From an uncultured Flavobacteriales bacterium (GTDB lineage Bacteria > Bacteroidota > Bacteroidia > Flavobacteriales_G > Salibacteraceae), in contig CALCCE010000150.1 of NCBI GenBank assembly GCA_937899835.1, positions 1 to 64,000 of the forward strand: DNA of 64,000 bases, written 5' to 3'. The notes below the pieces were generated by a model. That model did not search any database. It was not told the origin of the DNA and saw only the letters and a list, made by a program, of their open reading frames with translations. Each line of letters begins with the position of its first letter. Within the stretch, counting starts at the first letter, position 1. Positions 1 through 64,000 of the stretch are shown piece after piece. The position numbers and the translations under genes are program-made.

Positions 1-632
1 CCAAGGACTGCAACGCCAAGGCGTGTGACCTGCTGCTTGTACTGCCGGGCGAACCGAACCACACCCGCAAAGCCATTAACGAGCTCCGGCTCCACATGGG
101 CACCGAACTCGGGTTGCGCAACCCCGATCAGTTTGCTCCCTTGTGGGTGGTGGACTTTCCGCTGTTGGAGTGGGACGAAGAGCACGAGCGTTTTCACGCC
201 ATGCACCACCCCTTCACCTCGCCCAAGCAAGAAGACCTTCATCTGATGGATACCGATCCTGGAAAGGTACGCGCCAATGCCTACGATATGGTGATCAATG
301 GGGTAGAGCTGGGTGGAGGCTCCATCCGGATCCACGACCGGGAGTTACAAAACCGTATGTTTACTCTTTTGGGTTTCAGTGAGGAAGAAGCGCAATCGCA
401 ATTTGGCTTCTTGTTGAATGCCTTTGAATATGGAGCACCGCCACACGGTGGTTTAGCCTTTGGCTTCGACCGATTGGTCGCCCTGTTGGGCGGCTCTGAA
501 TCCATCCGGGATTACATTGCCTTCCCCAAAAACAATGCGGGCCGCGATACCATGATTGAGGCGCCATCGCCCATAGCCGAGGCGCAATTGGAAGAACTGT
601 CGCTCGACCTTCGGGAAGTTCCTGAAAGCTAA
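1..632 (+). CDS. aspS: Aspartate--tRNA ligase, C-terminal part
   Basis: This is the last 209 or so codons of a bacterial-type aspartyl-tRNA synthetase, which charges tRNA-Asp in the cytoplasm. The reading frame is open at the left edge (first full codon at base 3). The first 30 residues ([15 protein letters not shown] and following) look like the end of the GAD domain inserted in bacterial enzymes. The class II catalytic core follows with HHPFTSP, the conserved GGGSIRIHD segment, and motif 3 in [15 protein letters not shown], then the usual C-terminal stretch [17 protein letters not shown]. Nothing looks broken. The gene's start lies outside the window. Confidence 0.97.
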
Positions 633-691
633 GCCGACTACAATCATTGGATTTTGGTTAGCTTTAGGCCGATCATTCCAAGCTCCAACCC

Positions 692-2578
692 ATGCGGAAC
701 GGGATTCCCCCGAATCGGCAGCCATCCTCCTTCAGGCGATTCAGTACCCAACTTTGGGAGCTGATCCGGCTTTTGCTCAAGCCGAGAACCCACCGCTTGT
801 TGTTCAAGCGCTTTATGCGTTGGCAGCAAAAAAATCTGCGCGATCAGCAATTCATCTACCTGCTGGCCGTGGTCATCGGTTTTCTATCGGGCGTGGTAGC
901 GGCCGTACTCAAAAAGGTGGTTTCACTGGTAGAGCTGCTGCTCGCATTCATCGACAAAACGGTGGTAGACGACTACCACAATTACCTCTATTTCGCCTAT
1001 CCCCTGTTGGGCATTCTCATCACGCTATGGCTCATCAAACGGGTGGTGCGCTATGAGGTTGCTCCGGGCATTCCAAACGTTTTGTTTGCCTTGTCGAAAC
1101 GCAACGGGCGCATCCGGCGGCACAACCTCTATTCCTCTATTCTAACTTCGGCCTTTACGGTAGGGTTTGGTGGTTCAGTAGGGTTGGAAGGGCCTACGGT
1201 TGGCACCACTTCGGCGGTTGGGTCTTATTTTGGTAGCCGCTTTCGCTTGACCTATCAAACCCGCATGTTGCTCATTGGCTGTGCGGCTTCAGGTGCTTTG
1301 GCATCACTTTTCAAAGCTCCGATTGCGGCCATTGTTTTTGCGGTGGAGGTGATCATGATTGATTTGACCACCGCTTCCATGATTCCTTTGTTGATGGCCT
1401 CGGCTGCAGCGGCCCTTACCTCACAATTTTTGCTGGGGGATGCCCTGTTGCTGCATTTTCCGGTGCGGGAAGATTTTCTGTACAGCGACTTGCCTTTCTT
1501 TGCCGGTTTGGGCATTTGTTGTGGATTGCTCTCCACCTTTTTTACCAAAGCTTTTTTTCGCTTTCTCTCCTGGTTTGAAAAATTGCAACACCAGCTGGGC
1601 AGAACCATGGTAGCCGGGCTCCTGCTCGGCGGTTTGATTTTTTTGTTGCCTCCTTTGTACGGCGAGGGTTACGCTACCATTAACCTGTTGATCTCCAACC
1701 AATCAGGGGTGTTGTTGGAGAATAGTTTGTTTGCTGATTATCAAGATTCTTTTGCCGTCATCTTGCTGTTTTTGTTGGGGTTGGTGCTGCTGAAAGGGGT
1801 GGCCACCATCCTTACCATCCGGGCGGGTGGGGTAGGGGGCATTTTTGCTCCGGCCCTTTTCATGGGCAGTACCCTCGGGTTTTTCTTTGCCTCCCTGTTC
1901 CGCTATTTCGGTATCGCCAAGCTATCGGTGAGCAACTTTACTTTGGTGGGCATGGGTGGTGTGATGGCCGGCATCTTGCATGCTCCTTTAACGGCCATCT
2001 TTCTCATTGCTGAAATTACGGGAGGATATGAACTGTTCATTCCTTTGATGATCACCGCCTCGATTGCCTACATCACCGTGAGGTATACGGTGCCGCACTC
2101 CATTTACACCCTGCAGCTGGCCCGGCGGGGAGCTTTAATAACGCACGATAAAGACACCGCGGTGCTAACGCTCATGAAACTCAAAAATGAGATTGAGACC
2201 AACTTCTTGCCCATCGGGCCTTACGATTCTTTGGGCGATTTAGTGGCGATTGTAGCCCGTTCCGACCGTAATTTGTTTCCGGTGTTGGATGAGCAAAACA
2301 ACTTTTTAGGAGTGGTGCAGCTCAATGACATTCGGGAGATTATGTTCGACCGCGACCAGTATGATCAGGTTCAGGTGCACGAGCTGATGAAAGATGCCCC
2401 CGAATTCATTCAATCCAACGAAAACATGGATTCAGTGATGAAAAAATTCGAGAACAGTGGCGCCTGGAATTTACCTGTGTTGGAGGGCAGTCAATACCTG
2501 GGTTTTGTTTCTAAATCGAAGCTTTTTTCGGCCTATCGCCAGTTGTTGCGCGACTTTTATCAGGAGCCCCGCGGATAA
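692..2578 (+). CDS. CLC-family chloride channel/transporter with two C-terminal CBS domains
   Basis: This 628-residue membrane protein belongs to the CLC family, which moves chloride across the inner membrane. Selectivity motifs are present: PGIP (residues 125-128), GLEGP (164-168, with gating glutamate E166) and a GGIFAP-type segment near residue 380. The last 150 residues carry two CBS-like repeats (FPVLDEQNNFLGVV and LPVLEGSQYLGFV), common in regulated CLC proteins. At the position of the inner proton glutamate of E. coli ClC-ec1 (E203) this protein has valine (V220, in FAVEV), as in animal CLC channels, so it may be a channel rather than a proton-coupled exchanger. The start is the ATG at 692; it stands 59 bases after aspS. 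Confidence 0.93.
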   Translation: MRNGIPPNRQPSSFRRFSTQLWELIRLLLKPRTHRLLFKRFMRWQQKNLRDQQFIYLLAVVIGFLSGVVAAVLKKVVSLVELLLAFIDKTVVDDYHNYLYFAYPLLGILITLWLIKRVVRYEVAPGIPNVLFALSKRNGRIRRHNLYSSILTSAFTVGFGGSVGLEGPTVGTTSAVGSYFGSRFRLTYQTRMLLIGCAASGALASLFKAPIAAIVFAVEVIMIDLTTASMIPLLMASAAAALTSQFLLGDALLLHFPVREDFLYSDLPFFAGLGICCGLLSTFFTKAFFRFLSWFEKLQHQLGRTMVAGLLLGGLIFLLPPLYGEGYATINLLISNQSGVLLENSLFADYQDSFAVILLFLLGLVLLKGVATILTIRAGGVGGIFAPALFMGSTLGFFFASLFRYFGIAKLSVSNFTLVGMGGVMAGILHAPLTAIFLIAEITGGYELFIPLMITASIAYITVRYTVPHSIYTLQLARRGALITHDKDTAVLTLMKLKNEIETNFLPIGPYDSLGDLVAIVARSDRNLFPVLDEQNNFLGVVQLNDIREIMFDRDQYDQVQVHELMKDAPEFIQSNENMDSVMKKFENSGAWNLPVLEGSQYLGFVSKSKLFSAYRQLLRDFYQEPRG

Positions 2579-2622
2579 GCGGGTGGCAATCCGTATCTTT
2601 TTGTTCCCAAATCGCCCTGGCC

Positions 2623-2952
2623 ATGATCAAATGGAATGATTTCATCAAGGTGGAAATTCGGGTAGGTACCGTATTAGAGGTCCTTGAATTTCCAGAAGCC
2701 CACAACCCTTCCTACAAACTGAAAGTTGATTTTGGTTCCCATGGAATCCTAAAGTCGAGTGCACAAATCACCCGATTGTACGCCTTAGACGAGTTGGTAG
2801 GTCAACAGGTATTGGGCGTCATCAACCTGCCCGAAAAGCAAATTGGACCCTTCATGTCAGAGTGCCTGATTTTGGGCATAGCAACCGAACCCGGTGAAGT
2901 AATTTTACTTCAGCCAGAGCGCAAAGCACCCAACGGTTACCGGGTGAGCTGA
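2623..2952 (+). CDS. CsaA/Trbp111-like tRNA-binding protein
   Basis: This 109-residue protein is a stand-alone OB-fold tRNA-binding domain of the kind found in CsaA, Trbp111 and the C-terminus of methionyl-tRNA synthetase. The family signature is clear: VEIRVGTVLEV near the start, a central LKVDFG strand, SSAQITRLY, and VLGVINLPEKQIGPFMSE followed by VILLQPER. CsaA has been described as a secretion-related chaperone in Bacillus, but the fold binds tRNA, and the cellular role here is not settled by the sequence. It follows the CLC gene by 44 bases on the same strand and converges with hppD, 19 bases away. Confidence 0.92.
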   Translation: MIKWNDFIKVEIRVGTVLEVLEFPEAHNPSYKLKVDFGSHGILKSSAQITRLYALDELVGQQVLGVINLPEKQIGPFMSECLILGIATEPGEVILLQPERKAPNGYRVS

Positions 2953-2971
2953 TCGAAAAAAATGCTGCTGT

Positions 2972-4111
2972 TTAGAGTGTTCCCCGGCTTTCCTGCTCCC
3001 GCTCGATGGCTTCAAACAAGGCTTTGAAATTTCCTTTTCCGAAGGACTGAGCGCCTTTGCGCTGAATGATTTCAAAAAACATCGTAGGCCGATCCACTAC
3101 TGGTTTGGTAAAAATCTGCAACAGGTATCCTTCTTCATCCCGGTCGATGAGGATACCGAGTTTTTGCAACGGAGCCAGGTCTTCGTCAATTTCTCCTACC
3201 CGGTCGAGCACATCACTGTAATATTCGTCGGGAACGTACAAAAATTCTACTCCACGGGCTTGGAGGGCCGTCACCGTTTCAATGATATTGTCGGTAGCAA
3301 TGGCCATGTGTTGCACTCCGGCACCACCGTAGAAGTCGATGTATTCTTCAATTTGGGACTTCTTACGGCCTTCTGCCGGCTCGTTGATCGGAAATTTGAT
3401 CCGGCCATTGCCATTGCTCATCACCTTGCTCATCAAAGCGGTGAATTCGGTGGAAATGTCCTTGTCGTCAAACGAGATCAATTGCGCGAAGCCCATCACC
3501 CGGGCGTAAAAGTCTACCCAGGTGTTCATTTCTCCCCAGCCTACATTGCCCACCATGTGATCTACATAGCGCAGGCCAACCGGACTGGGGTTGTAGTGAC
3601 TTTCCCACTTTTTAAAACCTGGAAGAAAGGGTCCGTTGTAATTTTTGCGTTCCACAAAAATGTGCACTGTTTCCCCATAGGTATGAATGCCCGAGCGGAT
3701 AACGAAGCCGTTTTCATCCTCTTCACGGGTAGGCTCCATAAAGGGTTTGGCGCCCCGTTTTACCGTTTCTTCAAACGATTTGGTGGCATCGTCTACCCAA
3801 AGTGCTACTACTTTAACGCCGTCACCGTGGTTTTGCAAATGTTCGTTGATCGGGTCGTCCTTCGTAAGTGGAGTAGTGAGCACCAAGCGAATTTTATCTT
3901 GCATCAACACGTACGAAACCCGGTCTTTCATGCCGGTTTCTAAACCAGCGTAGGCTTGCGATTGAAAGCCGAATGCGGTTTTGTAGTAGTGAGCGGATTG
4001 CTTGGCATTGCCCACGTAGAGCTCTACGTAGTCGGTGCCGTTCAATGGGAGAAAATCTTCTGCTTCAGGAATGATCTTTTCTAAGGTAGATCCAATGTCT
4101 TTAGTCTCCAT
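2972..4111 (-). CDS. hppD: 4-hydroxyphenylpyruvate dioxygenase
   Basis: This enzyme converts 4-hydroxyphenylpyruvate to homogentisate in tyrosine catabolism, using a non-heme iron. The 379-residue protein has two vicinal-oxygen-chelate halves. Iron ligands can be placed at the His in VDHMVGNV, the His in GVQHMAIAT and the Glu in MFFEIIQRKG. The C-terminus (GKGNFKALFEAIEREQE) is the conserved closing helix of the family. I start at the ATG at 4111 (METKDIG), because the longer reading frame to 4195 runs into the end of hmgA and adds residues not seen in the family. It lies 68 bases downstream of hmgA, so the two steps are probably cotranscribed. Confidence 0.96.
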   Translation of the reverse strand: METKDIGSTLEKIIPEAEDFLPLNGTDYVELYVGNAKQSAHYYKTAFGFQSQAYAGLETGMKDRVSYVLMQDKIRLVLTTPLTKDDPINEHLQNHGDGVKVVALWVDDATKSFEETVKRGAKPFMEPTREEDENGFVIRSGIHTYGETVHIFVERKNYNGPFLPGFKKWESHYNPSPVGLRYVDHMVGNVGWGEMNTWVDFYARVMGFAQLISFDDKDISTEFTALMSKVMSNGNGRIKFPINEPAEGRKKSQIEEYIDFYGGAGVQHMAIATDNIIETVTALQARGVEFLYVPDEYYSDVLDRVGEIDEDLAPLQKLGILIDRDEEGYLLQIFTKPVVDRPTMFFEIIQRKGAQSFGKGNFKALFEAIEREQESRGTL

Positions 4112-4179
4112 ACTCTTGCTACTTTGGGATGAATCGTTGCTATCGTCAATTAAAAGTAAAAAAATTGTTGGAGCAACCT

Positions 4180-5340
4180 TTAGTGCTCCAACCAAGAAAG
4201 GTGATAGCCACCGCCATCAATTTCCAAGGCTTGCCTGGTTACTTTCAGTGGCTTAAAGGTATCCACCATCACGGCTAATTCGTCGGTTTTCACCTTGCCC
4301 AAGCTGCGCTCCATGGCACCGGGATGCGGTCCATGTGGAATTCCGCCCGGATGGAGGGTGATCTGACCGGCTTCAATGTCGTTTCGGCTCATGAAATCCC
4401 CATCTACATAATAAAGCACTTCATCGGAGTCGATGTTGCTGTGGTTGTAGGGTGCCGGAATGGATTCGGGGTGGTAGTCGTAGAGGCGTGGGCAAAAAGA
4501 GCACACCACATAATTTCTTGCGGCAAAGGTTTGGTGTACCGGTGGTGGCTGGTGTACCCGCCCGGTGATGGGTTCAAAATCGTGAATCGAAAAAGCGTAA
4601 GGATAGTTGTATCCATCCCAGCCCACCACATCGAAAGGATGGGTAGCGTAGGTAAAAGGATGCAACTGGTTTTCTTTCTTGATCTTCAATAAAAAGTCGC
4701 CGGTTTCATCGTGGGTTTCCAGGTCCGCTGGCCGGCGAAAATCTCTTTCGCAAAAAGGAGAGTGCTCCAACAACTGCCCGAAATGATTGCGGTAGCGCTT
4801 GGGCGTATAGATGGGGCTGAAAGAATCCAGGATCAACAAGCGGTTGTCCTCCGAATCAAACTCCATTTGATAAATCATTCCGCGTGGAATGATCAGGTAA
4901 TCACCGTAGCTGAATTTAAGGTTGCCCAACATGGTGCGCAAGGTGCCGGTTCCGCGGTGAACGAAAATCAATTCATCAGCATCGGCATTCTTGTAGAAAT
5001 AATCCGTCATCGAGTGACGAGGTGCGGCCAGCGATAAGTGCACATCATTGTTCACTAACATCGGAATACGGCTTTCCAGATAATCGTCCTTGGCAGGAAC
5101 TCGAAAACCTTTGAAGCGGTAGGGCTTGATGTTTTTTTCAATCGCAACTTCCGGAGCTACACTCACCGACTCTCCAATGTGCTTCACCTGGGTAGGACGG
5201 TGCAAGTGGTAAAGCAACGACGACATTCCATCAAAGCCTTCGGTTCCAAAAAGCTGCTCGTAATGGTGGCTCCCATCGGGCTTCCGAAAAGTGGTGTGCC
5301 GTTTGTGTGGCACCTTGCCCAATTGATGATAGTGTGGCAT
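4180..5340 (-). CDS. hmgA: Homogentisate 1,2-dioxygenase
   Basis: This enzyme opens the ring of homogentisate, the product of the neighbouring hppD gene, to give maleylacetoacetate. The 386-residue protein has the family's bicupin layout. Visible marks are HTTFRKPDGSHHYEQLFG near the N-terminus, the cupin segment IFVHRGTGTLRTMLG, the middle VVGWDGYNYPYAFSIHDFEP, and the iron-binding region with LHPGGIPHGPHPGAMERS. Bacteroidota enzymes are often shorter than the 430-residue form, and this one fits that. It lies 33 bases after trhO. The next pathway gene, fumarylacetoacetase, is not in the window. Confidence 0.95.
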   Translation of the reverse strand: MPHYHQLGKVPHKRHTTFRKPDGSHHYEQLFGTEGFDGMSSLLYHLHRPTQVKHIGESVSVAPEVAIEKNIKPYRFKGFRVPAKDDYLESRIPMLVNNDVHLSLAAPRHSMTDYFYKNADADELIFVHRGTGTLRTMLGNLKFSYGDYLIIPRGMIYQMEFDSEDNRLLILDSFSPIYTPKRYRNHFGQLLEHSPFCERDFRRPADLETHDETGDFLLKIKKENQLHPFTYATHPFDVVGWDGYNYPYAFSIHDFEPITGRVHQPPPVHQTFAARNYVVCSFCPRLYDYHPESIPAPYNHSNIDSDEVLYYVDGDFMSRNDIEAGQITLHPGGIPHGPHPGAMERSLGKVKTDELAVMVDTFKPLKVTRQALEIDGGGYHLSWLEH

Positions 5341-5373
5341 ATCCTGGCCTTTTTTCCTGGTTAAGCAACGAAA

Positions 5374-6420
5374 TTAAGCAATTTCATTCCGCTTATGACT
5401 CACTTCGTTCAGTCTTCCTTTGCGATAAGGGCGGCCTTTGAACACCTCGGAAAAAAATTGCCGAAAGGGAATCTTTTCGGCTTCAGGAAGCCGATTGTAG
5501 TCCCGACATTCATTCGAACAGCACCCTTCGTATTTTTTTGCACAAGCAGGGCACTGAATAAAAAGCTGGTGGCAGTCGTTGTTGGCACAGTTGGTATGGT
5601 GGTCGCTCTTTTCATCACATTGGTGACAGGTACTGATCACATCATCTGTGATGCGTTCGCCCAAACGGTCGTCGAACACAAAGTTTTTTCCAATGAATTT
5701 GGATTCGAGCCCTTTTTCTTCTACTTGCTTCGCGTAGTCGATGATGCCACCTCTCAGCTGGTTCACATCTTTAAAGCCCTGGTGTTTTAAAAAAGCACTG
5801 GCTTTTTCGCAACGGATACCTCCAGTGCAATAGAGCAATACCTTGTTTTCCTTTTTGCCCTCCAACATGTTGAGCACTTTGGGCAACTCTTCGCGGAAAG
5901 TGTCCACATCAGGTAGCAAGGCCCCTTCAAAATGTCCTACTTCGCTCTCGTAGTGGTTGCGCATATCTACTACAACCGTATCCGGCTGGTTCATGGCTTG
6001 GTTAAAAGCAGAGGCATCCAAATGATTTCCTGTGTTGGTCACATCAAAAGAAGCATCGTCTAATCCGTCGGCTACTAACTTTTCGCGCACCTTAATTTTT
6101 AATTTCAGAAACGAATCCTTGCGGTCTTCGCGGGCAAAGCGATAGGTCATGTTTTCAAAGGCGGACATGGATTCCCAATAGGCAGCAAAGGCTTCCCAAT
6201 GAGGAGCAGGCACATTTACTTGTGCATTGATGCCTTCAGAAGCCAGGTAGATGCGGCCTAAAACCGACCACTCCTGTAATTGAGCATACATCGTATCCCG
6301 AAGTGTAGTTAGCTCGGTTAAATGAGCATACCTGTAAAAGGAGACAGTGTGTCGTTCGAATTTTTCCTCTGCCAATTTTTGGCGAAGGGTATCGCGGTCG
6401 TAAATGTTGTGTAGCGCCAT
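5374..6420 (-). CDS. trhO: tRNA uridine(34) hydroxylase (rhodanese family)
   Basis: TrhO makes 5-hydroxyuridine at tRNA position 34 with molecular oxygen. The 348-residue protein has an N-terminal acylphosphatase-like part (VLGRIYLASEGINAQ), then a rhodanese domain with the loop CTGGIRCEKA and catalytic C198, then a Cys-rich C-terminal tail (CHQC, CPAC, CCSNEC) that probably binds zinc. I chose the ATG at 6420 (MALHN). A longer frame would start at 6441, but that lies inside a TATCTTTG -7 box at 6439-6446, so the shorter start is better supported. It leads the run trhO-hmgA-hppD. Confidence 0.94.
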   Translation of the reverse strand: MALHNIYDRDTLRQKLAEEKFERHTVSFYRYAHLTELTTLRDTMYAQLQEWSVLGRIYLASEGINAQVNVPAPHWEAFAAYWESMSAFENMTYRFAREDRKDSFLKLKIKVREKLVADGLDDASFDVTNTGNHLDASAFNQAMNQPDTVVVDMRNHYESEVGHFEGALLPDVDTFREELPKVLNMLEGKKENKVLLYCTGGIRCEKASAFLKHQGFKDVNQLRGGIIDYAKQVEEKGLESKFIGKNFVFDDRLGERITDDVISTCHQCDEKSDHHTNCANNDCHQLFIQCPACAKKYEGCCSNECRDYNRLPEAEKIPFRQFFSEVFKGRPYRKGRLNEVSHKRNEIA

Positions 6421-6438
6421 GTCGGATTCGATAGTTTG

Positions 6439-6446
6439 CAAAGATA
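6439..6446 (-). promoter_or_regulatory. Bacteroidota -7 promoter box upstream of trhO
   Basis: On the minus strand this reads TATCTTTG followed by C, an exact match to TAnnTTTG. It lies 18 bases before the trhO ATG. I find no clear -33 element at the usual spacing, so only the -7 box is supported. Confidence 0.55.
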
Positions 6447-6523
6447 CAACTTTTGCCTAAAAACGTGCCTTTCAGGCAATTGGGGCTAATTTTGATCCAG
6501 TAAACCCAACTGCTTTTTTTTGA

Positions 6524-6531
6524 TAAATTTG
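6524..6531 (+). promoter_or_regulatory. Bacteroidota -7 promoter box upstream of the threonine dehydrogenase
   Basis: TAAATTTG followed by CC, an exact TAnnTTTG match, 20 bases before the ATG at 6552. No convincing -33 box is visible at 17-23 bases upstream. Confidence 0.5.
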
Positions 6532-6551
6532 CCGCATTCACAAGATACTTT

Positions 6552-7493
6552 ATGGATCAAAAAGATCGCATTCTCGTTATAGGAGCCCTCGGCCAGGTAG
6601 GACAGGAACTGGTAGAGACATTACGGCTCAGGTACGGCACAGAACGAGTGATTGGCTCTGACATACGTCTACCCGAAAACCCTCCTGAATTGTTTGAGGC
6701 AGTTGACGTACTGGATACCGAGCGATTATTGGCGATCGTTCGCAAATACAACATCCGGTACATATATCACCTGGCTGCACTTTTATCGGCCACGGCCGAA
6801 CAAAAAATCAAAGGCGGCTGGCGGCTCAACATGCAAGGGTTGTTCAACGTACTCGACCTGGCGGTGGAAGGGCACATCGATAAAATCTTTTGGCCGAGTT
6901 CCATTGCTGTTTTTGGACCTTCCACCCCAAGAGTGGACACCCCCCAAACTACGGTAATGGATCCCAATACGGTGTACGGCATCAGCAAGTTGGCCGGTGA
7001 ACGGTGGTGCGACTATTACCATGCTCGCTTTGGAGTAGACGTCCGGAGTATCCGCTACCCTGGGCTAATTGGCTACAAATCACTCCCTGGTGGCGGCACT
7101 ACCGATTATGCGGTGGATATCTTTCATGCTGCTTTACAGCAAGGTAGCTATACCTCCTTTCTGGGACCAGATACCCGCTTGCCGATGATGTACATGCCCG
7201 ATGCCATTAAGGCCACCATTGGCATCATGGATGCAGAAGCGGCCTCCGTAAAAATTCGGTCGAGCTACAACATTGCCAGTATGAGTTTTACGCCGGCAGA
7301 AATTGGAGCAGAAATTGGCCAACATGTGCCTGGCTTTCAACTCGATTATGCACCTGATCACCGGCAGGCTATTGCCGATAGCTGGCCTCAGAGCATCGTA
7401 GACCAAGATGCAAGAGCCGATTGGGGTTGGCAGGAATCGTATGATTTGGCTAAGATGACGGCAGACATGCTCCTAAATTTGAAAAAACAGTAA
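6552..7493 (+). CDS. SDR-type L-threonine 3-dehydrogenase
   Basis: This 313-residue protein is an extended short-chain dehydrogenase of the UDP-galactose epimerase-like group that oxidises L-threonine to 2-amino-3-ketobutyrate with NAD. The NAD-binding motif is G11-A-L-G14-Q-V-G17, and the catalytic pair is Y142 and K146 in VYGISK. Family-specific stretches include RSIRYPGLIGYKSLPGGGTTDYAVDIF and MMYMPDAIKATI, which I recall from the Flavobacterium and Cupriavidus enzymes. The product is unstable and needs 2-amino-3-ketobutyrate CoA ligase; that gene (kbl) is at about 39 kb in this window. A general NAD-dependent epimerase is the alternative, but the substrate-loop match makes it less likely. 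Confidence 0.88.
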   Translation: MDQKDRILVIGALGQVGQELVETLRLRYGTERVIGSDIRLPENPPELFEAVDVLDTERLLAIVRKYNIRYIYHLAALLSATAEQKIKGGWRLNMQGLFNVLDLAVEGHIDKIFWPSSIAVFGPSTPRVDTPQTTVMDPNTVYGISKLAGERWCDYYHARFGVDVRSIRYPGLIGYKSLPGGGTTDYAVDIFHAALQQGSYTSFLGPDTRLPMMYMPDAIKATIGIMDAEAASVKIRSSYNIASMSFTPAEIGAEIGQHVPGFQLDYAPDHRQAIADSWPQSIVDQDARADWGWQESYDLAKMTADMLLNLKKQ

Positions 7494-7621
7494 TATTTTT
7501 GGACACTTACCTACAGTGAAGGAGAAACTTTTTGGTGATAATTTGCGTAGAGTGACATACTGTAAAATTCACGCCCAATTGGGGCTGCGGTTTTGTTAAG
7601 ATTTACAACCATATTCCCGGA

Positions 7622-8530
7622 ATGAAGCAGTTTTTTTCCATTTTGTTGTTTGGCCTCTTGCTTGCGGTCTTTCTCCCTGCGCCTGCGTTGGCTGTGCAAA
7701 CTTCATCCTTACTTGAAAGTGATACCATTAATCAGGTGGATGCCAACAACCTGAAGCAGGGTTACTGGATTTACATCGGAAGCATGAAAACCCTACCCGG
7801 TTACGCTCCTGATCAGAAGGTGGAGGAAGGACCTTATAAAGATAACCGCAAATCAGGCCGGTGGATCAAGTACTTTCCCAACACCCAAGTTGAAACCGAA
7901 ATCACTTTTACAAACAACCGTCCGACCGGACCTTATAAAGTATATTATGAGAACGGTCAGTTGATGGAGGAAGGCTTTTGGAAGAACAATCGGAACATTG
8001 GAACTTTCAAGCGTTTTTATGAAAACGGTGAAAAGCACCAGGAGTTCAATTTCAACGAAACCGGCAAGCGAGAAGGAACCCAACGTTACTTTCACGAAAA
8101 TGGGCAGTTGATGATTGAAGGAGATTGGACCTCCGGAAAAGAGTCGGGAGAATTGAAAGAGTATTACGCCAATGGCGAATTGCGTTCCATCAAATACTTC
8201 AACGAAGGTTCGATGGATGAGGCCAAAACGCAAAACTTTGAGCCTCAACAACCCATCGTTGAAAAACCGCTCGAAGAGGAAGAGCCTCCCAAAGAGGCTC
8301 CTCAAGTAGCTTCTTCGGAGAAGAAAAACATTGGGTATTTCAATGGAGAAGGTTTCCACACCCTCTACAACCGCAACAAACAAATCTCCCAAAAAGGCTT
8401 TTTCAAAAAAGGTCGTTTGATGGATGGCAAATGGTACCGTTACAACAGTGACGGAATCCTTGAAGCCATTGAGATTTATAAGGGTGGAAAATATGTGGGC
8501 AACGGAGTTATCGAAGAAGATGACCGTTAA
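7622..8530 (+). CDS. Exported MORN/YwqK-type repeat protein
   Basis: This 302-residue protein starts with a signal peptide (hydrophobic residues 4-24, ending PAPALA). The rest is made of short repeats of the type YYENGQLMEEGFWKNN and FHENGQLMIEGDW, about 22-24 residues each, as in the YwqK family of MORN-like proteins. An acidic Pro/Glu-rich linker (VEKPLEEEEPPKEAPQ, near residue 220) separates two repeat blocks, the second being YNRNKQISQKGFFKKG and YRYNSDGILEAIEIYKGG. The YwqK family is labelled antitoxin in some databases, but nothing around this gene suggests a toxin, so I do not assign that role. It probably acts at or outside the inner membrane. Confidence 0.75.
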   Translation: MKQFFSILLFGLLLAVFLPAPALAVQTSSLLESDTINQVDANNLKQGYWIYIGSMKTLPGYAPDQKVEEGPYKDNRKSGRWIKYFPNTQVETEITFTNNRPTGPYKVYYENGQLMEEGFWKNNRNIGTFKRFYENGEKHQEFNFNETGKREGTQRYFHENGQLMIEGDWTSGKESGELKEYYANGELRSIKYFNEGSMDEAKTQNFEPQQPIVEKPLEEEEPPKEAPQVASSEKKNIGYFNGEGFHTLYNRNKQISQKGFFKKGRLMDGKWYRYNSDGILEAIEIYKGGKYVGNGVIEEDDR

Positions 8531-8576
8531 GGTCTGAAAGGCCCTGTTTTCTCCCTTCCGCTTAGCGTTACTTTTC

Positions 8577-8584
8577 TATCTTTG
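8577..8584 (+). promoter_or_regulatory. Bacteroidota -7 promoter box upstream of cysS
   Basis: TATCTTTG, an exact TAnnTTTG match, 18 bases before the ATG at 8603. It overlaps the alternative TTG start at 8582, which argues for the ATG. Confidence 0.5.
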
Positions 8585-8602
8585 GCTTTCCATTATTCGC
8601 CC

Positions 8603-10093
8603 ATGGCAAGCCAACTTCACCTATATAATACCCTTACCCGAAGCAAAGAAGTTTTCGAAGCACTGGCACCGCCACGGGTTGGAATGTACGTTTGTGGCCC
8701 AACGGTATACAATTACGTTCATCTGGGCAACTGCCGTACGTTCATTTCTTTCGATTTGGTGTATCGTTACCTGACCCATTTGGGCTACAAGGTGCGGTAC
8801 GTGCGCAACATTACCGATGCGGGGCATTTGGAAAATGATGCGGATGTTGGAGAAGATAAGATATCCAAAAAGGCACGTCTCGAAGAGGTGGAGCCAATGG
8901 AGATTGTGCAGCGTTACGCTACCAATTTTCGTGAAGTGATGGCGCTTTTCAATGCTTTTCCACCCAGTATTGAACCTACTGCTACCGGTCACATCGTGGA
9001 GCAAATCCAAATGGTGAAAACCATTCTCGAAGCCGATCTGGCCTATGAGGTAAACGGCTCGGTGTATTTCGATGTAGCCAAATACAGCGAAACCAACCAT
9101 TATGGAAAACTCTCCGGTCGGGTGTTGGACGATTTGATTTCCAGCGATCAGCGCGATGACGAAAGCCGGGAGTTGGATGGACAGGGAGAAAAAAGAAATT
9201 CAGCAGATTTTGCCCTTTGGAAAAAGGCTTCTCCAACCCACATTATGCGTTGGGATTCTCCCTGGGGAATCGGTTTCCCGGGGTGGCACCTGGAGTGCTC
9301 GGTGATGAGTACCAAGTACCTGGGCGAGCAGTTCGATATACATGGCGGTGGCATGGATTTGCAGTTTCCACACCACGAGTGTGAAGTGGCACAAAATGTA
9401 GCGTCTTCTGGTGTAGACCCGGTGCGGTATTGGATGCATGGCAACATGCTGACGATGAATGGCACGCGAATGGCCAAATCCAAAGGAAATTTTGTGTTGC
9501 CGCTCGACCTCTTTTCGGGCAACAACGCTTTGCTTTCCAAAGGCTTTTCGCCCATGGTGGTGCGCTTTTTTATGATGCAAGCCCATTATCGGAGCACTCT
9601 GGATTTTAGCAACGAAGCCTTGCTCTCCGCTGAAAAGGGATTCCATCGCTTGATGGAAAGCCAGGCCACTTTAGAAAAGCTCAATCCTTCTAAGGAGAGC
9701 ACTTTTGACGTGGCCGACCTGAAGGAAAAATGCTACGCGGCCCTCAACGACGACCTGAATACACCGGTAATGATCGCTCACCTTTTTGATGGGGTTAAGT
9801 TTATCAATTCGGTAAAGGATGGAAAAGCCAGCATTACCTCGGGTGACTTAGCGCAGTTGAAGCAACTTTACCAAGGCATGTTGATGGATGTGTTGGGCCT
9901 GAAAGTAGAAGCCGCTGCTGAGGCAGATGACGATTTGGTGGAAGGTTTAATGTCTACTATTCTCGACCTTAGGCAACAGGCCAAAAGCAACAAAGACTGG
10001 ACTACTGCCGATAAAATTCGCGATTCGTTAAATGCCCTAAACATCGTGGTGAAAGACGGCAAAGAAGGTGCGGAATGGGAACGTAAATCCTAA
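8603..10093 (+). CDS. cysS: Cysteine--tRNA ligase
   Basis: CysRS charges tRNA-Cys. The 496-residue class I synthetase shows [19 protein letters not shown] with the HIGH-type motif HLGN, and the KMSKS-type motif in [10 protein letters not shown]. Zinc ligands of the family are visible as the Cys in CGPTVY, the Cys in HLECSVMS and the His/Cys pair in HHECEVAQ. The C-terminal end ([21 protein letters not shown]) is the usual anticodon-side tail. I start at the ATG at 8603; the frame extends to a TTG at 8582 that lies in the putative promoter. Its stop is four bases before the ATG of the M28 gene, suggesting cotranscription. Confidence 0.96.
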
Positions 10094-10097
10094 GGCG

Positions 10098-11138
10098 ATG
10101 AAGTACTCCCTCAAAATCTGCTATCGTTTTTGTTTACCATCCTTGGTGAAGACCTTAAGCCTGTTGGTATTGGTGTTTTTGTTTACCCAATGTGACGACA
10201 GTTCCAAAAAACGGCCCAGTATCAAGAAAGAAGTTGAGCCCGAGATTCAAGTTGATGTTCCGTCTTTCAATGAAGACTCGGCTTATGCTTTTATAGAGCA
10301 ACAAGTGGCTTTCGGGCCCAGAGTGCCAGGAACTGATCCTTGGCGGGAATGTGCCGACTATTTGGTGAAGCAACTCGAAAGCGCTGCCTTTGAAGTCACA
10401 GTACAGGAAGCCGAAGTCAAGATTTATGACGGTACACCAGTACCGATGAAAAATATTATTGGTCGGTGGAAACCTGAGCTGACCAGCCGTATTTTGTTGT
10501 TTGCGCATTGGGATACGCGCCCCTTTGCCGATAAGGACAACTCCCGCAAAAACGAACCCATTGATGGCGCCAACGATGGAGGCAGTGGTGTAGGCGTCAT
10601 CCTGGAAATTGCCAGAACCCTTGGAATTGCTGAAAAATTGCCCAATATTGGCCTCGATGTGATCTTTTTCGATGTAGAAGATTGGGGCGAACCCGAAGGC
10701 AGCTATACCGCCAGCAGTTCCAGCACCTATTGTTTGGGTTCTCAGTATTGGGCCAACAATCCGCCAATTCCCAATTTTCGTCCTCGCTATGGCATTTTGC
10801 TGGATATGGTAGGTGCAGCAGATGGCTTGTTTGTTTATGAAGAATACTCGATGACCTATGCCAAGCATGTAGCCCAAAAAGTTTGGAAGCGCGCGGCTAA
10901 ATTGGGCCATCAAAAGTTGTTTCTTGCCAGGCAGGTCGGTTTCCAGGTGATGGACGACCACTATTACGTCAATGAAGTAGCGCGTATTCCTTCCATAGAC
11001 ATCATCGAGTTCAATCCGCAAACCCGCTCTTTTGGGAAGTACCACCACACCCACGACGATAACATGGAGGTGATTTACAAACCGACTTTGAAGGCGGTTG
11101 GGCAAACCCTTTTAGAGGTCATTTACCGGGAGAAATAA
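10098..11138 (+). CDS. M28-family glutaminyl-peptide cyclotransferase-like protein
   Basis: This 346-residue exported protein has an M28 zinc hydrolase fold. Expected metal ligands appear in order: AHWDTRP (His), GANDGGSG (Asp), FDVEDWG (Glu/Asp), DMVGAAD (Asp) and YHHTHDD (His). The spacing and the GANDGGSG motif resemble glutaminyl-peptide cyclotransferases, which convert N-terminal glutamine to pyroglutamate; an aminopeptidase is the alternative. The N-terminus is hydrophobic and ends in TQC32, a poor lipobox because Gln precedes Cys, so it may be a lipoprotein or simply secreted. The start is the ATG at 10098; a GTG at 10068 in the same frame lies inside cysS. Confidence 0.85.
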   Translation: MKYSLKICYRFCLPSLVKTLSLLVLVFLFTQCDDSSKKRPSIKKEVEPEIQVDVPSFNEDSAYAFIEQQVAFGPRVPGTDPWRECADYLVKQLESAAFEVTVQEAEVKIYDGTPVPMKNIIGRWKPELTSRILLFAHWDTRPFADKDNSRKNEPIDGANDGGSGVGVILEIARTLGIAEKLPNIGLDVIFFDVEDWGEPEGSYTASSSSTYCLGSQYWANNPPIPNFRPRYGILLDMVGAADGLFVYEEYSMTYAKHVAQKVWKRAAKLGHQKLFLARQVGFQVMDDHYYVNEVARIPSIDIIEFNPQTRSFGKYHHTHDDNMEVIYKPTLKAVGQTLLEVIYREK

Positions 11139-11185
11139 GGGCACTTTCCTTATCTTGCAAGGCAACCTAAAAGCCTTTATTCTTC

Positions 11186-13975
11186 ATGCCGGAACCTTCC
11201 AAAAAACTCTTTTTGCTGGATGCTTATGCCTTGATCTACCGGGCCTATTTTGCCTTCATCAAAAATCCAAGAATCAATTCTAAGGGCCTCAACACCTCGG
11301 CGGTGTTTGGTTTTACCAATACCTTATTAGAGGTGATCAACAAGCAACAGCCTACCCACATAGCGGTGGTGTTTGATCCGCCTCAGGAAAAGACCTTTCG
11401 TCACGAAGAGTATGCGGAATACAAAGCCCAGCGGGAAGCCATGCCCGAAGACTTGCGGCAATCCATTCCCTACATCCAGCGCCTTATTGAAGGGTTCAAC
11501 ATTCCGGGTTTAATGGTGATGGGCTTCGAAGCCGACGATGTGATCGGCACCCTGGCACACAAGGCCCGAAATGCAGGTTTTGAAACTTACATGATGACTC
11601 CTGACAAGGACTACGGCCAGTTGGTGGGGGATAATGTGTACATGTTTAAACCCGCGCGGATGGGCAATGGTGCCGAAGTTTGGGGTGCGCCAGAGGTTTG
11701 TGCGAAGTTCGAAATTGAGCAGCCCGAGCAGGTGATTGACATTTTAGGCCTGTGGGGCGATGCGGTAGACAACATTCCCGGTGTACCGGGAGTAGGAGAA
11801 AAAACGGCTAAAAAGTTGATCGGGCAGTATGGGAGCATTGAAAACTTGTTGGAGAACACCCACGAACTAAAGGGAAAACTCAAAGAGCGGGTAGAAGCCA
11901 ACAAAGAGCAGGCCCTGCTCTCGAAGCGTTTGGCTACCATTGTTACCGATGTCCCGATTGAGTTCGACGAGCAGTCCATGCTCATCGAAAAGCCCAATGA
12001 AGATGCACTGAAAGAGCTTTTTGCAGAATTGGAGTTTCGTAACCTGGCGCGCAAAGTACTCGGTGAGGATGCTGTTGCACCTGCGCCTGCTGCGGGTGAT
12101 CAAATGGATCTTTTTAGTGCTGGGGCTGCTGGACAAGCACCGGTTGACGAATCACCAATGGCCAATTTGGAAACCAGCAAGCACGAATACCATTTGGCCG
12201 ATACGCCCGAAAAACGGGTAGCGCTATTGCAGCAGTTGCAGTCAGAGTCGTCGTATTGTTTTGATACCGAAACCACGGGACTCGACCCACGAACCGCGGA
12301 GTTGGTGGGCATTGCTTTTTCCTGGAAAACCGGTACTGGTTGGTATGTTCCCGTTCCAGCAGATCAGGCCGCTGCAACGGCCATCGCCCAGGAGTTCAAA
12401 GGGGTGCTGGAAGACTCGAATAAGGAGAAGATCGGCCAAAACCTGAAGTACGATATCACGGTGTTGGAACGCTACGGTATTCAAGTGAGTGGTCCTTTGT
12501 TTGACACGATGTTGGCCCATTACCTGATTCAACCAGATATGAACCGGCGAAACATGGATTTACTGGCCAAAACCTATCTCCACTACGAGCCAGTGTCGAT
12601 TGAAAAGTTGATTGGGAAGAAGGGAAAAAATCAAAAGAGCATGCGTGACGTGCCCGTGGAGGAAGTGGTGAGTTATGCTTGTGAGGATGCGGACATTACG
12701 CTTCAGCTAAAGGAAAAGTTCGACCCGAAACTCGATGAAACGGAAACTCGAAAACTCTTCAATGATCTGGAAACGCCTCTGATTCCTGTGTTGACGGCCA
12801 TGGAAGGAGAAGGCATCCGGCTGAACAAAGAAACCATGTCGTCTTTTTCGGAGGAGCTTCAGGGTGAGTTGGCCGACATTCAAAAAAACATTTACGAAGA
12901 AGCAGGTACCGAATTCAATATTGCTTCACCCAAACAGGTGGGGGAAGTACTTTTCGATCACCTTAAGGTGACGGACAAGCCCAAAAAAACCAAAACGGGG
13001 CAGTATTCTACCAGTGAAGATGTGCTCAGTCAGTTGCGCAACAACCATCCTATTGTTGGCAAGATCCTGGAGTTTCGGGAGGTGACCAAGCTAAAGAATA
13101 CTTACGTAGATGTGCTGCCTAAACTCATCAATCCGGCAACTGGCCGTATTCATACTACTTACAATCAGGTGGTGGCGGCTACTGGTCGCTTGAGTTCTGA
13201 CCATCCCAATTTGCAAAACATACCCATTCGAACCAAACGCGGCCGCGAAATCCGGAAAGCATTTGTACCAAGGGATGACAATCACGTGTTGCTTTCGGCG
13301 GATTACTCGCAAATCGAATTGCGGATCATTGCCGAGTTGAGTGGTGATGAAGGCATGAAAACTGCTTTTGCCGAGGGCGTGGATATTCATTCGGCCACTG
13401 CGGCCAAGGTATATGGCGTTGGTTTGGAAGAGGTAGACCGCGAGATGCGCAGCAAGGCCAAGGCGGTGAACTTCGGATTGGCTTATGGGCAAGGCGTATT
13501 TGGCCTGTCCCAAACCTTGGGCATTCCCCGAAAAGAGGCCAAGGAAATCATCGACAGTTATTTCGATCAATTTTCGAGCATCAAACAGTTTATGGAAACG
13601 GCGGTAGAAAAAGCCCGGAAAACCGGATATTCCATTACGCTCATGGGCCGCAAACGCTTTTTGCGCGACATCAACTCCGGCAATCATACCGTTCGTTCAG
13701 GAGCCGAGAGGTTGGCGGTCAACAGCCCGATCCAGGGAACTGCCGCCGATATGATCAAGCAAGCCATGATAATGGTGCATCGACGGATGGAGAAGGAAGG
13801 CTTTCGTTCCCGAATGCTTTTGCAAGTACATGATGAATTGGTATTTGATGCACACAAGGACGAAGTAGATGATTTAAAGCCCTTGGTGATCGATTTAATG
13901 CAAAATGCATTGCCCCTCTCTATACCAATTGTAGTAGAAGCGGGAGTAGGCAACAACTGGTTAGAAGCACACTAA
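11186..13975 (+). CDS. polA: DNA polymerase I
   Basis: PolA fills gaps and removes primers in replication and repair. The 929-residue protein has all three domains: the 5'-3' exonuclease (LLDAYALIYRAYFAF at the N-terminus, with MGFEADDVIGTLA and PGVPGVGEKTAKKL), an intact 3'-5' exonuclease (CFDTETTGLDP near residue 355, and EDADITLQL), and the polymerase domain with SADYSQIELRIIAE (motif A), KAVNFGLAYGQG (motif B) and LLQVHDELVFD (motif C). The exonuclease acidic residues are retained, so proofreading is likely. The ATG at 11186 gives the normal N-terminus. It lies 47 bases after the M28 gene. Confidence 0.97.
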   Translation: MPEPSKKLFLLDAYALIYRAYFAFIKNPRINSKGLNTSAVFGFTNTLLEVINKQQPTHIAVVFDPPQEKTFRHEEYAEYKAQREAMPEDLRQSIPYIQRLIEGFNIPGLMVMGFEADDVIGTLAHKARNAGFETYMMTPDKDYGQLVGDNVYMFKPARMGNGAEVWGAPEVCAKFEIEQPEQVIDILGLWGDAVDNIPGVPGVGEKTAKKLIGQYGSIENLLENTHELKGKLKERVEANKEQALLSKRLATIVTDVPIEFDEQSMLIEKPNEDALKELFAELEFRNLARKVLGEDAVAPAPAAGDQMDLFSAGAAGQAPVDESPMANLETSKHEYHLADTPEKRVALLQQLQSESSYCFDTETTGLDPRTAELVGIAFSWKTGTGWYVPVPADQAAATAIAQEFKGVLEDSNKEKIGQNLKYDITVLERYGIQVSGPLFDTMLAHYLIQPDMNRRNMDLLAKTYLHYEPVSIEKLIGKKGKNQKSMRDVPVEEVVSYACEDADITLQLKEKFDPKLDETETRKLFNDLETPLIPVLTAMEGEGIRLNKETMSSFSEELQGELADIQKNIYEEAGTEFNIASPKQVGEVLFDHLKVTDKPKKTKTGQYSTSEDVLSQLRNNHPIVGKILEFREVTKLKNTYVDVLPKLINPATGRIHTTYNQVVAATGRLSSDHPNLQNIPIRTKRGREIRKAFVPRDDNHVLLSADYSQIELRIIAELSGDEGMKTAFAEGVDIHSATAAKVYGVGLEEVDREMRSKAKAVNFGLAYGQGVFGLSQTLGIPRKEAKEIIDSYFDQFSSIKQFMETAVEKARKTGYSITLMGRKRFLRDINSGNHTVRSGAERLAVNSPIQGTAADMIKQAMIMVHRRMEKEGFRSRMLLQVHDELVFDAHKDEVDDLKPLVIDLMQNALPLSIPIVVEAGVGNNWLEAH

Positions 13976-14019
13976 TGCCAATTTTTACCGTAAAACCAAG
14001 GCAGATAGGTCGTTTCTGC

Positions 14020-14027
14020 TATATTTG
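14020..14027 (+). promoter_or_regulatory. Bacteroidota -7 promoter box upstream of the 14061 lipoprotein gene
   Basis: TATATTTG, an exact TAnnTTTG match 33 bases before the ATG at 14061. It covers the alternative TTG start at 14025, supporting the ATG. No -33 box was found. Confidence 0.45.
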
Positions 14028-14060
14028 TTCAGTACCAGTAAGATTTGTAAAAAAGCCATT

Positions 14061-14996
14061 ATGAAGATTTTGAAAGTGGTTGCCATCAGCAAATGGTCGC
14101 TAATCTTTGCCGCCCTTTGGTTGGTTGCTGCCTGTGCGGAGCAACCGAAAGGCAAAGAGGAGCCGGCAAATGACCCTGCCGCAGAAACCCCGGCCGATGA
14201 TCGTACCGATGAAGACGAAGAACGCTTGAGTCAGGCAAAGAAGTTATTCTTTGCGCTACCTTCTCCAATTGAAACGGCCTCGCTACTTAAAAAAGCGGGA
14301 GCTACTTACGATCAAGAGGTGTTGAACGGCCATACCAATGTTTCCAACTACCAAACCATCAGCAAAAAAGCACTCAACCTGGGTGTTTATGGAGCAGATC
14401 TAAGTTATAGCAGCATTTTTGAGCAAACCCAGCAGTGTTTGGAGTACATCAAGAGTGCTCGAATGCTTGCCGCAGAGTTGGGCATTGCCAATGCTTTTAA
14501 CCCGGAGGTGATGGAGCGCTTTGAGTCCAATATTTCGGATCGGGATACCGTGATGAACCTCATTTCCGAAGTGTTTTGGTCAGCCAATTCCAGCCTTAAA
14601 GCTACCGAGAGCAGCAACATTGCCGCCCTTATCCTATCAGGAGGTTGGGTAGAAGGGTTGTACATTGCCAGCAAGATGGTGGACATGGAAAATCCTAATG
14701 AGCAAATTATAAAGCGCATTGCCGAGCAAAAATTTGCCCTCGAAAACCTCCTTCAGTTGATGGAAATGTATGAGGACGGTGACATCCTTAAAGAAACGCA
14801 TCAAGACTTGAAAGAGCTCAAAGCGTTGTTTGATAATCTTGATGAAGCAAAAGCCGATGGACCTGCTACCGCTTCCGTGAATGAAGAAACGGGTGTAACG
14901 ACCATCGGAGCTAAACGGGAACTTTCCATTTCCCCCGAACAGTTGGCTGCGATCTCCGAGAAAGTCGGAGCAATCCGTGGTAAATACGTTGAATAA
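14061..14996 (+). CDS. Lipoprotein of unknown function
   Basis: This 311-residue protein starts with a lipoprotein signal peptide whose lipobox is LVAAC with the Cys at residue 25. An acidic Pro/Ala/Asp-rich linker follows (residues 28-50), then a mostly helical domain starting at ALPSPIETASLLKKAGATY. The stretch KKALNLGVYGADLSY looks like a conserved core. From memory, similar lipoproteins occur in many Bacteroidota without an assigned function. The next gene starts 33 bases downstream and also encodes an exported protein, so the two probably work together. I do not recognise a catalytic motif. The ATG at 14061 is preferred to a TTG at 14025 because it fits the signal peptide. Confidence 0.8.
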   Translation: MKILKVVAISKWSLIFAALWLVAACAEQPKGKEEPANDPAAETPADDRTDEDEERLSQAKKLFFALPSPIETASLLKKAGATYDQEVLNGHTNVSNYQTISKKALNLGVYGADLSYSSIFEQTQQCLEYIKSARMLAAELGIANAFNPEVMERFESNISDRDTVMNLISEVFWSANSSLKATESSNIAALILSGGWVEGLYIASKMVDMENPNEQIIKRIAEQKFALENLLQLMEMYEDGDILKETHQDLKELKALFDNLDEAKADGPATASVNEETGVTTIGAKRELSISPEQLAAISEKVGAIRGKYVE

Positions 14997-15029
14997 AACC
15001 GGTTGAGAACCCCTGCATCCATCTCTCTT

Positions 15030-15461
15030 ATGAAAGCCTTAGCACAGTTATTTTTAGTTTTGGTGGTCTCGATCGCCTCTTTTTCTGATGCCGGTGCGCA
15101 GTGTAAGAACTTTACTAAGCGTAAGTGCATTCCGCAAATGGCCCCTTACATCAACAACGGTCAGTACAACGGTGCTACCTTGTTTGAAGGTGAGACGGCT
15201 TCCGTCATGATGACCTTTTATTCAGGACAGGACTACCGCCTTATCGTTTGCTCTCAAGACATTCTGAAAGGAACCTATTTTGAGATCAAAGATGAGGATG
15301 GCAATTTGCTATACACCAACAAAGACAAAGATTCAGACGTTTGGGACTTTAATGTCGCCTCTACCCAACAGTTGATGGTGGAGGTTACGGTGCCCCAAAC
15401 CAGTACCCATGATGTGAAGAACAGTGGGTGTGTTTCTATATTGGTCGGTTTCCTTGAATAA
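15030..15461 (+). CDS. Small secreted protein of unknown function
   Basis: This 143-residue protein has a signal peptide (hydrophobic residues 5-20, cleavage probably after DAGA), then a mature part of about 120 residues with four cysteines. Recognisable stretches are NNGQYNGATLFEGETASV, YSGQDYRLIVCSQ, FEIKDEDGNLLYTNKDKD and GCVSILVGFLE; the pattern suggests a beta-sandwich. It follows the 14061 lipoprotein gene by 33 bases and precedes a strong terminator, so the two form a short operon. I know of similar hypothetical proteins in Bacteroidota but no function. The ATG at 15030 is used rather than the TTG at 15003 because it gives a clean signal peptide. Confidence 0.78.
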   Translation: MKALAQLFLVLVVSIASFSDAGAQCKNFTKRKCIPQMAPYINNGQYNGATLFEGETASVMMTFYSGQDYRLIVCSQDILKGTYFEIKDEDGNLLYTNKDKDSDVWDFNVASTQQLMVEVTVPQTSTHDVKNSGCVSILVGFLE

Positions 15462-15493
15462 GGAATAAGCCGCTCTTCTTTTGATATTGATGA

Positions 15494-15525
15494 AGCCCTG
15501 GGCAATGTGTCCCAGGGCTTTTTTT
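15494..15525 (+). terminator. Rho-independent terminator after the 15030 gene
   Basis: A nine-base stem AGCCCTGGG / CCCAGGGCT (15494-15502 and 15511-15519) with an eight-base loop is followed by a run of seven T. Confidence 0.9.
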
Positions 15526-15735
15526 GTAGCTGTTTTATTCCACAATTGTTGTTGTGGTTGGGAACGTAATTGTACGCGATAAGCTGCTATCTGGAAGCCT
15601 TGTACGGTTACATCGCCTGGACGCACAAAGGGTTATTCTTATTATAGTCGAAGGCGCTTTTTTGTTTTCTTTCTATAATCATGTTACTGCAATCAATGAG
15701 CTACGGTTCTATTTTGTATTTGAAGTTTGTGGGCA
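15526..15735. other. Gene-free stretch between two terminators
   Basis: The 352 bases between the 15030 gene and exbD contain two terminators and this 210-base AT-rich piece. I see no gene, promoter box or repeat that I would defend in it. Confidence 0.6.
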
Positions 15736-15766
15736 TAAAAAAACCACTCCGGAGAGGAGTGGTTTT
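15736..15766 (-). terminator. Terminator for the exbB-exbD transcript
   Basis: An 11-base perfect stem AAAACCACTCC / GGAGTGGTTTT (15740-15750 and 15756-15766) with a five-base loop. Read on the minus strand it ends in a seven-base T run, 48 bases after the last exbD gene. It is also T-flanked on the plus strand and may work both ways. Confidence 0.85.
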
Positions 15767-15813
15767 CAATACTCTATATTGCTAAGTAGCCTAAATCAAA
15801 CGGTTGAGAAGTA

Positions 15814-16284
15814 TCACTGAGTGATGTCAGCACCCTCACGAGTAGAGTAGCTGATTTTGAGCGCTTGAACTTTGCGCAACTCTTGTTTTACTTTGGTAAC
15901 GATGCCCATTTTCGTTTCGCTGTCTACCTTCAACGAGGTAGTGAGACGAGGTATTTCAGCCTCTTCCCTTTCGGATCTGCGACTTTCGATGTAGGGTCCG
16001 ATGTCATTGGTAGTTGCAAAAACATCGTTGAGCTGAATCCGTGGTTCTGAACCAAATTTAGCTTTATCAATGGGCGAACCAATGTAGATGTAATCGACCA
16101 ACGCTTTGTTTTTCAATTTGGCAACTTCTGTAGCCTCTGGCTGGGTGAGCTGGATTTTCAAATCCACCTCCCGCATTACAGTAGTTACCATGAAGAAGAA
16201 CAAGAGCATAAAGACAATGTCAGGCAAGGAAGCAGTAGAAACTGCTGGTGTGTCCTTTTTGCCGTCTTTTCTAAACTTAGACAT
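15814..16284 (-). CDS. ExbD/TolR-family biopolymer transport protein (second copy)
   Basis: ExbD proteins form, with ExbB, an inner-membrane proton-driven motor that powers TonB-type outer-membrane transport. This 156-residue copy has a short cytoplasmic start, one transmembrane helix (residues 20-40) carrying the essential aspartate D22 in SLPDIVFMLLFFFMVTT, and a periplasmic domain. It lies three bases after the stop of the other exbD and ends the transcript, before the terminator at 15736-15766. Two ExbD proteins in tandem may form a heteromeric periplasmic part. No TonB gene is adjacent. Confidence 0.9.
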   Translation of the reverse strand: MSKFRKDGKKDTPAVSTASLPDIVFMLLFFFMVTTVMREVDLKIQLTQPEATEVAKLKNKALVDYIYIGSPIDKAKFGSEPRIQLNDVFATTNDIGPYIESRRSEREEAEIPRLTTSLKVDSETKMGIVTKVKQELRKVQALKISYSTREGADITQ

Positions 16285-16287
16285 AAA

Positions 16288-16887
16288 TTATCCTCCAACG
16301 TTTTTGGGTTCAGCTTCCGAAACCCGGTTTGGATAAATCTTTTTGACTGCCTTCGCACGTTCAATCATGGTCTTATCCTTCCTTTCAACGAGATCGGTAT
16401 AGGAAATACCAAATTTCCGCATAGAAACCTCATCACGTAATTCACGATAAGCAGCCGCCAATTCGTTTTGAACGCTGATGTAAGTTTCATAGTTGGTCCC
16501 GTTATCATTTTGCAGAGAGATTACCTGCTTCGATACGGGAGTTTCCCCAAAGAATGGAACATCAACCATCTTAAATTCTGGTAAATCTTCTTTCTTATCA
16601 GGATTGGAGATGAACTCTTTGGCCTTCTCACGGAGTTGCGAGATATCAGTAGGCTCACCTTCAACCAACAACTGGTTGTTGCGGTTCACAAGTACCACAA
16701 AAACGTTGCGATCGCGGATTGGAGGTGGCGGTGGTTGGTTTGGATCAAGGGGAGGTGGCAAACGACGGGCCAGTCCCAGTGGTGAATCCATGGTAGTCGT
16801 TACCAGGAAGAACACCAGCAACAGGAAGGCGATGTCGGCCATCGATCCCGCATTGATCTCTTGTGTTTCTCTTTTACCTCTCGCCAT
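16288..16887 (-). CDS. ExbD/TolR-family biopolymer transport protein (first copy)
   Basis: This 199-residue ExbD-like protein has the membrane aspartate at D18 in SMADIAFLLLVFFLVTTTMD. After the helix comes a proline-rich stretch (PPPLDPNQPPPPPIRDRN, about residues 44-61), then a periplasmic domain longer than usual, which contains the segment VPFFGETPVSKQVISLQND. The proline stretch could span the periplasm or act as a stiff arm. It differs clearly from the 156-residue ExbD that follows it, so the tandem is old rather than a recent duplication. It stands 12 bases after the small membrane protein gene. Confidence 0.9.
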   Translation of the reverse strand: MARGKRETQEINAGSMADIAFLLLVFFLVTTTMDSPLGLARRLPPPLDPNQPPPPPIRDRNVFVVLVNRNNQLLVEGEPTDISQLREKAKEFISNPDKKEDLPEFKMVDVPFFGETPVSKQVISLQNDNGTNYETYISVQNELAAAYRELRDEVSMRKFGISYTDLVERKDKTMIERAKAVKKIYPNRVSEAEPKNVGG

Positions 16888-16899
16888 AATTCAATGATG

Positions 16900-17349
16900 T
16901 TATCGAATGAATCGGGTTACAGAGGAGAATACAATGGATAATACTGCTCCACCTAAAAGGACGTAGAACATGATGATTCCGGTACCCGAGAGATGGGCAG
17001 TTACTTCGTCAACCAACAATTCTTCTGTGGTTTTATTGATGTACCGCTGGTAATCATCACCGGTAGACAAAGCGTAGCCAATTCCGAAAACCAAGCCCAG
17101 TCCAACGATCCAAATGAGGATGCTTTTAATTTTGGCTGGGTTGGAGATAATTGCCGTAATGAAAGTCGCAATCCAAGAGAAGGAGGCAACTGCCAAAAGG
17201 ACAAGCGCATAAGTGATAAACGACCCTACCCAAGGATAGGAAAAGGTTGTTTCATCAGAAGTAACCATTACCAGAACGCACAGGATCGCTCCTACTATCA
17301 TAAGCGCTCTGGTGAAAATGACCACACCGAGGTTTAATGTATTATTCAT
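16900..17349 (-). CDS. Four-helix membrane protein of unknown function in the exb operon
   Basis: This 149-residue protein has four hydrophobic segments, roughly residues 8-28, 41-66, 77-94 and 122-142, and a short loop with SDETTFSYPWVG between the first two. No family motif is recognised. It sits between exbB (24 bases before it) and the first exbD (12 bases after it) on the same strand, so it is very likely cotranscribed and may be an accessory part of the motor. From memory, a small protein at this place is common in Bacteroidota exb clusters. Confidence 0.8.
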   Translation of the reverse strand: MNNTLNLGVVIFTRALMIVGAILCVLVMVTSDETTFSYPWVGSFITYALVLLAVASFSWIATFITAIISNPAKIKSILIWIVGLGLVFGIGYALSTGDDYQRYINKTTEELLVDEVTAHLSGTGIIMFYVLLGGAVLSIVFSSVTRFIR

Positions 17350-17373
17350 AACATTCAGTGTTTTTATGAATAA

Positions 17374-18243
17374 TTAGTTGCGAGCGTTGTGACGGATCAC
17401 AAGGTCAACCAATGAGATCGAAGCGTTTTCCATGTCGTTTACGATGGAATCTACTTTGGCCATAATGTAGTTGTAGAATACTTGGAGGATCATCGCTACA
17501 CTCAAACCAGAAACGGTGGTGATCAACGCTACACCAATACCACCGGCTACAATACCGGGTGAAATGTTGTTCTGAGCAGCGATCGCATCAAAGGCCTGGA
17601 TCATACCGATTACAGTACCGAAGAATCCAAGCATCGGAGCCAGAGCAATAAAGAGTGAAATCCAGGAGATGCCTTTTTCCATCAATCCCATTTGAACGCT
17701 ACCGTAGGAGATAACCGCTTTTTCAACGGCTTCTGCACCTTCGCCAGCCCGCTCAAGGCCTTGGTAGAAAATGGAGGCTACAGGACCGCGGGTGTTGCGG
17801 CATACTTCTTTAGCAGCATCTACACCGCCAGACTGCAGTGCGTCTTCTACACTGGCCAACAATTTGGTAGTGTTGGTGGTAGCCAGGTTCAAATAGAGAA
17901 TCCGCTCAATGCAGAAGGCCAATCCGAGGATCAAACAAATGAGTACCAAAGACATGAAAGCAGGACCGCCTTCGATGAATTTGTCTTTGATTACCTGGTG
18001 GTAGCCACCAGACTCTGCTGGTTCTGTGGATGCTGGTTCTTCAGCAGCCATATCTTCTTTGGCTTCCTCTTCCATTGCAGGTTTGTCGTCAGCCATGGAA
18101 CCAGAATCCATTGCGCCAGAATCGGCAGCAGCATCCGCCATGTTAGCGCTGTCTGGAGAATCAGTCGTTTCTTGACCGAAAGAAGACGCGGCACCAAAGG
18201 TCAGCAGACCAGCCAGAGTTAAGAATGCAAAAAGCTTTTTCAT
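17374..18243 (-). CDS. exbB: MotA/TolQ/ExbB proton channel protein with acidic N-terminal extension
   Basis: ExbB forms the proton channel of the TonB motor. The 289-residue protein starts with a signal-like hydrophobic stretch (MKKLFAFLTLAGLLTFG), then about 50 residues extremely rich in Asp, Ala, Met, Glu and Ser, and only then the normal channel with three helices: one near residues 85-110 (FMSLVLICLILGLAFCIERI) and two near the C-terminus (LFIALAPMLGFFGTVIGMI and GIGVALITTVSGLSVAMI). The acidic part would face the periplasm. The ATG at 18243 is certain enough, because the longer frame to 18381 is a translation of the tRNA-Ser gene. It lies 53 bases downstream of that tRNA. Confidence 0.93.
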   Translation of the reverse strand: MKKLFAFLTLAGLLTFGAASSFGQETTDSPDSANMADAAADSGAMDSGSMADDKPAMEEEAKEDMAAEEPASTEPAESGGYHQVIKDKFIEGGPAFMSLVLICLILGLAFCIERILYLNLATTNTTKLLASVEDALQSGGVDAAKEVCRNTRGPVASIFYQGLERAGEGAEAVEKAVISYGSVQMGLMEKGISWISLFIALAPMLGFFGTVIGMIQAFDAIAAQNNISPGIVAGGIGVALITTVSGLSVAMILQVFYNYIMAKVDSIVNDMENASISLVDLVIRHNARN

Positions 18244-18296
18244 GATGATTGTTGATTTTCTTAGCAAGTAGGAGTAGTTGTTTGTTTGATTCAGCT

Positions 18297-18387
18297 TGGC
18301 GGAGAGAGAGGGATTCGAACCCTCGATACCCTTGAGGGGTATACACACTTTCCAGGCGTGCGCCTTCAACCACTCGGCCACCTCTCC
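18297..18387 (-). tRNA. tRNA-Ser (anticodon GGA)
   Basis: On the minus strand the gene starts GGAGAGGTGGCCGAGTGG and folds into a class II tRNA with a long variable arm. The acceptor stem pairs GGAGAGG with TCTCTCC, the T arm is AGGGTTCGAATCCCT, and the anticodon loop CTGGAAA carries GGA (18351-18353). The anticodon arm resembles E. coli tRNA-Ser(GGA). The discriminator is G (18300) and CCA is encoded at 18299-18297. Confidence 0.97.
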
Positions 18388-18398
18388 AAAATTTAAAA

Positions 18399-18419
18399 TG
18401 CAGGGTCATACACCCTGCA
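18399..18419 (-). other. Leader hairpin between the tRNA-Ser promoter and the tRNA
   Basis: Eight-base stem TGCAGGGT / ACCCTGCA with a five-base loop. On the minus strand it is followed by TTTTAAATTTT and then by the tRNA 11 bases later. It would be the first structure made after initiation near 18423. Confidence 0.6.
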
Positions 18420-18429
18420 AATAACGAGC

Positions 18430-18460
18430 CGAAAATACAAATAAATCCATTTACGACAAA
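18430..18460 (-). promoter_or_regulatory. Promoter of the tRNA-Ser/exb transcript
   Basis: Minus-strand TTTG (18457-18460), a 19-base spacer and TATTTTCG (18430-18437). The -33 match is exact, the -7 differs from TAnnTTTG by one base, and the spacing is ideal for the Bacteroidota primary sigma factor. Confidence 0.75.
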
Positions 18461-18569
18461 CAGAAGAATTTGCCCCGAATGTAAATAAATTGTTAAGCAG
18501 AAAACGCCCCTAAGGCTTGATAAATAAAGAAAAATTGAAGTGTGTTAACACTACACGATAACCAGGTTA

Positions 18570-20699
18570 TCACTGTCCCGATGCTGCGGCACGGGCCCTC
18601 AACTCATTGGCTTTTTCGATGTTTCCCATCTGGCCATAAACAATGGACATGTTCTGCATCAACTGCCTGTTCTGCGGATTGGCTTGTAAAGCTGATTCGA
18701 AATACTGAATCCCTTGAGCAAATTGGCCGAGTGAAGCGTAACAAATGCCCAAGTTCTCCAAAATCGTAGCGTCATTGGGTTGGAGTTCAAGTGCCTGATT
18801 GAGGAATTGAATGGCTTTTTGAAAGTTCTTACCCGACTTACCATAGGCTTTGCCCAGCCCCGAATAGATATCGGCATTGACGTGCCCGCGCTGTACCAGA
18901 TACTCGTAGGCATCGATGGCCTGATCGAATTTATTGGCTTCAATTAAGCGGTTGCCGAGAATGGTGAGGTTGTTAATGGCGATGTTGTAACCTTGTTTGA
19001 TCTGCAATACCGCCTTATAATAAGCTACTGATGTGGCGATGTTTCCTTTTTGAAAGTAGGCCGAGCCCAGGATGTCCATGGGTTGGTACCAATTGGGATA
19101 GATCTCCAAAGCTCGGGTAAGGTGAACGATGGCCGAATCAGCATAGGTGTTTTTTGTAAGACTGTCGGCTTGGTTCTCAGCCATGGTGACGAATGCTGAC
19201 CCAACGGCCATGTGGGCTTTTGCACTTCCGGTAGAAGTGTAGACATCGGTCATGGCCAGGGTCTCATCGTTTTCCCAGGCCCAGTTGCGGTTGAAGGTAA
19301 GAACGGAAAAGAGCAAGGCGATCCCGCCCACCACTGCTATCCGAAGGTTGGGGGATTTGAGCGCTGCTTGCAAAAGCCATGCGAAGATCAAGCAGGCACC
19401 AATGGAGGGCACGTACATCCAACGTTCGTTCATGAACGAACCTACATCGAAAAACAGGTTGGATACCAACAAGAAGTTGAGCAAGAAAAACATTGCTCCA
19501 AATCCAACTACCGTCCGCTTTAGGAGGCCTAAAACTGCCATGGTTGCAATGCTGAGGTAGCTCAGTACACTAAAGATCACCAGCGGGTTGCTCCAGTTGG
19601 TGTATTCGATGGCAAAAGGGTAGTAATCATGGGTTAAAGGATGCGGTACGACCAATAGTTTCAGGTACATCCACATGGTGTAAAAAATGGTGGCGTAGCG
19701 CTCTCCTTCGCTTTGCACCAACATAAAAGGTTGGTTCATCAACTCGGGGAACACCTCTCCATCGCTCTTGGGCAGCGCAGTGCTGCGAATGAGCAGGTAG
19801 GATAGGGTGGTAACCGCAATGCTGGCCAGCATCAGAAGGTTTTCACGGTTCGTAAGGAAAGCGCGCAGGTTGTTGACAAAATGGTGGGCTCCCTTTTGTG
19901 GCTGGTAATGGTGAGAAAAGAAATACAAGGCCAATGGAATACCCGCTGCCCAGGTGGCCACCGATTCCCGCGACATTAAGGCCAAAAAGAAAATGCCAAC
20001 TGCCGATAAAAGGTGTCCAATTTGCTTCGAATGAACGTATTTGAAAAATAGATTGAGCGCAATCAGGCTAAACAGTACAGCCATCAATTCATCCCGGCTT
20101 TTGATGTTGGCGGTAACCTCAGTGTGCAATGGATGAACGGTCCAAAGCAAAGTAGCGAGAAAGGGAAGCGATGCGTAAATCTTGGTTTTAGGATCGGGTG
20201 GTAGCAACCGGGTAAGCACGATAAAGAGCAAGAACCCGGTGAGGCCATACAGCAAAGCGTTCAGAAAATGGCTGATTTGAGGGCTCTCGCCAAACAGTTC
20301 CCATTCAATGGCATGAGTAATCAACGGAAGCGGCCGGTATCGCCCCCCTTCCAGTAAGTTTTTATCCTCACCATAAAAACCGATCAACAGGTCGTGACTG
20401 ACCAGGTCGGGAATTCCATCGAATCCATCTTTAACCCAGTTGTTGCCCGTCACGTACAATTTGTCGTCGAGGGCATATTGAAAACCAATGGTGTTGGCAT
20501 AGAGGGCAAACCCCAAAATGAGAAAGAGCCACTTCCAGCGGTCGAAATCCAAAGGCAAAGTGGGAAGACTGCTCGACCACATAGCCGAGGCTTCTTTTTC
20601 TACGTCTGCGTTTGCTTGTTTAATTGGCGCTGCTGCTTTCCCTTTGGGAGTTCCTTTCGGAGCTTTTTTACGAAAATTTGCCTTGCTCTTCCTGGCCAT
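18570..20699 (-). CDS. TMTC-like multi-pass membrane protein with C-terminal TPR repeats
   Basis: This 709-residue protein has a basic N-terminal tail (residues 1-30), about ten transmembrane segments between residues 55 and 480, and TPR repeats from about residue 490 to the end (for example AIDAYEYLVQRGHVNADIYSGLGKAYGKSG-type units of 34 residues). The first loop has DDKLYVTGN and the next GGRYRPLPLITHAIEW, as in the TMTC family, whose animal members are GT-C O-mannosyltransferases. Here it may be a lipid-linked-sugar glycosyltransferase acting on the outside of the inner membrane, but that is inference. It follows ansA by 23 bases on the same strand. Confidence 0.82.
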   Translation of the reverse strand: MARKSKANFRKKAPKGTPKGKAAAPIKQANADVEKEASAMWSSSLPTLPLDFDRWKWLFLILGFALYANTIGFQYALDDKLYVTGNNWVKDGFDGIPDLVSHDLLIGFYGEDKNLLEGGRYRPLPLITHAIEWELFGESPQISHFLNALLYGLTGFLLFIVLTRLLPPDPKTKIYASLPFLATLLWTVHPLHTEVTANIKSRDELMAVLFSLIALNLFFKYVHSKQIGHLLSAVGIFFLALMSRESVATWAAGIPLALYFFSHHYQPQKGAHHFVNNLRAFLTNRENLLMLASIAVTTLSYLLIRSTALPKSDGEVFPELMNQPFMLVQSEGERYATIFYTMWMYLKLLVVPHPLTHDYYPFAIEYTNWSNPLVIFSVLSYLSIATMAVLGLLKRTVVGFGAMFFLLNFLLVSNLFFDVGSFMNERWMYVPSIGACLIFAWLLQAALKSPNLRIAVVGGIALLFSVLTFNRNWAWENDETLAMTDVYTSTGSAKAHMAVGSAFVTMAENQADSLTKNTYADSAIVHLTRALEIYPNWYQPMDILGSAYFQKGNIATSVAYYKAVLQIKQGYNIAINNLTILGNRLIEANKFDQAIDAYEYLVQRGHVNADIYSGLGKAYGKSGKNFQKAIQFLNQALELQPNDATILENLGICYASLGQFAQGIQYFESALQANPQNRQLMQNMSIVYGQMGNIEKANELRARAAASGQ

Positions 20700-20722
20700 T
20701 GCTGAAGGATTTCGGAAGCAAA

Positions 20723-21769
20723 TTAATCATTTTTGGATTCTGTCAACTCGCCCCTAAGGGATCGTTGAAGTTGTGCATGGCATTCTTCGAAAGAAAGGTT
20801 TTGTGCTAAGAGGAACATCAATTTGGTGACTGCAGCTTCCAATGTGAGGTCGCCACCGCCCACAATTCCAATATCCCGCAGGCCCACGGACGTTTCATAG
20901 CGCCCTTGTTCTACCTGACCAACGGCACATTGGGTTACATTTAAAATAATAATGCCGCGTTCAATTGCCGATTGAAGCAATTGAAGGAACCATGGTTGTG
21001 AGGGAGTATTGCCGCTACCGAAAGTGCGCAATACGAATGCTTTGATACCGGGTGCTGATAACAAATGGCTAAACCATGCTTCGGTGATTCCGGGGAAAAC
21101 GGTAATGACCCCAACCTGGGTATCGAATTGGGTGTGCACTTTGAGCTCCAGCTGATTGCAGGGGCGCAAAGCATTGGTGTTGTAAATGATGCGGATGCCT
21201 GCCTCTGCTAAAATTGGATAATTAGGCGATTGAAAGGCTTCGAACTGCTCAGCGTTGTGTTTGTGGGTACGGTTACCGCGATACAGTTGATTTTCAAAAT
21301 ATACTGCTACCTCGGCTACTATTGGAGAACCCATCTGTCGGGCCGATGCAATTTCGATGGCGGAAATTAGGTTTTCTTTCCCGTCGGTGCGAATCATGCC
21401 GATGGGTAATTGCGAACCCGTAAGAATCACCGGCTTGTTGAGGTTTTCGAACATGAAGGTGAGGGCAGAAGCCGTATAGGCCATTGTATCTGACCCATGC
21501 AGCACCACAAAGCCATCGTAGTTTTCGTAGCGGTCGAAAATCAGTTGCGCCAACTGTCCCCATAAATCGGGATTCATGTTGGAGGAATCGATGGGTTCGC
21601 TTACCGAATAAGTATCCAGGTGCACATCCAACTGAGCCAATTCAGGCACCTGTGCCGACAGTGCAGAAAAATCGAACGGGTGCAGGGATTTGGTCACCGG
21701 ATTTTCTACCATGCCGATGGTACCACCAGTGTAGATGATTAAAACCCTTGGCGAAGCAGCATGCATCAT
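20723..21769 (-). CDS. ansA: Type I L-asparaginase
   Basis: This enzyme hydrolyses asparagine to aspartate and ammonia. The 348-residue protein shows the two catalytic-threonine motifs of the family: IIYTGGTIGMVEN at the N-terminus and VVLHGSDTMAYTASAL near residue 90, with the following LNKPVILTGSQLPIG. No signal peptide is visible, so it is likely the cytoplasmic type I form. The C-terminal part (AVGQVEQGRYETSVGLRDIGIVGGGDLTLEAAVTKL) is typical of microbial type I enzymes. The ATG at 21769 overlaps the tatD stop by four bases, indicating translational coupling. Confidence 0.94.
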   Translation of the reverse strand: MMHAASPRVLIIYTGGTIGMVENPVTKSLHPFDFSALSAQVPELAQLDVHLDTYSVSEPIDSSNMNPDLWGQLAQLIFDRYENYDGFVVLHGSDTMAYTASALTFMFENLNKPVILTGSQLPIGMIRTDGKENLISAIEIASARQMGSPIVAEVAVYFENQLYRGNRTHKHNAEQFEAFQSPNYPILAEAGIRIIYNTNALRPCNQLELKVHTQFDTQVGVITVFPGITEAWFSHLLSAPGIKAFVLRTFGSGNTPSQPWFLQLLQSAIERGIIILNVTQCAVGQVEQGRYETSVGLRDIGIVGGGDLTLEAAVTKLMFLLAQNLSFEECHAQLQRSLRGELTESKND

Positions 21770-22542
21770 CGGCCAAAAAGCTTATAGCTGTTTGCGGTGG
21801 TCACTTCAGCGAGTTGTTCCATCGATGTTTGGTACAGGTCCGCCACATGTTGAGCGATGTACCTGAGGTAGGCACTTTCGTTGCGTTTTCCGCGCTTTGG
21901 CGTTGGCGATAAGTAGGGACTGTCCGTTTCTAAGACGACTTTCTCCATTGGGATGGAAGGAATCACCGCATTCATTCCCGCTTTTTTATAGGTAGACACT
22001 CCGCCCAAGCCTACATAAAATCCACCGTAGGCAATGATGCGCATGGCTTGCTCTATCGAACCAGTAAAGCAGTGAAAAACACCGGTTAGGGAATTATCGT
22101 TGACTTCATCTAAAATCTCAAAGATCTCATCGAACGAATCTCTGGCATGGATAACGATGGGCTTTTGCAATTGCTTCGCCCATTCAATCTGCCTGCGAAA
22201 AGCAATTTGTTGTTGTCGAAAATAGGTTTTGTCCCAATAGAGGTCGATTCCAATCTCGCCCACCGCGCAATAGCGCTCCGGGTGTTCAAACAACCACTTC
22301 TCAGCTTCTGCCAATTCTTCTTCAAAGTCAGTCTGAATGGACCCTGGATGAATCCCCATCATCGGAAAAAAATGATCGGGGTGACCATTGGCCAGTTCGT
22401 GCATGGCAGCAATAGAGGATCGGTCGATGTTGGGCAAAAAGATGCGGCTTATCTCACCGTCTAATGCTCTTTGTATCGCTTCGTCTCGATCTTCGTCGAA
22501 TTGTTCAGCGTAGAGGTGGCTATGCGTATCGGTTAGGATCAC
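21766..22542 (-). CDS. tatD: TatD-family metal-dependent deoxyribonuclease
   Basis: TatD proteins are TIM-barrel metal-dependent 3'-5' DNA exonucleases. Metal ligands are placed in THSHLY at the N-terminus, the Glu in CAVGEIGIDLYWD, the His in PIVIHARDSF, the His in GVFHCFTGS and the Asp in VLETDSPYLSP. I choose the GTG at 22542, giving about 258 residues with the metal-binding motif at positions 6-9, which is usual for the family. The frame stays open to a TTG at 22668, but that would add 42 unrelated residues and overlap the thioesterase gene. It is in the run thioesterase-tatD-ansA. Confidence 0.93.
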   Translation of the reverse strand: MILTDTHSHLYAEQFDEDRDEAIQRALDGEISRIFLPNIDRSSIAAMHELANGHPDHFFPMMGIHPGSIQTDFEEELAEAEKWLFEHPERYCAVGEIGIDLYWDKTYFRQQQIAFRRQIEWAKQLQKPIVIHARDSFDEIFEILDEVNDNSLTGVFHCFTGSIEQAMRIIAYGGFYVGLGGVSTYKKAGMNAVIPSIPMEKVVLETDSPYLSPTPKRGKRNESAYLRYIAQHVADLYQTSMEQLAEVTTANSYKLFGR

Positions 22543-22547
22543 GGCCG

Positions 22548-22555
22548 CAAACTTA
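22548..22555 (-). promoter_or_regulatory. -7 box directly before the tatD start
   Basis: Minus-strand TAAGTTTG followed by C, an exact TAnnTTTG match. It ends five bases before the GTG start at 22542, so a transcript from it would have almost no leader. No -33 match at the right spacing. Confidence 0.4.
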
Positions 22556-22654
22556 GCACAATTCAGCCCATTGAACGGAAAGCAAACTGGATGTGCCTGC
22601 TTTACAGGCACAAATGGAGACAAGATTTTTAGGAAAGTTTCGGTGTTTGACCGA

Positions 22655-23176
22655 TCAATTGTCCTCAAAAAGGGCCTTCAACTCGGTTGCGTCATCCGGC
22701 TTCATCTTACCGCTTAAAATGAGGCTGAGTTGTTTCCGGCGAAGGGCACTATCGTAGCGTTTCTTTTCTCCTTCCGTTTCCGGAATTAGTTCCGGAACGT
22801 CAATCGGAGCACCTATTTGGTCAACCGCTACAAACGTGTAGATCGCTTCATTGCATTTGGTCTTTCTACCGCTTCGGTGGTCTTCTACCCATACGTCGAT
22901 GAACACTTCCATCGAAGAAGTGAACGCTCGGGAAACCTTTGCTTCCAATGTGACCATATCGCCCAATTTAATGGGATAGTTAAAGGCTACGTTGTTGACG
23001 CTTGCAGTGACTACAATCCGGTTGCAATGCCTGTGGGCTGAGATGGCCGAAATGATGTCCATCCAATTGAGCAATTGGCCTCCCATCAGGTTACCAAGGG
23101 TGTTGGTGTCGTTGGGTAGCACCAAGTGAGTGGCAATGGCGTGAGATTCTTTAGCAGTTTTGGCTTTTTTAGGCAT
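22655..23176 (-). CDS. Acyl-CoA thioesterase (hotdog fold, YciA/BFIT-type)
   Basis: This 173-residue protein hydrolyses acyl-CoA to free acid and CoA. The hotdog-fold active-site helix is seen as VLPNDTNTLGNLMGGQLLNWMDI, with the conserved N-D-T-N pattern, followed by RIVVTASVNNVAFNYPIKLGDMVTL and MEVFIDVWVEDHRSG. The C-terminus carries a helical tail (KKRYDSALRRKQLSLILS). I use the ATG at 23176 (MPKKAK), because a -7 box lies at 23220-23227 inside the longer frame that begins at 23293. It is divergent from hemJ, and leads the run with tatD, ansA and the TMTC-like gene. Confidence 0.92.
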   Translation of the reverse strand: MPKKAKTAKESHAIATHLVLPNDTNTLGNLMGGQLLNWMDIISAISAHRHCNRIVVTASVNNVAFNYPIKLGDMVTLEAKVSRAFTSSMEVFIDVWVEDHRSGRKTKCNEAIYTFVAVDQIGAPIDVPELIPETEGEKKRYDSALRRKQLSLILSGKMKPDDATELKALFEDN

Positions 23177-23219
23177 TTTCTGGGTTTTTTGCCCCTTTAA
23201 TGGGGGCTGAAATTGGCTG

Positions 23220-23227
23220 CAAAGGTA
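23220..23227 (-). promoter_or_regulatory. -7 promoter box upstream of the thioesterase gene
   Basis: Minus-strand TACCTTTG followed by C, an exact TAnnTTTG match, 43 bases before the ATG at 23176. Confidence 0.5.
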
Positions 23228-23270
23228 GGGATTGATCGCCGATTCATCAGTGTAGGCGGCCCATTTGTTG

Positions 23271-23278
23271 TACTTTTG
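23271..23278 (+). promoter_or_regulatory. -7 box directly before the hemJ start
   Basis: TACTTTTG, an exact TAnnTTTG match that ends five bases before the hemJ ATG. Initiation at the usual distance would make a leaderless or nearly leaderless transcript. No -33 box at the proper spacing. Confidence 0.45.
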
Positions 23279-23283
23279 AAGGT

Positions 23284-23826
23284 ATGGATCCAATCCTGAT
23301 TCGGACCCTACACATCATATTTGTCGTTACCTGGTTTGCCGGCCTTTTTTACATCGTCCGGCTGTTCATTTATCATGTGGAGGCTGCCGATAAACCTTCT
23401 CCCGAGCGAGAAATTTTAGAAGCGCAATTTAAGGTCATGGAGAAACGGCTATGGTATGGTATTACCTGGCCCAGTGCTGTGCTAACCTCAGTTTTTGGTT
23501 TTTGGCTGGTATACATTTTTAATTATTGGCTACAACCTTGGATGTTGCTCAAATTCGGCCTGGTGGCGGGTTTGTTCTTTTATCACTTGCTGTGCGGGAG
23601 GCTATACCGCCAACTCCGACGGGGCATAATCAAATACACCTCGTTACAGTTGCGGTTGTGGAATGAAGTAGCCACCCTTTTTTTGGTGGCGGTAGTTTTT
23701 GTTGTGGAGTATAAAAACCTCGACAGTTGGCTCTGGGGGTTGTTTGGATTGGTCATGCTGGCTGGCGTCTTTTTCATCGGAGTTCGTTTTTACAAAAAGG
23801 TACGCGAGCGAAAGGTGAAAAGCTGA
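23284..23826 (+). CDS. hemJ: Protoporphyrinogen IX oxidase HemJ (CopD-like membrane protein)
   Basis: HemJ oxidises protoporphyrinogen IX to protoporphyrin IX in heme synthesis in the inner membrane. The 180-residue protein has four hydrophobic segments and the family start LHIIFVVTWFAGLFYIVRLF with the essential histidine H10, followed by IYHVEA. The second conserved region is WYGITWPSAVLTSVFG and LLKFGLVAGLFFYHLLCG, containing another key Lys and His. The C-terminal extension (residues 145-180) is longer than in some members. The ATG at 23284 must be right because H10 is close behind it. It is divergent from the thioesterase. Confidence 0.92.
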   Translation: MDPILIRTLHIIFVVTWFAGLFYIVRLFIYHVEAADKPSPEREILEAQFKVMEKRLWYGITWPSAVLTSVFGFWLVYIFNYWLQPWMLLKFGLVAGLFFYHLLCGRLYRQLRRGIIKYTSLQLRLWNEVATLFLVAVVFVVEYKNLDSWLWGLFGLVMLAGVFFIGVRFYKKVRERKVKS

Positions 23827-23952
23827 GTACTATCTTTCTTTCCCTTATTGGTAAAATAAAGCCCGCTCTGTTGCGACTATGAGACAAACAACAAATGCAG
23901 GCGGTGCCTGTTAGTTGAACATCACTTAGCTAAAAATCTTCCTTTAAAGCAC

Positions 23953-25221
23953 ATGAGAACAGAAATTTTGGTCAGGGTTCTGATCACGAGCGGGATATTG
24001 CTCCTATTGGATTTGTATGTGTATAAAGGTATCCGGGTGTTGACTTCCGGGATGGCAGCTTCTTTATGGAGAAATGTCATACATACGGGATACTGGACGA
24101 TTTCCATTGGCCTGATTGTTTGGATGGCCTACTCTTTTGTGACCTATCGCTCTGCTCCGATGGAGAAGGTTGACTACCGCATGTTTTTCTTCCTTTTTGG
24201 CATCACGCTTACCGTTGTTGTACCCAAGTTGCTTTTCGGTCTTTTTCATTTGGTGGAAGATATCGTTCACCTGGTACGTTGGGTGGCCGAACGAAGCTCA
24301 GAAGCTGTTCCTAATGGAGGTTCGCCCATCACTCGGATTGATTTCCTAACCAAGATTGGTGCTGTGTTGGCCGTTTTGCCATTTAGTGCTTTTATCTATG
24401 GTATGGTAAAAGGCCGGTTCAACTTTCGGGTAATCCGAAAAACATTGGCCTATCAAAACCTGCCGGCTGCCTTTGACGGATTGAAAGTGGTTCAGCTCTC
24501 GGACATGCACCTGGGAAGCTTTTTCGAGAATCGCGATGCGGTGCAACCAGCCATTAAAATGATCAACGATCTGGAGCCGGATGTCATTCTTTTTACCGGT
24601 GATTTGGTCAACAATTATGCACAGGAAGCCGAGCCTTGGGTAGATGTGTTCAAGGGTTTGAAAGCTTCCGTAGGTAAGTTTTCAGTTTTGGGGAATCACG
24701 ATTATGGCGACTATGTAGCTTGGAGCGATGTTCAGAGCAAGATCAACAACCTCGATCGGGTGAAGCAAGCCAACCGCGATATGGGTTTTCAATTGCTGTT
24801 GAACGAAAGTGTTGTGTTGGAGCGAAACGGTGACAAGATTGGCATTGCTGGGGTTGAAAACTGGGGATTGCCTCCATTTCCACAACACGGTGATTTGAAA
24901 AAGGCCTTGTCAGGCATTCAAGATATTCCTTTTCAAGTCCTGATGTCGCATGACCCTTCTCATTGGGATGCTCAGGTATTAAAAAAGAGTAAGGTCGACC
25001 TCACACTGAGTGGACACACCCATGGTATGCAGTTTGGGGTGGAGATCGGAGGCTTTCAATGGAGCCCTGTAAAGTTCAAATACCCGCGTTGGGCCGGACT
25101 CTACGAAGAAGGAAGACAGCACCTGTACGTCAACCGAGGCTTCGGCTATATCGGCTATCCGGGCAGGGTGGGAATTTCTCCAGAGATTACTCTGTTGGAG
25201 CTTCGTTCCGAGATGGGTTAG
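23953..25221 (+). CDS. Membrane-anchored metallophosphoesterase
   Basis: This 422-residue protein has three N-terminal transmembrane segments (about residues 7-25, 43-60 and 77-98), a fourth near residue 130, and then a calcineurin-like phosphoesterase domain. The five metal-binding blocks are all present: VVQLSDMHLGSFF, LFTGDLVNN, SVLGNHDYGDY, LMSHDPSHWD and TLSGHTHGMQFG. The arrangement resembles YaeI/YkuE-type membrane phosphoesterases, some of which act on lipid phosphates such as UDP-diacylglucosamine; the substrate here is unknown. The active site is on the C-terminal side. Its end overlaps that of the fatty acid hydroxylase gene by 35 bases, tail to tail. Confidence 0.9.
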   Translation: MRTEILVRVLITSGILLLLDLYVYKGIRVLTSGMAASLWRNVIHTGYWTISIGLIVWMAYSFVTYRSAPMEKVDYRMFFFLFGITLTVVVPKLLFGLFHLVEDIVHLVRWVAERSSEAVPNGGSPITRIDFLTKIGAVLAVLPFSAFIYGMVKGRFNFRVIRKTLAYQNLPAAFDGLKVVQLSDMHLGSFFENRDAVQPAIKMINDLEPDVILFTGDLVNNYAQEAEPWVDVFKGLKASVGKFSVLGNHDYGDYVAWSDVQSKINNLDRVKQANRDMGFQLLLNESVVLERNGDKIGIAGVENWGLPPFPQHGDLKKALSGIQDIPFQVLMSHDPSHWDAQVLKKSKVDLTLSGHTHGMQFGVEIGGFQWSPVKFKYPRWAGLYEEGRQHLYVNRGFGYIGYPGRVGISPEITLLELRSEMG

Positions 25222-26167
25222 CCGTTATTGGATTGAGGCTCCCCCCAAGCGGAGCTTCTTTTTCTTCAGGTTCATCTAAGGATTCTAAGAACTTTTGATC
25301 GTTCGGGTTTCCAAAAATCACCTTCATCTTTTGCTTCAAGGTCCTTGCTCTGCGAAAATCACGCGCAATATCCATGAATTCGTGGAACACCAAAAAGAAG
25401 GGATTCATGGTTTTGATTGGCTTGGTAATGCCATATACAGCTTGTTCTTCCTCTGGCTGGAAGGTGCCAAACATTCGGTCCCAGATAATGAAGGTGGAGC
25501 CGTAGTTTTTGTCGATGTAATTTTTATTGGTAGCGTGGTGAACGCGGTGGTGTGATGGGGTAGTGAAAATGAACTCAATCGGTTTGGGAAACTTCCGAAT
25601 AAACTCGGTATGGATCCAGTATTGGTAAAGCACTTCAATTTGGTGTACAATGAAGAACATCACCGGATCGAAACCCATCAGTGCCACGGGAATGAAGAAC
25701 AAAATCTTCACTTGTTGCACCCAAGAGAGACGAAAAGAAACGGAGAAATTGTAATTGGTAGAGGAGTGGTGTGGAACATGAGTAGCCCACCAAATCCGTT
25801 GTTCGTGTGCCACCCGGTGGGCCCAGTACCGTGCGAAATCAGACAGTATAAGACAGAGAATGAACGACCACCAGGAAGCCTCAATCCGAAAAGGAGAGAG
25901 ATAGATACAAATCAAAACGGTGGTAAACATGAATGTTTTGGTCATGGCACTCGTAATCAGGTTACCGATGCCAATCATGATCGAGGAAAGCAAGTCTTTG
26001 CCCGTGTATTGCTGCCGATTAGTGATGACTCCCAATAGCATTTCAACGAATACTAATCCGATCATAACCGGAACAGCATAGTGAATGATTGCGAGATCGT
26101 TGACTCTTTGCAGTACTTCTTCTACACCAATCTTGTCCAGGAAACTTTGAATGCTCAGCAGTGTCAT
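25187..26167 (-). CDS. Sterol desaturase/fatty acid hydroxylase family membrane protein
   Basis: This 326-residue integral membrane protein has the histidine clusters of the di-iron hydroxylase superfamily: HRVAHE, THVPHHSSTNYN and HHRVHHATN, with about five transmembrane helices before and between them. Members hydroxylate or desaturate sterols, fatty acids, carotenoids or alkylglycerols; the substrate cannot be read from the sequence. The C-terminal tail after residue 265 is charged and ends in a Glu/Pro-rich piece, which is also the part that overlaps the opposite metallophosphoesterase gene. The ATG at 26167 gives a normal N-terminus. Confidence 0.88.
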   Translation of the reverse strand: MTLLSIQSFLDKIGVEEVLQRVNDLAIIHYAVPVMIGLVFVEMLLGVITNRQQYTGKDLLSSIMIGIGNLITSAMTKTFMFTTVLICIYLSPFRIEASWWSFILCLILSDFARYWAHRVAHEQRIWWATHVPHHSSTNYNFSVSFRLSWVQQVKILFFIPVALMGFDPVMFFIVHQIEVLYQYWIHTEFIRKFPKPIEFIFTTPSHHRVHHATNKNYIDKNYGSTFIIWDRMFGTFQPEEEQAVYGITKPIKTMNPFFLVFHEFMDIARDFRRARTLKQKMKVIFGNPNDQKFLESLDEPEEKEAPLGGSLNPITANPSRNEAPTE

Positions 26168-26265
26168 AAATCACATGATTTTTAGCGGGGCAAAGGTACT
26201 TCATAAATTTTAACTCTGTATGCCACGGAATCAACCGAGAACTTTGAGAAAGCAGCCTAACTGAT

Positions 26266-26282
26266 ACAGTTATATTAATTGT
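26266..26282. promoter_or_regulatory. Possible MarR operator
   Basis: Imperfect inverted repeat ACAGTT-N5-AATTGT (one mismatch) just upstream of the -7 box of the marR-type gene. Autoregulation is common in the family; the site itself is inference. Confidence 0.35.
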
Positions 26283-26289
26283 ATATACA

Positions 26290-26297
26290 TACTTTTG
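26290..26297 (+). promoter_or_regulatory. -7 promoter box upstream of the MarR gene
   Basis: TACTTTTG, an exact TAnnTTTG match, 18 bases before the ATG at 26316. Confidence 0.45.
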
Positions 26298-26315
26298 TAG
26301 TAAACCATATTGGCT

Positions 26316-26765
26316 ATGGAATTAGAAGAAGCGATCAAGCAAAAGAAATTCAGGAGCGAACACGAGAAGATGATGGTAAATATCATTTACACCAATGGTT
26401 GGTTAGGCGGCCAACAGGTGCACTTGTTTAAGCCTTATGGTCTTTCGCAGCAGCAGTACAATATCCTGCGCATTCTAAGAGGGCAGCATCCCGACCCGGC
26501 TTCGGTGAGTTTGTTGATGGATCGCATGCTGGACAAAATGAGCAACGCCTCTCGTTTGGTCGAGAAGTTGCGTCAAAAAGATTTGGTAAGCCGTCAGGAG
26601 TGCAAGCACGATCGGAGGCAGGTGGATGTTTTGATCACGGAAAAAGGTTTGGCTACTTTGGAAGAGATTGATGCGCAATTAGAACAGGTGTTTGAGGGCA
26701 TGTCTACCTTGACCATTGAAGAAGCTCAGGAGGTCAATCGACTACTGGATAAGTTGCGAGGTTGA
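26316..26765 (+). CDS. MarR-family transcriptional regulator
   Basis: This 149-residue protein has the winged-helix fold of MarR regulators. The N-terminal helix is followed by LFKPYGLSQQQYNILRILRGQ (first helices), then PASVSLLMDRMLDKMSNASRLVEKLRQKDLVSR with the recognition helix, and the wing with HDRRQVDVLITEKG. The C-terminal helices would form the dimer. No ligand-sensing cysteine stands out. The ATG at 26316 is preferred over a TTG at 26310. Upstream lie a -7 box and an inverted repeat that could be its own operator. The gene is monocistronic, with a terminator after it, and the diverging neighbour is the hydroxylase gene. Confidence 0.92.
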   Translation: MELEEAIKQKKFRSEHEKMMVNIIYTNGWLGGQQVHLFKPYGLSQQQYNILRILRGQHPDPASVSLLMDRMLDKMSNASRLVEKLRQKDLVSRQECKHDRRQVDVLITEKGLATLEEIDAQLEQVFEGMSTLTIEEAQEVNRLLDKLRG

Positions 26766-26786
26766 CTTTAGAAACGATACGATTTG

Positions 26787-26814
26787 AAAGGCCGGCTTAG
26801 TTCCGGCCTTTTTT
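26787..26814 (+). terminator. Terminator after the MarR gene
   Basis: Eight-base stem AAGGCCGG / CCGGCCTT (26788-26795 and 26803-26810), seven-base loop, six T in all at the end. Confidence 0.92.
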
Positions 26815-26959
26815 GTGGGCCGGTTTGTCCGTAAATCATTGCTTTGCTGACAGGTAGATGATTTGCATTTTTAGGGAAAGTTCGTAAATTAAACGTTTGT
26901 AGTCTCAATTTTATCGATCCTTTTCTTATTCCTGTCTCTAACCACACACCACTCTAACT

Positions 26960-27820
26960 ATGCGTCAACTTAAGATTACCAAACAGCTAACAAACCGGGA
27001 TAGCAAGTCTATCGACAAGTACCTGAGTGACGTTTCTAAGGAAGCGATGATCACTCCGGACGAAGAGGTTCAGTTGGCAGTTCGGATCAAACAAGGGGAT
27101 GAGGATGCCCTTAATAAGCTGGTAAACGCCAACCTTCGCTTTGTAATCAGTGTGGCCAAACAATACCAAGGCCACGGACTTACTCTAGAAGACCTCATTG
27201 CAGAAGGCAACATTGGGCTCATCACCGCAGCAAAGCGGTTTGATGAAACCAAGGGTTTTAAGTTCATCAGTTATGCCGTTTGGTGGATTCGCCAAAGCAT
27301 CATGCAAGCCATTGCTGAAAATTCGCGTGTTGTTCGCTTGCCGCTCAACAAAGTGAGTGCTATTCAAAAAATAGCTCAAGCTTTCAGCAAATTGGAGCAA
27401 CGGCACGAGCGCGCTCCTTCCAACGAAGAAATCAGTGAACTGCTGGAAACTTCTTCTGAAAGCGTAGCTGATTTGTTTAACTACAGTCAAAAGCAAGTGT
27501 CGGTTGATGCTCCTTTGATTGAAGGAGAAGAAAACAGTCTGCTCAACCTCTTATCAAACGAAAATTCGCGCAACCCTTCGGATCAATTGATCCGTGAGTC
27601 GCTTTGTCAGGATATCGAACGGGTATTGGTATCGCTCAAAAGCCGTGAAGCCGATGTTATTCGGTTGTCTTTTGGCTTGAATGGCGAAACACCAATGACG
27701 TTGGAGGAAATTGCCAACAATCTGGGCCTTACCCGTGAGCGAATTCGACAAATTCGGGAGAAAGCCCTGCGTGGGCTGCGGAAAAAAGCAAATTCTGCAC
27801 TTCTGAAGCATTACTTGTAA
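26960..27820 (+). CDS. rpoD: Primary RNA polymerase sigma factor, Bacteroidota type
   Basis: This 286-residue sigma-70 protein directs RNA polymerase to housekeeping promoters. It lacks the long region 1.1 and the non-conserved insert of proteobacterial RpoD, as is usual in Bacteroidota. Region 1.2 is SIDKYLSDVSKEAMITPDEE, region 2 is NLRFVISVAKQYQGHGLTLEDLIAEGN and FDETKGFKFISYAVWWIRQ, region 3 contains VVRLPLNKVSAIQKI, and region 4 ends with GLTRERIRQIREKALRGLRK. This factor should recognise the TAnnTTTG boxes noted through the window. A helix-rich terminator stands 24 bases after its stop. Confidence 0.95.
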   Translation: MRQLKITKQLTNRDSKSIDKYLSDVSKEAMITPDEEVQLAVRIKQGDEDALNKLVNANLRFVISVAKQYQGHGLTLEDLIAEGNIGLITAAKRFDETKGFKFISYAVWWIRQSIMQAIAENSRVVRLPLNKVSAIQKIAQAFSKLEQRHERAPSNEEISELLETSSESVADLFNYSQKQVSVDAPLIEGEENSLLNLLSNENSRNPSDQLIRESLCQDIERVLVSLKSREADVIRLSFGLNGETPMTLEEIANNLGLTRERIRQIREKALRGLRKKANSALLKHYL

Positions 27821-27844
27821 TTTTTGATACTATTATTTAGAAGT

Positions 27845-27878
27845 AAAGGGCTTTCACCACCGAGTGAAGGCCCTTTTT
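27845..27878 (+). terminator. Terminator after rpoD
   Basis: A 13-pair stem (27845-27857 with 27864-27876, one T-G wobble pair at 27852/27869) with a six-base loop and five T. Confidence 0.92.
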
Positions 27879-27962
27879 GTTTCAAAGCCAGAAAAAAAGA
27901 TACTTTTTTCTGAGAAATTGCAGCGTTCAAAAAATCGACTCGTCTTTAGCATGAAACCCGAT

Positions 27963-27981
27963 CGATTCTCTCATAGAATCG
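27963..27981. repeat. Small hairpin in the rpoD-sigma gap
   Basis: Inverted repeat CGATTCT-N5-AGAATCG. No T run follows; it could be a protein-binding site or a leader structure. Confidence 0.4.
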
Positions 27982-28011
27982 TGACAAGTGTTTAGTTAGG
28001 CGAAAAGGAAT

Positions 28012-28040
28012 AAGCGGGAAGAGCCATCTTCCCGCTTTTC
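28012..28040 (+). terminator. Strong hairpin directly before the ECF sigma gene
   Basis: An 11-base perfect stem AAGCGGGAAGA / TCTTCCCGCTT (28012-28022 and 28027-28037) with a four-base loop and TTC after it. It ends 18 bases before the TTG start of the ECF sigma gene, so it may be a second terminator or a leader structure that limits sigma factor expression. Confidence 0.6.
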
Positions 28041-28055
28041 TATAAAAATCAGTTT

Positions 28056-28610
28056 TTGAAAAGTTCTACTTCCATCTCTCTTCAAACGCTGTTGGCTCAA
28101 AGTCGCAAAGGCAATGACCGTGCAAGAATGGAAGTGTATCGACTTTATCATGCCCGTATGTTTGGCACCGCCCTTCGGTTTGTGAACGACCGCCAACGAG
28201 CGGAAGAACTGATGCACGACGGTTTTCTGGAAGCCTTTCGAAAACTTGATCGGTTTCGGGAGGAAAGTACTTTTGGTGCATGGCTCAAAAGAATTGTAAT
28301 CAACAAGTGTTTGGACGACTTGCGCAAGAACGCTCCACAATCTATTTCATGGGAAGAGTATGGTGTGGAGCCGGCTGCTGAAATGGCTCCGGATAAGTGG
28401 CCTAAACTTAGCCGGGAGGCTGTCTCCAAGGCCATCGAAAGTTTGCCTAAAGCTTCTCGTATAGTGGTTTCACTTTATTTGATCGAAGGCTTCGATCATG
28501 AGGAAATCGGATCTATCCTTGGAATATCAGCATCTACCTCAAGGTCTCAATTAGCACGGGCCAAAAACAAATTGAAACAAACCCTAAACTATCAGATGGA
28601 TGTCGGATAA
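28056..28610 (+). CDS. ECF-type RNA polymerase sigma factor
   Basis: This 184-residue protein has sigma region 2 (residues 14-80, with ARMFGTALRFVNDRQRAEELMHDGFLEAF and STFGAWLKRIVINKCLDDLRK) and region 4 (residues 125-180, SLPKASRIVVSLYLIEGFDHEEIGSILG and SRSQLARAKNKLKQ). The only start that keeps region 2 whole is a TTG at 28056; the frame has no ATG between its upstream stop and residue 25. The next gene overlaps it by 11 bases and encodes a single-pass membrane protein, probably its anti-sigma factor. A strong hairpin sits just upstream of the start. Confidence 0.9.
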   Translation: MKSSTSISLQTLLAQSRKGNDRARMEVYRLYHARMFGTALRFVNDRQRAEELMHDGFLEAFRKLDRFREESTFGAWLKRIVINKCLDDLRKNAPQSISWEEYGVEPAAEMAPDKWPKLSREAVSKAIESLPKASRIVVSLYLIEGFDHEEIGSILGISASTSRSQLARAKNKLKQTLNYQMDVG

Positions 28611-29172
28611 GCTGGAAGAATTTTTTGACCAACACCAGAAAGAGTTTGGGGAAGCCACTCCCGATCCTGGTCATGAGGAGCGTTTTGCCGCTAAGTTACT
28701 ATCCCAGGAACCGGTGACTCCAAAGCTGTTGATTTCTTGGAAATGGGTGGCTTCAGTAGCGGTATTGGTGGGTATTGGTATTGCTACTTGGTTGTTCTAT
28801 CCAGCAACCATCTCTCAGAATCAGCCAATAGCCGAATCGGTTGATTCTACCATGAGCCTTGGAGAACTATCTCCTGAGTATGCCGATGTAGAAGTGTATT
28901 ATCGTCAGCAACTGGCAGAGCGCATGACCAAAGTAAAACGGTTGGATAACGTTCAGGAAAAGGATATGTCTGCATTGACAAAGTCACTGGATGAATTGGA
29001 GATTTATTACCAATCATTACAAGTGGACTTGGAAGCACAGCCTGGTAATAAGCTTATCATTAGCTCGATGATTCAAAACTATCGCCTGAGGGTCATGATT
29101 TTAGAACAACTCATTGAGGAAATGGAGCAATCGCTTCACAAACAATCAAATTATGAAATGCTTGAAAGTTAA
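28600..29172 (+). CDS. Single-pass membrane protein, probable anti-sigma factor
   Basis: This 190-residue protein has a 45-residue cytoplasmic N-terminus (MSDKLEEFFDQHQKEFG), one transmembrane helix at about residues 46-67, and an outside part rich in charged helices (residues 90-185) that looks like a coiled coil. It lacks the HxxxCxxC zinc motif of many anti-sigma factors. Its role is inferred from position: it overlaps the ECF sigma gene by 11 bases and the next gene by 20 bases, and the topology fits. The start ATG at 28600 lies in the sigma gene's last codons. Confidence 0.75.
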   Translation: MSDKLEEFFDQHQKEFGEATPDPGHEERFAAKLLSQEPVTPKLLISWKWVASVAVLVGIGIATWLFYPATISQNQPIAESVDSTMSLGELSPEYADVEVYYRQQLAERMTKVKRLDNVQEKDMSALTKSLDELEIYYQSLQVDLEAQPGNKLIISSMIQNYRLRVMILEQLIEEMEQSLHKQSNYEMLES

Positions 29173-30220
29173 TTCGCTGCTGTTGGTTTTAGGGCTGTTT
29201 TTGCTTGCCAATAATGGATATTCCGGAAACCGGAAGAAGGTTAAAACCGATTTTGCCAAAACGTTTGAAAAGTCGGTAGCCATTAACCCCAACGCAAAAG
29301 TGGAATTGTCCAATCAGTTTGGAAAAATCCACATTACATCAGGCAGTACGAACCAGGTGGAGCTGAAGGTTGAAATAACCGTAGAGGCGTCTGATGAGAC
29401 CAAGGCGCAGAAAAAGCTGGATCAGATCACCATACAGTGGGAAGCCTCTGAAGAGCTGGTAAAAGCGCGAACAAGCATTGGTGGAAGAGGCAACCAAAAC
29501 GTGGAGAAATTAGAAATTAACTACACGGTTGCGCTTCCCAAAACGGCAGAACTGAAGGTGGAAAACAAATTTGGATCGGTTTACCTGAATGAAATGGTGG
29601 GCAAAACGGTGATTGATCTGAGCTACGGTAGTTTACAGGCGGGTGAATTGCGGTCTTCTGAAAGCAGCATCGAATTGGCTTTTGGCAAAGCAGATATAGA
29701 ACTTTTTAATGGGAAAAAGTTGGACATAGAATACGCTGAGGGGGTGTCCATTACTCGGGCGAATAACCTGAAGGTAGATAGTCGATTTTCGAAGTTGACC
29801 ATTGAGGAGTTGAATGATTTGAACATCGATTCGCAATACGATCAAGTAAAGTTGGGTACTTGCCGCTCCGTAAAAGCTGACAATCAGTTCTCGCACCTTA
29901 AAATCCAGTACCTGGGGTCAGAGCTATTAGCGGATCATCGGTATGGTAGCCTAAAGGTTCTCATGATCAACAAGGAGTTTACAGCAATAAAAGTAGATTC
30001 TGATTTCAGCAATGTTGATTTGAGCTTTGCCTCCGGTTCTGGCATGACGATGGATATTGATATTGCGTTCGGCAATATGGATTGTCCCAACAGCTGGAAT
30101 GTTCAGATGGAACAGGACGATAATAAGTTATCGAAGGAATTTAAAGGTTCCGTTGGCGGTGGTGGAGGAAGTCTAATTGTAGACCTTTCTTACGGGAAAT
30201 TAGAATTGAACGAAGTTTGA
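29153..30220 (+). CDS. Exported DUF4097-like beta-helix protein
   Basis: This 355-residue protein has a signal peptide (hydrophobic residues 7-20) and a mature part of many short beta segments, for example VEISNQFGKIHI-type, LKVENKFGSVYLNEM, LDIEYAEGVSI and LKVDSRFSKLTIEEL. About ten such 20-25-residue units suggest a right-handed beta-helix of the DUF4097/adhesin-head kind. A Gly-rich GSVGGGGGSL lies near the end. I start at the ATG at 29153, which overlaps the previous gene by 20 bases; a TTG at 29114 is in frame but lies deeper in that gene. It is the likely output or sensed partner of the ECF system. Confidence 0.82.
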   Translation: MKCLKVNSLLLVLGLFLLANNGYSGNRKKVKTDFAKTFEKSVAINPNAKVELSNQFGKIHITSGSTNQVELKVEITVEASDETKAQKKLDQITIQWEASEELVKARTSIGGRGNQNVEKLEINYTVALPKTAELKVENKFGSVYLNEMVGKTVIDLSYGSLQAGELRSSESSIELAFGKADIELFNGKKLDIEYAEGVSITRANNLKVDSRFSKLTIEELNDLNIDSQYDQVKLGTCRSVKADNQFSHLKIQYLGSELLADHRYGSLKVLMINKEFTAIKVDSDFSNVDLSFASGSGMTMDIDIAFGNMDCPNSWNVQMEQDDNKLSKEFKGSVGGGGGSLIVDLSYGKLELNEV

Positions 30221-31366
30221 TTACTTGATCAAAAGCCAGGTTCCTGAATTGCGGTTTTCTTTCCGCAGTCGACCCAAGAGTTGAAGGGCCTCTTTGCGGG
30301 TAGCAAAGCTTTGCAACGAAACCCGGTGGAGGCCTTTGTTTTGATCGAGCATATAGGATTGAAATCCTTGTTGTTGCAATGTTTCTACAAGGCGATCGGC
30401 ATTTTGGCGCTCACCGAAACAACCGGCTATCAAATGAAACCGCAAGCGTTTACGAGGTACCGCCTTAATAGCTACTCTTGTAGAATCTGCAATAGCCGCT
30501 TTGGACTGAAAACCAGCTACCCAAATTTGTTTGGCTTTTTGATAAAAGGGGTCGCCTTCCTCAAATAGATTGAGTTTGAAGTAAGCTTTACGATTGCCTT
30601 TCAGCGAAGCTTCTAATGGGTCAACTTCTGGTTGCTGGTTGGTAGAAACTGCTTTGGCCGTATAAACCGGACAAATCTTGTCGCCAAAAGGATTAAGGTC
30701 TGAGTAGTGAAAATTTTCACCCGTAAGCACTTCAGTTTGAGTCGGCAACCAAACCAGATAGCCCAAAATCAATAACAAAACAGTGGCTAATGGGACATAT
30801 ACCCAAGTTCTTCTCCGCTTTCTTTCAACTGTTTCTGTAACTGGTGGAATGGAAGGTTGATCTACAAAAGGCTCCGAACGCCTGCTCTTGACTGGTTCAA
30901 CCGGCTGTTTCTTTTCTGACGCAACCAGCAAAACAGCTTCTTGTACGGGTAACGAGTGAAAAGCTCCTAAACCGAAGGAATCAAGACGAAAATTGGTTCG
31001 GGTATCGGGCTCGAAACGATAATTCTTTTCTTGATCGAAGAAAAGGGTACCCACCTGACCTATTTGAAATGTTCCGGTGGTGCGCAGTTCTTGCTTTATG
31101 TGCTGCACGTAGGCATCAACGGCTTTTAGTGCTTCTTGATAACCTATGTCAAATGAAGCTGCCAAATGATTGGCAAGTAGACCATCATTTTGTTTCAGGT
31201 TGCGATTGAATCCTATTTCTTTCGAAGGAGGTCGAAACCGGTGTTGCAGTCGATCCAATTTGGCCGGGGCAGGATTGGCTACTAACCCACCAAACCCAGG
31301 AATGATCACGCAGTCGTGCTCAAAAAGAAGCTCGTAGATGTATGAATCTATGCGTTGGATTGACAT
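30221..31366 (-). CDS. HU-CCDC81/SPOR fusion membrane protein
   Basis: This 381-residue protein joins an N-terminal pair of CCDC81-like HU-type domains (residues 1-140: IDSYIYELLFEHDCVIIPGFGGLVAN and GTFQIGQVGTLFF) to a linker, one transmembrane helix at about residues 200-220 (TWVYVPLATVLLLILGYL) and a C-terminal SPOR domain (about 310-381: HLIAGCFGERQNADRLVETL and HRVSLQSFATRKEALQLL). SPOR domains bind denuded septal peptidoglycan, and HU-like folds suggest DNA or protein binding inside the cell, so it could link chromosome and division site. Its stop abuts that of the facing DUF4097-like gene with no base between them. Confidence 0.88.
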   Translation of the reverse strand: MSIQRIDSYIYELLFEHDCVIIPGFGGLVANPAPAKLDRLQHRFRPPSKEIGFNRNLKQNDGLLANHLAASFDIGYQEALKAVDAYVQHIKQELRTTGTFQIGQVGTLFFDQEKNYRFEPDTRTNFRLDSFGLGAFHSLPVQEAVLLVASEKKQPVEPVKSRRSEPFVDQPSIPPVTETVERKRRRTWVYVPLATVLLLILGYLVWLPTQTEVLTGENFHYSDLNPFGDKICPVYTAKAVSTNQQPEVDPLEASLKGNRKAYFKLNLFEEGDPFYQKAKQIWVAGFQSKAAIADSTRVAIKAVPRKRLRFHLIAGCFGERQNADRLVETLQQQGFQSYMLDQNKGLHRVSLQSFATRKEALQLLGRLRKENRNSGTWLLIK

Positions 31367-31428
31367 GAATGTTGGCTGAAACGAAGAAGCTATAATTGCA
31401 AATCGCTCTTTTGCGAAAATAAGAATTT

Positions 31429-32190
31429 TTAGTGCCCGTGCTCTGGTTTGGCTTGATTCAAGTAATCCACAACGCGCTGCAGGTCTTGAGGAGTATCCAC
31501 CGGAAAAGATGTGTGTTCAGTAGTAGCTACCCGAACCTTGAAGCCCGATTGAATCCATCGAAGTTGTTCTAACGATTCTGCCTCTTCAAAGCTGGAGGGC
31601 GCCAGTTGGGTTATGGTTTTTAAGGCCTGTGAGCGATAAGCATAAATGCCGATATGTTGCCAGTAGGCATGGTGCTTCAACCACTCACCTTGAGGTACAT
31701 CTTTGAGATGCGGTAAGGGAGTTCGGCTAAAATAAATGGCTTCTTGTTTCTGGTTGAGGAGCACCTTGGGCTTGTTGACGTCTCTTAAAATTTCCTCACT
31801 GCGAATTGGCTTAACCAAGGTGGCGATTTGTGTGTCTTGTGATTGAAAGCATTGAACCAATGTATCAATTTGTTCGGGTGGTATCAATGGCTCATCTCCC
31901 TGGATGTTTACTACAACGTCTACCTTTTCGAAATGGTGGAGTACTTCCCTGCACCGGTCTGTGCCGCTTGGGTGTTGATCAGAAGTCATAATAGCGTTTC
32001 CACCAAAAGCTTTCACATGGTGTTCAATGCGCGTGTCATCCGTAGCCACCACTACTTCATCCAGCTGTTTTGATTTGCGCGCTTGGTCAACGACTCGTTG
32101 AATCATCGATTTACCTAAGATGTCTGCTAATGGTTTCCCTGGAAACCTGGTAGACCCGTATCGGGCAGGAATAATGCCGAGCGTTTTCAC
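31429..32190 (-). CDS. kdsB: 3-deoxy-manno-octulosonate cytidylyltransferase
   Basis: KdsB activates KDO to CMP-KDO for lipopolysaccharide synthesis in the cytoplasm. The 253-residue protein starts with IIPARYGSTRFPGKPLADI, the CMP-binding motif, followed by VVVATDDTRIEHHVKAFGG, VVVNIQGDEPLIPP and YRSQALKTITQL, all typical. It uses the ATG at 32190. It follows the LytTR gene by 32 bases on the same strand, and the SPOR gene follows after 62 bases; those neighbours do not share its pathway. Confidence 0.96.
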   Translation of the reverse strand: MKTLGIIPARYGSTRFPGKPLADILGKSMIQRVVDQARKSKQLDEVVVATDDTRIEHHVKAFGGNAIMTSDQHPSGTDRCREVLHHFEKVDVVVNIQGDEPLIPPEQIDTLVQCFQSQDTQIATLVKPIRSEEILRDVNKPKVLLNQKQEAIYFSRTPLPHLKDVPQGEWLKHHAYWQHIGIYAYRSQALKTITQLAPSSFEEAESLEQLRWIQSGFKVRVATTEHTSFPVDTPQDLQRVVDYLNQAKPEHGH

Positions 32191-32222
32191 ATTCCGAAGG
32201 TAGGTTAAATCGATTGGTCTGC

Positions 32223-32969
32223 TTAATGTAGCTTTTCGATGAACTCGTCCTTCTTTCGCTTTGCAATTTCTACTTCAGCTCCATCCGACATTACTGCAAA
32301 GCCCCCAGAACCTTTAATGTACCGCCGAATGTGATTGAGGTTGATCAAATGCGATTTGTGAACCCTGAAAAACCCGCTGTCTGCCAAAAGTCCTTCAATT
32401 TCTTTCAGGTTGCGCGATACTAATACACTGTCTTGTGCTTGTAGAAAAATGCGGGAATAACTGCCTTCTCCCTGGCAACGAATGATTTCTTCCACCCGAA
32501 CAAAAATCAGCCCTTCCATGGTAGGAAGCACAATTTGCTTAAATGGATTTACCCCTCGAACATTGTCGAGAAATACTTGAACATTTTTCTTGTTGGCCTC
32601 AGTGCCGGCTTCGTTTTTATTATTCACCCGCTCCACTGCCCTCTGCAGTTCTTCTACATCAATCGGCTTTAAAAGGTAGTCTAAGGCTGAAAACCGTATG
32701 GCCCGAATGGCAAACTTATCGTGTGCTGTGGTAAAGATGATGTCGAAATCTATTGGGGCTACATGTTCCAAAATATCGAAACCGGTTCCTCCAGGCATCA
32801 TGATGTCGAGGAATACCAAATCGGGCTTGTATTGTTGAATGGCTTCTATGCCAGCGTCAATAGAATCTGCTTTGGCTACTACATTCACGGCGGAGCAGTA
32901 TTCTAAGAGGAGTTTATGGAGGAACTCGCGTCCGCGGTCCTCGTCGTCGATTATGATTGCGTTGGTCAC
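32223..32969 (-). CDS. LytTR-family response regulator
   Basis: This 248-residue regulator has an N-terminal receiver domain (acidic pocket D8-D9-E10, phosphoacceptor D55 in LVFLDIMMPGGTG, and KPIDVEEL with the conserved Lys) and a C-terminal LytTR DNA-binding domain (residues 150-248, EEIIRCQGEGSYSRIF and FFRVHKSHLINLNHIRRY). It is transcribed 55 bases downstream of the propeller kinase, so the two form a cognate pair. Targets cannot be inferred. LytTR domains bind direct repeats; none stands out in the flanks. Confidence 0.93.
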   Translation of the reverse strand: MTNAIIIDDEDRGREFLHKLLLEYCSAVNVVAKADSIDAGIEAIQQYKPDLVFLDIMMPGGTGFDILEHVAPIDFDIIFTTAHDKFAIRAIRFSALDYLLKPIDVEELQRAVERVNNKNEAGTEANKKNVQVFLDNVRGVNPFKQIVLPTMEGLIFVRVEEIIRCQGEGSYSRIFLQAQDSVLVSRNLKEIEGLLADSGFFRVHKSHLINLNHIRRYIKGSGGFAVMSDGAEVEIAKRKKDEFIEKLH

Positions 32970-33024
32970 GATGTATGGGGATTTGGGTGATATGTATAAA
33001 ACGTCCGATTCAGGCGCTTATGAT

Positions 33025-35988
33025 TTAATAGTCAAGAGGAACGTAAATCTCTACACGGGTGCCAAGTGGTTCTCCGTACTTATCTTCCAGGTCCACGACT
33101 TTTACACTCAATGAACTGTTTCTGGTGGCATTTAAGATTTTGAGACGTTCTTCGGTAATATTCATTCCTGATGATTTGTGAAAAGGGGAGTGTTTGCTTT
33201 TTAGAGCTAATGCCTTTTTTCTGCCAATGCCGTTATCGGTTACGCTGCATACCAATAATTGATCTCTACGATCGATTTTGAGTTCTAGTTTGCCACTGCG
33301 ATCAGGTCGGTTCATGATGCCGTGCCACAAAGCATTTTCGAGGTAGGGCTGGATGAGCATGGGCGGTATTTCAGTGTCTTCAGTATCGATGTCCATGCCA
33401 ATTTTAATGATGTATTCAAATTTGCCTTCAAATCGTAGGCTTTCCAAGTCAAGGTAGAGTTGTAAGGTCTCGATTTCCTCAGACAAGGTTATGGCCGATT
33501 CTTTTGAATTGTTGAGGATTTTTCGCATCAATTTGGCGAATTTGGATGTGCTCTGGATGGCCTGCAAACGATCGTTGGCAGAGATTAACTGCTGAATGGA
33601 ATTGAGTGCATTGAAGATGAAGTGTGGGGTCATTTGAGACCGCAAAGCTTTCTGTTCCGAAATCAGAGTTCTCCTTAATAAGTTGGTTTGCATTTTCAGG
33701 GTGCGGTAGCGGAAATAAAAAACAAACCAAATGATGCTAATGACGGCTCCGATGGCAATAAAAATGAACCACCATGTTCGGTAAAATGGTGGAGAGATCG
33801 TGAAACTGACTTTCGCAGGAAGGTCACTCCACTTGCCGCTATTGTTCATGGCATATACCGTGAACTGATAAAACCCGGGTGGTAGGGTAGTATAATTGAC
33901 CGATTGGTCTTTGGTGATCCTCCATTCTCCGGGTTCATCATCCAAGCCATCCATTTTATATCGGTACAACAGTTGACCCGCGTTGTTGAAACTGATGCCT
34001 ACAAAATCGATGGTAATGAAGTTTTTGTTGTAGGCTAAGTCATACTGCTCCTTTATGAGTGTATCCTTTTCCCTAATCCTGATGTTTTGAATGTAGATTG
34101 GAGGAGGGGTATTGTTCATTTTTACTTTTTGCTGGTCAAAGAGGGTGATGCCTTTTGGGGTTGCTACCCACACCTTTTTTTCAGCTACAAAGACTTGCTT
34201 GATTTCATTGAAAATAAGCCCTTCAATAGTGGTATAATTTCGGATACTGTATTTGGCCTCGCTTTCATCGAAGTCGAAACCTTCAATTTTACTCAAGCCC
34301 TGGTTTGTACCCACCCAGATGTTGTTTAATGAATCGATGTAAAGGTGACTGCAAAGGTTACCGGCAAGTCCATCATCCCGGTCGATGGTTTGAAATCGGT
34401 TGCCTTTTTTTATAATCACTCCTGCTCCTAATGTAGCTAACCAAAGGTTTCCGTCTTGGTCTATGGCCATACTATTCACCCGATTGTTGAAAATTGGGTT
34501 GGTCTTGCCAATTTGTTCGAATTCTTGCCCATTGAAAAACCACAGCCCATCCAGGCAACCTAACCAAACTTTGCCTGGAGATTCTTCCAGCACTGAAATG
34601 GTTCGTTTTTTAAAGTTGTCAACTTGCGATTGGTATACTATGTTACCCTCGCGCCATTTTTTTAAACCTTTTCGAAATCCTAACCAATGGCCTCCATCGA
34701 AAGATTCACTTATGCTAATATTTCCCTGAATGGGGTGAATTGAGATTTCTCCTTCTGAGGATATGGTTAATAAGTTACTGTCCGATTCTGCCCAAATTGA
34801 TCCGTCAGAAAGGCGGGTCATGTTGAAGATTTTTGTGCCAAATTTTTTAGAACTCACCCGGTAGCCTTTTGTTTTTTCAGGAGTTAGGTGATAGATGTTT
34901 CCGTTGGCTGAGCCTGCCCAAATACCTGATTTGTTGCCAGCTATGGAGGTAAGGGCGTCTTCTTGCAAGCTTAATTGTTGACTGAAAGACAAAAACTCGC
35001 GAGAAGGCAAAAAGAAAACCCCATTGGTAAGGGTCGTAAACCAAAGCCCTCCTTCATTGTCTTCGAAAACATGGGAAACAGATTGATTGGGAAGGTAATT
35101 CGTGATTCGATTCGTGTCTTTAAGTCCATTGGAAAAACAAAAGGCACCGTTATTGACCATTCCTACCCAAAAGTTTCCTTTACTGTCTTCAAATAAGCTG
35201 TGGGTGGTATTGGTGTTGGTTTTATAGTGCCCAATTACTTCTTTGTCATAAATCTGGATTAAGTTTTTTCCAATTCCCATGAGCAATCCGCCATTTCTGA
35301 GAGGAATCGAATACAAGTTGTGGCTACTTTTTCTGGACAGAGAAACGGGCAATTGGATAGAGGTGATACTTTGGCCTTCTTTTACCATCAGGATACCCCT
35401 GTGTTCTGAGCCACTCTCTCTATTTATTCCAAAAGAATTGACCTTGTTGTCGTATTTCTGAATGAATAGTTCACTCCTTTTTTTCCATTCATCAGGTAGT
35501 TTAATGACGTTTTGATCAGGTGTTATTTTTAATCGCAGTGCTGTATTTGCAAAGCCTAACCAAATCGTGTCTCCCTCATCTACATACATTGAATTGATTA
35601 TCTCCGATCCTGCCATAGACCTCAGCTTTTGGTTGGCGGAATGGGTATAGATATGTTCATTATAATAATAGGATAACTGGCCGGAGAAAGAGTAGAACCA
35701 AATGCGGTTTTTGTAATCCTCGTAGACTCCAAAAATGGTGTTGTCCGCCAAGCCGTTGTTGGTGGTGTAGTTTTTGAACTGGTAGCCGTCAAATCTGCAT
35801 ACGCCTTGATCGGTGGCAAACCACATGAACCCTCGCGAGTCTTGTTTGGCCATGTACACCTCGGAACTAGGAAGGCCATCTTCTACCGTGAAATTTTTGA
35901 AAAGGGGACGCTGGCTCTTACTTGCTATTCCAAATAAAAGAAGCCATCCTAATAGGATATATTTTAATAGGCAATTAATGCTAAACAA
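33025..35988 (-). CDS. Two-component sensor kinase with periplasmic propeller domain
   Basis: This 987-residue protein has a signal/anchor helix (residues 8-24), about 650 residues of regulator-propeller repeats (for example KQDSRGFMWFATDQGVCRFDGYQF and IDSLNNIWVGTNQGLSKIEGFDF), a Y_Y_Y domain ending near residue 730, a transmembrane helix near 740-760 (WWFIFIAIGAVISIIWFVFY) and a LytS/YehU-type kinase with H789 in MTPHFIFNALNSIQQ. The ATPase side shows LIQPYLENALWHGI and VTDNGIGRKKA. It senses an outside signal and phosphorylates the adjacent LytTR protein. The start is a TTG at 35988; no ATG keeps the signal helix. Confidence 0.93.
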   Translation of the reverse strand: MFSINCLLKYILLGWLLLFGIASKSQRPLFKNFTVEDGLPSSEVYMAKQDSRGFMWFATDQGVCRFDGYQFKNYTTNNGLADNTIFGVYEDYKNRIWFYSFSGQLSYYYNEHIYTHSANQKLRSMAGSEIINSMYVDEGDTIWLGFANTALRLKITPDQNVIKLPDEWKKRSELFIQKYDNKVNSFGINRESGSEHRGILMVKEGQSITSIQLPVSLSRKSSHNLYSIPLRNGGLLMGIGKNLIQIYDKEVIGHYKTNTNTTHSLFEDSKGNFWVGMVNNGAFCFSNGLKDTNRITNYLPNQSVSHVFEDNEGGLWFTTLTNGVFFLPSREFLSFSQQLSLQEDALTSIAGNKSGIWAGSANGNIYHLTPEKTKGYRVSSKKFGTKIFNMTRLSDGSIWAESDSNLLTISSEGEISIHPIQGNISISESFDGGHWLGFRKGLKKWREGNIVYQSQVDNFKKRTISVLEESPGKVWLGCLDGLWFFNGQEFEQIGKTNPIFNNRVNSMAIDQDGNLWLATLGAGVIIKKGNRFQTIDRDDGLAGNLCSHLYIDSLNNIWVGTNQGLSKIEGFDFDESEAKYSIRNYTTIEGLIFNEIKQVFVAEKKVWVATPKGITLFDQQKVKMNNTPPPIYIQNIRIREKDTLIKEQYDLAYNKNFITIDFVGISFNNAGQLLYRYKMDGLDDEPGEWRITKDQSVNYTTLPPGFYQFTVYAMNNSGKWSDLPAKVSFTISPPFYRTWWFIFIAIGAVISIIWFVFYFRYRTLKMQTNLLRRTLISEQKALRSQMTPHFIFNALNSIQQLISANDRLQAIQSTSKFAKLMRKILNNSKESAITLSEEIETLQLYLDLESLRFEGKFEYIIKIGMDIDTEDTEIPPMLIQPYLENALWHGIMNRPDRSGKLELKIDRRDQLLVCSVTDNGIGRKKALALKSKHSPFHKSSGMNITEERLKILNATRNSSLSVKVVDLEDKYGEPLGTRVEIYVPLDY

Positions 35989-36218
35989 AGAAGTATTGCT
36001 GGGTTAGGGGTTTTATCAGTAAAAGCAAAGAAGCAGTAACTTACTACTTTACTTAAATCAAAACTACAAAAAAGCACCCACTGAAACGTTTACTGAGTCA
36101 TTTATCTGTAGGATTTAATAGTAAAAGTTGGTATAATTTACGTATTAATACGGTGGTTTTTCGGTTGTTGGATAAAAGATAAAATTGGAATAAATTTACC
36201 CGAAAGGAAGTAATAAAT

Positions 36219-37334
36219 TTGGGTGTGGGAGAGAAAGAAAAATTGAAGTATCGTATTGGTGTAACTCTATTGGAGGGGGTAGGTCCAATTTTAGCTAAAA
36301 AATTGATTGCATACTGCGGAGGTGCAGAGGCTGTTTTCCTTGAAAAGTCCAAGCACCTAATGTTGATCCCTGGCATTGGTCCCAAGTTAGCCAAGTCTAT
36401 TAGTAACCAACAAGTTTTGCACCGGGCAGATCGGGAATTGTCTTTCATCGATCGAAATAAGGTTCATGTATCTTATTATTTGGACAAAAATTATCCGGGG
36501 CGATTGAAAAATTGTGAGGATAGTCCAATACTGCTGTATGTTTCCGGTGATATTAATTTAAACCATTCAAGAACCATTAGTGTAGTTGGTACTCGTAACG
36601 CTTCTAATTATGGTAAGGGCTGGGTTAGTTCTTTTCTGGAAGAAATAAAGCCTTACGCTCCAATCGTCCTTAGTGGCCTGGCCTATGGAATTGATATTTG
36701 TGCTCACAGAGAGTCATTGAAATTCAATCTTCCTACAGGGGCGGTCCTTGCACATGGTTTAGATCGAATCTATCCAATGGCACATAAAAATGTTGCCCGC
36801 CAAATGATGAAAGAAGGTGGTGCTTTGATTACGGAGTTTCTCAGTGAGACCCAACCCGATCGAGAAAACTTTCCAAGAAGAAACAGGATTGTTGCTGGCC
36901 TTTCCGATGCGGTTTTAGTAGTTGAATCTGATGAAAGAGGTGGTGCAATTATCACTGCTGATCTCGCTAATTCATATCACCGGGATGTATTTGCCGTGCC
37001 AGGGCCTATTGAATCTTCTACTTCCAGGGGCTGCAATAAGCTCATTAAAAGCAATCGCGCCTCACTTATCGAATGCGCTAAAGATATTGAGTACATAATG
37101 GGTTGGGAGCCTCTAAAAGAAAGTGTCCAACCTGTGCAGCAACAGACCTTATTTCATCTTTCACCTGAGGAAAAATCTGTTGTTGCTATTCTTCAAAAAA
37201 TAGGGAATAGTGCAGTGGATCAACTAGTAGCACTTGCCAAAATGCCTGCGGGGCAAGTGAATCAGGTCTTATTGCAGCTTGAGTGTTCCGGTGTGGTGCG
37301 ATCGCTTCCAGGTCGTCAATTCTCCCTGAAATAG
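36219..37334 (+). CDS. dprA: DNA-processing protein DprA
   Basis: DprA binds incoming single-stranded DNA and loads RecA in natural transformation. The 371-residue protein has the N-terminal helix-hairpin-helix (LEGVGPILAKKLIAYCGG and IPGIGPKLAKS), the Rossmann core with VVGTRNASNYGKGWV, IVLSGLAYGIDICAHRESL and NFPRRNRIVAGLSDAVLVVES, and a C-terminal winged-helix domain (about 310-371). The first codon is a TTG at 36219 (GTG at 36225 is the alternative); both stand in or next to a TAAATTTG box at 36214-36221, so the true start is unsettled. Its codon use looks more AT-rich than that of its neighbours. Confidence 0.92.
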   Translation: MGVGEKEKLKYRIGVTLLEGVGPILAKKLIAYCGGAEAVFLEKSKHLMLIPGIGPKLAKSISNQQVLHRADRELSFIDRNKVHVSYYLDKNYPGRLKNCEDSPILLYVSGDINLNHSRTISVVGTRNASNYGKGWVSSFLEEIKPYAPIVLSGLAYGIDICAHRESLKFNLPTGAVLAHGLDRIYPMAHKNVARQMMKEGGALITEFLSETQPDRENFPRRNRIVAGLSDAVLVVESDERGGAIITADLANSYHRDVFAVPGPIESSTSRGCNKLIKSNRASLIECAKDIEYIMGWEPLKESVQPVQQQTLFHLSPEEKSVVAILQKIGNSAVDQLVALAKMPAGQVNQVLLQLECSGVVRSLPGRQFSLK

Positions 37335-37390
37335 TGCTTTCTTAAAGGTTACTTTATTTTCACCAACGCTTTCTTTTGTCTATGGTATGA

Positions 37391-37411
37391 CAGTATTGTA
37401 TTACAGTACTG
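37391..37411. repeat. Repeat upstream of gdhA, possible regulator site
   Basis: CAGTATTG (37391-37398) and CAGTACTG (37404-37411) repeat at a 13-base period, and CAGTA...TACTG also pair as an inverted repeat across the element. It lies 30 bases before the -7 box, where an activator or repressor could bind. Confidence 0.4.
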
Positions 37412-37416
37412 CATGA

Positions 37417-38853
<1,437 letters not shown>

Positions 38854-38880
38854 ATCAACTTGTCATCATTCTATTAATAA

Positions 38881-38904
38881 AAGGGGCTGAATGGCCCCTT
38901 TTTT
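38881..38904 (+). terminator. Terminator after gdhA
   Basis: Seven-base stem AAGGGGC / GCCCCTT (38881-38887 and 38894-38900), six-base loop and six T in total. Confidence 0.9.
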
Positions 38905-38942
38905 CATGCTCAATTTCAGAGGTCCGCTTGTTGGCTATGGTC

Positions 38943-38950
38943 TATATTTG
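38943..38950 (+). promoter_or_regulatory. -7 promoter box upstream of kbl
   Basis: TATATTTG, an exact TAnnTTTG match, 25 bases before the ATG at 38976. It lies in the extended frame that begins at 38928, which supports the shorter start. Confidence 0.5.
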
Positions 38951-38975
38951 TGGAACTCAATTCAAACTAAACTGT

Positions 38976-40163
38976 ATGTACGGAAATATCCAATCACACT
39001 TACAGCAAGAACTGACCGATATTAAATCGGCAGGGCTATTTAAAGAAGAACGAATCATCACTGGCCCACAAGCAGCTGCCATCACCGTAGGGAATGGACA
39101 AGACGTGCTAAACTTCTGTGCCAATAACTACTTAGGGCTTTCATCACATCCCAAGGTCGTTCAGGCGGCTAAAGATGCGTTGGATACTCATGGCTACGGA
39201 ATGTCTTCTGTTCGATTTATTTGTGGTACCCAGGATTTACATAAGGACCTGGAGTCAAAGATTGCATCGTTTTACGGAACTGATGATACCATTTTATATG
39301 CAGCCTGCTTTGACGCTAATGGTGGAGTGTTCGAGCCATTGTTCACTGCAGAGGATGCCATCATTTCTGATGCACTTAACCACGCCAGCATAATAGACGG
39401 TGTGAGGTTGTGTAAGGCCAAACGGTACCGATATGCTCACAGTGATATGTCTGAGTTGGAAAACTGCCTGAAGGATGCCCAGGAACAGCGCTTTAGGATC
39501 ATCGTGACTGACGGTGTTTTCAGCATGGATGGAGATGTAGCCAAACTGGATGCCATTTGTGATTTGGCAGATAAGTATGATGCTTTGGTGATGATCGATG
39601 AGTGCCACTCAGCTGGTTTTCTTGGTAAAACCGGACGCGGAACTCCTGAGCATTGTGGAGTCATGGGACGTGTAGATATTATTACAGGAACCTTTGGCAA
39701 GGCTCTGGGCGGTTCGATGGGTGGGTATACCACCGGACGCAAGGAGGTTATTGAAATGCTGCGCCAACGTTCTCGGCCTTATCTTTTTTCCAATTCTTTA
39801 GCACCGTCAATTGTTGGTGCTGCCAATGCAGTGTTTGACATCTTAAGTGAGACCACTGAACTTCGAGATAAATTGGAAGCCAATACCAATTACTTTAAAA
39901 AAGGCGTGCTTGAGGCTGGTTTTGACATTAAGGAGGGTGATTCCCCTATTGTTCCGATTATGCTTTATGATGCAAAGCTTTCTCAAGATTTTGCTGACAA
40001 ATTGCTGGAAGAGGGTATTTACGTTATTGGATTCTTTTACCCGGTAGTTCCAAAGGGAAAGGCGCGTATTCGGGTACAGCTATCGGCTGCACATGAACAA
40101 GAGCATCTTGATAAAGCAATTGAAGCTTTTAAGAAGGTTGGAAAAGAGCTTGGTGTGATTTAA
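38976..40163 (+). CDS. kbl: Glycine C-acetyltransferase (2-amino-3-ketobutyrate CoA ligase)
   Basis: This PLP enzyme splits 2-amino-3-ketobutyrate with CoA to glycine and acetyl-CoA. The 395-residue protein shows [31 protein letters not shown], the PLP region [13 protein letters not shown] and the Schiff-base lysine K242 in [14 protein letters not shown]. The substrate is produced by the SDR threonine dehydrogenase at 6.5 kb, so the two together degrade threonine to glycine. The ATG at 38976 (MYGNIQ) is the normal family start; the frame to 38928 includes the promoter box. Confidence 0.95.
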
Positions 40164-40190
40164 GCTGACAAATGACTTTTTTATGAATTG

Positions 40191-40220
40191 AAGTCGAATC
40201 TGAAAAGGTTCGACTTTTTC
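40191..40220 (+). terminator. Terminator after kbl
   Basis: Eight-base stem AAGTCGAA / TTCGACTT (40191-40198 and 40209-40216), ten-base loop and a T-rich tail. Confidence 0.88.
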
Positions 40221-40309
40221 TTTCAACGTCTATTTCAGGAGGGCACTTGCAAGTGACCTATTCTCAGTTGTTTTACCAGCTTTTCAACAAAGAAATGAAC
40301 AATTAACTG

Positions 40310-40340
40310 TTGTTCAATCCGAAGAAGAGTATTAACTTCG
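40310..40340 (+). promoter_or_regulatory. Promoter of the rplM operon
   Basis: TTG (40310-40312), a 20-base spacer and TAACTTCG followed by C (40333-40340). The -7 box differs from TAnnTTTG by one base, and the same variant type (TTCG) precedes tRNA-Ser, so both translation genes may share it. Confidence 0.7.
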
Positions 40341-40392
40341 CACCCCCTTTTGAAGGGATGTTCTATTCAATCAACTCGAAAAGTCAATTAGA
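40341..40392 (+). promoter_or_regulatory. rplM leader with hairpin and short overlapping ORF
   Basis: The leader holds the hairpin CCCTT-TTG-AAGGG (40345-40357) and a 15-codon frame (ATG at 40358 to TAA at 40405) that overlaps the rplM GTG in another frame. An L13 leader motif has been described for Bacteroidia; whether this matches needs a covariance search. Confidence 0.45.
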
Positions 40393-40848
40393 GTGGACTC
40401 TTTAAGTTATAAAACGATTTCTGCCAACGCTGCTACCGCTGACAAAAAGTGGGTTGTGGTAGATGTTGACGGTATGGTCTTGGGCCGCGCTGCTTCCCGA
40501 ATTGCTTTTGCCCTTCGTGGAAAGCACAAAACCAATTACACTCCACACGTTGATTGTGGAGACAACGTAGTCGTGCTGAATGCCGAGAAGGTTCAATTGA
40601 CCGGTACCAAGTGGGATAACAAAGAGTATATCCGTCACACTGGATATCCAGGTGGGCAACGTGTACGTACCGCTAAAGAACTGTTGGAGCATCGGCCCAT
40701 CGCAGTGGTGGAAAATGCCGTTCGCGGTATGCTTCCTAAAAATCGCTTGGGTCGTGAGTTGTTCCGCAACCTCTACGTATATACTGGGAATGAGCACCCA
40801 CACCAAGGACAAAATCCTACAGCAATCAACCTTAACGATATTAAGTAA
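40393..40848 (+). CDS. rplM: Ribosomal protein L13 (uL13)
   Basis: L13 is an early-assembly protein of the large ribosomal subunit. The 151-residue protein has KKWVVVDVDGMVLGRAASRIAFALRGK, YTPHVDCGDNVVVLNAEKV and AVRGMLPKNRLGRELFRNLYVY, all characteristic. The start is a GTG (40393), which fits the usual Bacteroidota N-terminus MDTLSYKT; no ATG lies near. rpsI begins two bases after the stop. Expression probably starts at the promoter at 40310-40340 and may be controlled in the leader. Confidence 0.97.
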   Translation: MDSLSYKTISANAATADKKWVVVDVDGMVLGRAASRIAFALRGKHKTNYTPHVDCGDNVVVLNAEKVQLTGTKWDNKEYIRHTGYPGGQRVRTAKELLEHRPIAVVENAVRGMLPKNRLGRELFRNLYVYTGNEHPHQGQNPTAINLNDIK

Positions 40849-40850
40849 GC

Positions 40851-41237
40851 ATGGAAGTCGTTAATACTTTAGGGCGCAGAAAAAAGTCCATCGCCCGGAT
40901 TTACATGTCCAAAGGAAATGGAACCATCACTGTGAATGGTCGAGCCTTTGATGCTTATTTTACCACCGATATTCTTCGGAATAAAATCAAAATGCCCTTT
41001 GAGGTTACTGAAACCCTTGAGCAGTATGACATCAAGGCCAATATCTATGGTGGTGGAATTGCTGGTCAGGCAGGAGCACTCCAATTGGCTATTGCCCGGG
41101 CTTTGGTAAAAGAAAGTGAAGACTTTCGTGCTGTTATGAAACCTCACGCTTTGCTTACTCGTGATCCACGTATGGTAGAGCGTAAGAAGTTTGGACAGAA
41201 GAAAGCTCGTAAGAAATTCCAGTTCTCGAAACGTTAA
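40851..41237 (+). CDS. rpsI: Ribosomal protein S9 (uS9)
   Basis: S9 belongs to the small-subunit head, where its C-terminal tail reaches the P-site tRNA. The 128-residue protein has TLGRRKKSIARIYMSKGNGTI at the start, GQAGALQLAIARAL in the middle and the basic tail KKFGQKKARKKFQFSKR ending in the conserved Lys-Arg. It is coupled to rplM (two-base gap). Confidence 0.97.
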   Translation: MEVVNTLGRRKKSIARIYMSKGNGTITVNGRAFDAYFTTDILRNKIKMPFEVTETLEQYDIKANIYGGGIAGQAGALQLAIARALVKESEDFRAVMKPHALLTRDPRMVERKKFGQKKARKKFQFSKR

Positions 41238-41265
41238 TCTATCCGGAAGTTTAGTATCTAAATTG

Positions 41266-41296
41266 TCAGGACTTTGGTTCGCCCCAAACTACCTGA
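41266..41296 (+). promoter_or_regulatory. Stem-loop in the rpsB leader
   Basis: TCAGG (41266-41270) pairs CCTGA (41292-41296), and inside it TTTGG (41273-41277) pairs CCAAA (41284-41288) with loop TTCGCC; an internal loop separates the two stems. It ends 33 bases before the rpsB ATG. S2 controls its own operon in other bacteria, so a regulatory role is plausible. Confidence 0.4.
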
Positions 41297-41329
41297 GAAT
41301 TGCTAAATCAGAAGGTAAACCAATCCGAT

Positions 41330-42133
41330 ATGAGTAAAGTAAGCTACGAGGAACTCCTCGAGGCCGGTGTACACTTCGGCCACTTGACCCGCAAATGGGA
41401 TCCTAAAATGGCTCCATACATCTTTATGGAGCGTAATGGCATTCACATTATTGACCTTCACAAGACCATCGGTAAAATCGATGAGTCTACCAGTGCACTT
41501 CGCCAAATTGCAAAATCTGGTAAAAAGGTGCTCTTTGTTGCTACTAAAAAGCAAGCCAAAGACATCGTTGCTGAAAAGATTAAGCGCACCGGTATGCCCT
41601 ACGTTACAGAACGTTGGCCAGGAGGAATGTTGACCAATTTTGCCACCATCCGTAAGGCGATTCGCAAAATGGCTAACATTGATAAAATGGAAGCTGATGG
41701 TACGCTGAAAAATGTTTCGAAACGTGAGCGTCTGCAAATTTCGCGTCAGCGTGCAAAGCTTGAGAAAAACCTCGGAAGTATTTCTGATCTTACACGCTTG
41801 CCAGCGGCTCTTTTTATCGTTGATATCAAAAAAGAGCACATTGCAGTTAATGAAGCACGGAAACTGAACATCCCCACGTTTGCGATTGTAGATACCAACT
41901 CCAATCCCAATCTGGTTGACTTCCCTATTCCTGCTAATGACGATGCTTCTAAGTCCATTGAAAAAATCATTGATTTGATGGCCAGTGCAATCCAGGAAGG
42001 TTTGGATGAACGCAGAGCTGACCGTGAGCGTCAACAAGCAGAAGCAGAAGCGGCTAAAGCTAAAGCTGCAGCTGCTGAGGCGGCCAAAGAATCAGAGAAG
42101 GAAGCTGTTTCTTCAGAAGAAAAAGAAGGCTAA
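41330..42133 (+). CDS. rpsB: Ribosomal protein S2 (uS2)
   Basis: S2 is added late to the small subunit. The 267-residue protein has LLEAGVHFGHLTRKWDPKMAPYIF, IDLHKTIGKIDES, VTERWPGGMLTNFATIRK and IPTFAIVDTNSNPNLVDFPIPANDD. The C-terminal 40 residues form an Ala/Glu/Lys-rich helix tail (QQAEAEAAKAKAAAAEAAKE), longer than in E. coli. The ATG at 41330 is used; a longer frame to 41300 would enter the leader. It is followed by tsf after 42 bases. Confidence 0.97.
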   Translation: MSKVSYEELLEAGVHFGHLTRKWDPKMAPYIFMERNGIHIIDLHKTIGKIDESTSALRQIAKSGKKVLFVATKKQAKDIVAEKIKRTGMPYVTERWPGGMLTNFATIRKAIRKMANIDKMEADGTLKNVSKRERLQISRQRAKLEKNLGSISDLTRLPAALFIVDIKKEHIAVNEARKLNIPTFAIVDTNSNPNLVDFPIPANDDASKSIEKIIDLMASAIQEGLDERRADRERQQAEAEAAKAKAAAAEAAKESEKEAVSSEEKEG

Positions 42134-42175
42134 CCACTACCGGTTAGAACTAACGAATCTCAAAAACATTTTACA

Positions 42176-43015
42176 ATGACCAAGATCACTGCGGCAGAGG
42201 TCAATAAGCTACGGAAGCAGACTGGCCTCGGTATGATGGATTGCAAAAAAGCTTTGGTAGAAGCCGAAGGTGACTTCGACAAGGCAATTGAAATCCTGCG
42301 TAAAAAAGGTCAAAAGGTAGCAGCCAAGCGGGGAGACCGTGATGCTAACCAAGGCCTGGTAATTGCCAAAACAAATGGCGATGGCAACAAAGGTATTATC
42401 GTAGTTGTGAACTGCGAAACTGACTTTGTAGCTAAGAACAACGAATTCGTTGACTTTGCGAATAGCATTGCTGATGTTGCGCTCAATAGTTCTGCGAATA
42501 ACGTAGACGAGTTGAAAAGCACTTCCTATGACGGGAATGGCACTTCAGTAGGTGAAGCGCTCACTGATCAGATTGCAAAAACTGGCGAAAAAGTTGACGT
42601 TTCCGATTTTAGCGTTGTGGAGGCTGCAACTGTTGTAGCTTACAACCACCCTGGAAACCAAGTCGCTTCTGTTGTTGGTTTGAACCAAGAAGGTGAAGGT
42701 GCTGGATCAGCAGGCAAGGATGTAGCAATGCAAGCCGCTGCCATGGCTCCGGTCGCAGTCGATGAAAATGGTGTTGCCAAAGAGGTAATCGATAAAGAAA
42801 TGGAAATCGGTCGCGAGCAGGCACGTGAAGAAGGCAAACCAGAGAACATTCTCGATAAGATTGCTCAAGGTAAAGTGAAAAAGTTTTTGAAAGAAAACAC
42901 TTTGCTCAATCAAGCATTCATCAAAGACAACAAACAATCGGTTGCTCAATACCTAAAAGGGGTCGACAACGATTTGACGGTTACTGACTTCAAGCGTTAT
43001 GCTTTAGGACAGTAA
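42176..43015 (+). CDS. tsf: Elongation factor Ts
   Basis: EF-Ts exchanges GDP for GTP on EF-Tu. The 279-residue protein has the N-terminal UBA-like domain (VNKLRKQTGLGMMDCKKALVEAEGDFDKAIEILRKKG), the NCETDFVAKN motif, and the core with dimerisation segment. The C-terminus (TLLNQAFIKDNKQSVAQYLK) is the standard ending. It follows rpsB, as in most bacteria, and is closed by a strong terminator at 43036-43066. Confidence 0.97.
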   Translation: MTKITAAEVNKLRKQTGLGMMDCKKALVEAEGDFDKAIEILRKKGQKVAAKRGDRDANQGLVIAKTNGDGNKGIIVVVNCETDFVAKNNEFVDFANSIADVALNSSANNVDELKSTSYDGNGTSVGEALTDQIAKTGEKVDVSDFSVVEAATVVAYNHPGNQVASVVGLNQEGEGAGSAGKDVAMQAAAMAPVAVDENGVAKEVIDKEMEIGREQAREEGKPENILDKIAQGKVKKFLKENTLLNQAFIKDNKQSVAQYLKGVDNDLTVTDFKRYALGQ

Positions 43016-43035
43016 GTTCCACAATATTTAAAAGA

Positions 43036-43066
43036 AAGAGAGATGGTTACCATCTCTCTTTTTTTT
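43036..43066 (+). terminator. Terminator after tsf
   Basis: Perfect 11-base stem AAGAGAGATGG / CCATCTCTCTT (43036-43046 and 43050-43060) with a three-base loop and eight T. Confidence 0.95.
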
Positions 43067-43094
43067 ACCTTTTTCTCCCAAACAACAAGCAAAA

Positions 43095-43808
43095 ATGAAG
43101 TATAAGCGGATATTGTTGAAATTGAGTGGTGAGGCCCTAATGGGAAAAAAGCAATTTGGAATTGATAATGATCGCCTCGGACAGTATGCTTCGGAGATTA
43201 AAACCCTGGTAGACAGCAACGTAGAGTTGGCCATCGTAATTGGAGGTGGTAACATTTTTCGCGGAGTTCAAGCTGCCGAAGGAGGCATGGATCGCGTGCA
43301 GGGAGATTATATGGGGATGTTGGCCACCATGATCAACAGCCTTTCGCTACAATCTGCATTGGAGTCTTTGGGTATCAAAACCCGCTTGCAATCGGCGATT
43401 AAAATGGAGGCTATCGCAGAGCCTTTTATTCGTAGAAAGGCCATCCGACACTTAGAAAAAGGTCGTGTAGTAATATTCGGTGCTGGTACTGGAAACCCAT
43501 ACTTTACCACCGATACCGCTGCCTCTTTACGTGCAGTTGAAATTGAGGCTGACGTCATCTTGAAAGGCACCAGAGTGGATGGTGTTTATTCTGCTGATCC
43601 CGAAAAAGACGTAAATGCAGTTCGCTACGATAGGGTAACCTTTGATCAGGTTTACAAGCAAGGTTTGCATGTGATGGACATGACGGCCATTACCTTATGC
43701 AATGAAAATAAGCTTCCGATTATCGTCTTTGATATGAACCAGGAAGGTAATTTGCAAAGGGTTGTTGCCGGTGAGTCGGTTGGTACTTTAGTAGATTTGG
43801 GAGTTTAA
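43095..43808 (+). CDS. pyrH: Uridylate kinase (UMP kinase)
   Basis: PyrH phosphorylates UMP to UDP. The 237-residue protein of the amino-acid-kinase fold has [61 protein letters not shown] and [15 protein letters not shown]. It uses the ATG at 43095, 28 bases after the terminator of tsf, so it must have its own start of transcription or depend on readthrough. frr follows 87 bases later on the same strand. Confidence 0.97.
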
Positions 43809-43895
43809 CTTTCAACTCAAAAGAACTAGCAAAGCCGCTTCAATCTAATTTTTATTTTCTTTGTAGACTTTTCATCAACTAATATATAGGCGGGA

Positions 43896-44459
43896 ATGAA
43901 CGAAGATATCCAAATGGTGCTCGACATGGTTCAGGAGTCAATGGATAAATCCATGGAGCACTTGAAAGTTCAATTGAGTAAGATTCGGGTAGGAAGAGCT
44001 ACTCCTGGTATGCTGGAAACGGTTAAAGTCGATGCTTACGGTTCTTTGATGCCTATCAATCAAACTGCCAACGTCAATACACTCGATGCACGCACCTTGA
44101 CGGTACAAGCGTGGGACAAGGGGCTATTACCCAGTATTGAAAGAGCTATTATCAACTCCAATCTTGGTTTAAATCCTCAAAACAATGGGGAGATGATCAT
44201 TATCAATGTACCACCGCTCACCGAGGAACGCCGTCGTGACCTGGTGAAAAGGGCTAAGTCTGAAGGTGAAGATGCAAAAGTTGGTGTTCGGAATGCTCGT
44301 AAGTCAGGAAATGATGAAATTAAAAGCCTTCAGAACGATGGTATGGCCGAAGACATGGCCAAGCGCGGAGAAGATGAAGTGCAAAAGTTAACCAATACCT
44401 ATTCACAGAAGGTTGACGATTTAATTGCAGCCAAAGAAAAAGACATTATGACCCTTTAA
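43896..44459 (+). CDS. frr: Ribosome recycling factor
   Basis: RRF splits the post-termination ribosome with EF-G. The 187-residue protein has the three-helix bundle ends and the family core KIRVGRATPGMLETVKVDAYG, LTVQAWDKGLLPSIERAI, INVPPLTEERRRDLVKRAK and ARKSGNDEIKSL. The ATG at 43896 fits. It ends with a good terminator facing the minus-strand radical SAM gene. Confidence 0.97.
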   Translation: MNEDIQMVLDMVQESMDKSMEHLKVQLSKIRVGRATPGMLETVKVDAYGSLMPINQTANVNTLDARTLTVQAWDKGLLPSIERAIINSNLGLNPQNNGEMIIINVPPLTEERRRDLVKRAKSEGEDAKVGVRNARKSGNDEIKSLQNDGMAEDMAKRGEDEVQKLTNTYSQKVDDLIAAKEKDIMTL

Positions 44460-44482
44460 TTAGGGTTTTCAACTTATAATTT

Positions 44483-44512
44483 AAGCCGCTTAAGCAATTG
44501 AGCGGCTTTTTT
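44483..44512 (+). terminator. Terminator after frr
   Basis: Eight-base stem AAGCCGCT / AGCGGCTT (44483-44490 and 44501-44508), ten-base loop, six T in all. It runs two bases into the end of the opposite radical SAM gene. Confidence 0.9.
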
Positions 44513-45530
44513 ATGCCCATACTTTGGTGCCTTCGGTACAGTTGCGGCAGATTTCAATTTCGGACCTTGATTTTAAAACTGCTGCACGAAAGTTTTGGTA
44601 GGCTGGGCTTTGCCACATCGTTTTAAAATTCTGTTTTTTCAAATCGCCCAATTGGTGGGTGGCATCTTTGTCAAAACAGCAAGGCACTACCAAACCATCC
44701 CAGGTAATGACACAACTGTTCCACATTTTCCAACAGTGGTTGGTCATCTCATTTTTTATACTGTAAGTGCCGTTTTGTAATTTTTGGTACCGTGAATATT
44801 TTTCTTGTTTGGGAATGAGGTCACTGCCTTGATGGTAGTCGTAAATCTGTGCGGTTTTGAGCTTGAGTTCATCTACCCCAATGTCGTCGGCAAGGCGCTG
44901 AATTTCGGGAATTTGGTGCTCATTGGGACGTACTACCAGAAATTGAAAGATGACATGAGGAGTGGCCGATTTTAGCTCTTTTTTCCAGTGTAGGATATTT
45001 TTGGTTCCCTGGATCACTTTGTCCAGCGATCCATTGATGCGGTATGCTGAATACGTTTCCTGAGTGGTTCCATCCACCGAGATGATCAAGCGATCTAAAC
45101 CTGACTCTACCGTTTCTTTGGCCTTTGCTGAATTGAGGAAATGCCCATTAGTAGAGGTAGCCGTATAAATTCCTTTATCGGAGGCATACTTCACCATCTT
45201 TAAAAAATGAGGGTTGATGTAGGGCTCACCTTGAAAGTAGAAAGTTAAATAGCTCAAAGTTGGAGCTAATTCATCAATGACTTTTCTAAAAAAGTCTTGT
45301 TTCAGGCTCCCAGTTCTTCGGGTAAATTGTCTGAGACCGCTTGGACATTCGGGGCAACCCAAGTTACAAGCTGTCGTGGGTTCGATGGAGATGGCGGTAG
45401 GCAAGCCCCAATGAAAAGGCTTACCGGTCCACTTTGACCAGTAGTAGCTGGTTTGCACTTGTACATGATTCCAAAGCCTGCGGGGAGTTTGACGTGAAAC
45501 CATGCGCCATTGGTCTTGCCATCGGGACAT
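44511..45530 (-). CDS. Radical SAM/SPASM domain protein of unknown substrate
   Basis: This 339-residue protein has the radical SAM cluster C55-x3-C59-x2-C62 in TTACNLGCPECPSG, the glycine-rich FQGEPYINPHFL and TSTNGHFL segments, and a C-terminal SPASM region with further cysteines (HCWKMWNSCVITWDGLVVPCCFDKD and IEICRNC). SPASM proteins often modify peptides or mature enzymes, or make cofactors. No peptide precursor gene is visible beside it, so the substrate is unknown. The gene stands alone on the minus strand between frr and the TPR kinase. Confidence 0.88.
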   Translation of the reverse strand: MSRWQDQWRMVSRQTPRRLWNHVQVQTSYYWSKWTGKPFHWGLPTAISIEPTTACNLGCPECPSGLRQFTRRTGSLKQDFFRKVIDELAPTLSYLTFYFQGEPYINPHFLKMVKYASDKGIYTATSTNGHFLNSAKAKETVESGLDRLIISVDGTTQETYSAYRINGSLDKVIQGTKNILHWKKELKSATPHVIFQFLVVRPNEHQIPEIQRLADDIGVDELKLKTAQIYDYHQGSDLIPKQEKYSRYQKLQNGTYSIKNEMTNHCWKMWNSCVITWDGLVVPCCFDKDATHQLGDLKKQNFKTMWQSPAYQNFRAAVLKSRSEIEICRNCTEGTKVWA

Positions 45531-45589
45531 GTCGTAAAATTAAGGAAAAGGCAGCCCATTACCCGGAAATGGACCGATCCGAAATTGGT

Positions 45590-45597
45590 TAACTTCG
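45590..45597 (+). promoter_or_regulatory. -7-like box upstream of the TPR kinase
   Basis: TAACTTCG followed by C, identical to the rplM -7 box, 15 bases before the ATG at 45613. No -33 box was found. Confidence 0.4.
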
Positions 45598-45612
45598 CGT
45601 TAATCTCACTCG

Positions 45613-47703
45613 ATGAAACGATCAATCGCCTTTTTCATTACCCTGCTTTGGACCTGTTCACTTGCTTTTGGGCAGGAAAGTATTCAGGAATTGGAAGCCG
45701 CTATCGAGCAAGCGGAAGGTTTAAAGAAGTTAGAGCTTCGGCTTGATCTTGCCTATGCGCTATTGAAAATTGATCCTGAAAGGTCGATTTCGTTAGGTGA
45801 TTTTGTAATTACTCAAACCAAAGCAAGATTAAAATCGGATCGGAATCAACGGGTACTGAAAATTGAGTCTTCCGCCTACATGGTGGTTGGAGAAGGGTAT
45901 TTCGAAATCCGCAATACACGAAAGGCGGGAAGGAGCTATCGCAATTGCCTGCGGCTTGCAGAAGACAATGAATTTAAAACTCTGGCTAAGAAAGCGGAAA
46001 AGCGCATGGAGGACCTGGAAGAGTTTGAGTTGGCACAGGAAATTGCTCAAGCAAAAGAAGACGAAAAGGAATCCTCAACCTCTGAACCCAAAGGCCTTAA
46101 GGGTTTAGGCAGGTCCATCGCTGACCGCATAAATGCGGGAACGGATGAAGTGGCCAACGAGGCGAATGAGATGAACCAAGACCGTCTGGAAAGGTTGGCC
46201 AAATCGAATGAACAGTCTGGCAACTTTGAAAAGGCAGCTAATCTTTACGAGAAAACCCTGAAATACCTCCGCGAAAAGAACGATAGCAGTGCCTTGGCAG
46301 CACGTTACAATAAAATTGGAGAGTTGTTTCGTAAGGCAGGTCAGTTTGGAGTTTCCATGGATTACTTCGATCGTGCACTCAGCTATCAAGGCGATTTGGG
46401 TGATACCGCCGGAGCGGTAGCTTCGCTGGCTGGCATTGAGTCGGTCTTGAATGATTTGAACGAATCGCCAGATTTATTAGAAAATGATGCCAAGGAGGCG
46501 GAAGAAACCAGCCAGACCTATAAGGCTTTGGCGGATGATTTTGCCGAAAGAGGAGATTTCGAAAAATCGCTGGAATACTACAAGCTCTACACATCTTTAC
46601 AGAATGAGATGGTGCAGCGGGAGAAAGACCGCCAGCAGGAGCAACTGGAAGCGAAGAACCTCATGGAACAACGTGGGGCAGAGTTAGAGCAATTGAAGCA
46701 GCAAAAACGCTCACAGGCGCTTGACTTGAGAGAAAAAGAGCTGAGTATTGGACGATTTAAGTTGATTCGCAATTTCCTCATCATTGGGTTGGTGCTGTTG
46801 ATAGGTCTTGCTGTGGCTTTGTATGTTTTGTTTGCTACCAAGCGAAAGTCAGTGAGGCAAGTGAGCGAAGCCTATCAGCAATTGGATGAAGCGCATTCTA
46901 ACCTTAAAAAGACCCAGAGCCGACTGGTTGAGTCGGAAAAAATGGCGTCTTTGGGTCAGCTTACGGCCGGAATTGCGCACGAAATCAACAATCCAATCAA
47001 TTTTGTTTCGGCCAACGTAGCGCCTTTGCAACGAGATCTAAAAGATTTAAAACAACTGTTGAAGGCTTACGATCAGCTGGATTCTAAGGGTAACTTAGAG
47101 GACCGCATGGCCGAAATTCACAAGCTGCGGAGCGAACTGGATCCGGAGTTCCTTTACGAAGAGATCGATACGCTACTGGCTGGTATTCAGGAAGGTGCCG
47201 CGCGTACCAAAAATATCGTTGCAGGGTTGCGAATTTTCTCGCGGGTAGATGAAGCGGAGCGAAAGCCGGCCAACCTCAACGAAGGTCTTCAATCTACTCT
47301 AACCTTACTGCAAAATAAGCTGAAGAACTGCATTGAGGTAGAGACGCACTGGGGCGAATTGCCTCTGGTAGAATGTCAGGTAGGTAAAATCAACCAGGTT
47401 TTCATGAACTTAATCAGCAATGCCATTCAAGCCATGGGCGATACGGGAAAGCTGACTATTGCCACAGAAGCTTTGGATCAGGAAGTGGTGATCTCTATTT
47501 CAGATACTGGGAAAGGCATGGATGAAACCACACGGCAACGCATTTTCGAGCCTTTCTTCACTACCAAAGATGTGGGCGAAGGAACCGGTCTTGGGCTGTC
47601 CATTTCCTACGGTATTATTGAAAACCATGGAGGTGTTATCGAAGTTCAAAGCCAGCCGGGCGAAGGAGCTACCTTTTTGGTTAAACTTCCATTGAACGCC
47701 TAA
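45613..47703 (+). CDS. Histidine kinase with periplasmic TPR sensor region
   Basis: This 696-residue protein has a signal peptide (residues 1-20), a 360-residue outside part with TPR-like helical repeats (for example NFEKAANLYEKTLKYL and DFEKSLEYYKLYTSL), a long coiled coil before the membrane, a transmembrane helix near residues 390-412 (LIRNFLIIGLVLLIGLAVALYVLF) and a cytoplasmic kinase. The phosphoacceptor is H456 in GQLTAGIAHEINNPINF; the ATPase has NLISNAIQAMGDTG, ISDTGKGMD and GEGTGLGLSISYGIIENHGG. No response regulator lies beside it, so it is an orphan kinase. Its stop overlaps the next, convergent gene by four bases. Confidence 0.93.
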   Translation: MKRSIAFFITLLWTCSLAFGQESIQELEAAIEQAEGLKKLELRLDLAYALLKIDPERSISLGDFVITQTKARLKSDRNQRVLKIESSAYMVVGEGYFEIRNTRKAGRSYRNCLRLAEDNEFKTLAKKAEKRMEDLEEFELAQEIAQAKEDEKESSTSEPKGLKGLGRSIADRINAGTDEVANEANEMNQDRLERLAKSNEQSGNFEKAANLYEKTLKYLREKNDSSALAARYNKIGELFRKAGQFGVSMDYFDRALSYQGDLGDTAGAVASLAGIESVLNDLNESPDLLENDAKEAEETSQTYKALADDFAERGDFEKSLEYYKLYTSLQNEMVQREKDRQQEQLEAKNLMEQRGAELEQLKQQKRSQALDLREKELSIGRFKLIRNFLIIGLVLLIGLAVALYVLFATKRKSVRQVSEAYQQLDEAHSNLKKTQSRLVESEKMASLGQLTAGIAHEINNPINFVSANVAPLQRDLKDLKQLLKAYDQLDSKGNLEDRMAEIHKLRSELDPEFLYEEIDTLLAGIQEGAARTKNIVAGLRIFSRVDEAERKPANLNEGLQSTLTLLQNKLKNCIEVETHWGELPLVECQVGKINQVFMNLISNAIQAMGDTGKLTIATEALDQEVVISISDTGKGMDETTRQRIFEPFFTTKDVGEGTGLGLSISYGIIENHGGVIEVQSQPGEGATFLVKLPLNA

Positions 47704-49073
47704 TTTGGGATGATGATTCGGTCGGAGTGTGCCTTTCGTAAATGCGCTTCGATGATGTTTCGGCTATCCTGACTGTCATAGCGACTGGTAATCAGCTCCT
47801 TGAGTGAACTTAACTTTTTGGGGACTCTTTTTCCGGTGTGGTATCCAAATCCAAGGTATTGTCCGTTTTCAACCAATACTACTGAGCGTTCTTCGGCCTC
47901 TCTGCCTTGGCCAATAATGGCAAAGGTTTCCAGTTCGCTTTTCATGCCTTGTATTGCTGCCTGTGCACGTGGGTTGTATTCATTTGGGGCTTCCTGGCCA
48001 ATGCAAGCGCCTTTACAACTTCCGTCTTCGTGGTCGAGGCAGGCACCTTCACTTAGTTGGAGCCCGGCCATGCGCGCGCACAACTCGTGTTCTGCCACTT
48101 TTTGCCATAGGAAATGGCGGGCTTTATTCATGGAATGACAATGATACAACGCTCCTCCTGGTCGTTTCATCCGGTGGATGCCTAAGCGGAGATAACCGTT
48201 CCCATCTTCGTAGGCAACGATGCCCAGCCATCGACTGCTTAATTTCTGTGCTTTGTTGAATACGGGCCACAACTTTTTGATTTGATGGGCTTCCAACAAG
48301 AGCGCGGTGAGTTCATTTCCGGTTACTTCAAAATCGATTTCATGAATTACCCGCATGAAATTTTGCTTCTGCCAGGAACTTTTATCGGTGCTGAAATGCC
48401 CGGCAACACGTTTCTTTAGATTTCGGGCTTTCCCTACATATACGACTTTGCCTTTCTGGTTCCTGAAATAATAGACCCCGGTTTTTTCAGGCAATCGTTC
48501 AAACTGTTCGCGGGGCAGGTGAGTGGGAAGCACCGCATCGCGGCTGTTGCGTTTCAGGGCAGCTTGCAAAAGGCCAGTTACGTCCTTCTCTTGCAATTGT
48601 TCCAACAAATGAGTCGCTGCGAGCGCATCACTGAGCGCTCGATGTCGCTCTTCATAAGCGATATCAAGATGTGTACAAAGTGCCCCAAGGCGGTAGCTTT
48701 TTTGTTGGGGCAACAGTTTACGACTTAGCCGCACCGTACAGAGTCGCTTTCGCTGAAAAGGTTGATGAATAGCTGCAAACTCCTGCTTTAGAAAAGAGTA
48801 ATCAAAGTGAACGTTATGCGCCACAAAAATGCGATCACGCGTCATGTCCTCAACGATCTCAGCTATTTCTTCAAAGGTGGGTGCTTTAGCAACCATTTCG
48901 TTGGTGATGCCGGTTAATGCTTGGATGTGCAATGGAATAGTACGACCGGGGTTCACCAAAGTTTCGTAGCGATCGGTCTCCTGTTGACCATCATGAAGCA
49001 CTATGGCCACTTCTACAATGCGGTGACGCGAGGCATAGCCTCCGGTTGTTTCAAGATCGACAATAGCATACAT
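47700..49073 (-). CDS. DEDDh exonuclease fused to a GIY-YIG nuclease domain
   Basis: This 457-residue protein joins a DnaQ-like 3'-5' exonuclease (D6-x-E8 in IVDLETTGG, FVAHNVHFDYSFL, and the final H-x4-D in HRALSDALAATHLL) with a UvrC-like GIY-YIG domain at about residues 195-275 (TGVYYFRNQKGKVVYVGKARNLKKRV) and a C-terminal part with LSEGACLDHEDGSCKGACIG. The architecture resembles the epsilon/UvrC-like fusions known from actinobacteria and Bacteroidota and suggests a DNA repair role with nucleases of two types. It is called a DNA polymerase III epsilon-like protein in databases, but the replicative subunit is probably elsewhere. It converges with the kinase. Confidence 0.9.
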   Translation of the reverse strand: MYAIVDLETTGGYASRHRIVEVAIVLHDGQQETDRYETLVNPGRTIPLHIQALTGITNEMVAKAPTFEEIAEIVEDMTRDRIFVAHNVHFDYSFLKQEFAAIHQPFQRKRLCTVRLSRKLLPQQKSYRLGALCTHLDIAYEERHRALSDALAATHLLEQLQEKDVTGLLQAALKRNSRDAVLPTHLPREQFERLPEKTGVYYFRNQKGKVVYVGKARNLKKRVAGHFSTDKSSWQKQNFMRVIHEIDFEVTGNELTALLLEAHQIKKLWPVFNKAQKLSSRWLGIVAYEDGNGYLRLGIHRMKRPGGALYHCHSMNKARHFLWQKVAEHELCARMAGLQLSEGACLDHEDGSCKGACIGQEAPNEYNPRAQAAIQGMKSELETFAIIGQGREAEERSVVLVENGQYLGFGYHTGKRVPKKLSSLKELITSRYDSQDSRNIIEAHLRKAHSDRIIIPN

Positions 49074-49209
49074 AAGAAGACACGGTCAAACGGTGACGCA
49101 TGAATTTACGCAGGGAAAACGACTTTCGAAAAGCCGGTTACCGGTAAGAATGTAGACAAAATCCTGAGGGTTTTAGACAATCAAACCCTATGAACGAAAC
49201 AGCAGTAGC

Positions 49210-50460
49210 TTAAAGGCCTACCAGGACCGATTCCGGATCTTTGCCTCCAAACATGAGTTTAATGGGATCTTCGATCATTTCCTTGACCTTCACCAGAAAA
49301 CTCACCGATTCTTTGCCGTCGATAATGCGGTGGTCGTAGCTCAGGGCAAGGTACATGATGGGACGCACTTCCACTTTGCCATTTACTGCAATGGGACGCT
49401 CTACGATGTTGTGCATGCCCAAAATGGCACTTTGGGGAGGGTTGATGATCGGTGTACTCAACATCGATCCGAATACACCACCGTTAGTAATGGTGAAGGT
49501 ACCACCGGTCATTTCATCAATGCTCAGTTTGCCGTCACGTGCCTTAATGGCCAGGCGTTTGATCTCTGCTTCGATTTCGTGCAAAGCCAACTGCTCCGCA
49601 TTGCGAATCACCGGAACCATCAATCCTTTAGGAGTGCTTACCGCAATGCCTACATCGGCATAGTTGTGTGTAATCATTTGATCGCCATCGATCATGGCGT
49701 TGACGGCAGGAAAATGGTTGAGTGCTTCGGTAACTGCTTTGGTGAAGAAAGACATGAAGCCTAAACCAACACCGTATTTTTCGCGGAAATCATTCTTGTA
49801 TTTGGAACGTACGGCCATCACACGACTCATGTCTACCTCGTTGAAGGTAGTGAGCATTGCAGTTTCGTTTTTAACGGCTACCAAACGCTGAGCTACCTTC
49901 CGGCGAAGCGAAGACATTTTTTTGCTTTCGCTGTCGCGAGAGCCGCCCCATCCGGTTTGAATCACCGAGTGGTCAAAGCCACCTGCGAGATAGGACTCAA
50001 CGTCAGATTTGGTGATTTTACCACCGGCACCGCTGCCATTCACCTTGTTGGCAGCAACGCCGTTTTGGTTCATCATTTCACGGGCCACTGGTGAAGCTTT
50101 TACCCCCTCGTTGTTGGGTGCCGCTGTTGCCGGAGCTTGCTCGGCCGGGGCTGCTGCGGCAGCAGTTGCGGCAGCTGGTTCTGTTGTTTCCTCGGCAGCA
50201 GCAGTTTTACCTTCTGGTGCTTCGGCACTGGTATCGATGGTAGCTACCGGGTCACCTACATTTACCGTTTGGCCTTCTTCTACCAAAAAGGTAATCACGC
50301 CAGCCTGTTCGGCATTTAGTTCCAGGGTCGCTTTGTCCGAGTCGATTTCGGCAATGGGCTCATCCAGTTCCACGTAGGCACCGTTATCCACCAAAAGGCC
50401 GGCAATTTCTACTTCTGTGATCGACTCGCCGGGACTCGGCATCTTCATTTCTAAAATCAT
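49210..50460 (-). CDS. sucB: 2-oxoglutarate dehydrogenase E2 (dihydrolipoyl succinyltransferase)
   Basis: SucB carries succinyl groups in the 2-oxoglutarate dehydrogenase complex. The 416-residue protein has a lipoyl domain with the modified K43 in [11 protein letters not shown], an Ala/Pro/Glu linker (about residues 85-115), the E1/E3-binding domain ([14 protein letters not shown], ending [14 protein letters not shown]) and the catalytic core with [18 protein letters not shown]. It follows sucA by 36 bases on the same strand. E3 is not in the window. Confidence 0.96.
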
Positions 50461-50496
50461 GACTGACGTACTATGAAGGTTGTTGTGCGGGGAAAA

Positions 50497-53205
50497 TTAG
50501 TTGAATACTTCTTGGATAATGGCGTCTTGCCGTTGCTGAAAACGTTTGCTCGACCCCGATGCAGGACTTGCACTCTCATGGCGGGTTATTGCCTCAAGGT
50601 TAAGGTGGGCCAGCTTGCGCATGATGAAAGACCAGGCACCCATGTTTTCAGGTTCTTCCTGGGCCCAAACTACTTTTTCAACGTTGGGATATCCCTTCAA
50701 AACGTTTTCGATTTGAGTCTGTGGGACCGGGTAAAGCTGCTCTAAGCGAACGAGCGCCACGTCTTTACGATTGTCTGCCTCTTGTTTTTCGAGCAGGTCG
50801 TAATACAATTTACCACTGACCAGTACTACCTTCTTCACTTCATCTGCTGTTACATTCGTGTCGTTAATGACCTCCTGAAAACGTCCGTTGGCCAGATCAT
50901 CTATCGATGAAACGCATTTAGGATGGCGCAACAAGCTTTTGGGCGTCATCACCACCGTAGGAATCCGGAAAGGCCAGTGTACTTGTCGACGGAGCAAGTG
51001 AAAGAAGTTGCCCGGGGTAGTGCAATTGGCAACTGACATGTTGTTTTCTGCACAAAGGGAAAGGAAGCGTTCTAATCGAGCACTGCTGTGTTCGGCTCCT
51101 TGACCTTCATAACCATGAGGTAACAACATCACTAAACCGTTCATGCTGTTCCACTTGTCTTGTGCTGCACTCAAAAACTGGTCGATGATAATTTGAGCAC
51201 CGTTATTGAAGTCGCCAAACTGTGCCTCCCAAATGATCAGCGAAGAGGGGTTGGCCATTGCATAGCCATATTCAAACCCTAACACGCCATATTCTGAGAG
51301 TAGCGAATTGTAGATGTAGAAATTACCTTGTCCTTCGGTAAGGTTGGCCAATGGCAGGTATTCTTCCTCGGAGTCTTCCACAGTAATGACTGCATGGCGG
51401 TGCGAAAAAGTACCGCGTTCTACGTCCTGTCCGCTGATGCGCACCGGGTACATCTCGCACATCAAGGTGGCATACGCCAGGGTTTCTCCCATAGCCCAAT
51501 CCAGCCGATCGGTTTCTTCCAGCATTTTCCGCCGGTCGCCCGTCAGTTTCACAATTTTTTTGAAGAAGTTTTTTCCTTCCGGAAGCGTAGTGAGTTTGCG
51601 ACCGAGCTCCATCAAGCGCTCCTTTTCAAACCCCGTGTCGGGAGACGCTTCAAAATCTTCGGCTTCTTGCGGCCGCATACCTTTCCAGGTATCTTCCAAA
51701 AAATGGGTGATCACCGCTTTCTCAATTTGCTTCGATTCGGTCAGGCGTTCCTGAAGCATGCCGTTGAATTCTTTTTCCAACTCTTTGGCTCGCTCGGAGG
51801 TAATCACTCCCGATTTGATTAACGTTTCTACGTAAATCGTTCGCGGATTGGGATGCTTGGCAATGGTTTTATAAAGCTTGGGCTGGGTAAAACGCGGCTC
51901 ATCTCCTTCGTTATGTCCATATTTTCGGTAGCAAAGCAAATCGAGAAAAACATCTTGGTTGAAACGCTGACGAAATTCTACGGCGGTTTTCATGGCCAGT
52001 ACCACCGCTTCTACATCGTCTCCATTAACATGGAAAACCGGCGACAAAGTAACTTTGCCAACGTCTGTACAATAGGTACTGGAGCGTCCGTCTTTGTAAT
52101 TGGTGGTGAAGCCCAGTTGGTTGTTGACCACAATATGGATCGTTCCACCTGTGCGGTAACCGTCTAGCTGTGCCATTTGCACCACTTCGTAAATGATGCC
52201 TTGCCCAGCTATTGAGGCGTCTCCATGAATCAAAACCGGGATGATTTTATTTTCATCCTTAAGGTAGGTGTCGATTTTGGACCGTACGATGCCTTCCACC
52301 ACCGGATCTACCGCTTCAAGGTGCGAAGGGTTTGGAGCCAGGGTTACCTGTACCTTTTTACCTTCGTTGGTTTCTACTTCCGAAGAAAATCCAAGGTGAT
52401 ATTTTACATCACCATCAAAGAGGTTGTCTTCGTATTCTTTGCCTTCGAATTCACTAAAAATGTCTTCGTAGGTTTTGTTTAAGGTATTGGCCAGTACATT
52501 GAGGCGTCCCCTGTGCGCCATCCCAATTATTACTTCTTCTACGCCTGCGGCAGAACCGTTTTCGATGACCACATCGAGGGCAGGAATCAAGGATTCTCCT
52601 CCTTCAAGTGAAAAACGCTTTTGACCTACAAATTTTTTGTGGAGGAAGCTCTCGAAGGCCACCGATTGGTTGAGCTTGTCCAGAATCTCCTTTTTCTGTT
52701 CAATGCTGAAACTCGGGAGGTTTTTGCTGGTTTCCATGCTTTTCTGCAACCAGTTAACAATGTCTGGATTGCGGATGTACATGTATTCTACACCGATGGA
52801 GTTGCAATAAGTTGTTTGCAGGTGCTCCACAATGTCTTTCAACTTGGCTGGTCCTATGCCAATGGCAGTGCCCGCCTGGAAAACCGTGTCCAGGTCGCGT
52901 TTGTCCAACTCAAAATTTTCAATGTCGAGAGTAGGGGCGTACTTTCTCCTTTCCCGAACAGGGTTGGTCCGCGTGAAGAGGTGTCCCTGAGCACGGTATC
53001 CGTTGATCAGGTTGATGACATTGAACTCTTTTTGGGAAAATTCGGAGATTGCTCCGTTAGATTCGAAGTTTTGGGAGGAGAATTCGAAACCTTCGAAGAA
53101 CTTTTTCCACCCGAAATCTACAGATTCTGGGTCGTTTCGGTATTGGTCGTACAGGTCTTCGATTGCACTAACATCCCCATTGCTGAGGTAAGAGAATTTA
53201 TCCAT
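50497..53205 (-). CDS. sucA: 2-oxoglutarate dehydrogenase E1
   Basis: SucA is the thiamine-diphosphate decarboxylase of the TCA cycle. The 902-residue protein starts with the E2-binding-type N-terminus (FSYLSNGDVSAIEDLYDQYR, with the DPESVD motif) and has FSLEGGESLIPALD, GMAHRGRLNVLAN, HLGFSSEV, HGDASIAGQGIIYEV, NNQLGFTTNY and YRKYGHNEGDEPRFTQP, then LLPHGYEGQGAEHSSARLERF in the second half. It is a full-length family member. The ATG at 53205 gives the proper N-terminus, and a -7 box lies 25 bases upstream. sucB follows. Confidence 0.97.
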   Translation of the reverse strand: MDKFSYLSNGDVSAIEDLYDQYRNDPESVDFGWKKFFEGFEFSSQNFESNGAISEFSQKEFNVINLINGYRAQGHLFTRTNPVRERRKYAPTLDIENFELDKRDLDTVFQAGTAIGIGPAKLKDIVEHLQTTYCNSIGVEYMYIRNPDIVNWLQKSMETSKNLPSFSIEQKKEILDKLNQSVAFESFLHKKFVGQKRFSLEGGESLIPALDVVIENGSAAGVEEVIIGMAHRGRLNVLANTLNKTYEDIFSEFEGKEYEDNLFDGDVKYHLGFSSEVETNEGKKVQVTLAPNPSHLEAVDPVVEGIVRSKIDTYLKDENKIIPVLIHGDASIAGQGIIYEVVQMAQLDGYRTGGTIHIVVNNQLGFTTNYKDGRSSTYCTDVGKVTLSPVFHVNGDDVEAVVLAMKTAVEFRQRFNQDVFLDLLCYRKYGHNEGDEPRFTQPKLYKTIAKHPNPRTIYVETLIKSGVITSERAKELEKEFNGMLQERLTESKQIEKAVITHFLEDTWKGMRPQEAEDFEASPDTGFEKERLMELGRKLTTLPEGKNFFKKIVKLTGDRRKMLEETDRLDWAMGETLAYATLMCEMYPVRISGQDVERGTFSHRHAVITVEDSEEEYLPLANLTEGQGNFYIYNSLLSEYGVLGFEYGYAMANPSSLIIWEAQFGDFNNGAQIIIDQFLSAAQDKWNSMNGLVMLLPHGYEGQGAEHSSARLERFLSLCAENNMSVANCTTPGNFFHLLRRQVHWPFRIPTVVMTPKSLLRHPKCVSSIDDLANGRFQEVINDTNVTADEVKKVVLVSGKLYYDLLEKQEADNRKDVALVRLEQLYPVPQTQIENVLKGYPNVEKVVWAQEEPENMGAWSFIMRKLAHLNLEAITRHESASPASGSSKRFQQRQDAIIQEVFN

Positions 53206-53230
53206 TTTCAGGCTGCCGATTTGAGCTGCA

Positions 53231-53238
53231 CAAAGCTA
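53231..53238 (-). promoter_or_regulatory. -7 promoter box of sucAB
   Basis: Minus-strand TAGCTTTG, an exact TAnnTTTG match, 25 bases before the sucA ATG. Confidence 0.55.
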
Positions 53239-53260
53239 CAAACTTATGTCATATTGGAAG

Positions 53261-53653
53261 CTATTGGGCAGAATTGTCACGCTCGCCAGATTGACGGAAA
53301 TAGTTTCGAATGACGACCTTTTTAAGTTCTCTTTCCAATATCAGGTGAGCAAGTCGCTGCGAGGCATCTCCTTCACCAGGATAAAGTAACTCTCTGCGAA
53401 TCACTTTTTCGCTCAAGTCAATACGATAGAGCAGTTGGAAAAGCCTTTGATGATTTTTTTCCATCAAGTAATTGAGGATCGGAATCAACTGGTCAGTTAA
53501 TTCCTGATAGGCAGTATCCGGATTTCCCGAAAACCGTACTTCTTCCCCATGGGCTCCAAGATCTTTAATTACCTGATCTGCTGTTTGCTGAACCAGCTCA
53601 AGGCGCCTTTGGTAAGCCGATAAATCACTCAGTTGCAGTCCGCTCAGTTCCAA
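53261..53653 (-). CDS. Small helical protein of unknown function upstream of sucA
   Basis: This 130-residue protein is almost entirely helical and charged, without signal peptide or membrane segment. It has PILNYLMEKNHQRLFQLLYRIDLSEKVI in its centre and HLILERELKKVVIRNYFR at the end. I do not recognise a family by name, though similar proteins are common in Bacteroidota. The best start is a TTG at 53653; no ATG lies near. It is on the same strand as sucAB, ending 55 bases before sucA, but the -7 box between them suggests separate starts of transcription. Confidence 0.7.
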   Translation of the reverse strand: MELSGLQLSDLSAYQRRLELVQQTADQVIKDLGAHGEEVRFSGNPDTAYQELTDQLIPILNYLMEKNHQRLFQLLYRIDLSEKVIRRELLYPGEGDASQRLAHLILERELKKVVIRNYFRQSGERDNSAQ

Positions 53654-53666
53654 AACAATACTGTTC

Positions 53667-53674
53667 TACCTTTG
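53667..53674 (+). promoter_or_regulatory. -7 promoter box upstream of the SDR39U1-type gene
   Basis: TACCTTTG, an exact TAnnTTTG match, 44 bases before the ATG at 53719. Confidence 0.45.
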
Positions 53675-53718
53675 TTGATTGCAAAACTAAGTTTTCCGCC
53701 CAAGTACAAACCAAATCT

Positions 53719-54615
53719 ATGAGCAAGATCTTATTGACCGGTGGAACCGGATTGATCGGCAGCCGATTGGCATCAATGCTGCAAAGTGCGGGGCATGAAG
53801 TTACGGTTGTGAGCCGTAATCCCACCAAAGTGCACGGTTATCCGGCCATTGGTTGGGACGAATTGAGCAATGGAGCGATGGAAGGAACCGAAATCCTTAT
53901 TCATTTGGCGGGTGCTGGTATTGCAGACGAAAGATGGACTCCTAAGCGCAAAGAAATCATTATCAAAAGTCGCAGTGAAACGGCAGCTCAGTTGATGGCA
54001 GCTGCCAAGGCAATGAAGACTCCCTTGAAGCAAGTCTTGGCAGCCTCGGCTATTGGTATTTATGGTATGGTGACAAATGATCATTGGTACACCGAAGAAG
54101 ATCAGCCTCACGATGGATTCGTGGCTCAAACCACCCGAATTTGGGAAGAGTCAACGACTAAGTTTCGGGAAGAATTGAAGATTCCAACCGCTCAAATTCG
54201 GATTGGGGTAGTGTTGGCTAAGGAAAGCGGGGCGTTGCCGAAAATAGCAGGTCCAGTGAAATTTGGGGCTGGTGCAGCTTTGGGCAACGGCAAACAATGG
54301 ATTCCATGGGTGCACATCGAAGACATTTGTCAGGTATTCATGTGGGCCTTGAAAGAAGGAAAAGACGGAATCTACAACGGTGTTGCTCCCCTTCCGGTAA
54401 CCAATGACGAAATGAACAAAGTCATTGCCAAGGTACTCGGGCGACCCTATTTTTTACCCAATGCTCCGGCATTTGTTATTCGGGCAGTATTTGGAGAATT
54501 GGCCCAGTTGGTATTGGAAGGTAGTCGGGTATCTGCGGAAAAAGTGCAGCAAGAAGGATTTCAATTTCAGTATCCAAATCTTGAATTGGCGCTGAAAGAA
54601 ATTTACCAGAAATAA
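53719..54615 (+). CDS. Epimerase family protein of the SDR39U1/TIGR01777 type
   Basis: This 298-residue protein is an atypical short-chain dehydrogenase. It starts with ILLTGGTGLIGSRLASML (nucleotide binding), has LIHLAGAGIADERWTPKRKEII, which is the hallmark of this subfamily, then ASAIGIYGMVTNDHWYTE and QIRIGVVLAKESGALPKI, and ends with the SDR39U1-type C-terminus. The family is found from bacteria to animals, binds NADP and has no firmly known substrate. It is monocistronic and its start faces the small unknown gene. Confidence 0.93.
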   Translation: MSKILLTGGTGLIGSRLASMLQSAGHEVTVVSRNPTKVHGYPAIGWDELSNGAMEGTEILIHLAGAGIADERWTPKRKEIIIKSRSETAAQLMAAAKAMKTPLKQVLAASAIGIYGMVTNDHWYTEEDQPHDGFVAQTTRIWEESTTKFREELKIPTAQIRIGVVLAKESGALPKIAGPVKFGAGAALGNGKQWIPWVHIEDICQVFMWALKEGKDGIYNGVAPLPVTNDEMNKVIAKVLGRPYFLPNAPAFVIRAVFGELAQLVLEGSRVSAEKVQQEGFQFQYPNLELALKEIYQK

Positions 54616-54624
54616 TGCTTCCGT

Positions 54625-55614
54625 TTAATGTTCGCGCACCATTAAACGATCGGTGAAATCGCGCAATCCAGCCTTGCCTGTTTCATTGACTGAAATGGCG
54701 GCTAAGCAATCCAGGCCACGTTGGTAGTAGCGATCCATTTCCGAGCGGGCAAATTCCTTCACGTTCAATCGGTCGTAAATACCCGTAACCCCTGCCACCT
54801 TGGCCTCAGGCTTGGGGTCCGTTGCATCGATCCAGTTTTGCAGCTCGGTTAAAGTTTCCCCTTCGGCCAATTCCAGTGCTTTTAGCAGCAGAAAGGTTTT
54901 TTTATTGCTCAGAATATCACCACCAATGCGTTTGCCAAATTTCTCTTTATCGCCGTATACGTCCAGGATATCGTCTTGCAGTTGAAAAGCAACGCCCGTG
55001 TGGTAACCAAAATCGTAGATCATTTGGGCGTCTCTTTCAGAAGCTCCACCAATAATGGCTCCCATTTTGAGGCTTGCACCTAACAAAACGGCCGTTTTTA
55101 GACCAATCATGGTAAGGTAGTTGCCAATGGCCACCTGATCAGCCGTTTCAAAGTTCATGTCCATTTGCTGGCCCTCACAAACCCCAATGGCACAAGCATT
55201 GAATTCTTTCAACAAACTGGGCAAGAACTCTGGCTCACATTGCATCAGGTGTTGATAAGCAATTACCAACATTACGTCTCCGGAGAGGATGGCGATGTTG
55301 GGGTTCCACTTTTCATGTACTGTGGGTTGGTTTCTACGCAGTGGGGCCTGGTCCATGATGTCGTCATGGAGCAAGGTGAAGTTGTGGAAAATCTCCACGG
55401 CCAATGCCTGAGGAAGGCTCTTGAGGGGTTGGTCGGAGAAAATCTCGCATCCCAGCAGCACCAGCAAAGGGCGCATGCGCTTGCCTCCTAACGAAAGTAT
55501 GTAGCTAATGGGATCGTAGAGTTCCTGCGGGTCTCGTTCGAAGGTAAGTTGCTCGATGGCTTCCCTGAGTTGCGTTTGTAGCTGTTGCAAAGAGGAGGTG
55601 CTGGTCGAATTCAA
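54625..55614 (-). CDS. Trans-polyprenyl diphosphate synthase
   Basis: This 329-residue enzyme condenses isopentenyl diphosphate units onto allylic diphosphates. The two Asp-rich motifs are LLHDDIMDQAPLRRNQPTVH (first) and FQLQDDILDVYGD (second), with ILSLGGKRMRPLLVLL before them. The residues in front of the first motif determine chain length; FHNFT suggests a short- or medium-chain product, but I do not assign farnesyl or geranylgeranyl. The start is a TTG at 55614 because no ATG is available. It is 24 bases after rmlA in an apparent run of three genes. Confidence 0.9.
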   Translation of the reverse strand: MNSTSTSSLQQLQTQLREAIEQLTFERDPQELYDPISYILSLGGKRMRPLLVLLGCEIFSDQPLKSLPQALAVEIFHNFTLLHDDIMDQAPLRRNQPTVHEKWNPNIAILSGDVMLVIAYQHLMQCEPEFLPSLLKEFNACAIGVCEGQQMDMNFETADQVAIGNYLTMIGLKTAVLLGASLKMGAIIGGASERDAQMIYDFGYHTGVAFQLQDDILDVYGDKEKFGKRIGGDILSNKKTFLLLKALELAEGETLTELQNWIDATDPKPEAKVAGVTGIYDRLNVKEFARSEMDRYYQRGLDCLAAISVNETGKAGLRDFTDRLMVREH

Positions 55615-55638
55615 AGTAGGAAGGTTTATAAGTTCGAT

Positions 55639-56496
55639 TTAAAGCAAGCCCAACAAATAATTGCCATATCCACTTTTTAGCAAAGGTTCGGCCAATGCCT
55701 TAAGCTGTTCTTTGTCGATAAAATTCATTCGGTAAGCAGCTTCCTCAATGCATCCGATTTTCAATCCTTGCCGCTCTTCAATTACTTGTACAAATTGCCC
55801 GGCCTGCATGAGGCTGGCAAAAGTGCCCGTATCCAGCCATGCAGTACCACGGTCGAGGATGGATACCTCCAGTTTTTTTCTGCTCAGGTATTCTTTGTTC
55901 ACATCGGTGATTTCGTACTCTCCACGTGCACTCGGCTGCAGATTTTTGGCAATCTCAATCACATCGTTGTCATAGAAATAAAGTCCAGGCACCGCAAAGT
56001 TCGATTTGGGTACTTCGGGCTTTTCTTCGATGGAAATGGCTTTTCGATTCTCGTCGAATTCCACCACTCCGTAGCGTTCAGGATCAGATACGTGATAGGC
56101 GAAAACAATGCCTCCATCTGGATCGGTGAGCGTTTGCAGTTGTGGTGCGAGGCCTGTGCCGTAGAAAATATTGTCCCCGAGAATGAGGGCCACTTTGTCG
56201 TCTCCGATAAACTCTTCTCCGATTACAAAGGCTTGTGCCAAACCATTGGGCTCCTCTTGTACAGCATACTCAAACTTGCAGCCCAATTGAGCACCATTGC
56301 CCAAAAGCTGGTAAAATTTTGGAACATCGCTCGGCGTAGAAATAATGAGTATTTCTCGCATTCCCGCTTGCATGAGCAAAGAGAGCGGATAGTAGATCAT
56401 CGGTTTGTCAAATACCGGGACCAATTGTTTACTAACTGCACGAGTAAGTGGTGCGAGTCGGGTTCCTGCTCCACCTGCCAGAATAATTCCTTTCAT
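55639..56496 (-). CDS. rmlA: Glucose-1-phosphate thymidylyltransferase
   Basis: RmlA makes dTDP-glucose, the precursor of dTDP-rhamnose and related sugars. The 285-residue protein has [83 protein letters not shown] and EYEITDVN, all typical. The other rml genes are not here. It overlaps the MMPL gene by four bases, indicating translational coupling, and is followed by the polyprenyl synthase. Confidence 0.95.
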
Positions 56497-59177
56497 GATT
56501 GTGAAGATTTAGCCGGATCGTTTTCCGACGAAGAATTGACGGGGGCAGAAGTTGGGGGCGAAGCACCCAAGTCTTTTTGAATGGTTAAGCTTTCCAGATC
56601 GATGTCCTCTTCTTCGTTCATCACCTCAAGAAAGGGTTCCCGCATGGCCTTCACCGTGTTGGCCTGATGAAAGGACATGAGGAAGGTAGGCAGCAGTACC
56701 AAGTTGGCCAACATTGCCACCAGTAGTGTGAAGGAAACCAAAACACCTAATGCCATTGTGCCTCCAAACTCAGAAGAATCAAATACCGAAAAGCCAAAAA
56801 ACAGGATGATGGAAGTGTAGATCATGCTTACCCCAATCTCTTTCAAGGCCGCATTCACCGCTTGTCCAATCTCTCCATTGTAAAACTTAAGTTCCTGCCG
56901 GTATTTGGCCAAAAAGTGAATGGTATCGTCCACCGAAATACCAAACGCGATGCTGAAGACCAAAATGGTAGAAGGCTTAATGGAAATGCCAAAAAATCCC
57001 ATACAAGCTGCAGTAAGCAATAATGGAATCAAGTTGGTAATCAACGAAACCAAAATCATCTTCAATGACCCGAAAAACAAGGCCATGATGAGTGCTACCA
57101 TAAAAATGGCAATGGAAAGGCTTATAAACAGGTTTTTAACCAGATAGTTGGTACCCTGTAAAAACACAACACTGGAACCCGTAAGCGTTACATCAGTGAT
57201 TTGCTCATCTATCACCTCATTGAATGCTGATTGGAAACCTGCATTATTTTGGAGATCAAGGAGTTTTTCCAGGTCTTTCACCGTAGCGCTTTGCTTGGCC
57301 TTATCGTCTACCAACTTCTTGACCAAACTGCGCTTCATTCCGGGAAACCGTTGCCAGAGGGCCAACAGTGAAGAATCGGTGGAAGCAGTAGAGTCAGCTT
57401 TGTAATTAGCTACCAGGCTGTCCAAAAGTGGGCGTTGCGGATTGAAAATAGAATCGATCCGTGGGTTCAAATCCTCAATAAGGCTGTCCATTTGCAAGGT
57501 GCCAACGTCTGCCATTTTCAGACTAACCCGAGTTACCTGTTGCGTACTGTCCAGAAAATCGTCGAGCACATTTTCATTGCTTCCAGCATCTTCGAAATAC
57601 CGTTGAAAAAAAGTACGCTCCCGATTGCTAATCAAACTGTATTTCTCGGGCTTACCGTTATAAAACGCCTGCCGGGTAAACTTTAAGCCTTCTACTACAG
57701 AAATGGGCTTAGAAAATTGGGGGTATTCCGCAAAAAGCAGCTGCATTTTATCAATGCGCTTGAGCATTTTACTGTTGGTTGCCCCGTTCTTCTTTTTGGT
57801 ATCAATCGCCACCTCAAAAGGCATAATGCCTTTGTAGTTGCTTTCAAAAAACCGCAGGTCTTGGGTTACCGGGTGATAGGCAGGCAAATCGTCCACCATA
57901 TTGCCAGTAGTTTGTACGAGACTCACTCCGTAAATACCCAAAGCCACTAACACAGCGGTTATTCCATAAACCAGTTTTCGGCGATAGGTCACGGTATCTA
58001 CCAGAATTTTCACCACCCGTTTTACCCAACCTTTGTCCAAATGGGCGGTAAGTCGGGCACGAGGTGGGCCTAAAAAACTAAATACTGTGGTAATTAGCAG
58101 CAACGACAGCACAAACAACATCATGATGTTCATGGAGGCTACTAACCCAAATTCGACCAATACTTCGCTTTGAGTAAAAATGAAGGTGAGAAAACCTATG
58201 GCCGTGGTAGCGTTTGTGATGAAAGTAGCTTTTCCAATTTTTTGGACTACCCGACCCAACGCTTTGGCTTTGTCGCCGTGGTTTCTGAATTCGCTATGGT
58301 ATTTGTTGATCAGGTAAATGCAATTGGGAATACCGATCACGATTACCAACGGAGGGATGATGCTGGTGAGGATGGTGATTTCAAAATTGAACAAGGCCAT
58401 AGAACCCACACTCCAAATCACTCCAAGGATGACCACCAGCATGGAGACCGCCACCGGCTTGATGGAGCGGAAGAAAAGGAGCAAAATCAACACCGTAACG
58501 ACAATGGCCAAAATCACGAACATTTGAAGCTCCTCCTTGACCAGTTTGGTGATTACTGTGCGGATGTAGGGCAATCCTGAATGCCGCAGAGCGATACCTT
58601 GCGAATCAGAAAACTTTTCGGTTTCTGCCAAAACCAGGTCGAGCAAAGGACCTCTTTCTTCAGAATTGAATATGGCATTGTTGAGGGAAACCGCCATTAG
58701 CGTGGTGGTGTCATTGAACAACAAACCTTGGTAAAAAGGCAGGTTTTCTACAATTTTGCGCACCGAGTCGAGCTCGGAGGTGGTACTCAATGGTCGCGTC
58801 ACTACGGGTGCCACATCAAAGCGGCCCATCGAGTCATTTTTGTGCACGTTAATGACGTTCGCAGCAGATAAAACTGTATCGACTCCAGAAATTTTGTTGA
58901 TGTTTTGGCCCAGCCTAAACCATGCGTTGAACAATTCCAGAGAAGTAAAGGGATTGCGATCCAGACCCACCACGAAAACCGTGGTCTCGGTTTTGAAACG
59001 CTCGGAGAAATCTTCGTAAGCCACATAAATTGGATCATCCTCAGGCAACATTTTGGGCAATCCGTAAAATAATTTCACGTCCTGCGCCTTGTACGCCATA
59101 AATACGGTAGTTATGGCAAGAAATACCAGAACCGCAATACGGTATCTAAGAATGAATTTTGCAATGAGGGCCCACAT
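56493..59177 (-). CDS. MMPL/RND-family exporter
   Basis: This 894-residue membrane protein is an RND-superfamily permease of the MMPL/patched type. It has two halves, each with one helix, a large outside domain and five to six further helices (first helix at residues 8-28; motifs [32 protein letters not shown] and [27 protein letters not shown], the latter with the proton-relay Asp pair). Such proteins export lipids or hydrophobic compounds such as hopanoids. The ATG at 59177 (MWALIAK) is preferred to a TTG at 59213. A 50-residue acidic, Pro/Ser-rich tail ends the protein. It overlaps rmlA by four bases. Confidence 0.92.
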
Positions 59178-59361
59178 ACACCAGAGGTCAACCTGGGTTT
59201 GCACTGTGGGCAAAACCCGGTTGTAAAGCGCGAAAATCGCCGTTTAAGTGGACAAAAATCGAAAAATTAATCGATTCTGTCCCTATGCATTGCGCCACAT
59301 TTCAACTACTGTAGCAGATTCCTTTTTCATTTGGCCCAGGTTTTGTTTATTGGGGTGTGCC

Positions 59362-60558
59362 ATGAAGTCCATTAAGATGCTTTCTTACATCAACCGATGT
59401 TGGGTTTTTCTCATACCCGCACTGCTGATTTTAGCTGCCTTTCGTCCGGCTCCGCAGGTGTCAGCAATAGACGGCTATTCTACTCAAGGAGCGGCTTCGG
59501 CTTATGCACCACTCATTCCAGAACACACTCCGATCAAGTTTGTAAGAACGGTCTTTCACATCATGCAGCGAGACGACGGCAGTGGTAATTTTCCCGATGA
59601 TTCTGCCAGCCGACAGTGGCTCACTTATTTATACCACAATCATTCGAGCGATGCTATGGGCGATTTACGGCCTATGAACTTACCCACAGCGTCCCCGTAT
59701 ATCCGCGACAGCCGAATTCGATTCCAGTTGGAGGGCATTTACTTTCATCAGGACGATTACGGTTGGAACATGGCGCACGACTCTCACCAGATGGGTGAAA
59801 AACTCTACAAAAAGTATGTTTTGGACGATCCAGGAACGGTTTATCCTCAATCGGCCATTCACATTTTTATTGGTGGTCAAGGTTCCAGTCACGGCCGGGC
59901 TAGTGGCATCGCCAGCGGTAAATGGATTTTGGTGAGTTCTGTTTACAAAAAATACCTTCAGGGCAATCACTGGATTCCCGCAGGTTTGTTGCGGCATGAG
60001 TTGGGTCATTCTTTGGGGCTTATCCATACCTGGAATGCTCCCGATCGGTGTGACGATACGCCACTAAATGCTGGCTGCTGGAACGTGAATGAACCGGCCA
60101 AGCCCGAATGTGCCACGCCTTCCAACAATGTGATGGATTACAACGCTTGCCAGTGTGCCCTTACCGCTTGCCAAATGGGGCGGATGCACCAGGCGTTGAT
60201 GGGTAAATTTGGCAAAGTAGACAATGTTTTGGTAACTGATTTCTGTAGAAGGGTAGATCCACTATTGACCATCAATTCGGGTGATTCGGTGGTATGGGTA
60301 GCCGACCGCTATCTCAAAAGTGATTTGCGCATTGAGCCAGGGGCTACCCTTGTCGTCCAGGGAGCGATTGGAATGCCGCGGTCTTCACGCATCGTGGTGC
60401 GGCCAGGAGGAAGGTTGATTGTCGAAAATGGTCGACTTTTTCAACCCTGCGGTGGGCAATGGAAGGGAATAAAACTGGTGAAAGGAAAACGCCAGGGTAA
60501 GCGTGTTATGGGCTCCTTAGAAATTACCGGGAAGGGCAAAGTGGAGCACACCCGCTAA
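59362..60558 (+). CDS. Pappalysin-like (M43-type) zinc metalloprotease, probably C-terminally shortened
   Basis: This 398-residue secreted protein has a signal peptide (residues 10-35), and a zinc motif H212-E213-L-G-H216-S-L-G-L-I-H222 followed by the Met-turn region NNVMDYNAC, as in metzincins of the pappalysin (M43) group. It probably cleaves proteins outside the cell. The end (SGDSVVWVADRYLKSDLRIEPGATLVV, GGRLIVENGRLFQPCGGQWKGIKL and ITGKGKVEHTR) resembles the first unit of the beta-helix-like regions that usually continue for hundreds of residues in Bacteroidota surface proteins, yet the gene stops there and has no T9SS sorting domain. The ATG at 59362 is chosen from several possible starts. 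Confidence 0.85.
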   Translation: MKSIKMLSYINRCWVFLIPALLILAAFRPAPQVSAIDGYSTQGAASAYAPLIPEHTPIKFVRTVFHIMQRDDGSGNFPDDSASRQWLTYLYHNHSSDAMGDLRPMNLPTASPYIRDSRIRFQLEGIYFHQDDYGWNMAHDSHQMGEKLYKKYVLDDPGTVYPQSAIHIFIGGQGSSHGRASGIASGKWILVSSVYKKYLQGNHWIPAGLLRHELGHSLGLIHTWNAPDRCDDTPLNAGCWNVNEPAKPECATPSNNVMDYNACQCALTACQMGRMHQALMGKFGKVDNVLVTDFCRRVDPLLTINSGDSVVWVADRYLKSDLRIEPGATLVVQGAIGMPRSSRIVVRPGGRLIVENGRLFQPCGGQWKGIKLVKGKRQGKRVMGSLEITGKGKVEHTR

Positions 60559-60561
60559 GCC

Positions 60562-60939
60562 TCAGGATTTTAAAATCACAAATTTTTGTGTCGACAATAG
60601 TTTGCCATTGGCTTCAAGGGTCAGAAAATAATGCCCATCGTCTAATTCAGTCAGGTCGGCTTTCAGCTTTTGTTGGCCTTTGGTGTGGGGTTCTTTGATC
60701 AATGTGGCAACTTCAGATCCCAAAATATCAAACACCTTTACCGTTACCGTTGCGTTGGAAGATAATTCAACTGGAATAAAGAGGTGGTTTTTGGCAGGAA
60801 TAGGATAAACGGTTTCTACTTTATCCGATAAAGCACTGTTTGAAGTTCCTGAGGTAGGATCAGCTATTTGTCCAATGGACAATTGGCAACAACACATCAA
60901 CAAGAAGGCTAAAAGAGTGGAAGAGTAGCGGTGAAGCAT
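60562..60939 (-). CDS. Exported protein consisting mainly of a T9SS type A sorting domain
   Basis: This 125-residue protein has a signal peptide (residues 1-23, ending QLSIGQ) and then, after a 17-residue linker, an 85-residue C-terminal domain of the type IX secretion system type A family: VETVYPIPAKNHLFIPVE, VTVKVFDILGSEVATLI, ADLTELDDGHYFLTLEANGK and TQKFVILKS. Normally this domain is attached to a large cargo. Here there is almost no cargo, which is unusual. It is convergent with the shortened metalloprotease gene, three bases away. A TAAATTTG box on the minus strand at 61000-61007 may be its promoter. Confidence 0.85.
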   Translation of the reverse strand: MLHRYSSTLLAFLLMCCCQLSIGQIADPTSGTSNSALSDKVETVYPIPAKNHLFIPVELSSNATVTVKVFDILGSEVATLIKEPHTKGQQKLKADLTELDDGHYFLTLEANGKLLSTQKFVILKS

Positions 60940-61010
60940 CTATAAGCAGGTAGAATTAATTCAATATCCATAAAAGATAGCTTGAATTTGCTTGATTACC
61001 AAATTTAGCC

Positions 61011-62183
61011 TTACAATTCACTGAGTTTTTTGGACGCTCTTTCGGCGTAAAAACCGCCAGCTTCTGAAATTTTCACCATGATGGTTTTAGCTTCCTTGCG
61101 CTGTCCGATCTTGAGGAAAGCCAGTGCTTTATACCATTCCGCTTCCTCGTCGAAATACGATTTTTGAAGGCGGGAAATTTGGTCGAAAAAAGCTATTGAT
61201 TGTTCGTATTGACCCAAATTGAAATAGGACAGTCCTCCATAAAACAAGGCGTTCTCATCTTCTGGGAAGTGCTTGAGAATTAAGTTGAATTTTTGAAGTG
61301 CCTTGCGGTACTTTCCTGCTTTTAATCGAAAAATACCCAACTCCAATACATCGTTGTAGGAGTACTGGAAAGTGAGCACTTCTGGCTGCCTTTTTTTGGC
61401 CTGCTCCGAGTTAGCATACTGAGGAGGTGTACTACCCGAAGTTACTTGCGCTACCTGTATGGTATTGTCTCTTTCAGCGTAGTCTACCGTCTTGTATTGT
61501 TCGATGTATTTCAGTGGCGGCACTTCTTTGGGAGTAGCAGGAATATTGGTTCTTTCCAAGGGAACTTCTGCAACCGGAAGCGTAGGGGCAGGTGCTACGG
61601 GATCAGTCTTTCGCTCAAGGATTTCTGAGGTAGTGTTTTCAACCTGGGTTGAATTTTCAGTCATCACAGGTTCGACTGCTTTATTTTCAGTGTTGGGAGC
61701 AGCCATTTTCTGAGGTTCAAGAGTTGTTTCTTCTGTTATGGTTTCATCACTTTCCTGAACTTCTTCAGGAGCATTCCGAATGAAATGCTCTTTTGAAATT
61801 TTTTCTGGGCTAATTTCTGTTTCTGAAGCCATGAGCGGCTCTATCGGGTCGGTCTCAACCACCTGCCAGGTGATGAAGCCCAATAAAATAGCAGCAAAAC
61901 CCGCTCCAAGCCACCATTTGGCACCTTTGAAAAGGGAAGTACCCGAACCTCCAGCCATGGCTATATGCTGCGCCTCAGAGCGAAGTTCTTCGATCGCGGA
62001 AGCAGACACGGGCACCAGAGCAAACCCCTCTACAGCATCTTGGCAAAGGGGGCAATCCAGCAGGTGGCGCTCCAAGGCATGTTGCGCCTCTGGTGCCAAA
62101 GTCTGTTGGGCATAGGCCCTCAGTTGGTCGCCATCCGGGCAAGAGCCAGGTTCAAAAAGAGTTATTTGCGGTGTAGGATTCAT
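61011..62183 (-). CDS. Zinc-finger anti-sigma factor with outside TPR region
   Basis: This 390-residue protein has a cytoplasmic zinc-binding anti-sigma domain (C15, and H40-x3-C44-x2-C47 in ALERHLLDCPLC), a transmembrane helix at about residues 90-108, a long Thr/Glu/Pro-rich linker (about 115-240), and a C-terminal TPR region (about 265-390: FRLKAGKYRKALQKFNLILKHFP and LGQYEQSIAFFDQISRL). The zinc domain should hold the ECF sigma factor; the TPR part lies outside and could sense a partner. It overlaps the sigma gene by 32 bases. Confidence 0.9.
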   Translation of the reverse strand: MNPTPQITLFEPGSCPDGDQLRAYAQQTLAPEAQHALERHLLDCPLCQDAVEGFALVPVSASAIEELRSEAQHIAMAGGSGTSLFKGAKWWLGAGFAAILLGFITWQVVETDPIEPLMASETEISPEKISKEHFIRNAPEEVQESDETITEETTLEPQKMAAPNTENKAVEPVMTENSTQVENTTSEILERKTDPVAPAPTLPVAEVPLERTNIPATPKEVPPLKYIEQYKTVDYAERDNTIQVAQVTSGSTPPQYANSEQAKKRQPEVLTFQYSYNDVLELGIFRLKAGKYRKALQKFNLILKHFPEDENALFYGGLSYFNLGQYEQSIAFFDQISRLQKSYFDEEAEWYKALAFLKIGQRKEAKTIMVKISEAGGFYAERASKKLSEL

Positions 62184-62757
62184 GATTTTTCGTCATAAAT
62201 ATCCGGAGGTTACGCTTGCCGTTTTGCAGGTAACTTTTCACTTGCTTTAGGCTGTAGCCAGTTATTTCAGCTACTTCGGTGTAACACTTTTTCTGAAGGT
62301 AAAACAAGTCGATGCATTCGCGCTGGGGCGGCTTGAGCTGTTGCATAGCGCTTTCCAACTGGTTTAAAGATTGCTCCCGGGCTTCTGCCTCGGCGATTCC
62401 GTCTCCAAACGCAGGGGATTGTTGCATCTCAGCTTCCAATCGTTCTTGTTTTTTGCGCTTGCTCTTTTGTTCCCGAAGGGCCATCAGGCACTGATTTCGG
62501 GCCACCTGGAAAACCCAGGAGCGAAAGTTTTGAACTTCGTGACGATGAAGCTCTTTCACCAACTTTTCAAACAATTGAAGCACAGCATCTTTGGCCTCAG
62601 CTTCGTTTTCCAGGTATTTTAAACACAATCCAAACAAGGAACCAGCATAGCGGTCAAAAAGCTGAGCCAGCGCTTGCTGGTCAGCTTTTTGCCGGTAACG
62701 ATTTACCAGTACCTCGTCGGCAATTGGACTGTCTTTTCTGGAAGTTACGAAAGCCAT
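62152..62757 (-). CDS. ECF-type RNA polymerase sigma factor
   Basis: This 201-residue protein has region 2 (residues 20-90: ALAQLFDRYAGSLFGLCLKYLENEAEAKDAVLQLFEKL and FRSWVFQVARNQCLMALRE) and region 4 (130-190: QLKPPQRECIDLFYLQKKCYTEVAEITG and LKQVKSYLQNGKRNLRI). It ends with an unusual tail (MTKNHESYTANNSF). The anti-sigma gene overlaps it by 32 bases, so the two are coupled. The plug-domain gene ends 48 bases before it on the same strand. Its own start is the ATG at 62757. Confidence 0.93.
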   Translation of the reverse strand: MAFVTSRKDSPIADEVLVNRYRQKADQQALAQLFDRYAGSLFGLCLKYLENEAEAKDAVLQLFEKLVKELHRHEVQNFRSWVFQVARNQCLMALREQKSKRKKQERLEAEMQQSPAFGDGIAEAEAREQSLNQLESAMQQLKPPQRECIDLFYLQKKCYTEVAEITGYSLKQVKSYLQNGKRNLRIFMTKNHESYTANNSF

Positions 62758-62805
62758 TCAGTTGCTTCAGAAATATATAAACATCATCCTCCGGATGTAA
62801 GTCAA

Positions 62806-63519
62806 TTAGCGTTGTCTCGCATTGTAAAGTTCGAAGAAACTTTTGGTTTCTACGATAACAGCTCCCCCAATCAGGTCGCCGTAGGCGGCAGGCACTCCTC
62901 CGGTATACACCGTTAAAGAGCCAATGGCGGTAGAGGGAACACCCAAACTACCGTCACGGGTTTTTACCCCGTCCACAAAATATACCACCGAACCCGCACG
63001 GGCACCACGGAAATAAACCGGTTGTCCTTCATCTTGCTGGTAAACACCCGGAGTTGTACTGGCAATCAGGGCGCCAGGGTTGCGCATTTGTGGGCTTTTT
63101 TGAATTTCTGCTGCCAGAATGGTCATGGCAGTAGGATCTTCTGCATTTATAAGTGGAACTCTGTGGCCTGTAATAACCACAGGAGGCAGACCTACTCCTG
63201 AAACCAATTCAGTAGCTTCCATTCGCGTAATTTTATCTGGGTTAACCCGAATATTTTCAATTACTCGTTTTTGGTATCCCACATAAGAAATAGCGAGGCT
63301 GTAGAGACCCGCCTCTAAAGGCTTGATGATAAACCGTCCTTCGATGTCGGTGGTGACCCCTGTGGTCACGCCCATGTAGTCATAAGAGACATTGGCAAAC
63401 GCGGCCGGAACCAATTGGCCATCTTCATCCAAAAATACCTGCCCCTGGATGGCACCGGTGCCCGCCCAGGCAAAAATGGCGATCAGGAGGGCAGCGCAGG
63501 TTAAACTAAATTGCTTCAT
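62806..63519 (-). CDS. CarboxypepD_reg/TonB-plug protein without a beta-barrel
   Basis: This 237-residue protein has a signal peptide (residues 1-23), a carboxypeptidase-regulatory-like beta-sandwich (IQGQVFLDEDGQLVPAAFANVSYDYMG, DIEGRFIIKPLEAGLYSLAISYVGYQKR) and a TonB-receptor plug domain (LAAEIQKSPQMRNPGALIASTTPGVYQQDEGQPVYFRGARAGSVVYFVDGVK, with the final GGAVIVETK). A normal receptor would continue into a 22-strand barrel; here the gene stops at residue 237 and only 48 bases separate it from the sigma gene, with no barrel remnant. It is not a simple truncation by a recent frameshift as far as I can see. It probably signals or assists rather than transports. Confidence 0.87.
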   Translation of the reverse strand: MKQFSLTCAALLIAIFAWAGTGAIQGQVFLDEDGQLVPAAFANVSYDYMGVTTGVTTDIEGRFIIKPLEAGLYSLAISYVGYQKRVIENIRVNPDKITRMEATELVSGVGLPPVVITGHRVPLINAEDPTAMTILAAEIQKSPQMRNPGALIASTTPGVYQQDEGQPVYFRGARAGSVVYFVDGVKTRDGSLGVPSTAIGSLTVYTGGVPAAYGDLIGGAVIVETKSFFELYNARQR

Positions 63520-63614
63520 ACTTCAATTGTTTTTAGTTGTTCGTCAGGCACATGATCAAGCGTCTGTAGGTAGGATGATATTGGCTTAACAATTCCATAA
63601 AAAAAATTTGAACT

Positions 63615-63622
63615 TACCTTTG
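63615..63622 (+). promoter_or_regulatory. -7 promoter box of the last gene
   Basis: TACCTTTG, an exact TAnnTTTG match, 25 bases before the ATG at 63648 and seven before the ATG at 63630. Confidence 0.45.
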
Positions 63623-63647
63623 ATAGGCAATGCAGCCCCTTGAAAGA

Positions 63648-64000
63648 ATGCGCGCGATAGCGGTATTCGCCATCATGATGTCGGCCTTTTATGCCGTAGT
63701 TGGGTGGTGGCTACCTCCTCCGTTCTGGACCGAACAGGCCGATCGGGCCTTGGCACACATTCCCTGGATTGACGAGGAGCGATACTGGTCCAAAGATGAA
63801 TTGGAACTCACCGGAGATTCCATACATGGAGCACCCGTTTATCGGGCTACCTTGCATACGCCCTACCTAACCATCGATGCCATATATCCGGCAATGGCAG
63901 GTCCTTTATCAGTACACTTTTTCCGTTTTGCCGATTGGAACCTCGATGATCGGGTTTGGATTACACGCTATGCCGTAACTTCTGAAGGCGATGATTTGCC
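63648..64000 (+). CDS. Membrane or exported protein of unknown function, 5' part
   Basis: This gene runs off the right edge. The visible 117 codons begin MRAIAVFAIMMSAFYAVVGWWLPPP, a single hydrophobic helix that is a signal anchor or signal peptide, followed by a mostly non-membrane part (HIPWIDEERYWSK, DSIHGAPVYRATLHTPYL). The ATG at 63630 (six more residues, MQPLER) is also possible, but it stands only seven bases after the -7 box, so I choose the ATG at 63648. It diverges from the plug-protein gene. The family is not recognised from this part. Confidence 0.6.
   Translation, partial: MRAIAVFAIMMSAFYAVVGWWLPPPFWTEQADRALAHIPWIDEERYWSKDELELTGDSIHGAPVYRATLHTPYLTIDAIYPAMAGPLSVHFFRFADWNLDDRVWITRYAVTSEGDDL

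Follow-up and report, generated by a model that had tools for sequence, protein, structure and literature searches.

The window, as we call the whole 64,000-nucleotide stretch of DNA analyzed here, encodes a TonB receptor plug protein without a barrel, an ECF sigma factor, and an anti-sigma factor predicted to carry a periplasmic TPR domain. We propose, with moderate confidence, that these form an autoregulated envelope-signaling unit, in which the plug protein is a periplasmic co-regulator that acts on the anti-sigma factor. The gene content, architecture, conservation, and shared promoter of the unit were all established at the level of sequence and predicted structure. The unit suggests that part of a receptor has been turned into a signaling or stress-response protein.

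The three genes lie on the minus strand, with the plug gene at positions 62806–63519 (237 amino acids), the sigma factor gene at 62152–62757 (201 amino acids), and the anti-sigma factor gene at 61011–62183 (390 amino acids). The gap of 48 bases between the plug and sigma factor genes and the overlap of 32 bases between the sigma and anti-sigma factor genes, both claimed along with this order by an earlier note made from the letters alone, agree with the ORF coordinates. Just downstream of the anti-sigma factor gene, positions 60562–60939 encode a small secreted protein of 125 amino acids with little beyond a type IX secretion sorting domain; it is not conserved along with the three-gene unit. 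A secreted protein with an HELGHSLGLIHTW zinc-metalloprotease motif is encoded on the plus strand at 59248–60558.

The plug protein, identified from its ORF, Pfam, an AlphaFold model, and a profile match, begins with a hydrophobic signal-type segment. This is followed by a CarboxypepD_reg-like domain (residues 24–102; positions 63214–63450, minus strand; PF13620, E 5.9e-12) and a TonB receptor plug domain (positions 62845–63129, minus strand; PF07715, E 1.7e-8), which spans residues 131–219 in Pfam and approximately residues 131–225 by the strands and helices of the model. The chain stops right behind the plug domain and has no barrel in Pfam, as the earlier note had it. The AlphaFold model (pLDDT 88.7) consists of an N-terminal transthyretin-like domain and the plug, with nothing beyond, and its Foldseek matches are transthyretin-like domains of the carboxypeptidase-D type and the N-terminal extensions of SusC. 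The sequence profile of the protein covers SusC-type receptors across both domains. No STN domain was found in the plug protein by Pfam, which at E<=1 returned solely CarboxypepD_reg, Plug, and a chance match to DUF4198. An identity with a BAM subunit of Flavobacterium was rejected, BamG being FadL-like and of a different family (PMC12611786). A contact made by the plug itself through a TonB box was likewise set aside, since no clear TonB box was seen in stand-alone plugs, a weak negative given that the regular expression used was too strict for boxes of the VVVGYG type.

The middle gene encodes an ECF sigma factor, as had been proposed, with regions 2 and 4 recognized by Pfam (Sigma70_r2 and Sigma70_r4_2) and a match to NCBIfam sigma70-ECF (E 5e-25). 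The anti-sigma factor was assigned from its ORF, the overlap with the sigma factor gene, and its model, and Pfam assigns TPR families and a sub-threshold zf-HC2 to it. Its AlphaFold model has in order a helical N-terminal domain (helices at residues 18–77), a single transmembrane helix (residues 86–108; positions 61860–61928, minus strand; hydropathy peak at residues 91–110), a disordered periplasmic linker (residues 109–220; positions 61524–61859, minus strand; pLDDT mostly <50), a small β element, and a TPR domain (residues 276–389; positions 61017–61358, minus strand; Pfam TPR_6 and others; pLDDT ~97). The model thus places the TPR region outside the membrane, as expected from the earlier note, and the closest fold to it in the PDB by Foldseek is the TPR of YbgF (2xev). 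The four putative zinc ligands named in that note (C15, H40, C44, and C47) are all present. Most relatives within the same family have lost them, and zinc is therefore not essential; zinc sensing was ruled out as the core mechanism on this ground. Class I anti-sigma factors are marked by an ASD/zf-HC2, an N-terminal helical domain, and often an Hx3Cx2C motif, and the window anti-sigma factor falls in this class, which has a mixed zinc and nonzinc make-up and whose members in Bacteroidota are rarely (6%) encoded beside their ECF sigma factors (PMC7406223).

The order of the three genes recurs widely. At the class level, stand-alone plugs of many further families are encoded directly before sigma and anti-sigma factor genes, or divergently beside them. 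Among all fetched loci, we counted 27 co-directional and 11 divergent units, or 24 and 11 after removal of duplicates, giving 35 distinct loci. In the window's own family, the short plug occurs in those genomes that have a full anti-sigma factor homologue (G002, G007, G010, G012, G017, and G025), and both are absent from the remaining genomes. In G022 the plug gene has two stops and the anti-sigma factor gene is cut short, so that the unit decays jointly. The recurrence in 35 distinct loci and this shared presence and absence put the gene order far beyond chance, and conservation in relatives is what the earlier note had asked to see. An anti-sigma factor of the TPR type was present in 30 of 37 genomes with a stand-alone plug versus 23 of 161 without one, as tallied by hand (Fisher p ~8e-15, a value that ignores the relatedness of the genomes).

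The plug genes also share a promoter. Their upstream regions in relatives, members of other families included, contain a conserved pair of elements, TRTGGAAT-N14-CATCY, which is ECF-like in form. An exact match to this pair, the putative sigma-dependent promoter TATGGAAT-N14-CATCC (positions 63573–63599, minus strand), is located ~54 bases upstream of the plug start codon in the window and is the sole mismatch-free match in the 64 kb. Counted with the pattern T[AG]TGGAA[TA]-N13-15-[CG][AGT][TC][CT], the promoter occurs upstream of 16 of 23 co-directional plug genes; a strict match is absent in seven co-directional units. In the divergent units the pattern precedes eight of 11 plug genes and nine of 11 sigma factor genes. 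The rate for all these comparisons in shuffled sequence is 0.1–0.8%. It was found before none of the 23 sigma factor genes inside co-directional operons and before none of the full-length receptors checked. Plug genes far from a sigma factor gene have a copy of the promoter in G059, G126, G122, and two genomes of family f39. In this last family (L237, L239, and L241), the stand-alone plug gene is followed by the gene for an M13 (neprilysin-like) peptidase.

The window's genome contains three exact matches to the promoter; matches with one mismatch were at control level there and were left out of the analysis. The first exact match is that of the plug–sigma–anti-sigma operon. The second precedes a gene on contig C181, a homologue of the fourth gene that follows the anti-sigma factor gene in the near relatives G002, G010, G012, G017, and G025, and whose product consists of a CarboxypepD_reg domain and ~300 amino acids. 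The presence of the promoter at this relocated gene gives good independent support both for the site itself and for autoregulation of the operon. The third match (G000:C54:5756-5782) is 284 bases upstream of an unrelated partial ORF of 405 amino acids and may be due to chance. Based on the promoter, the unit is probably autoregulated, with the plug as a member of the regulon, and the sigma factor itself apparently activates all three genes.

A plug that is driven by the sigma factor is common to our model and to its strongest rival, in which the plug is an output only. The sigma factor would then respond through the TPR to another periplasmic cue, and the plug would be an effector without contact to the anti-sigma factor, serving for example to cap or chaperone barrels of the outer membrane. 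Since the promoter makes the plug gene an apparent target of the sigma factor, it is possible to read the plug as output and not as input, and this type of promoter is found at the plug gene also in divergent units and where the sigma factor gene is distant. Sister units of the same sigma clade have a divergent gene for a different CarboxypepD_reg protein, with a VWA domain (YfbK), and the same promoter type (TRTGGAAW-N14-CATC) stands before 19 of 22 of these genes, so the position looks like an exchangeable effector slot. In addition, TPR anti-sigma factors exist in genomes without any stand-alone plug, and the TPR must therefore have other uses. We consider an output-only plug a serious possibility but hold it to be somewhat doubtful, on account of two observations that connect the plug to the TPR.

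The first concerns plug-linked anti-sigma factors, in which a strand-like element immediately precedes the TPR and lies, with little variation, ~160 residues from the C-terminus. In the window this candidate plug-docking element is YIEQYKTVDY (residues 226–235; positions 61479–61508, minus strand). A position-restricted pattern for the element, written after inspection of the linked set, matched 29 of 32 plug-linked versus seven of 34 unlinked TPR-type anti-sigma factors, and 3–4% after shuffling. For five of the seven unlinked matches, the genome has a stand-alone plug elsewhere, and in G122 and G149 the element led us to expect such an unlinked plug, which was then located. Three genomes with several TPR-type anti-sigma factors (G077, G116, and G180) have the element or a close variant in only one of those read, which argues against an output-only plug. 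The element is present in G105 and the near-identical L101, for which no plug was found, and in G053 and G132 the plug belongs to another clade and the element is missing. A profile of 19 residues across the element, trained on the window's order only, separated linked from unlinked anti-sigma factors moderately (AUC 0.88), partly owing to plugs that are present in genomes counted as unlinked. Some of the co-variation could be due to common descent within a single orthologous clade. That the element tracks the presence of the plug is consistent with contact between plug and TPR.

The second observation comes from family f5 (L226, L227, L232, L234, and L240), where the plug gene is followed by the gene for a secreted multi-TPR protein of ~620 amino acids (617 amino acids). 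We found no member of this sigma clade in these genomes, and the sigma-type promoter precedes none of the five plug genes. The pairing of plug and TPR thus stays where the sigma factor is missing, which speaks against the output-only explanation and provides a second, independent hint of plug–TPR contact. A third hint comes from the sister group with the same sigma clade, whose anti-sigma factors carry TonB receptor modules; in Mucilaginibacter galii, a multi-module anti-sigma factor is encoded beside a CarboxypepD_reg-VWA (YfbK) gene (L106:6554-8167 and L106:3951-5906). The chain of this sister anti-sigma factor includes a Plug domain, CarboxypepD_reg, a TonB-box-like VVVVGYG stretch, and TonB_C, and such a fusion of the plug is likewise consistent with contact. 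The earlier proposal that the plug is read by the TPR region of the anti-sigma factor is plausible in light of these comparisons.

The sister units differ from that of the window in having TonB_C as the reader domain of the anti-sigma factor and a VWA protein as the partner, and resemble it in sigma clade and in the type of promoter that precedes the gene of the CarboxypepD_reg partner. Among 43 anti-sigma factors scanned from this sigma clade in Pedobacter, Mucilaginibacter, Cytophagales, and others, 22 end in TonB_C and 10 have CarboxypepD_reg, one of these (L106) having Plug as well. Judged by such domain matches, this sigma clade goes across the phylum with proteins built of the N-terminal modules of TonB receptors. 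It forms a wider sigma family in Bacteroidota that is apparently undescribed; a search of the open literature on TPR and VWA proteins as partners of ECF sigma factors in Bacteroidota turned up no account of these units. The anti-sigma factor family of the window is a sister of the forms with TonB_C and CarboxypepD_reg modules, and so the unit is a parallel variant, which makes it doubtful that it is a "stripped-down" signaling route, as had been suggested in the earlier note. Two more units with sigma factors of this clade are present in the window's genome. At G000:C138 (L273:5678-10100), a TPR-type anti-sigma factor without the pre-TPR element is followed by a membrane TPR protein, with a DUF4139 gene divergent upstream, and the unit at G000:C11 (L274:5912-7590) has an anti-sigma factor of the TonB_C type.

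Our model of an autoregulated unit with the plug as co-regulator would operate as follows. The single-pass anti-sigma factor would hold the ECF sigma factor and would present, on its periplasmic side, a long disordered tether that leads to the small strand element and the TPR. Once released, the sigma factor would transcribe the plug–sigma–anti-sigma operon from the TRTGGAAT-N14-CATCY promoter, and from the same type of promoter elsewhere in the genome it would transcribe the gene for the CarboxypepD_reg protein. As a co-regulator, the plug protein would act on the strand element and the TPR, like RseB on RseA; it would be made as part of the response and would also serve as a partner for the periplasmic end of the anti-sigma factor. 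The natural signal would probably be the state of outer-membrane proteins of the TonB receptor type, whose N-terminal modules the plug copies. In this scheme we infer the strictness of the autoregulation, the contact between plug and anti-sigma factor, the sign of the feedback, and the signal. A more specific version, in which the barrel-freed plug docks on the pre-TPR strand as an RseB-like co-regulator and reports the assembly state of TonB receptors, is put forward tentatively, and we think it unlikely to hold as a whole.

Another explanation is that the plug works in trans, filling a barrel that has no plug of its own, with the sigma unit supplying the plug on demand. The stand-alone plugs do keep the canonical plug signatures, with invariant R, G, and D positions in the alignment. 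However, 22 of the 23 PF00593 barrel matches in the genome are in frames of ~650–1250 amino acids, which are long enough to include a plug; the exception (C300:120-1208, 444 amino acids) is near a contig end. Nor is a barrel gene linked to the unit: none stands beside it in the relatives read, which also rules out a split receptor with its barrel in the next gene. The type IX secretion system has a Plug for SprA (Fjoh_1759), but no such chain occurs among the PDB matches of the plug or its profile, which speaks against that identity as far as these sequence matches go. We regard a plug acting in trans as improbable.

Among 60 relatives, the best matches to the plug fall sharply into two classes, frames of ~230–290 amino acids and a TonB receptor of ~1220–1300 amino acids. 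The latter is encoded by a separate gene in nearly every genome and is the closest full-length homologue of the stand-alone plug. Behind this near-universal CarboxypepD_reg-plug-barrel receptor (G000:C286, L095:2958-6692, and L096–L099) a large, conserved secreted protein is encoded, joined in L099 by a possibly PorV-like gene. A tree built on N-terminal regions groups the full-length receptors together (88% of bootstraps) and places other receptors of the window's own genome in another clade; it does not reject a single clade that takes in every stand-alone plug (p-AU 0.36). The stand-alone plugs of many families also share the same end point. These comparisons indicate that the plug gene is old and not a recent truncation. 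A full barrel gene is not the usual continuation of the plug gene, the case in which the earlier note would have seen a truncation, and the barrel receptor is instead a different, separately conserved gene. A truncated TonB receptor, pseudogene, or annotation artefact in a fortuitous gene order, to which the ubiquity of these close full-length homologues might point, is therefore extremely improbable in view of the common end point and the separation from the full-length clade.

The unit has likenesses to several known systems. RseB is a periplasmic product of the sigma-E operon and acts on RseA. As in RpoE-RseA-RseB of Proteobacteria, the sigma factor is encoded with a single-pass anti-sigma factor and with a periplasmic protein that is soluble, and the promoter evidence suggests that the sigma factor transcribes all three genes. 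The unit differs from that system in its CarboxypepD_reg-plug partner and in the tethered TPR of the anti-sigma factor, and neither Pfam nor NCBIfam matched RseA or RseB domains in the three proteins. Working like RseB on RseA is therefore an analogy and does not signify membership. The FecA/FecR/FecI systems, including the SusC-STN/FecR systems of Bacteroidota, similarly encode a TonB receptor module, an anti-sigma factor, and an ECF sigma factor together. However, the window unit is not such a system, since it has no barrel and, as the earlier note had stated and Pfam and NCBIfam agree, no STN and no FecR domain; the receptor plug is a separate protein. Dma anti-sigma factors, which occur only in Bacteroidota, have an N-terminal anti-sigma domain, one transmembrane helix, a long disordered tether, and a C-terminal β-barrel (PMC13088901). 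Their cognate sigma factors are of the ECF21 group. The window anti-sigma factor shares the restriction to Bacteroidota and this arrangement up to a folded C-terminal domain, but by its model it is not a Dma, as its C-terminus is a TPR instead of a β-barrel and a plug protein is encoded alongside. Lastly, although the TPR of CpoB/YbgF is the nearest solved fold, the TPR here is fused to an anti-sigma factor and has no Tol-Pal context.

TonB receptors are the dominant outer-membrane proteins of Bacteroidota, and little is known of how these bacteria monitor the condition of an outer membrane crowded with TonB and SusC receptors. What is new here is the promoter before the plug genes, the pre-TPR element that follows the plug, and the f5 plug beside a secreted TPR protein. 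A separate plug in a sigma factor unit, along with a recognizable promoter and a candidate docking element, provides a directly testable entry point to this sensing.
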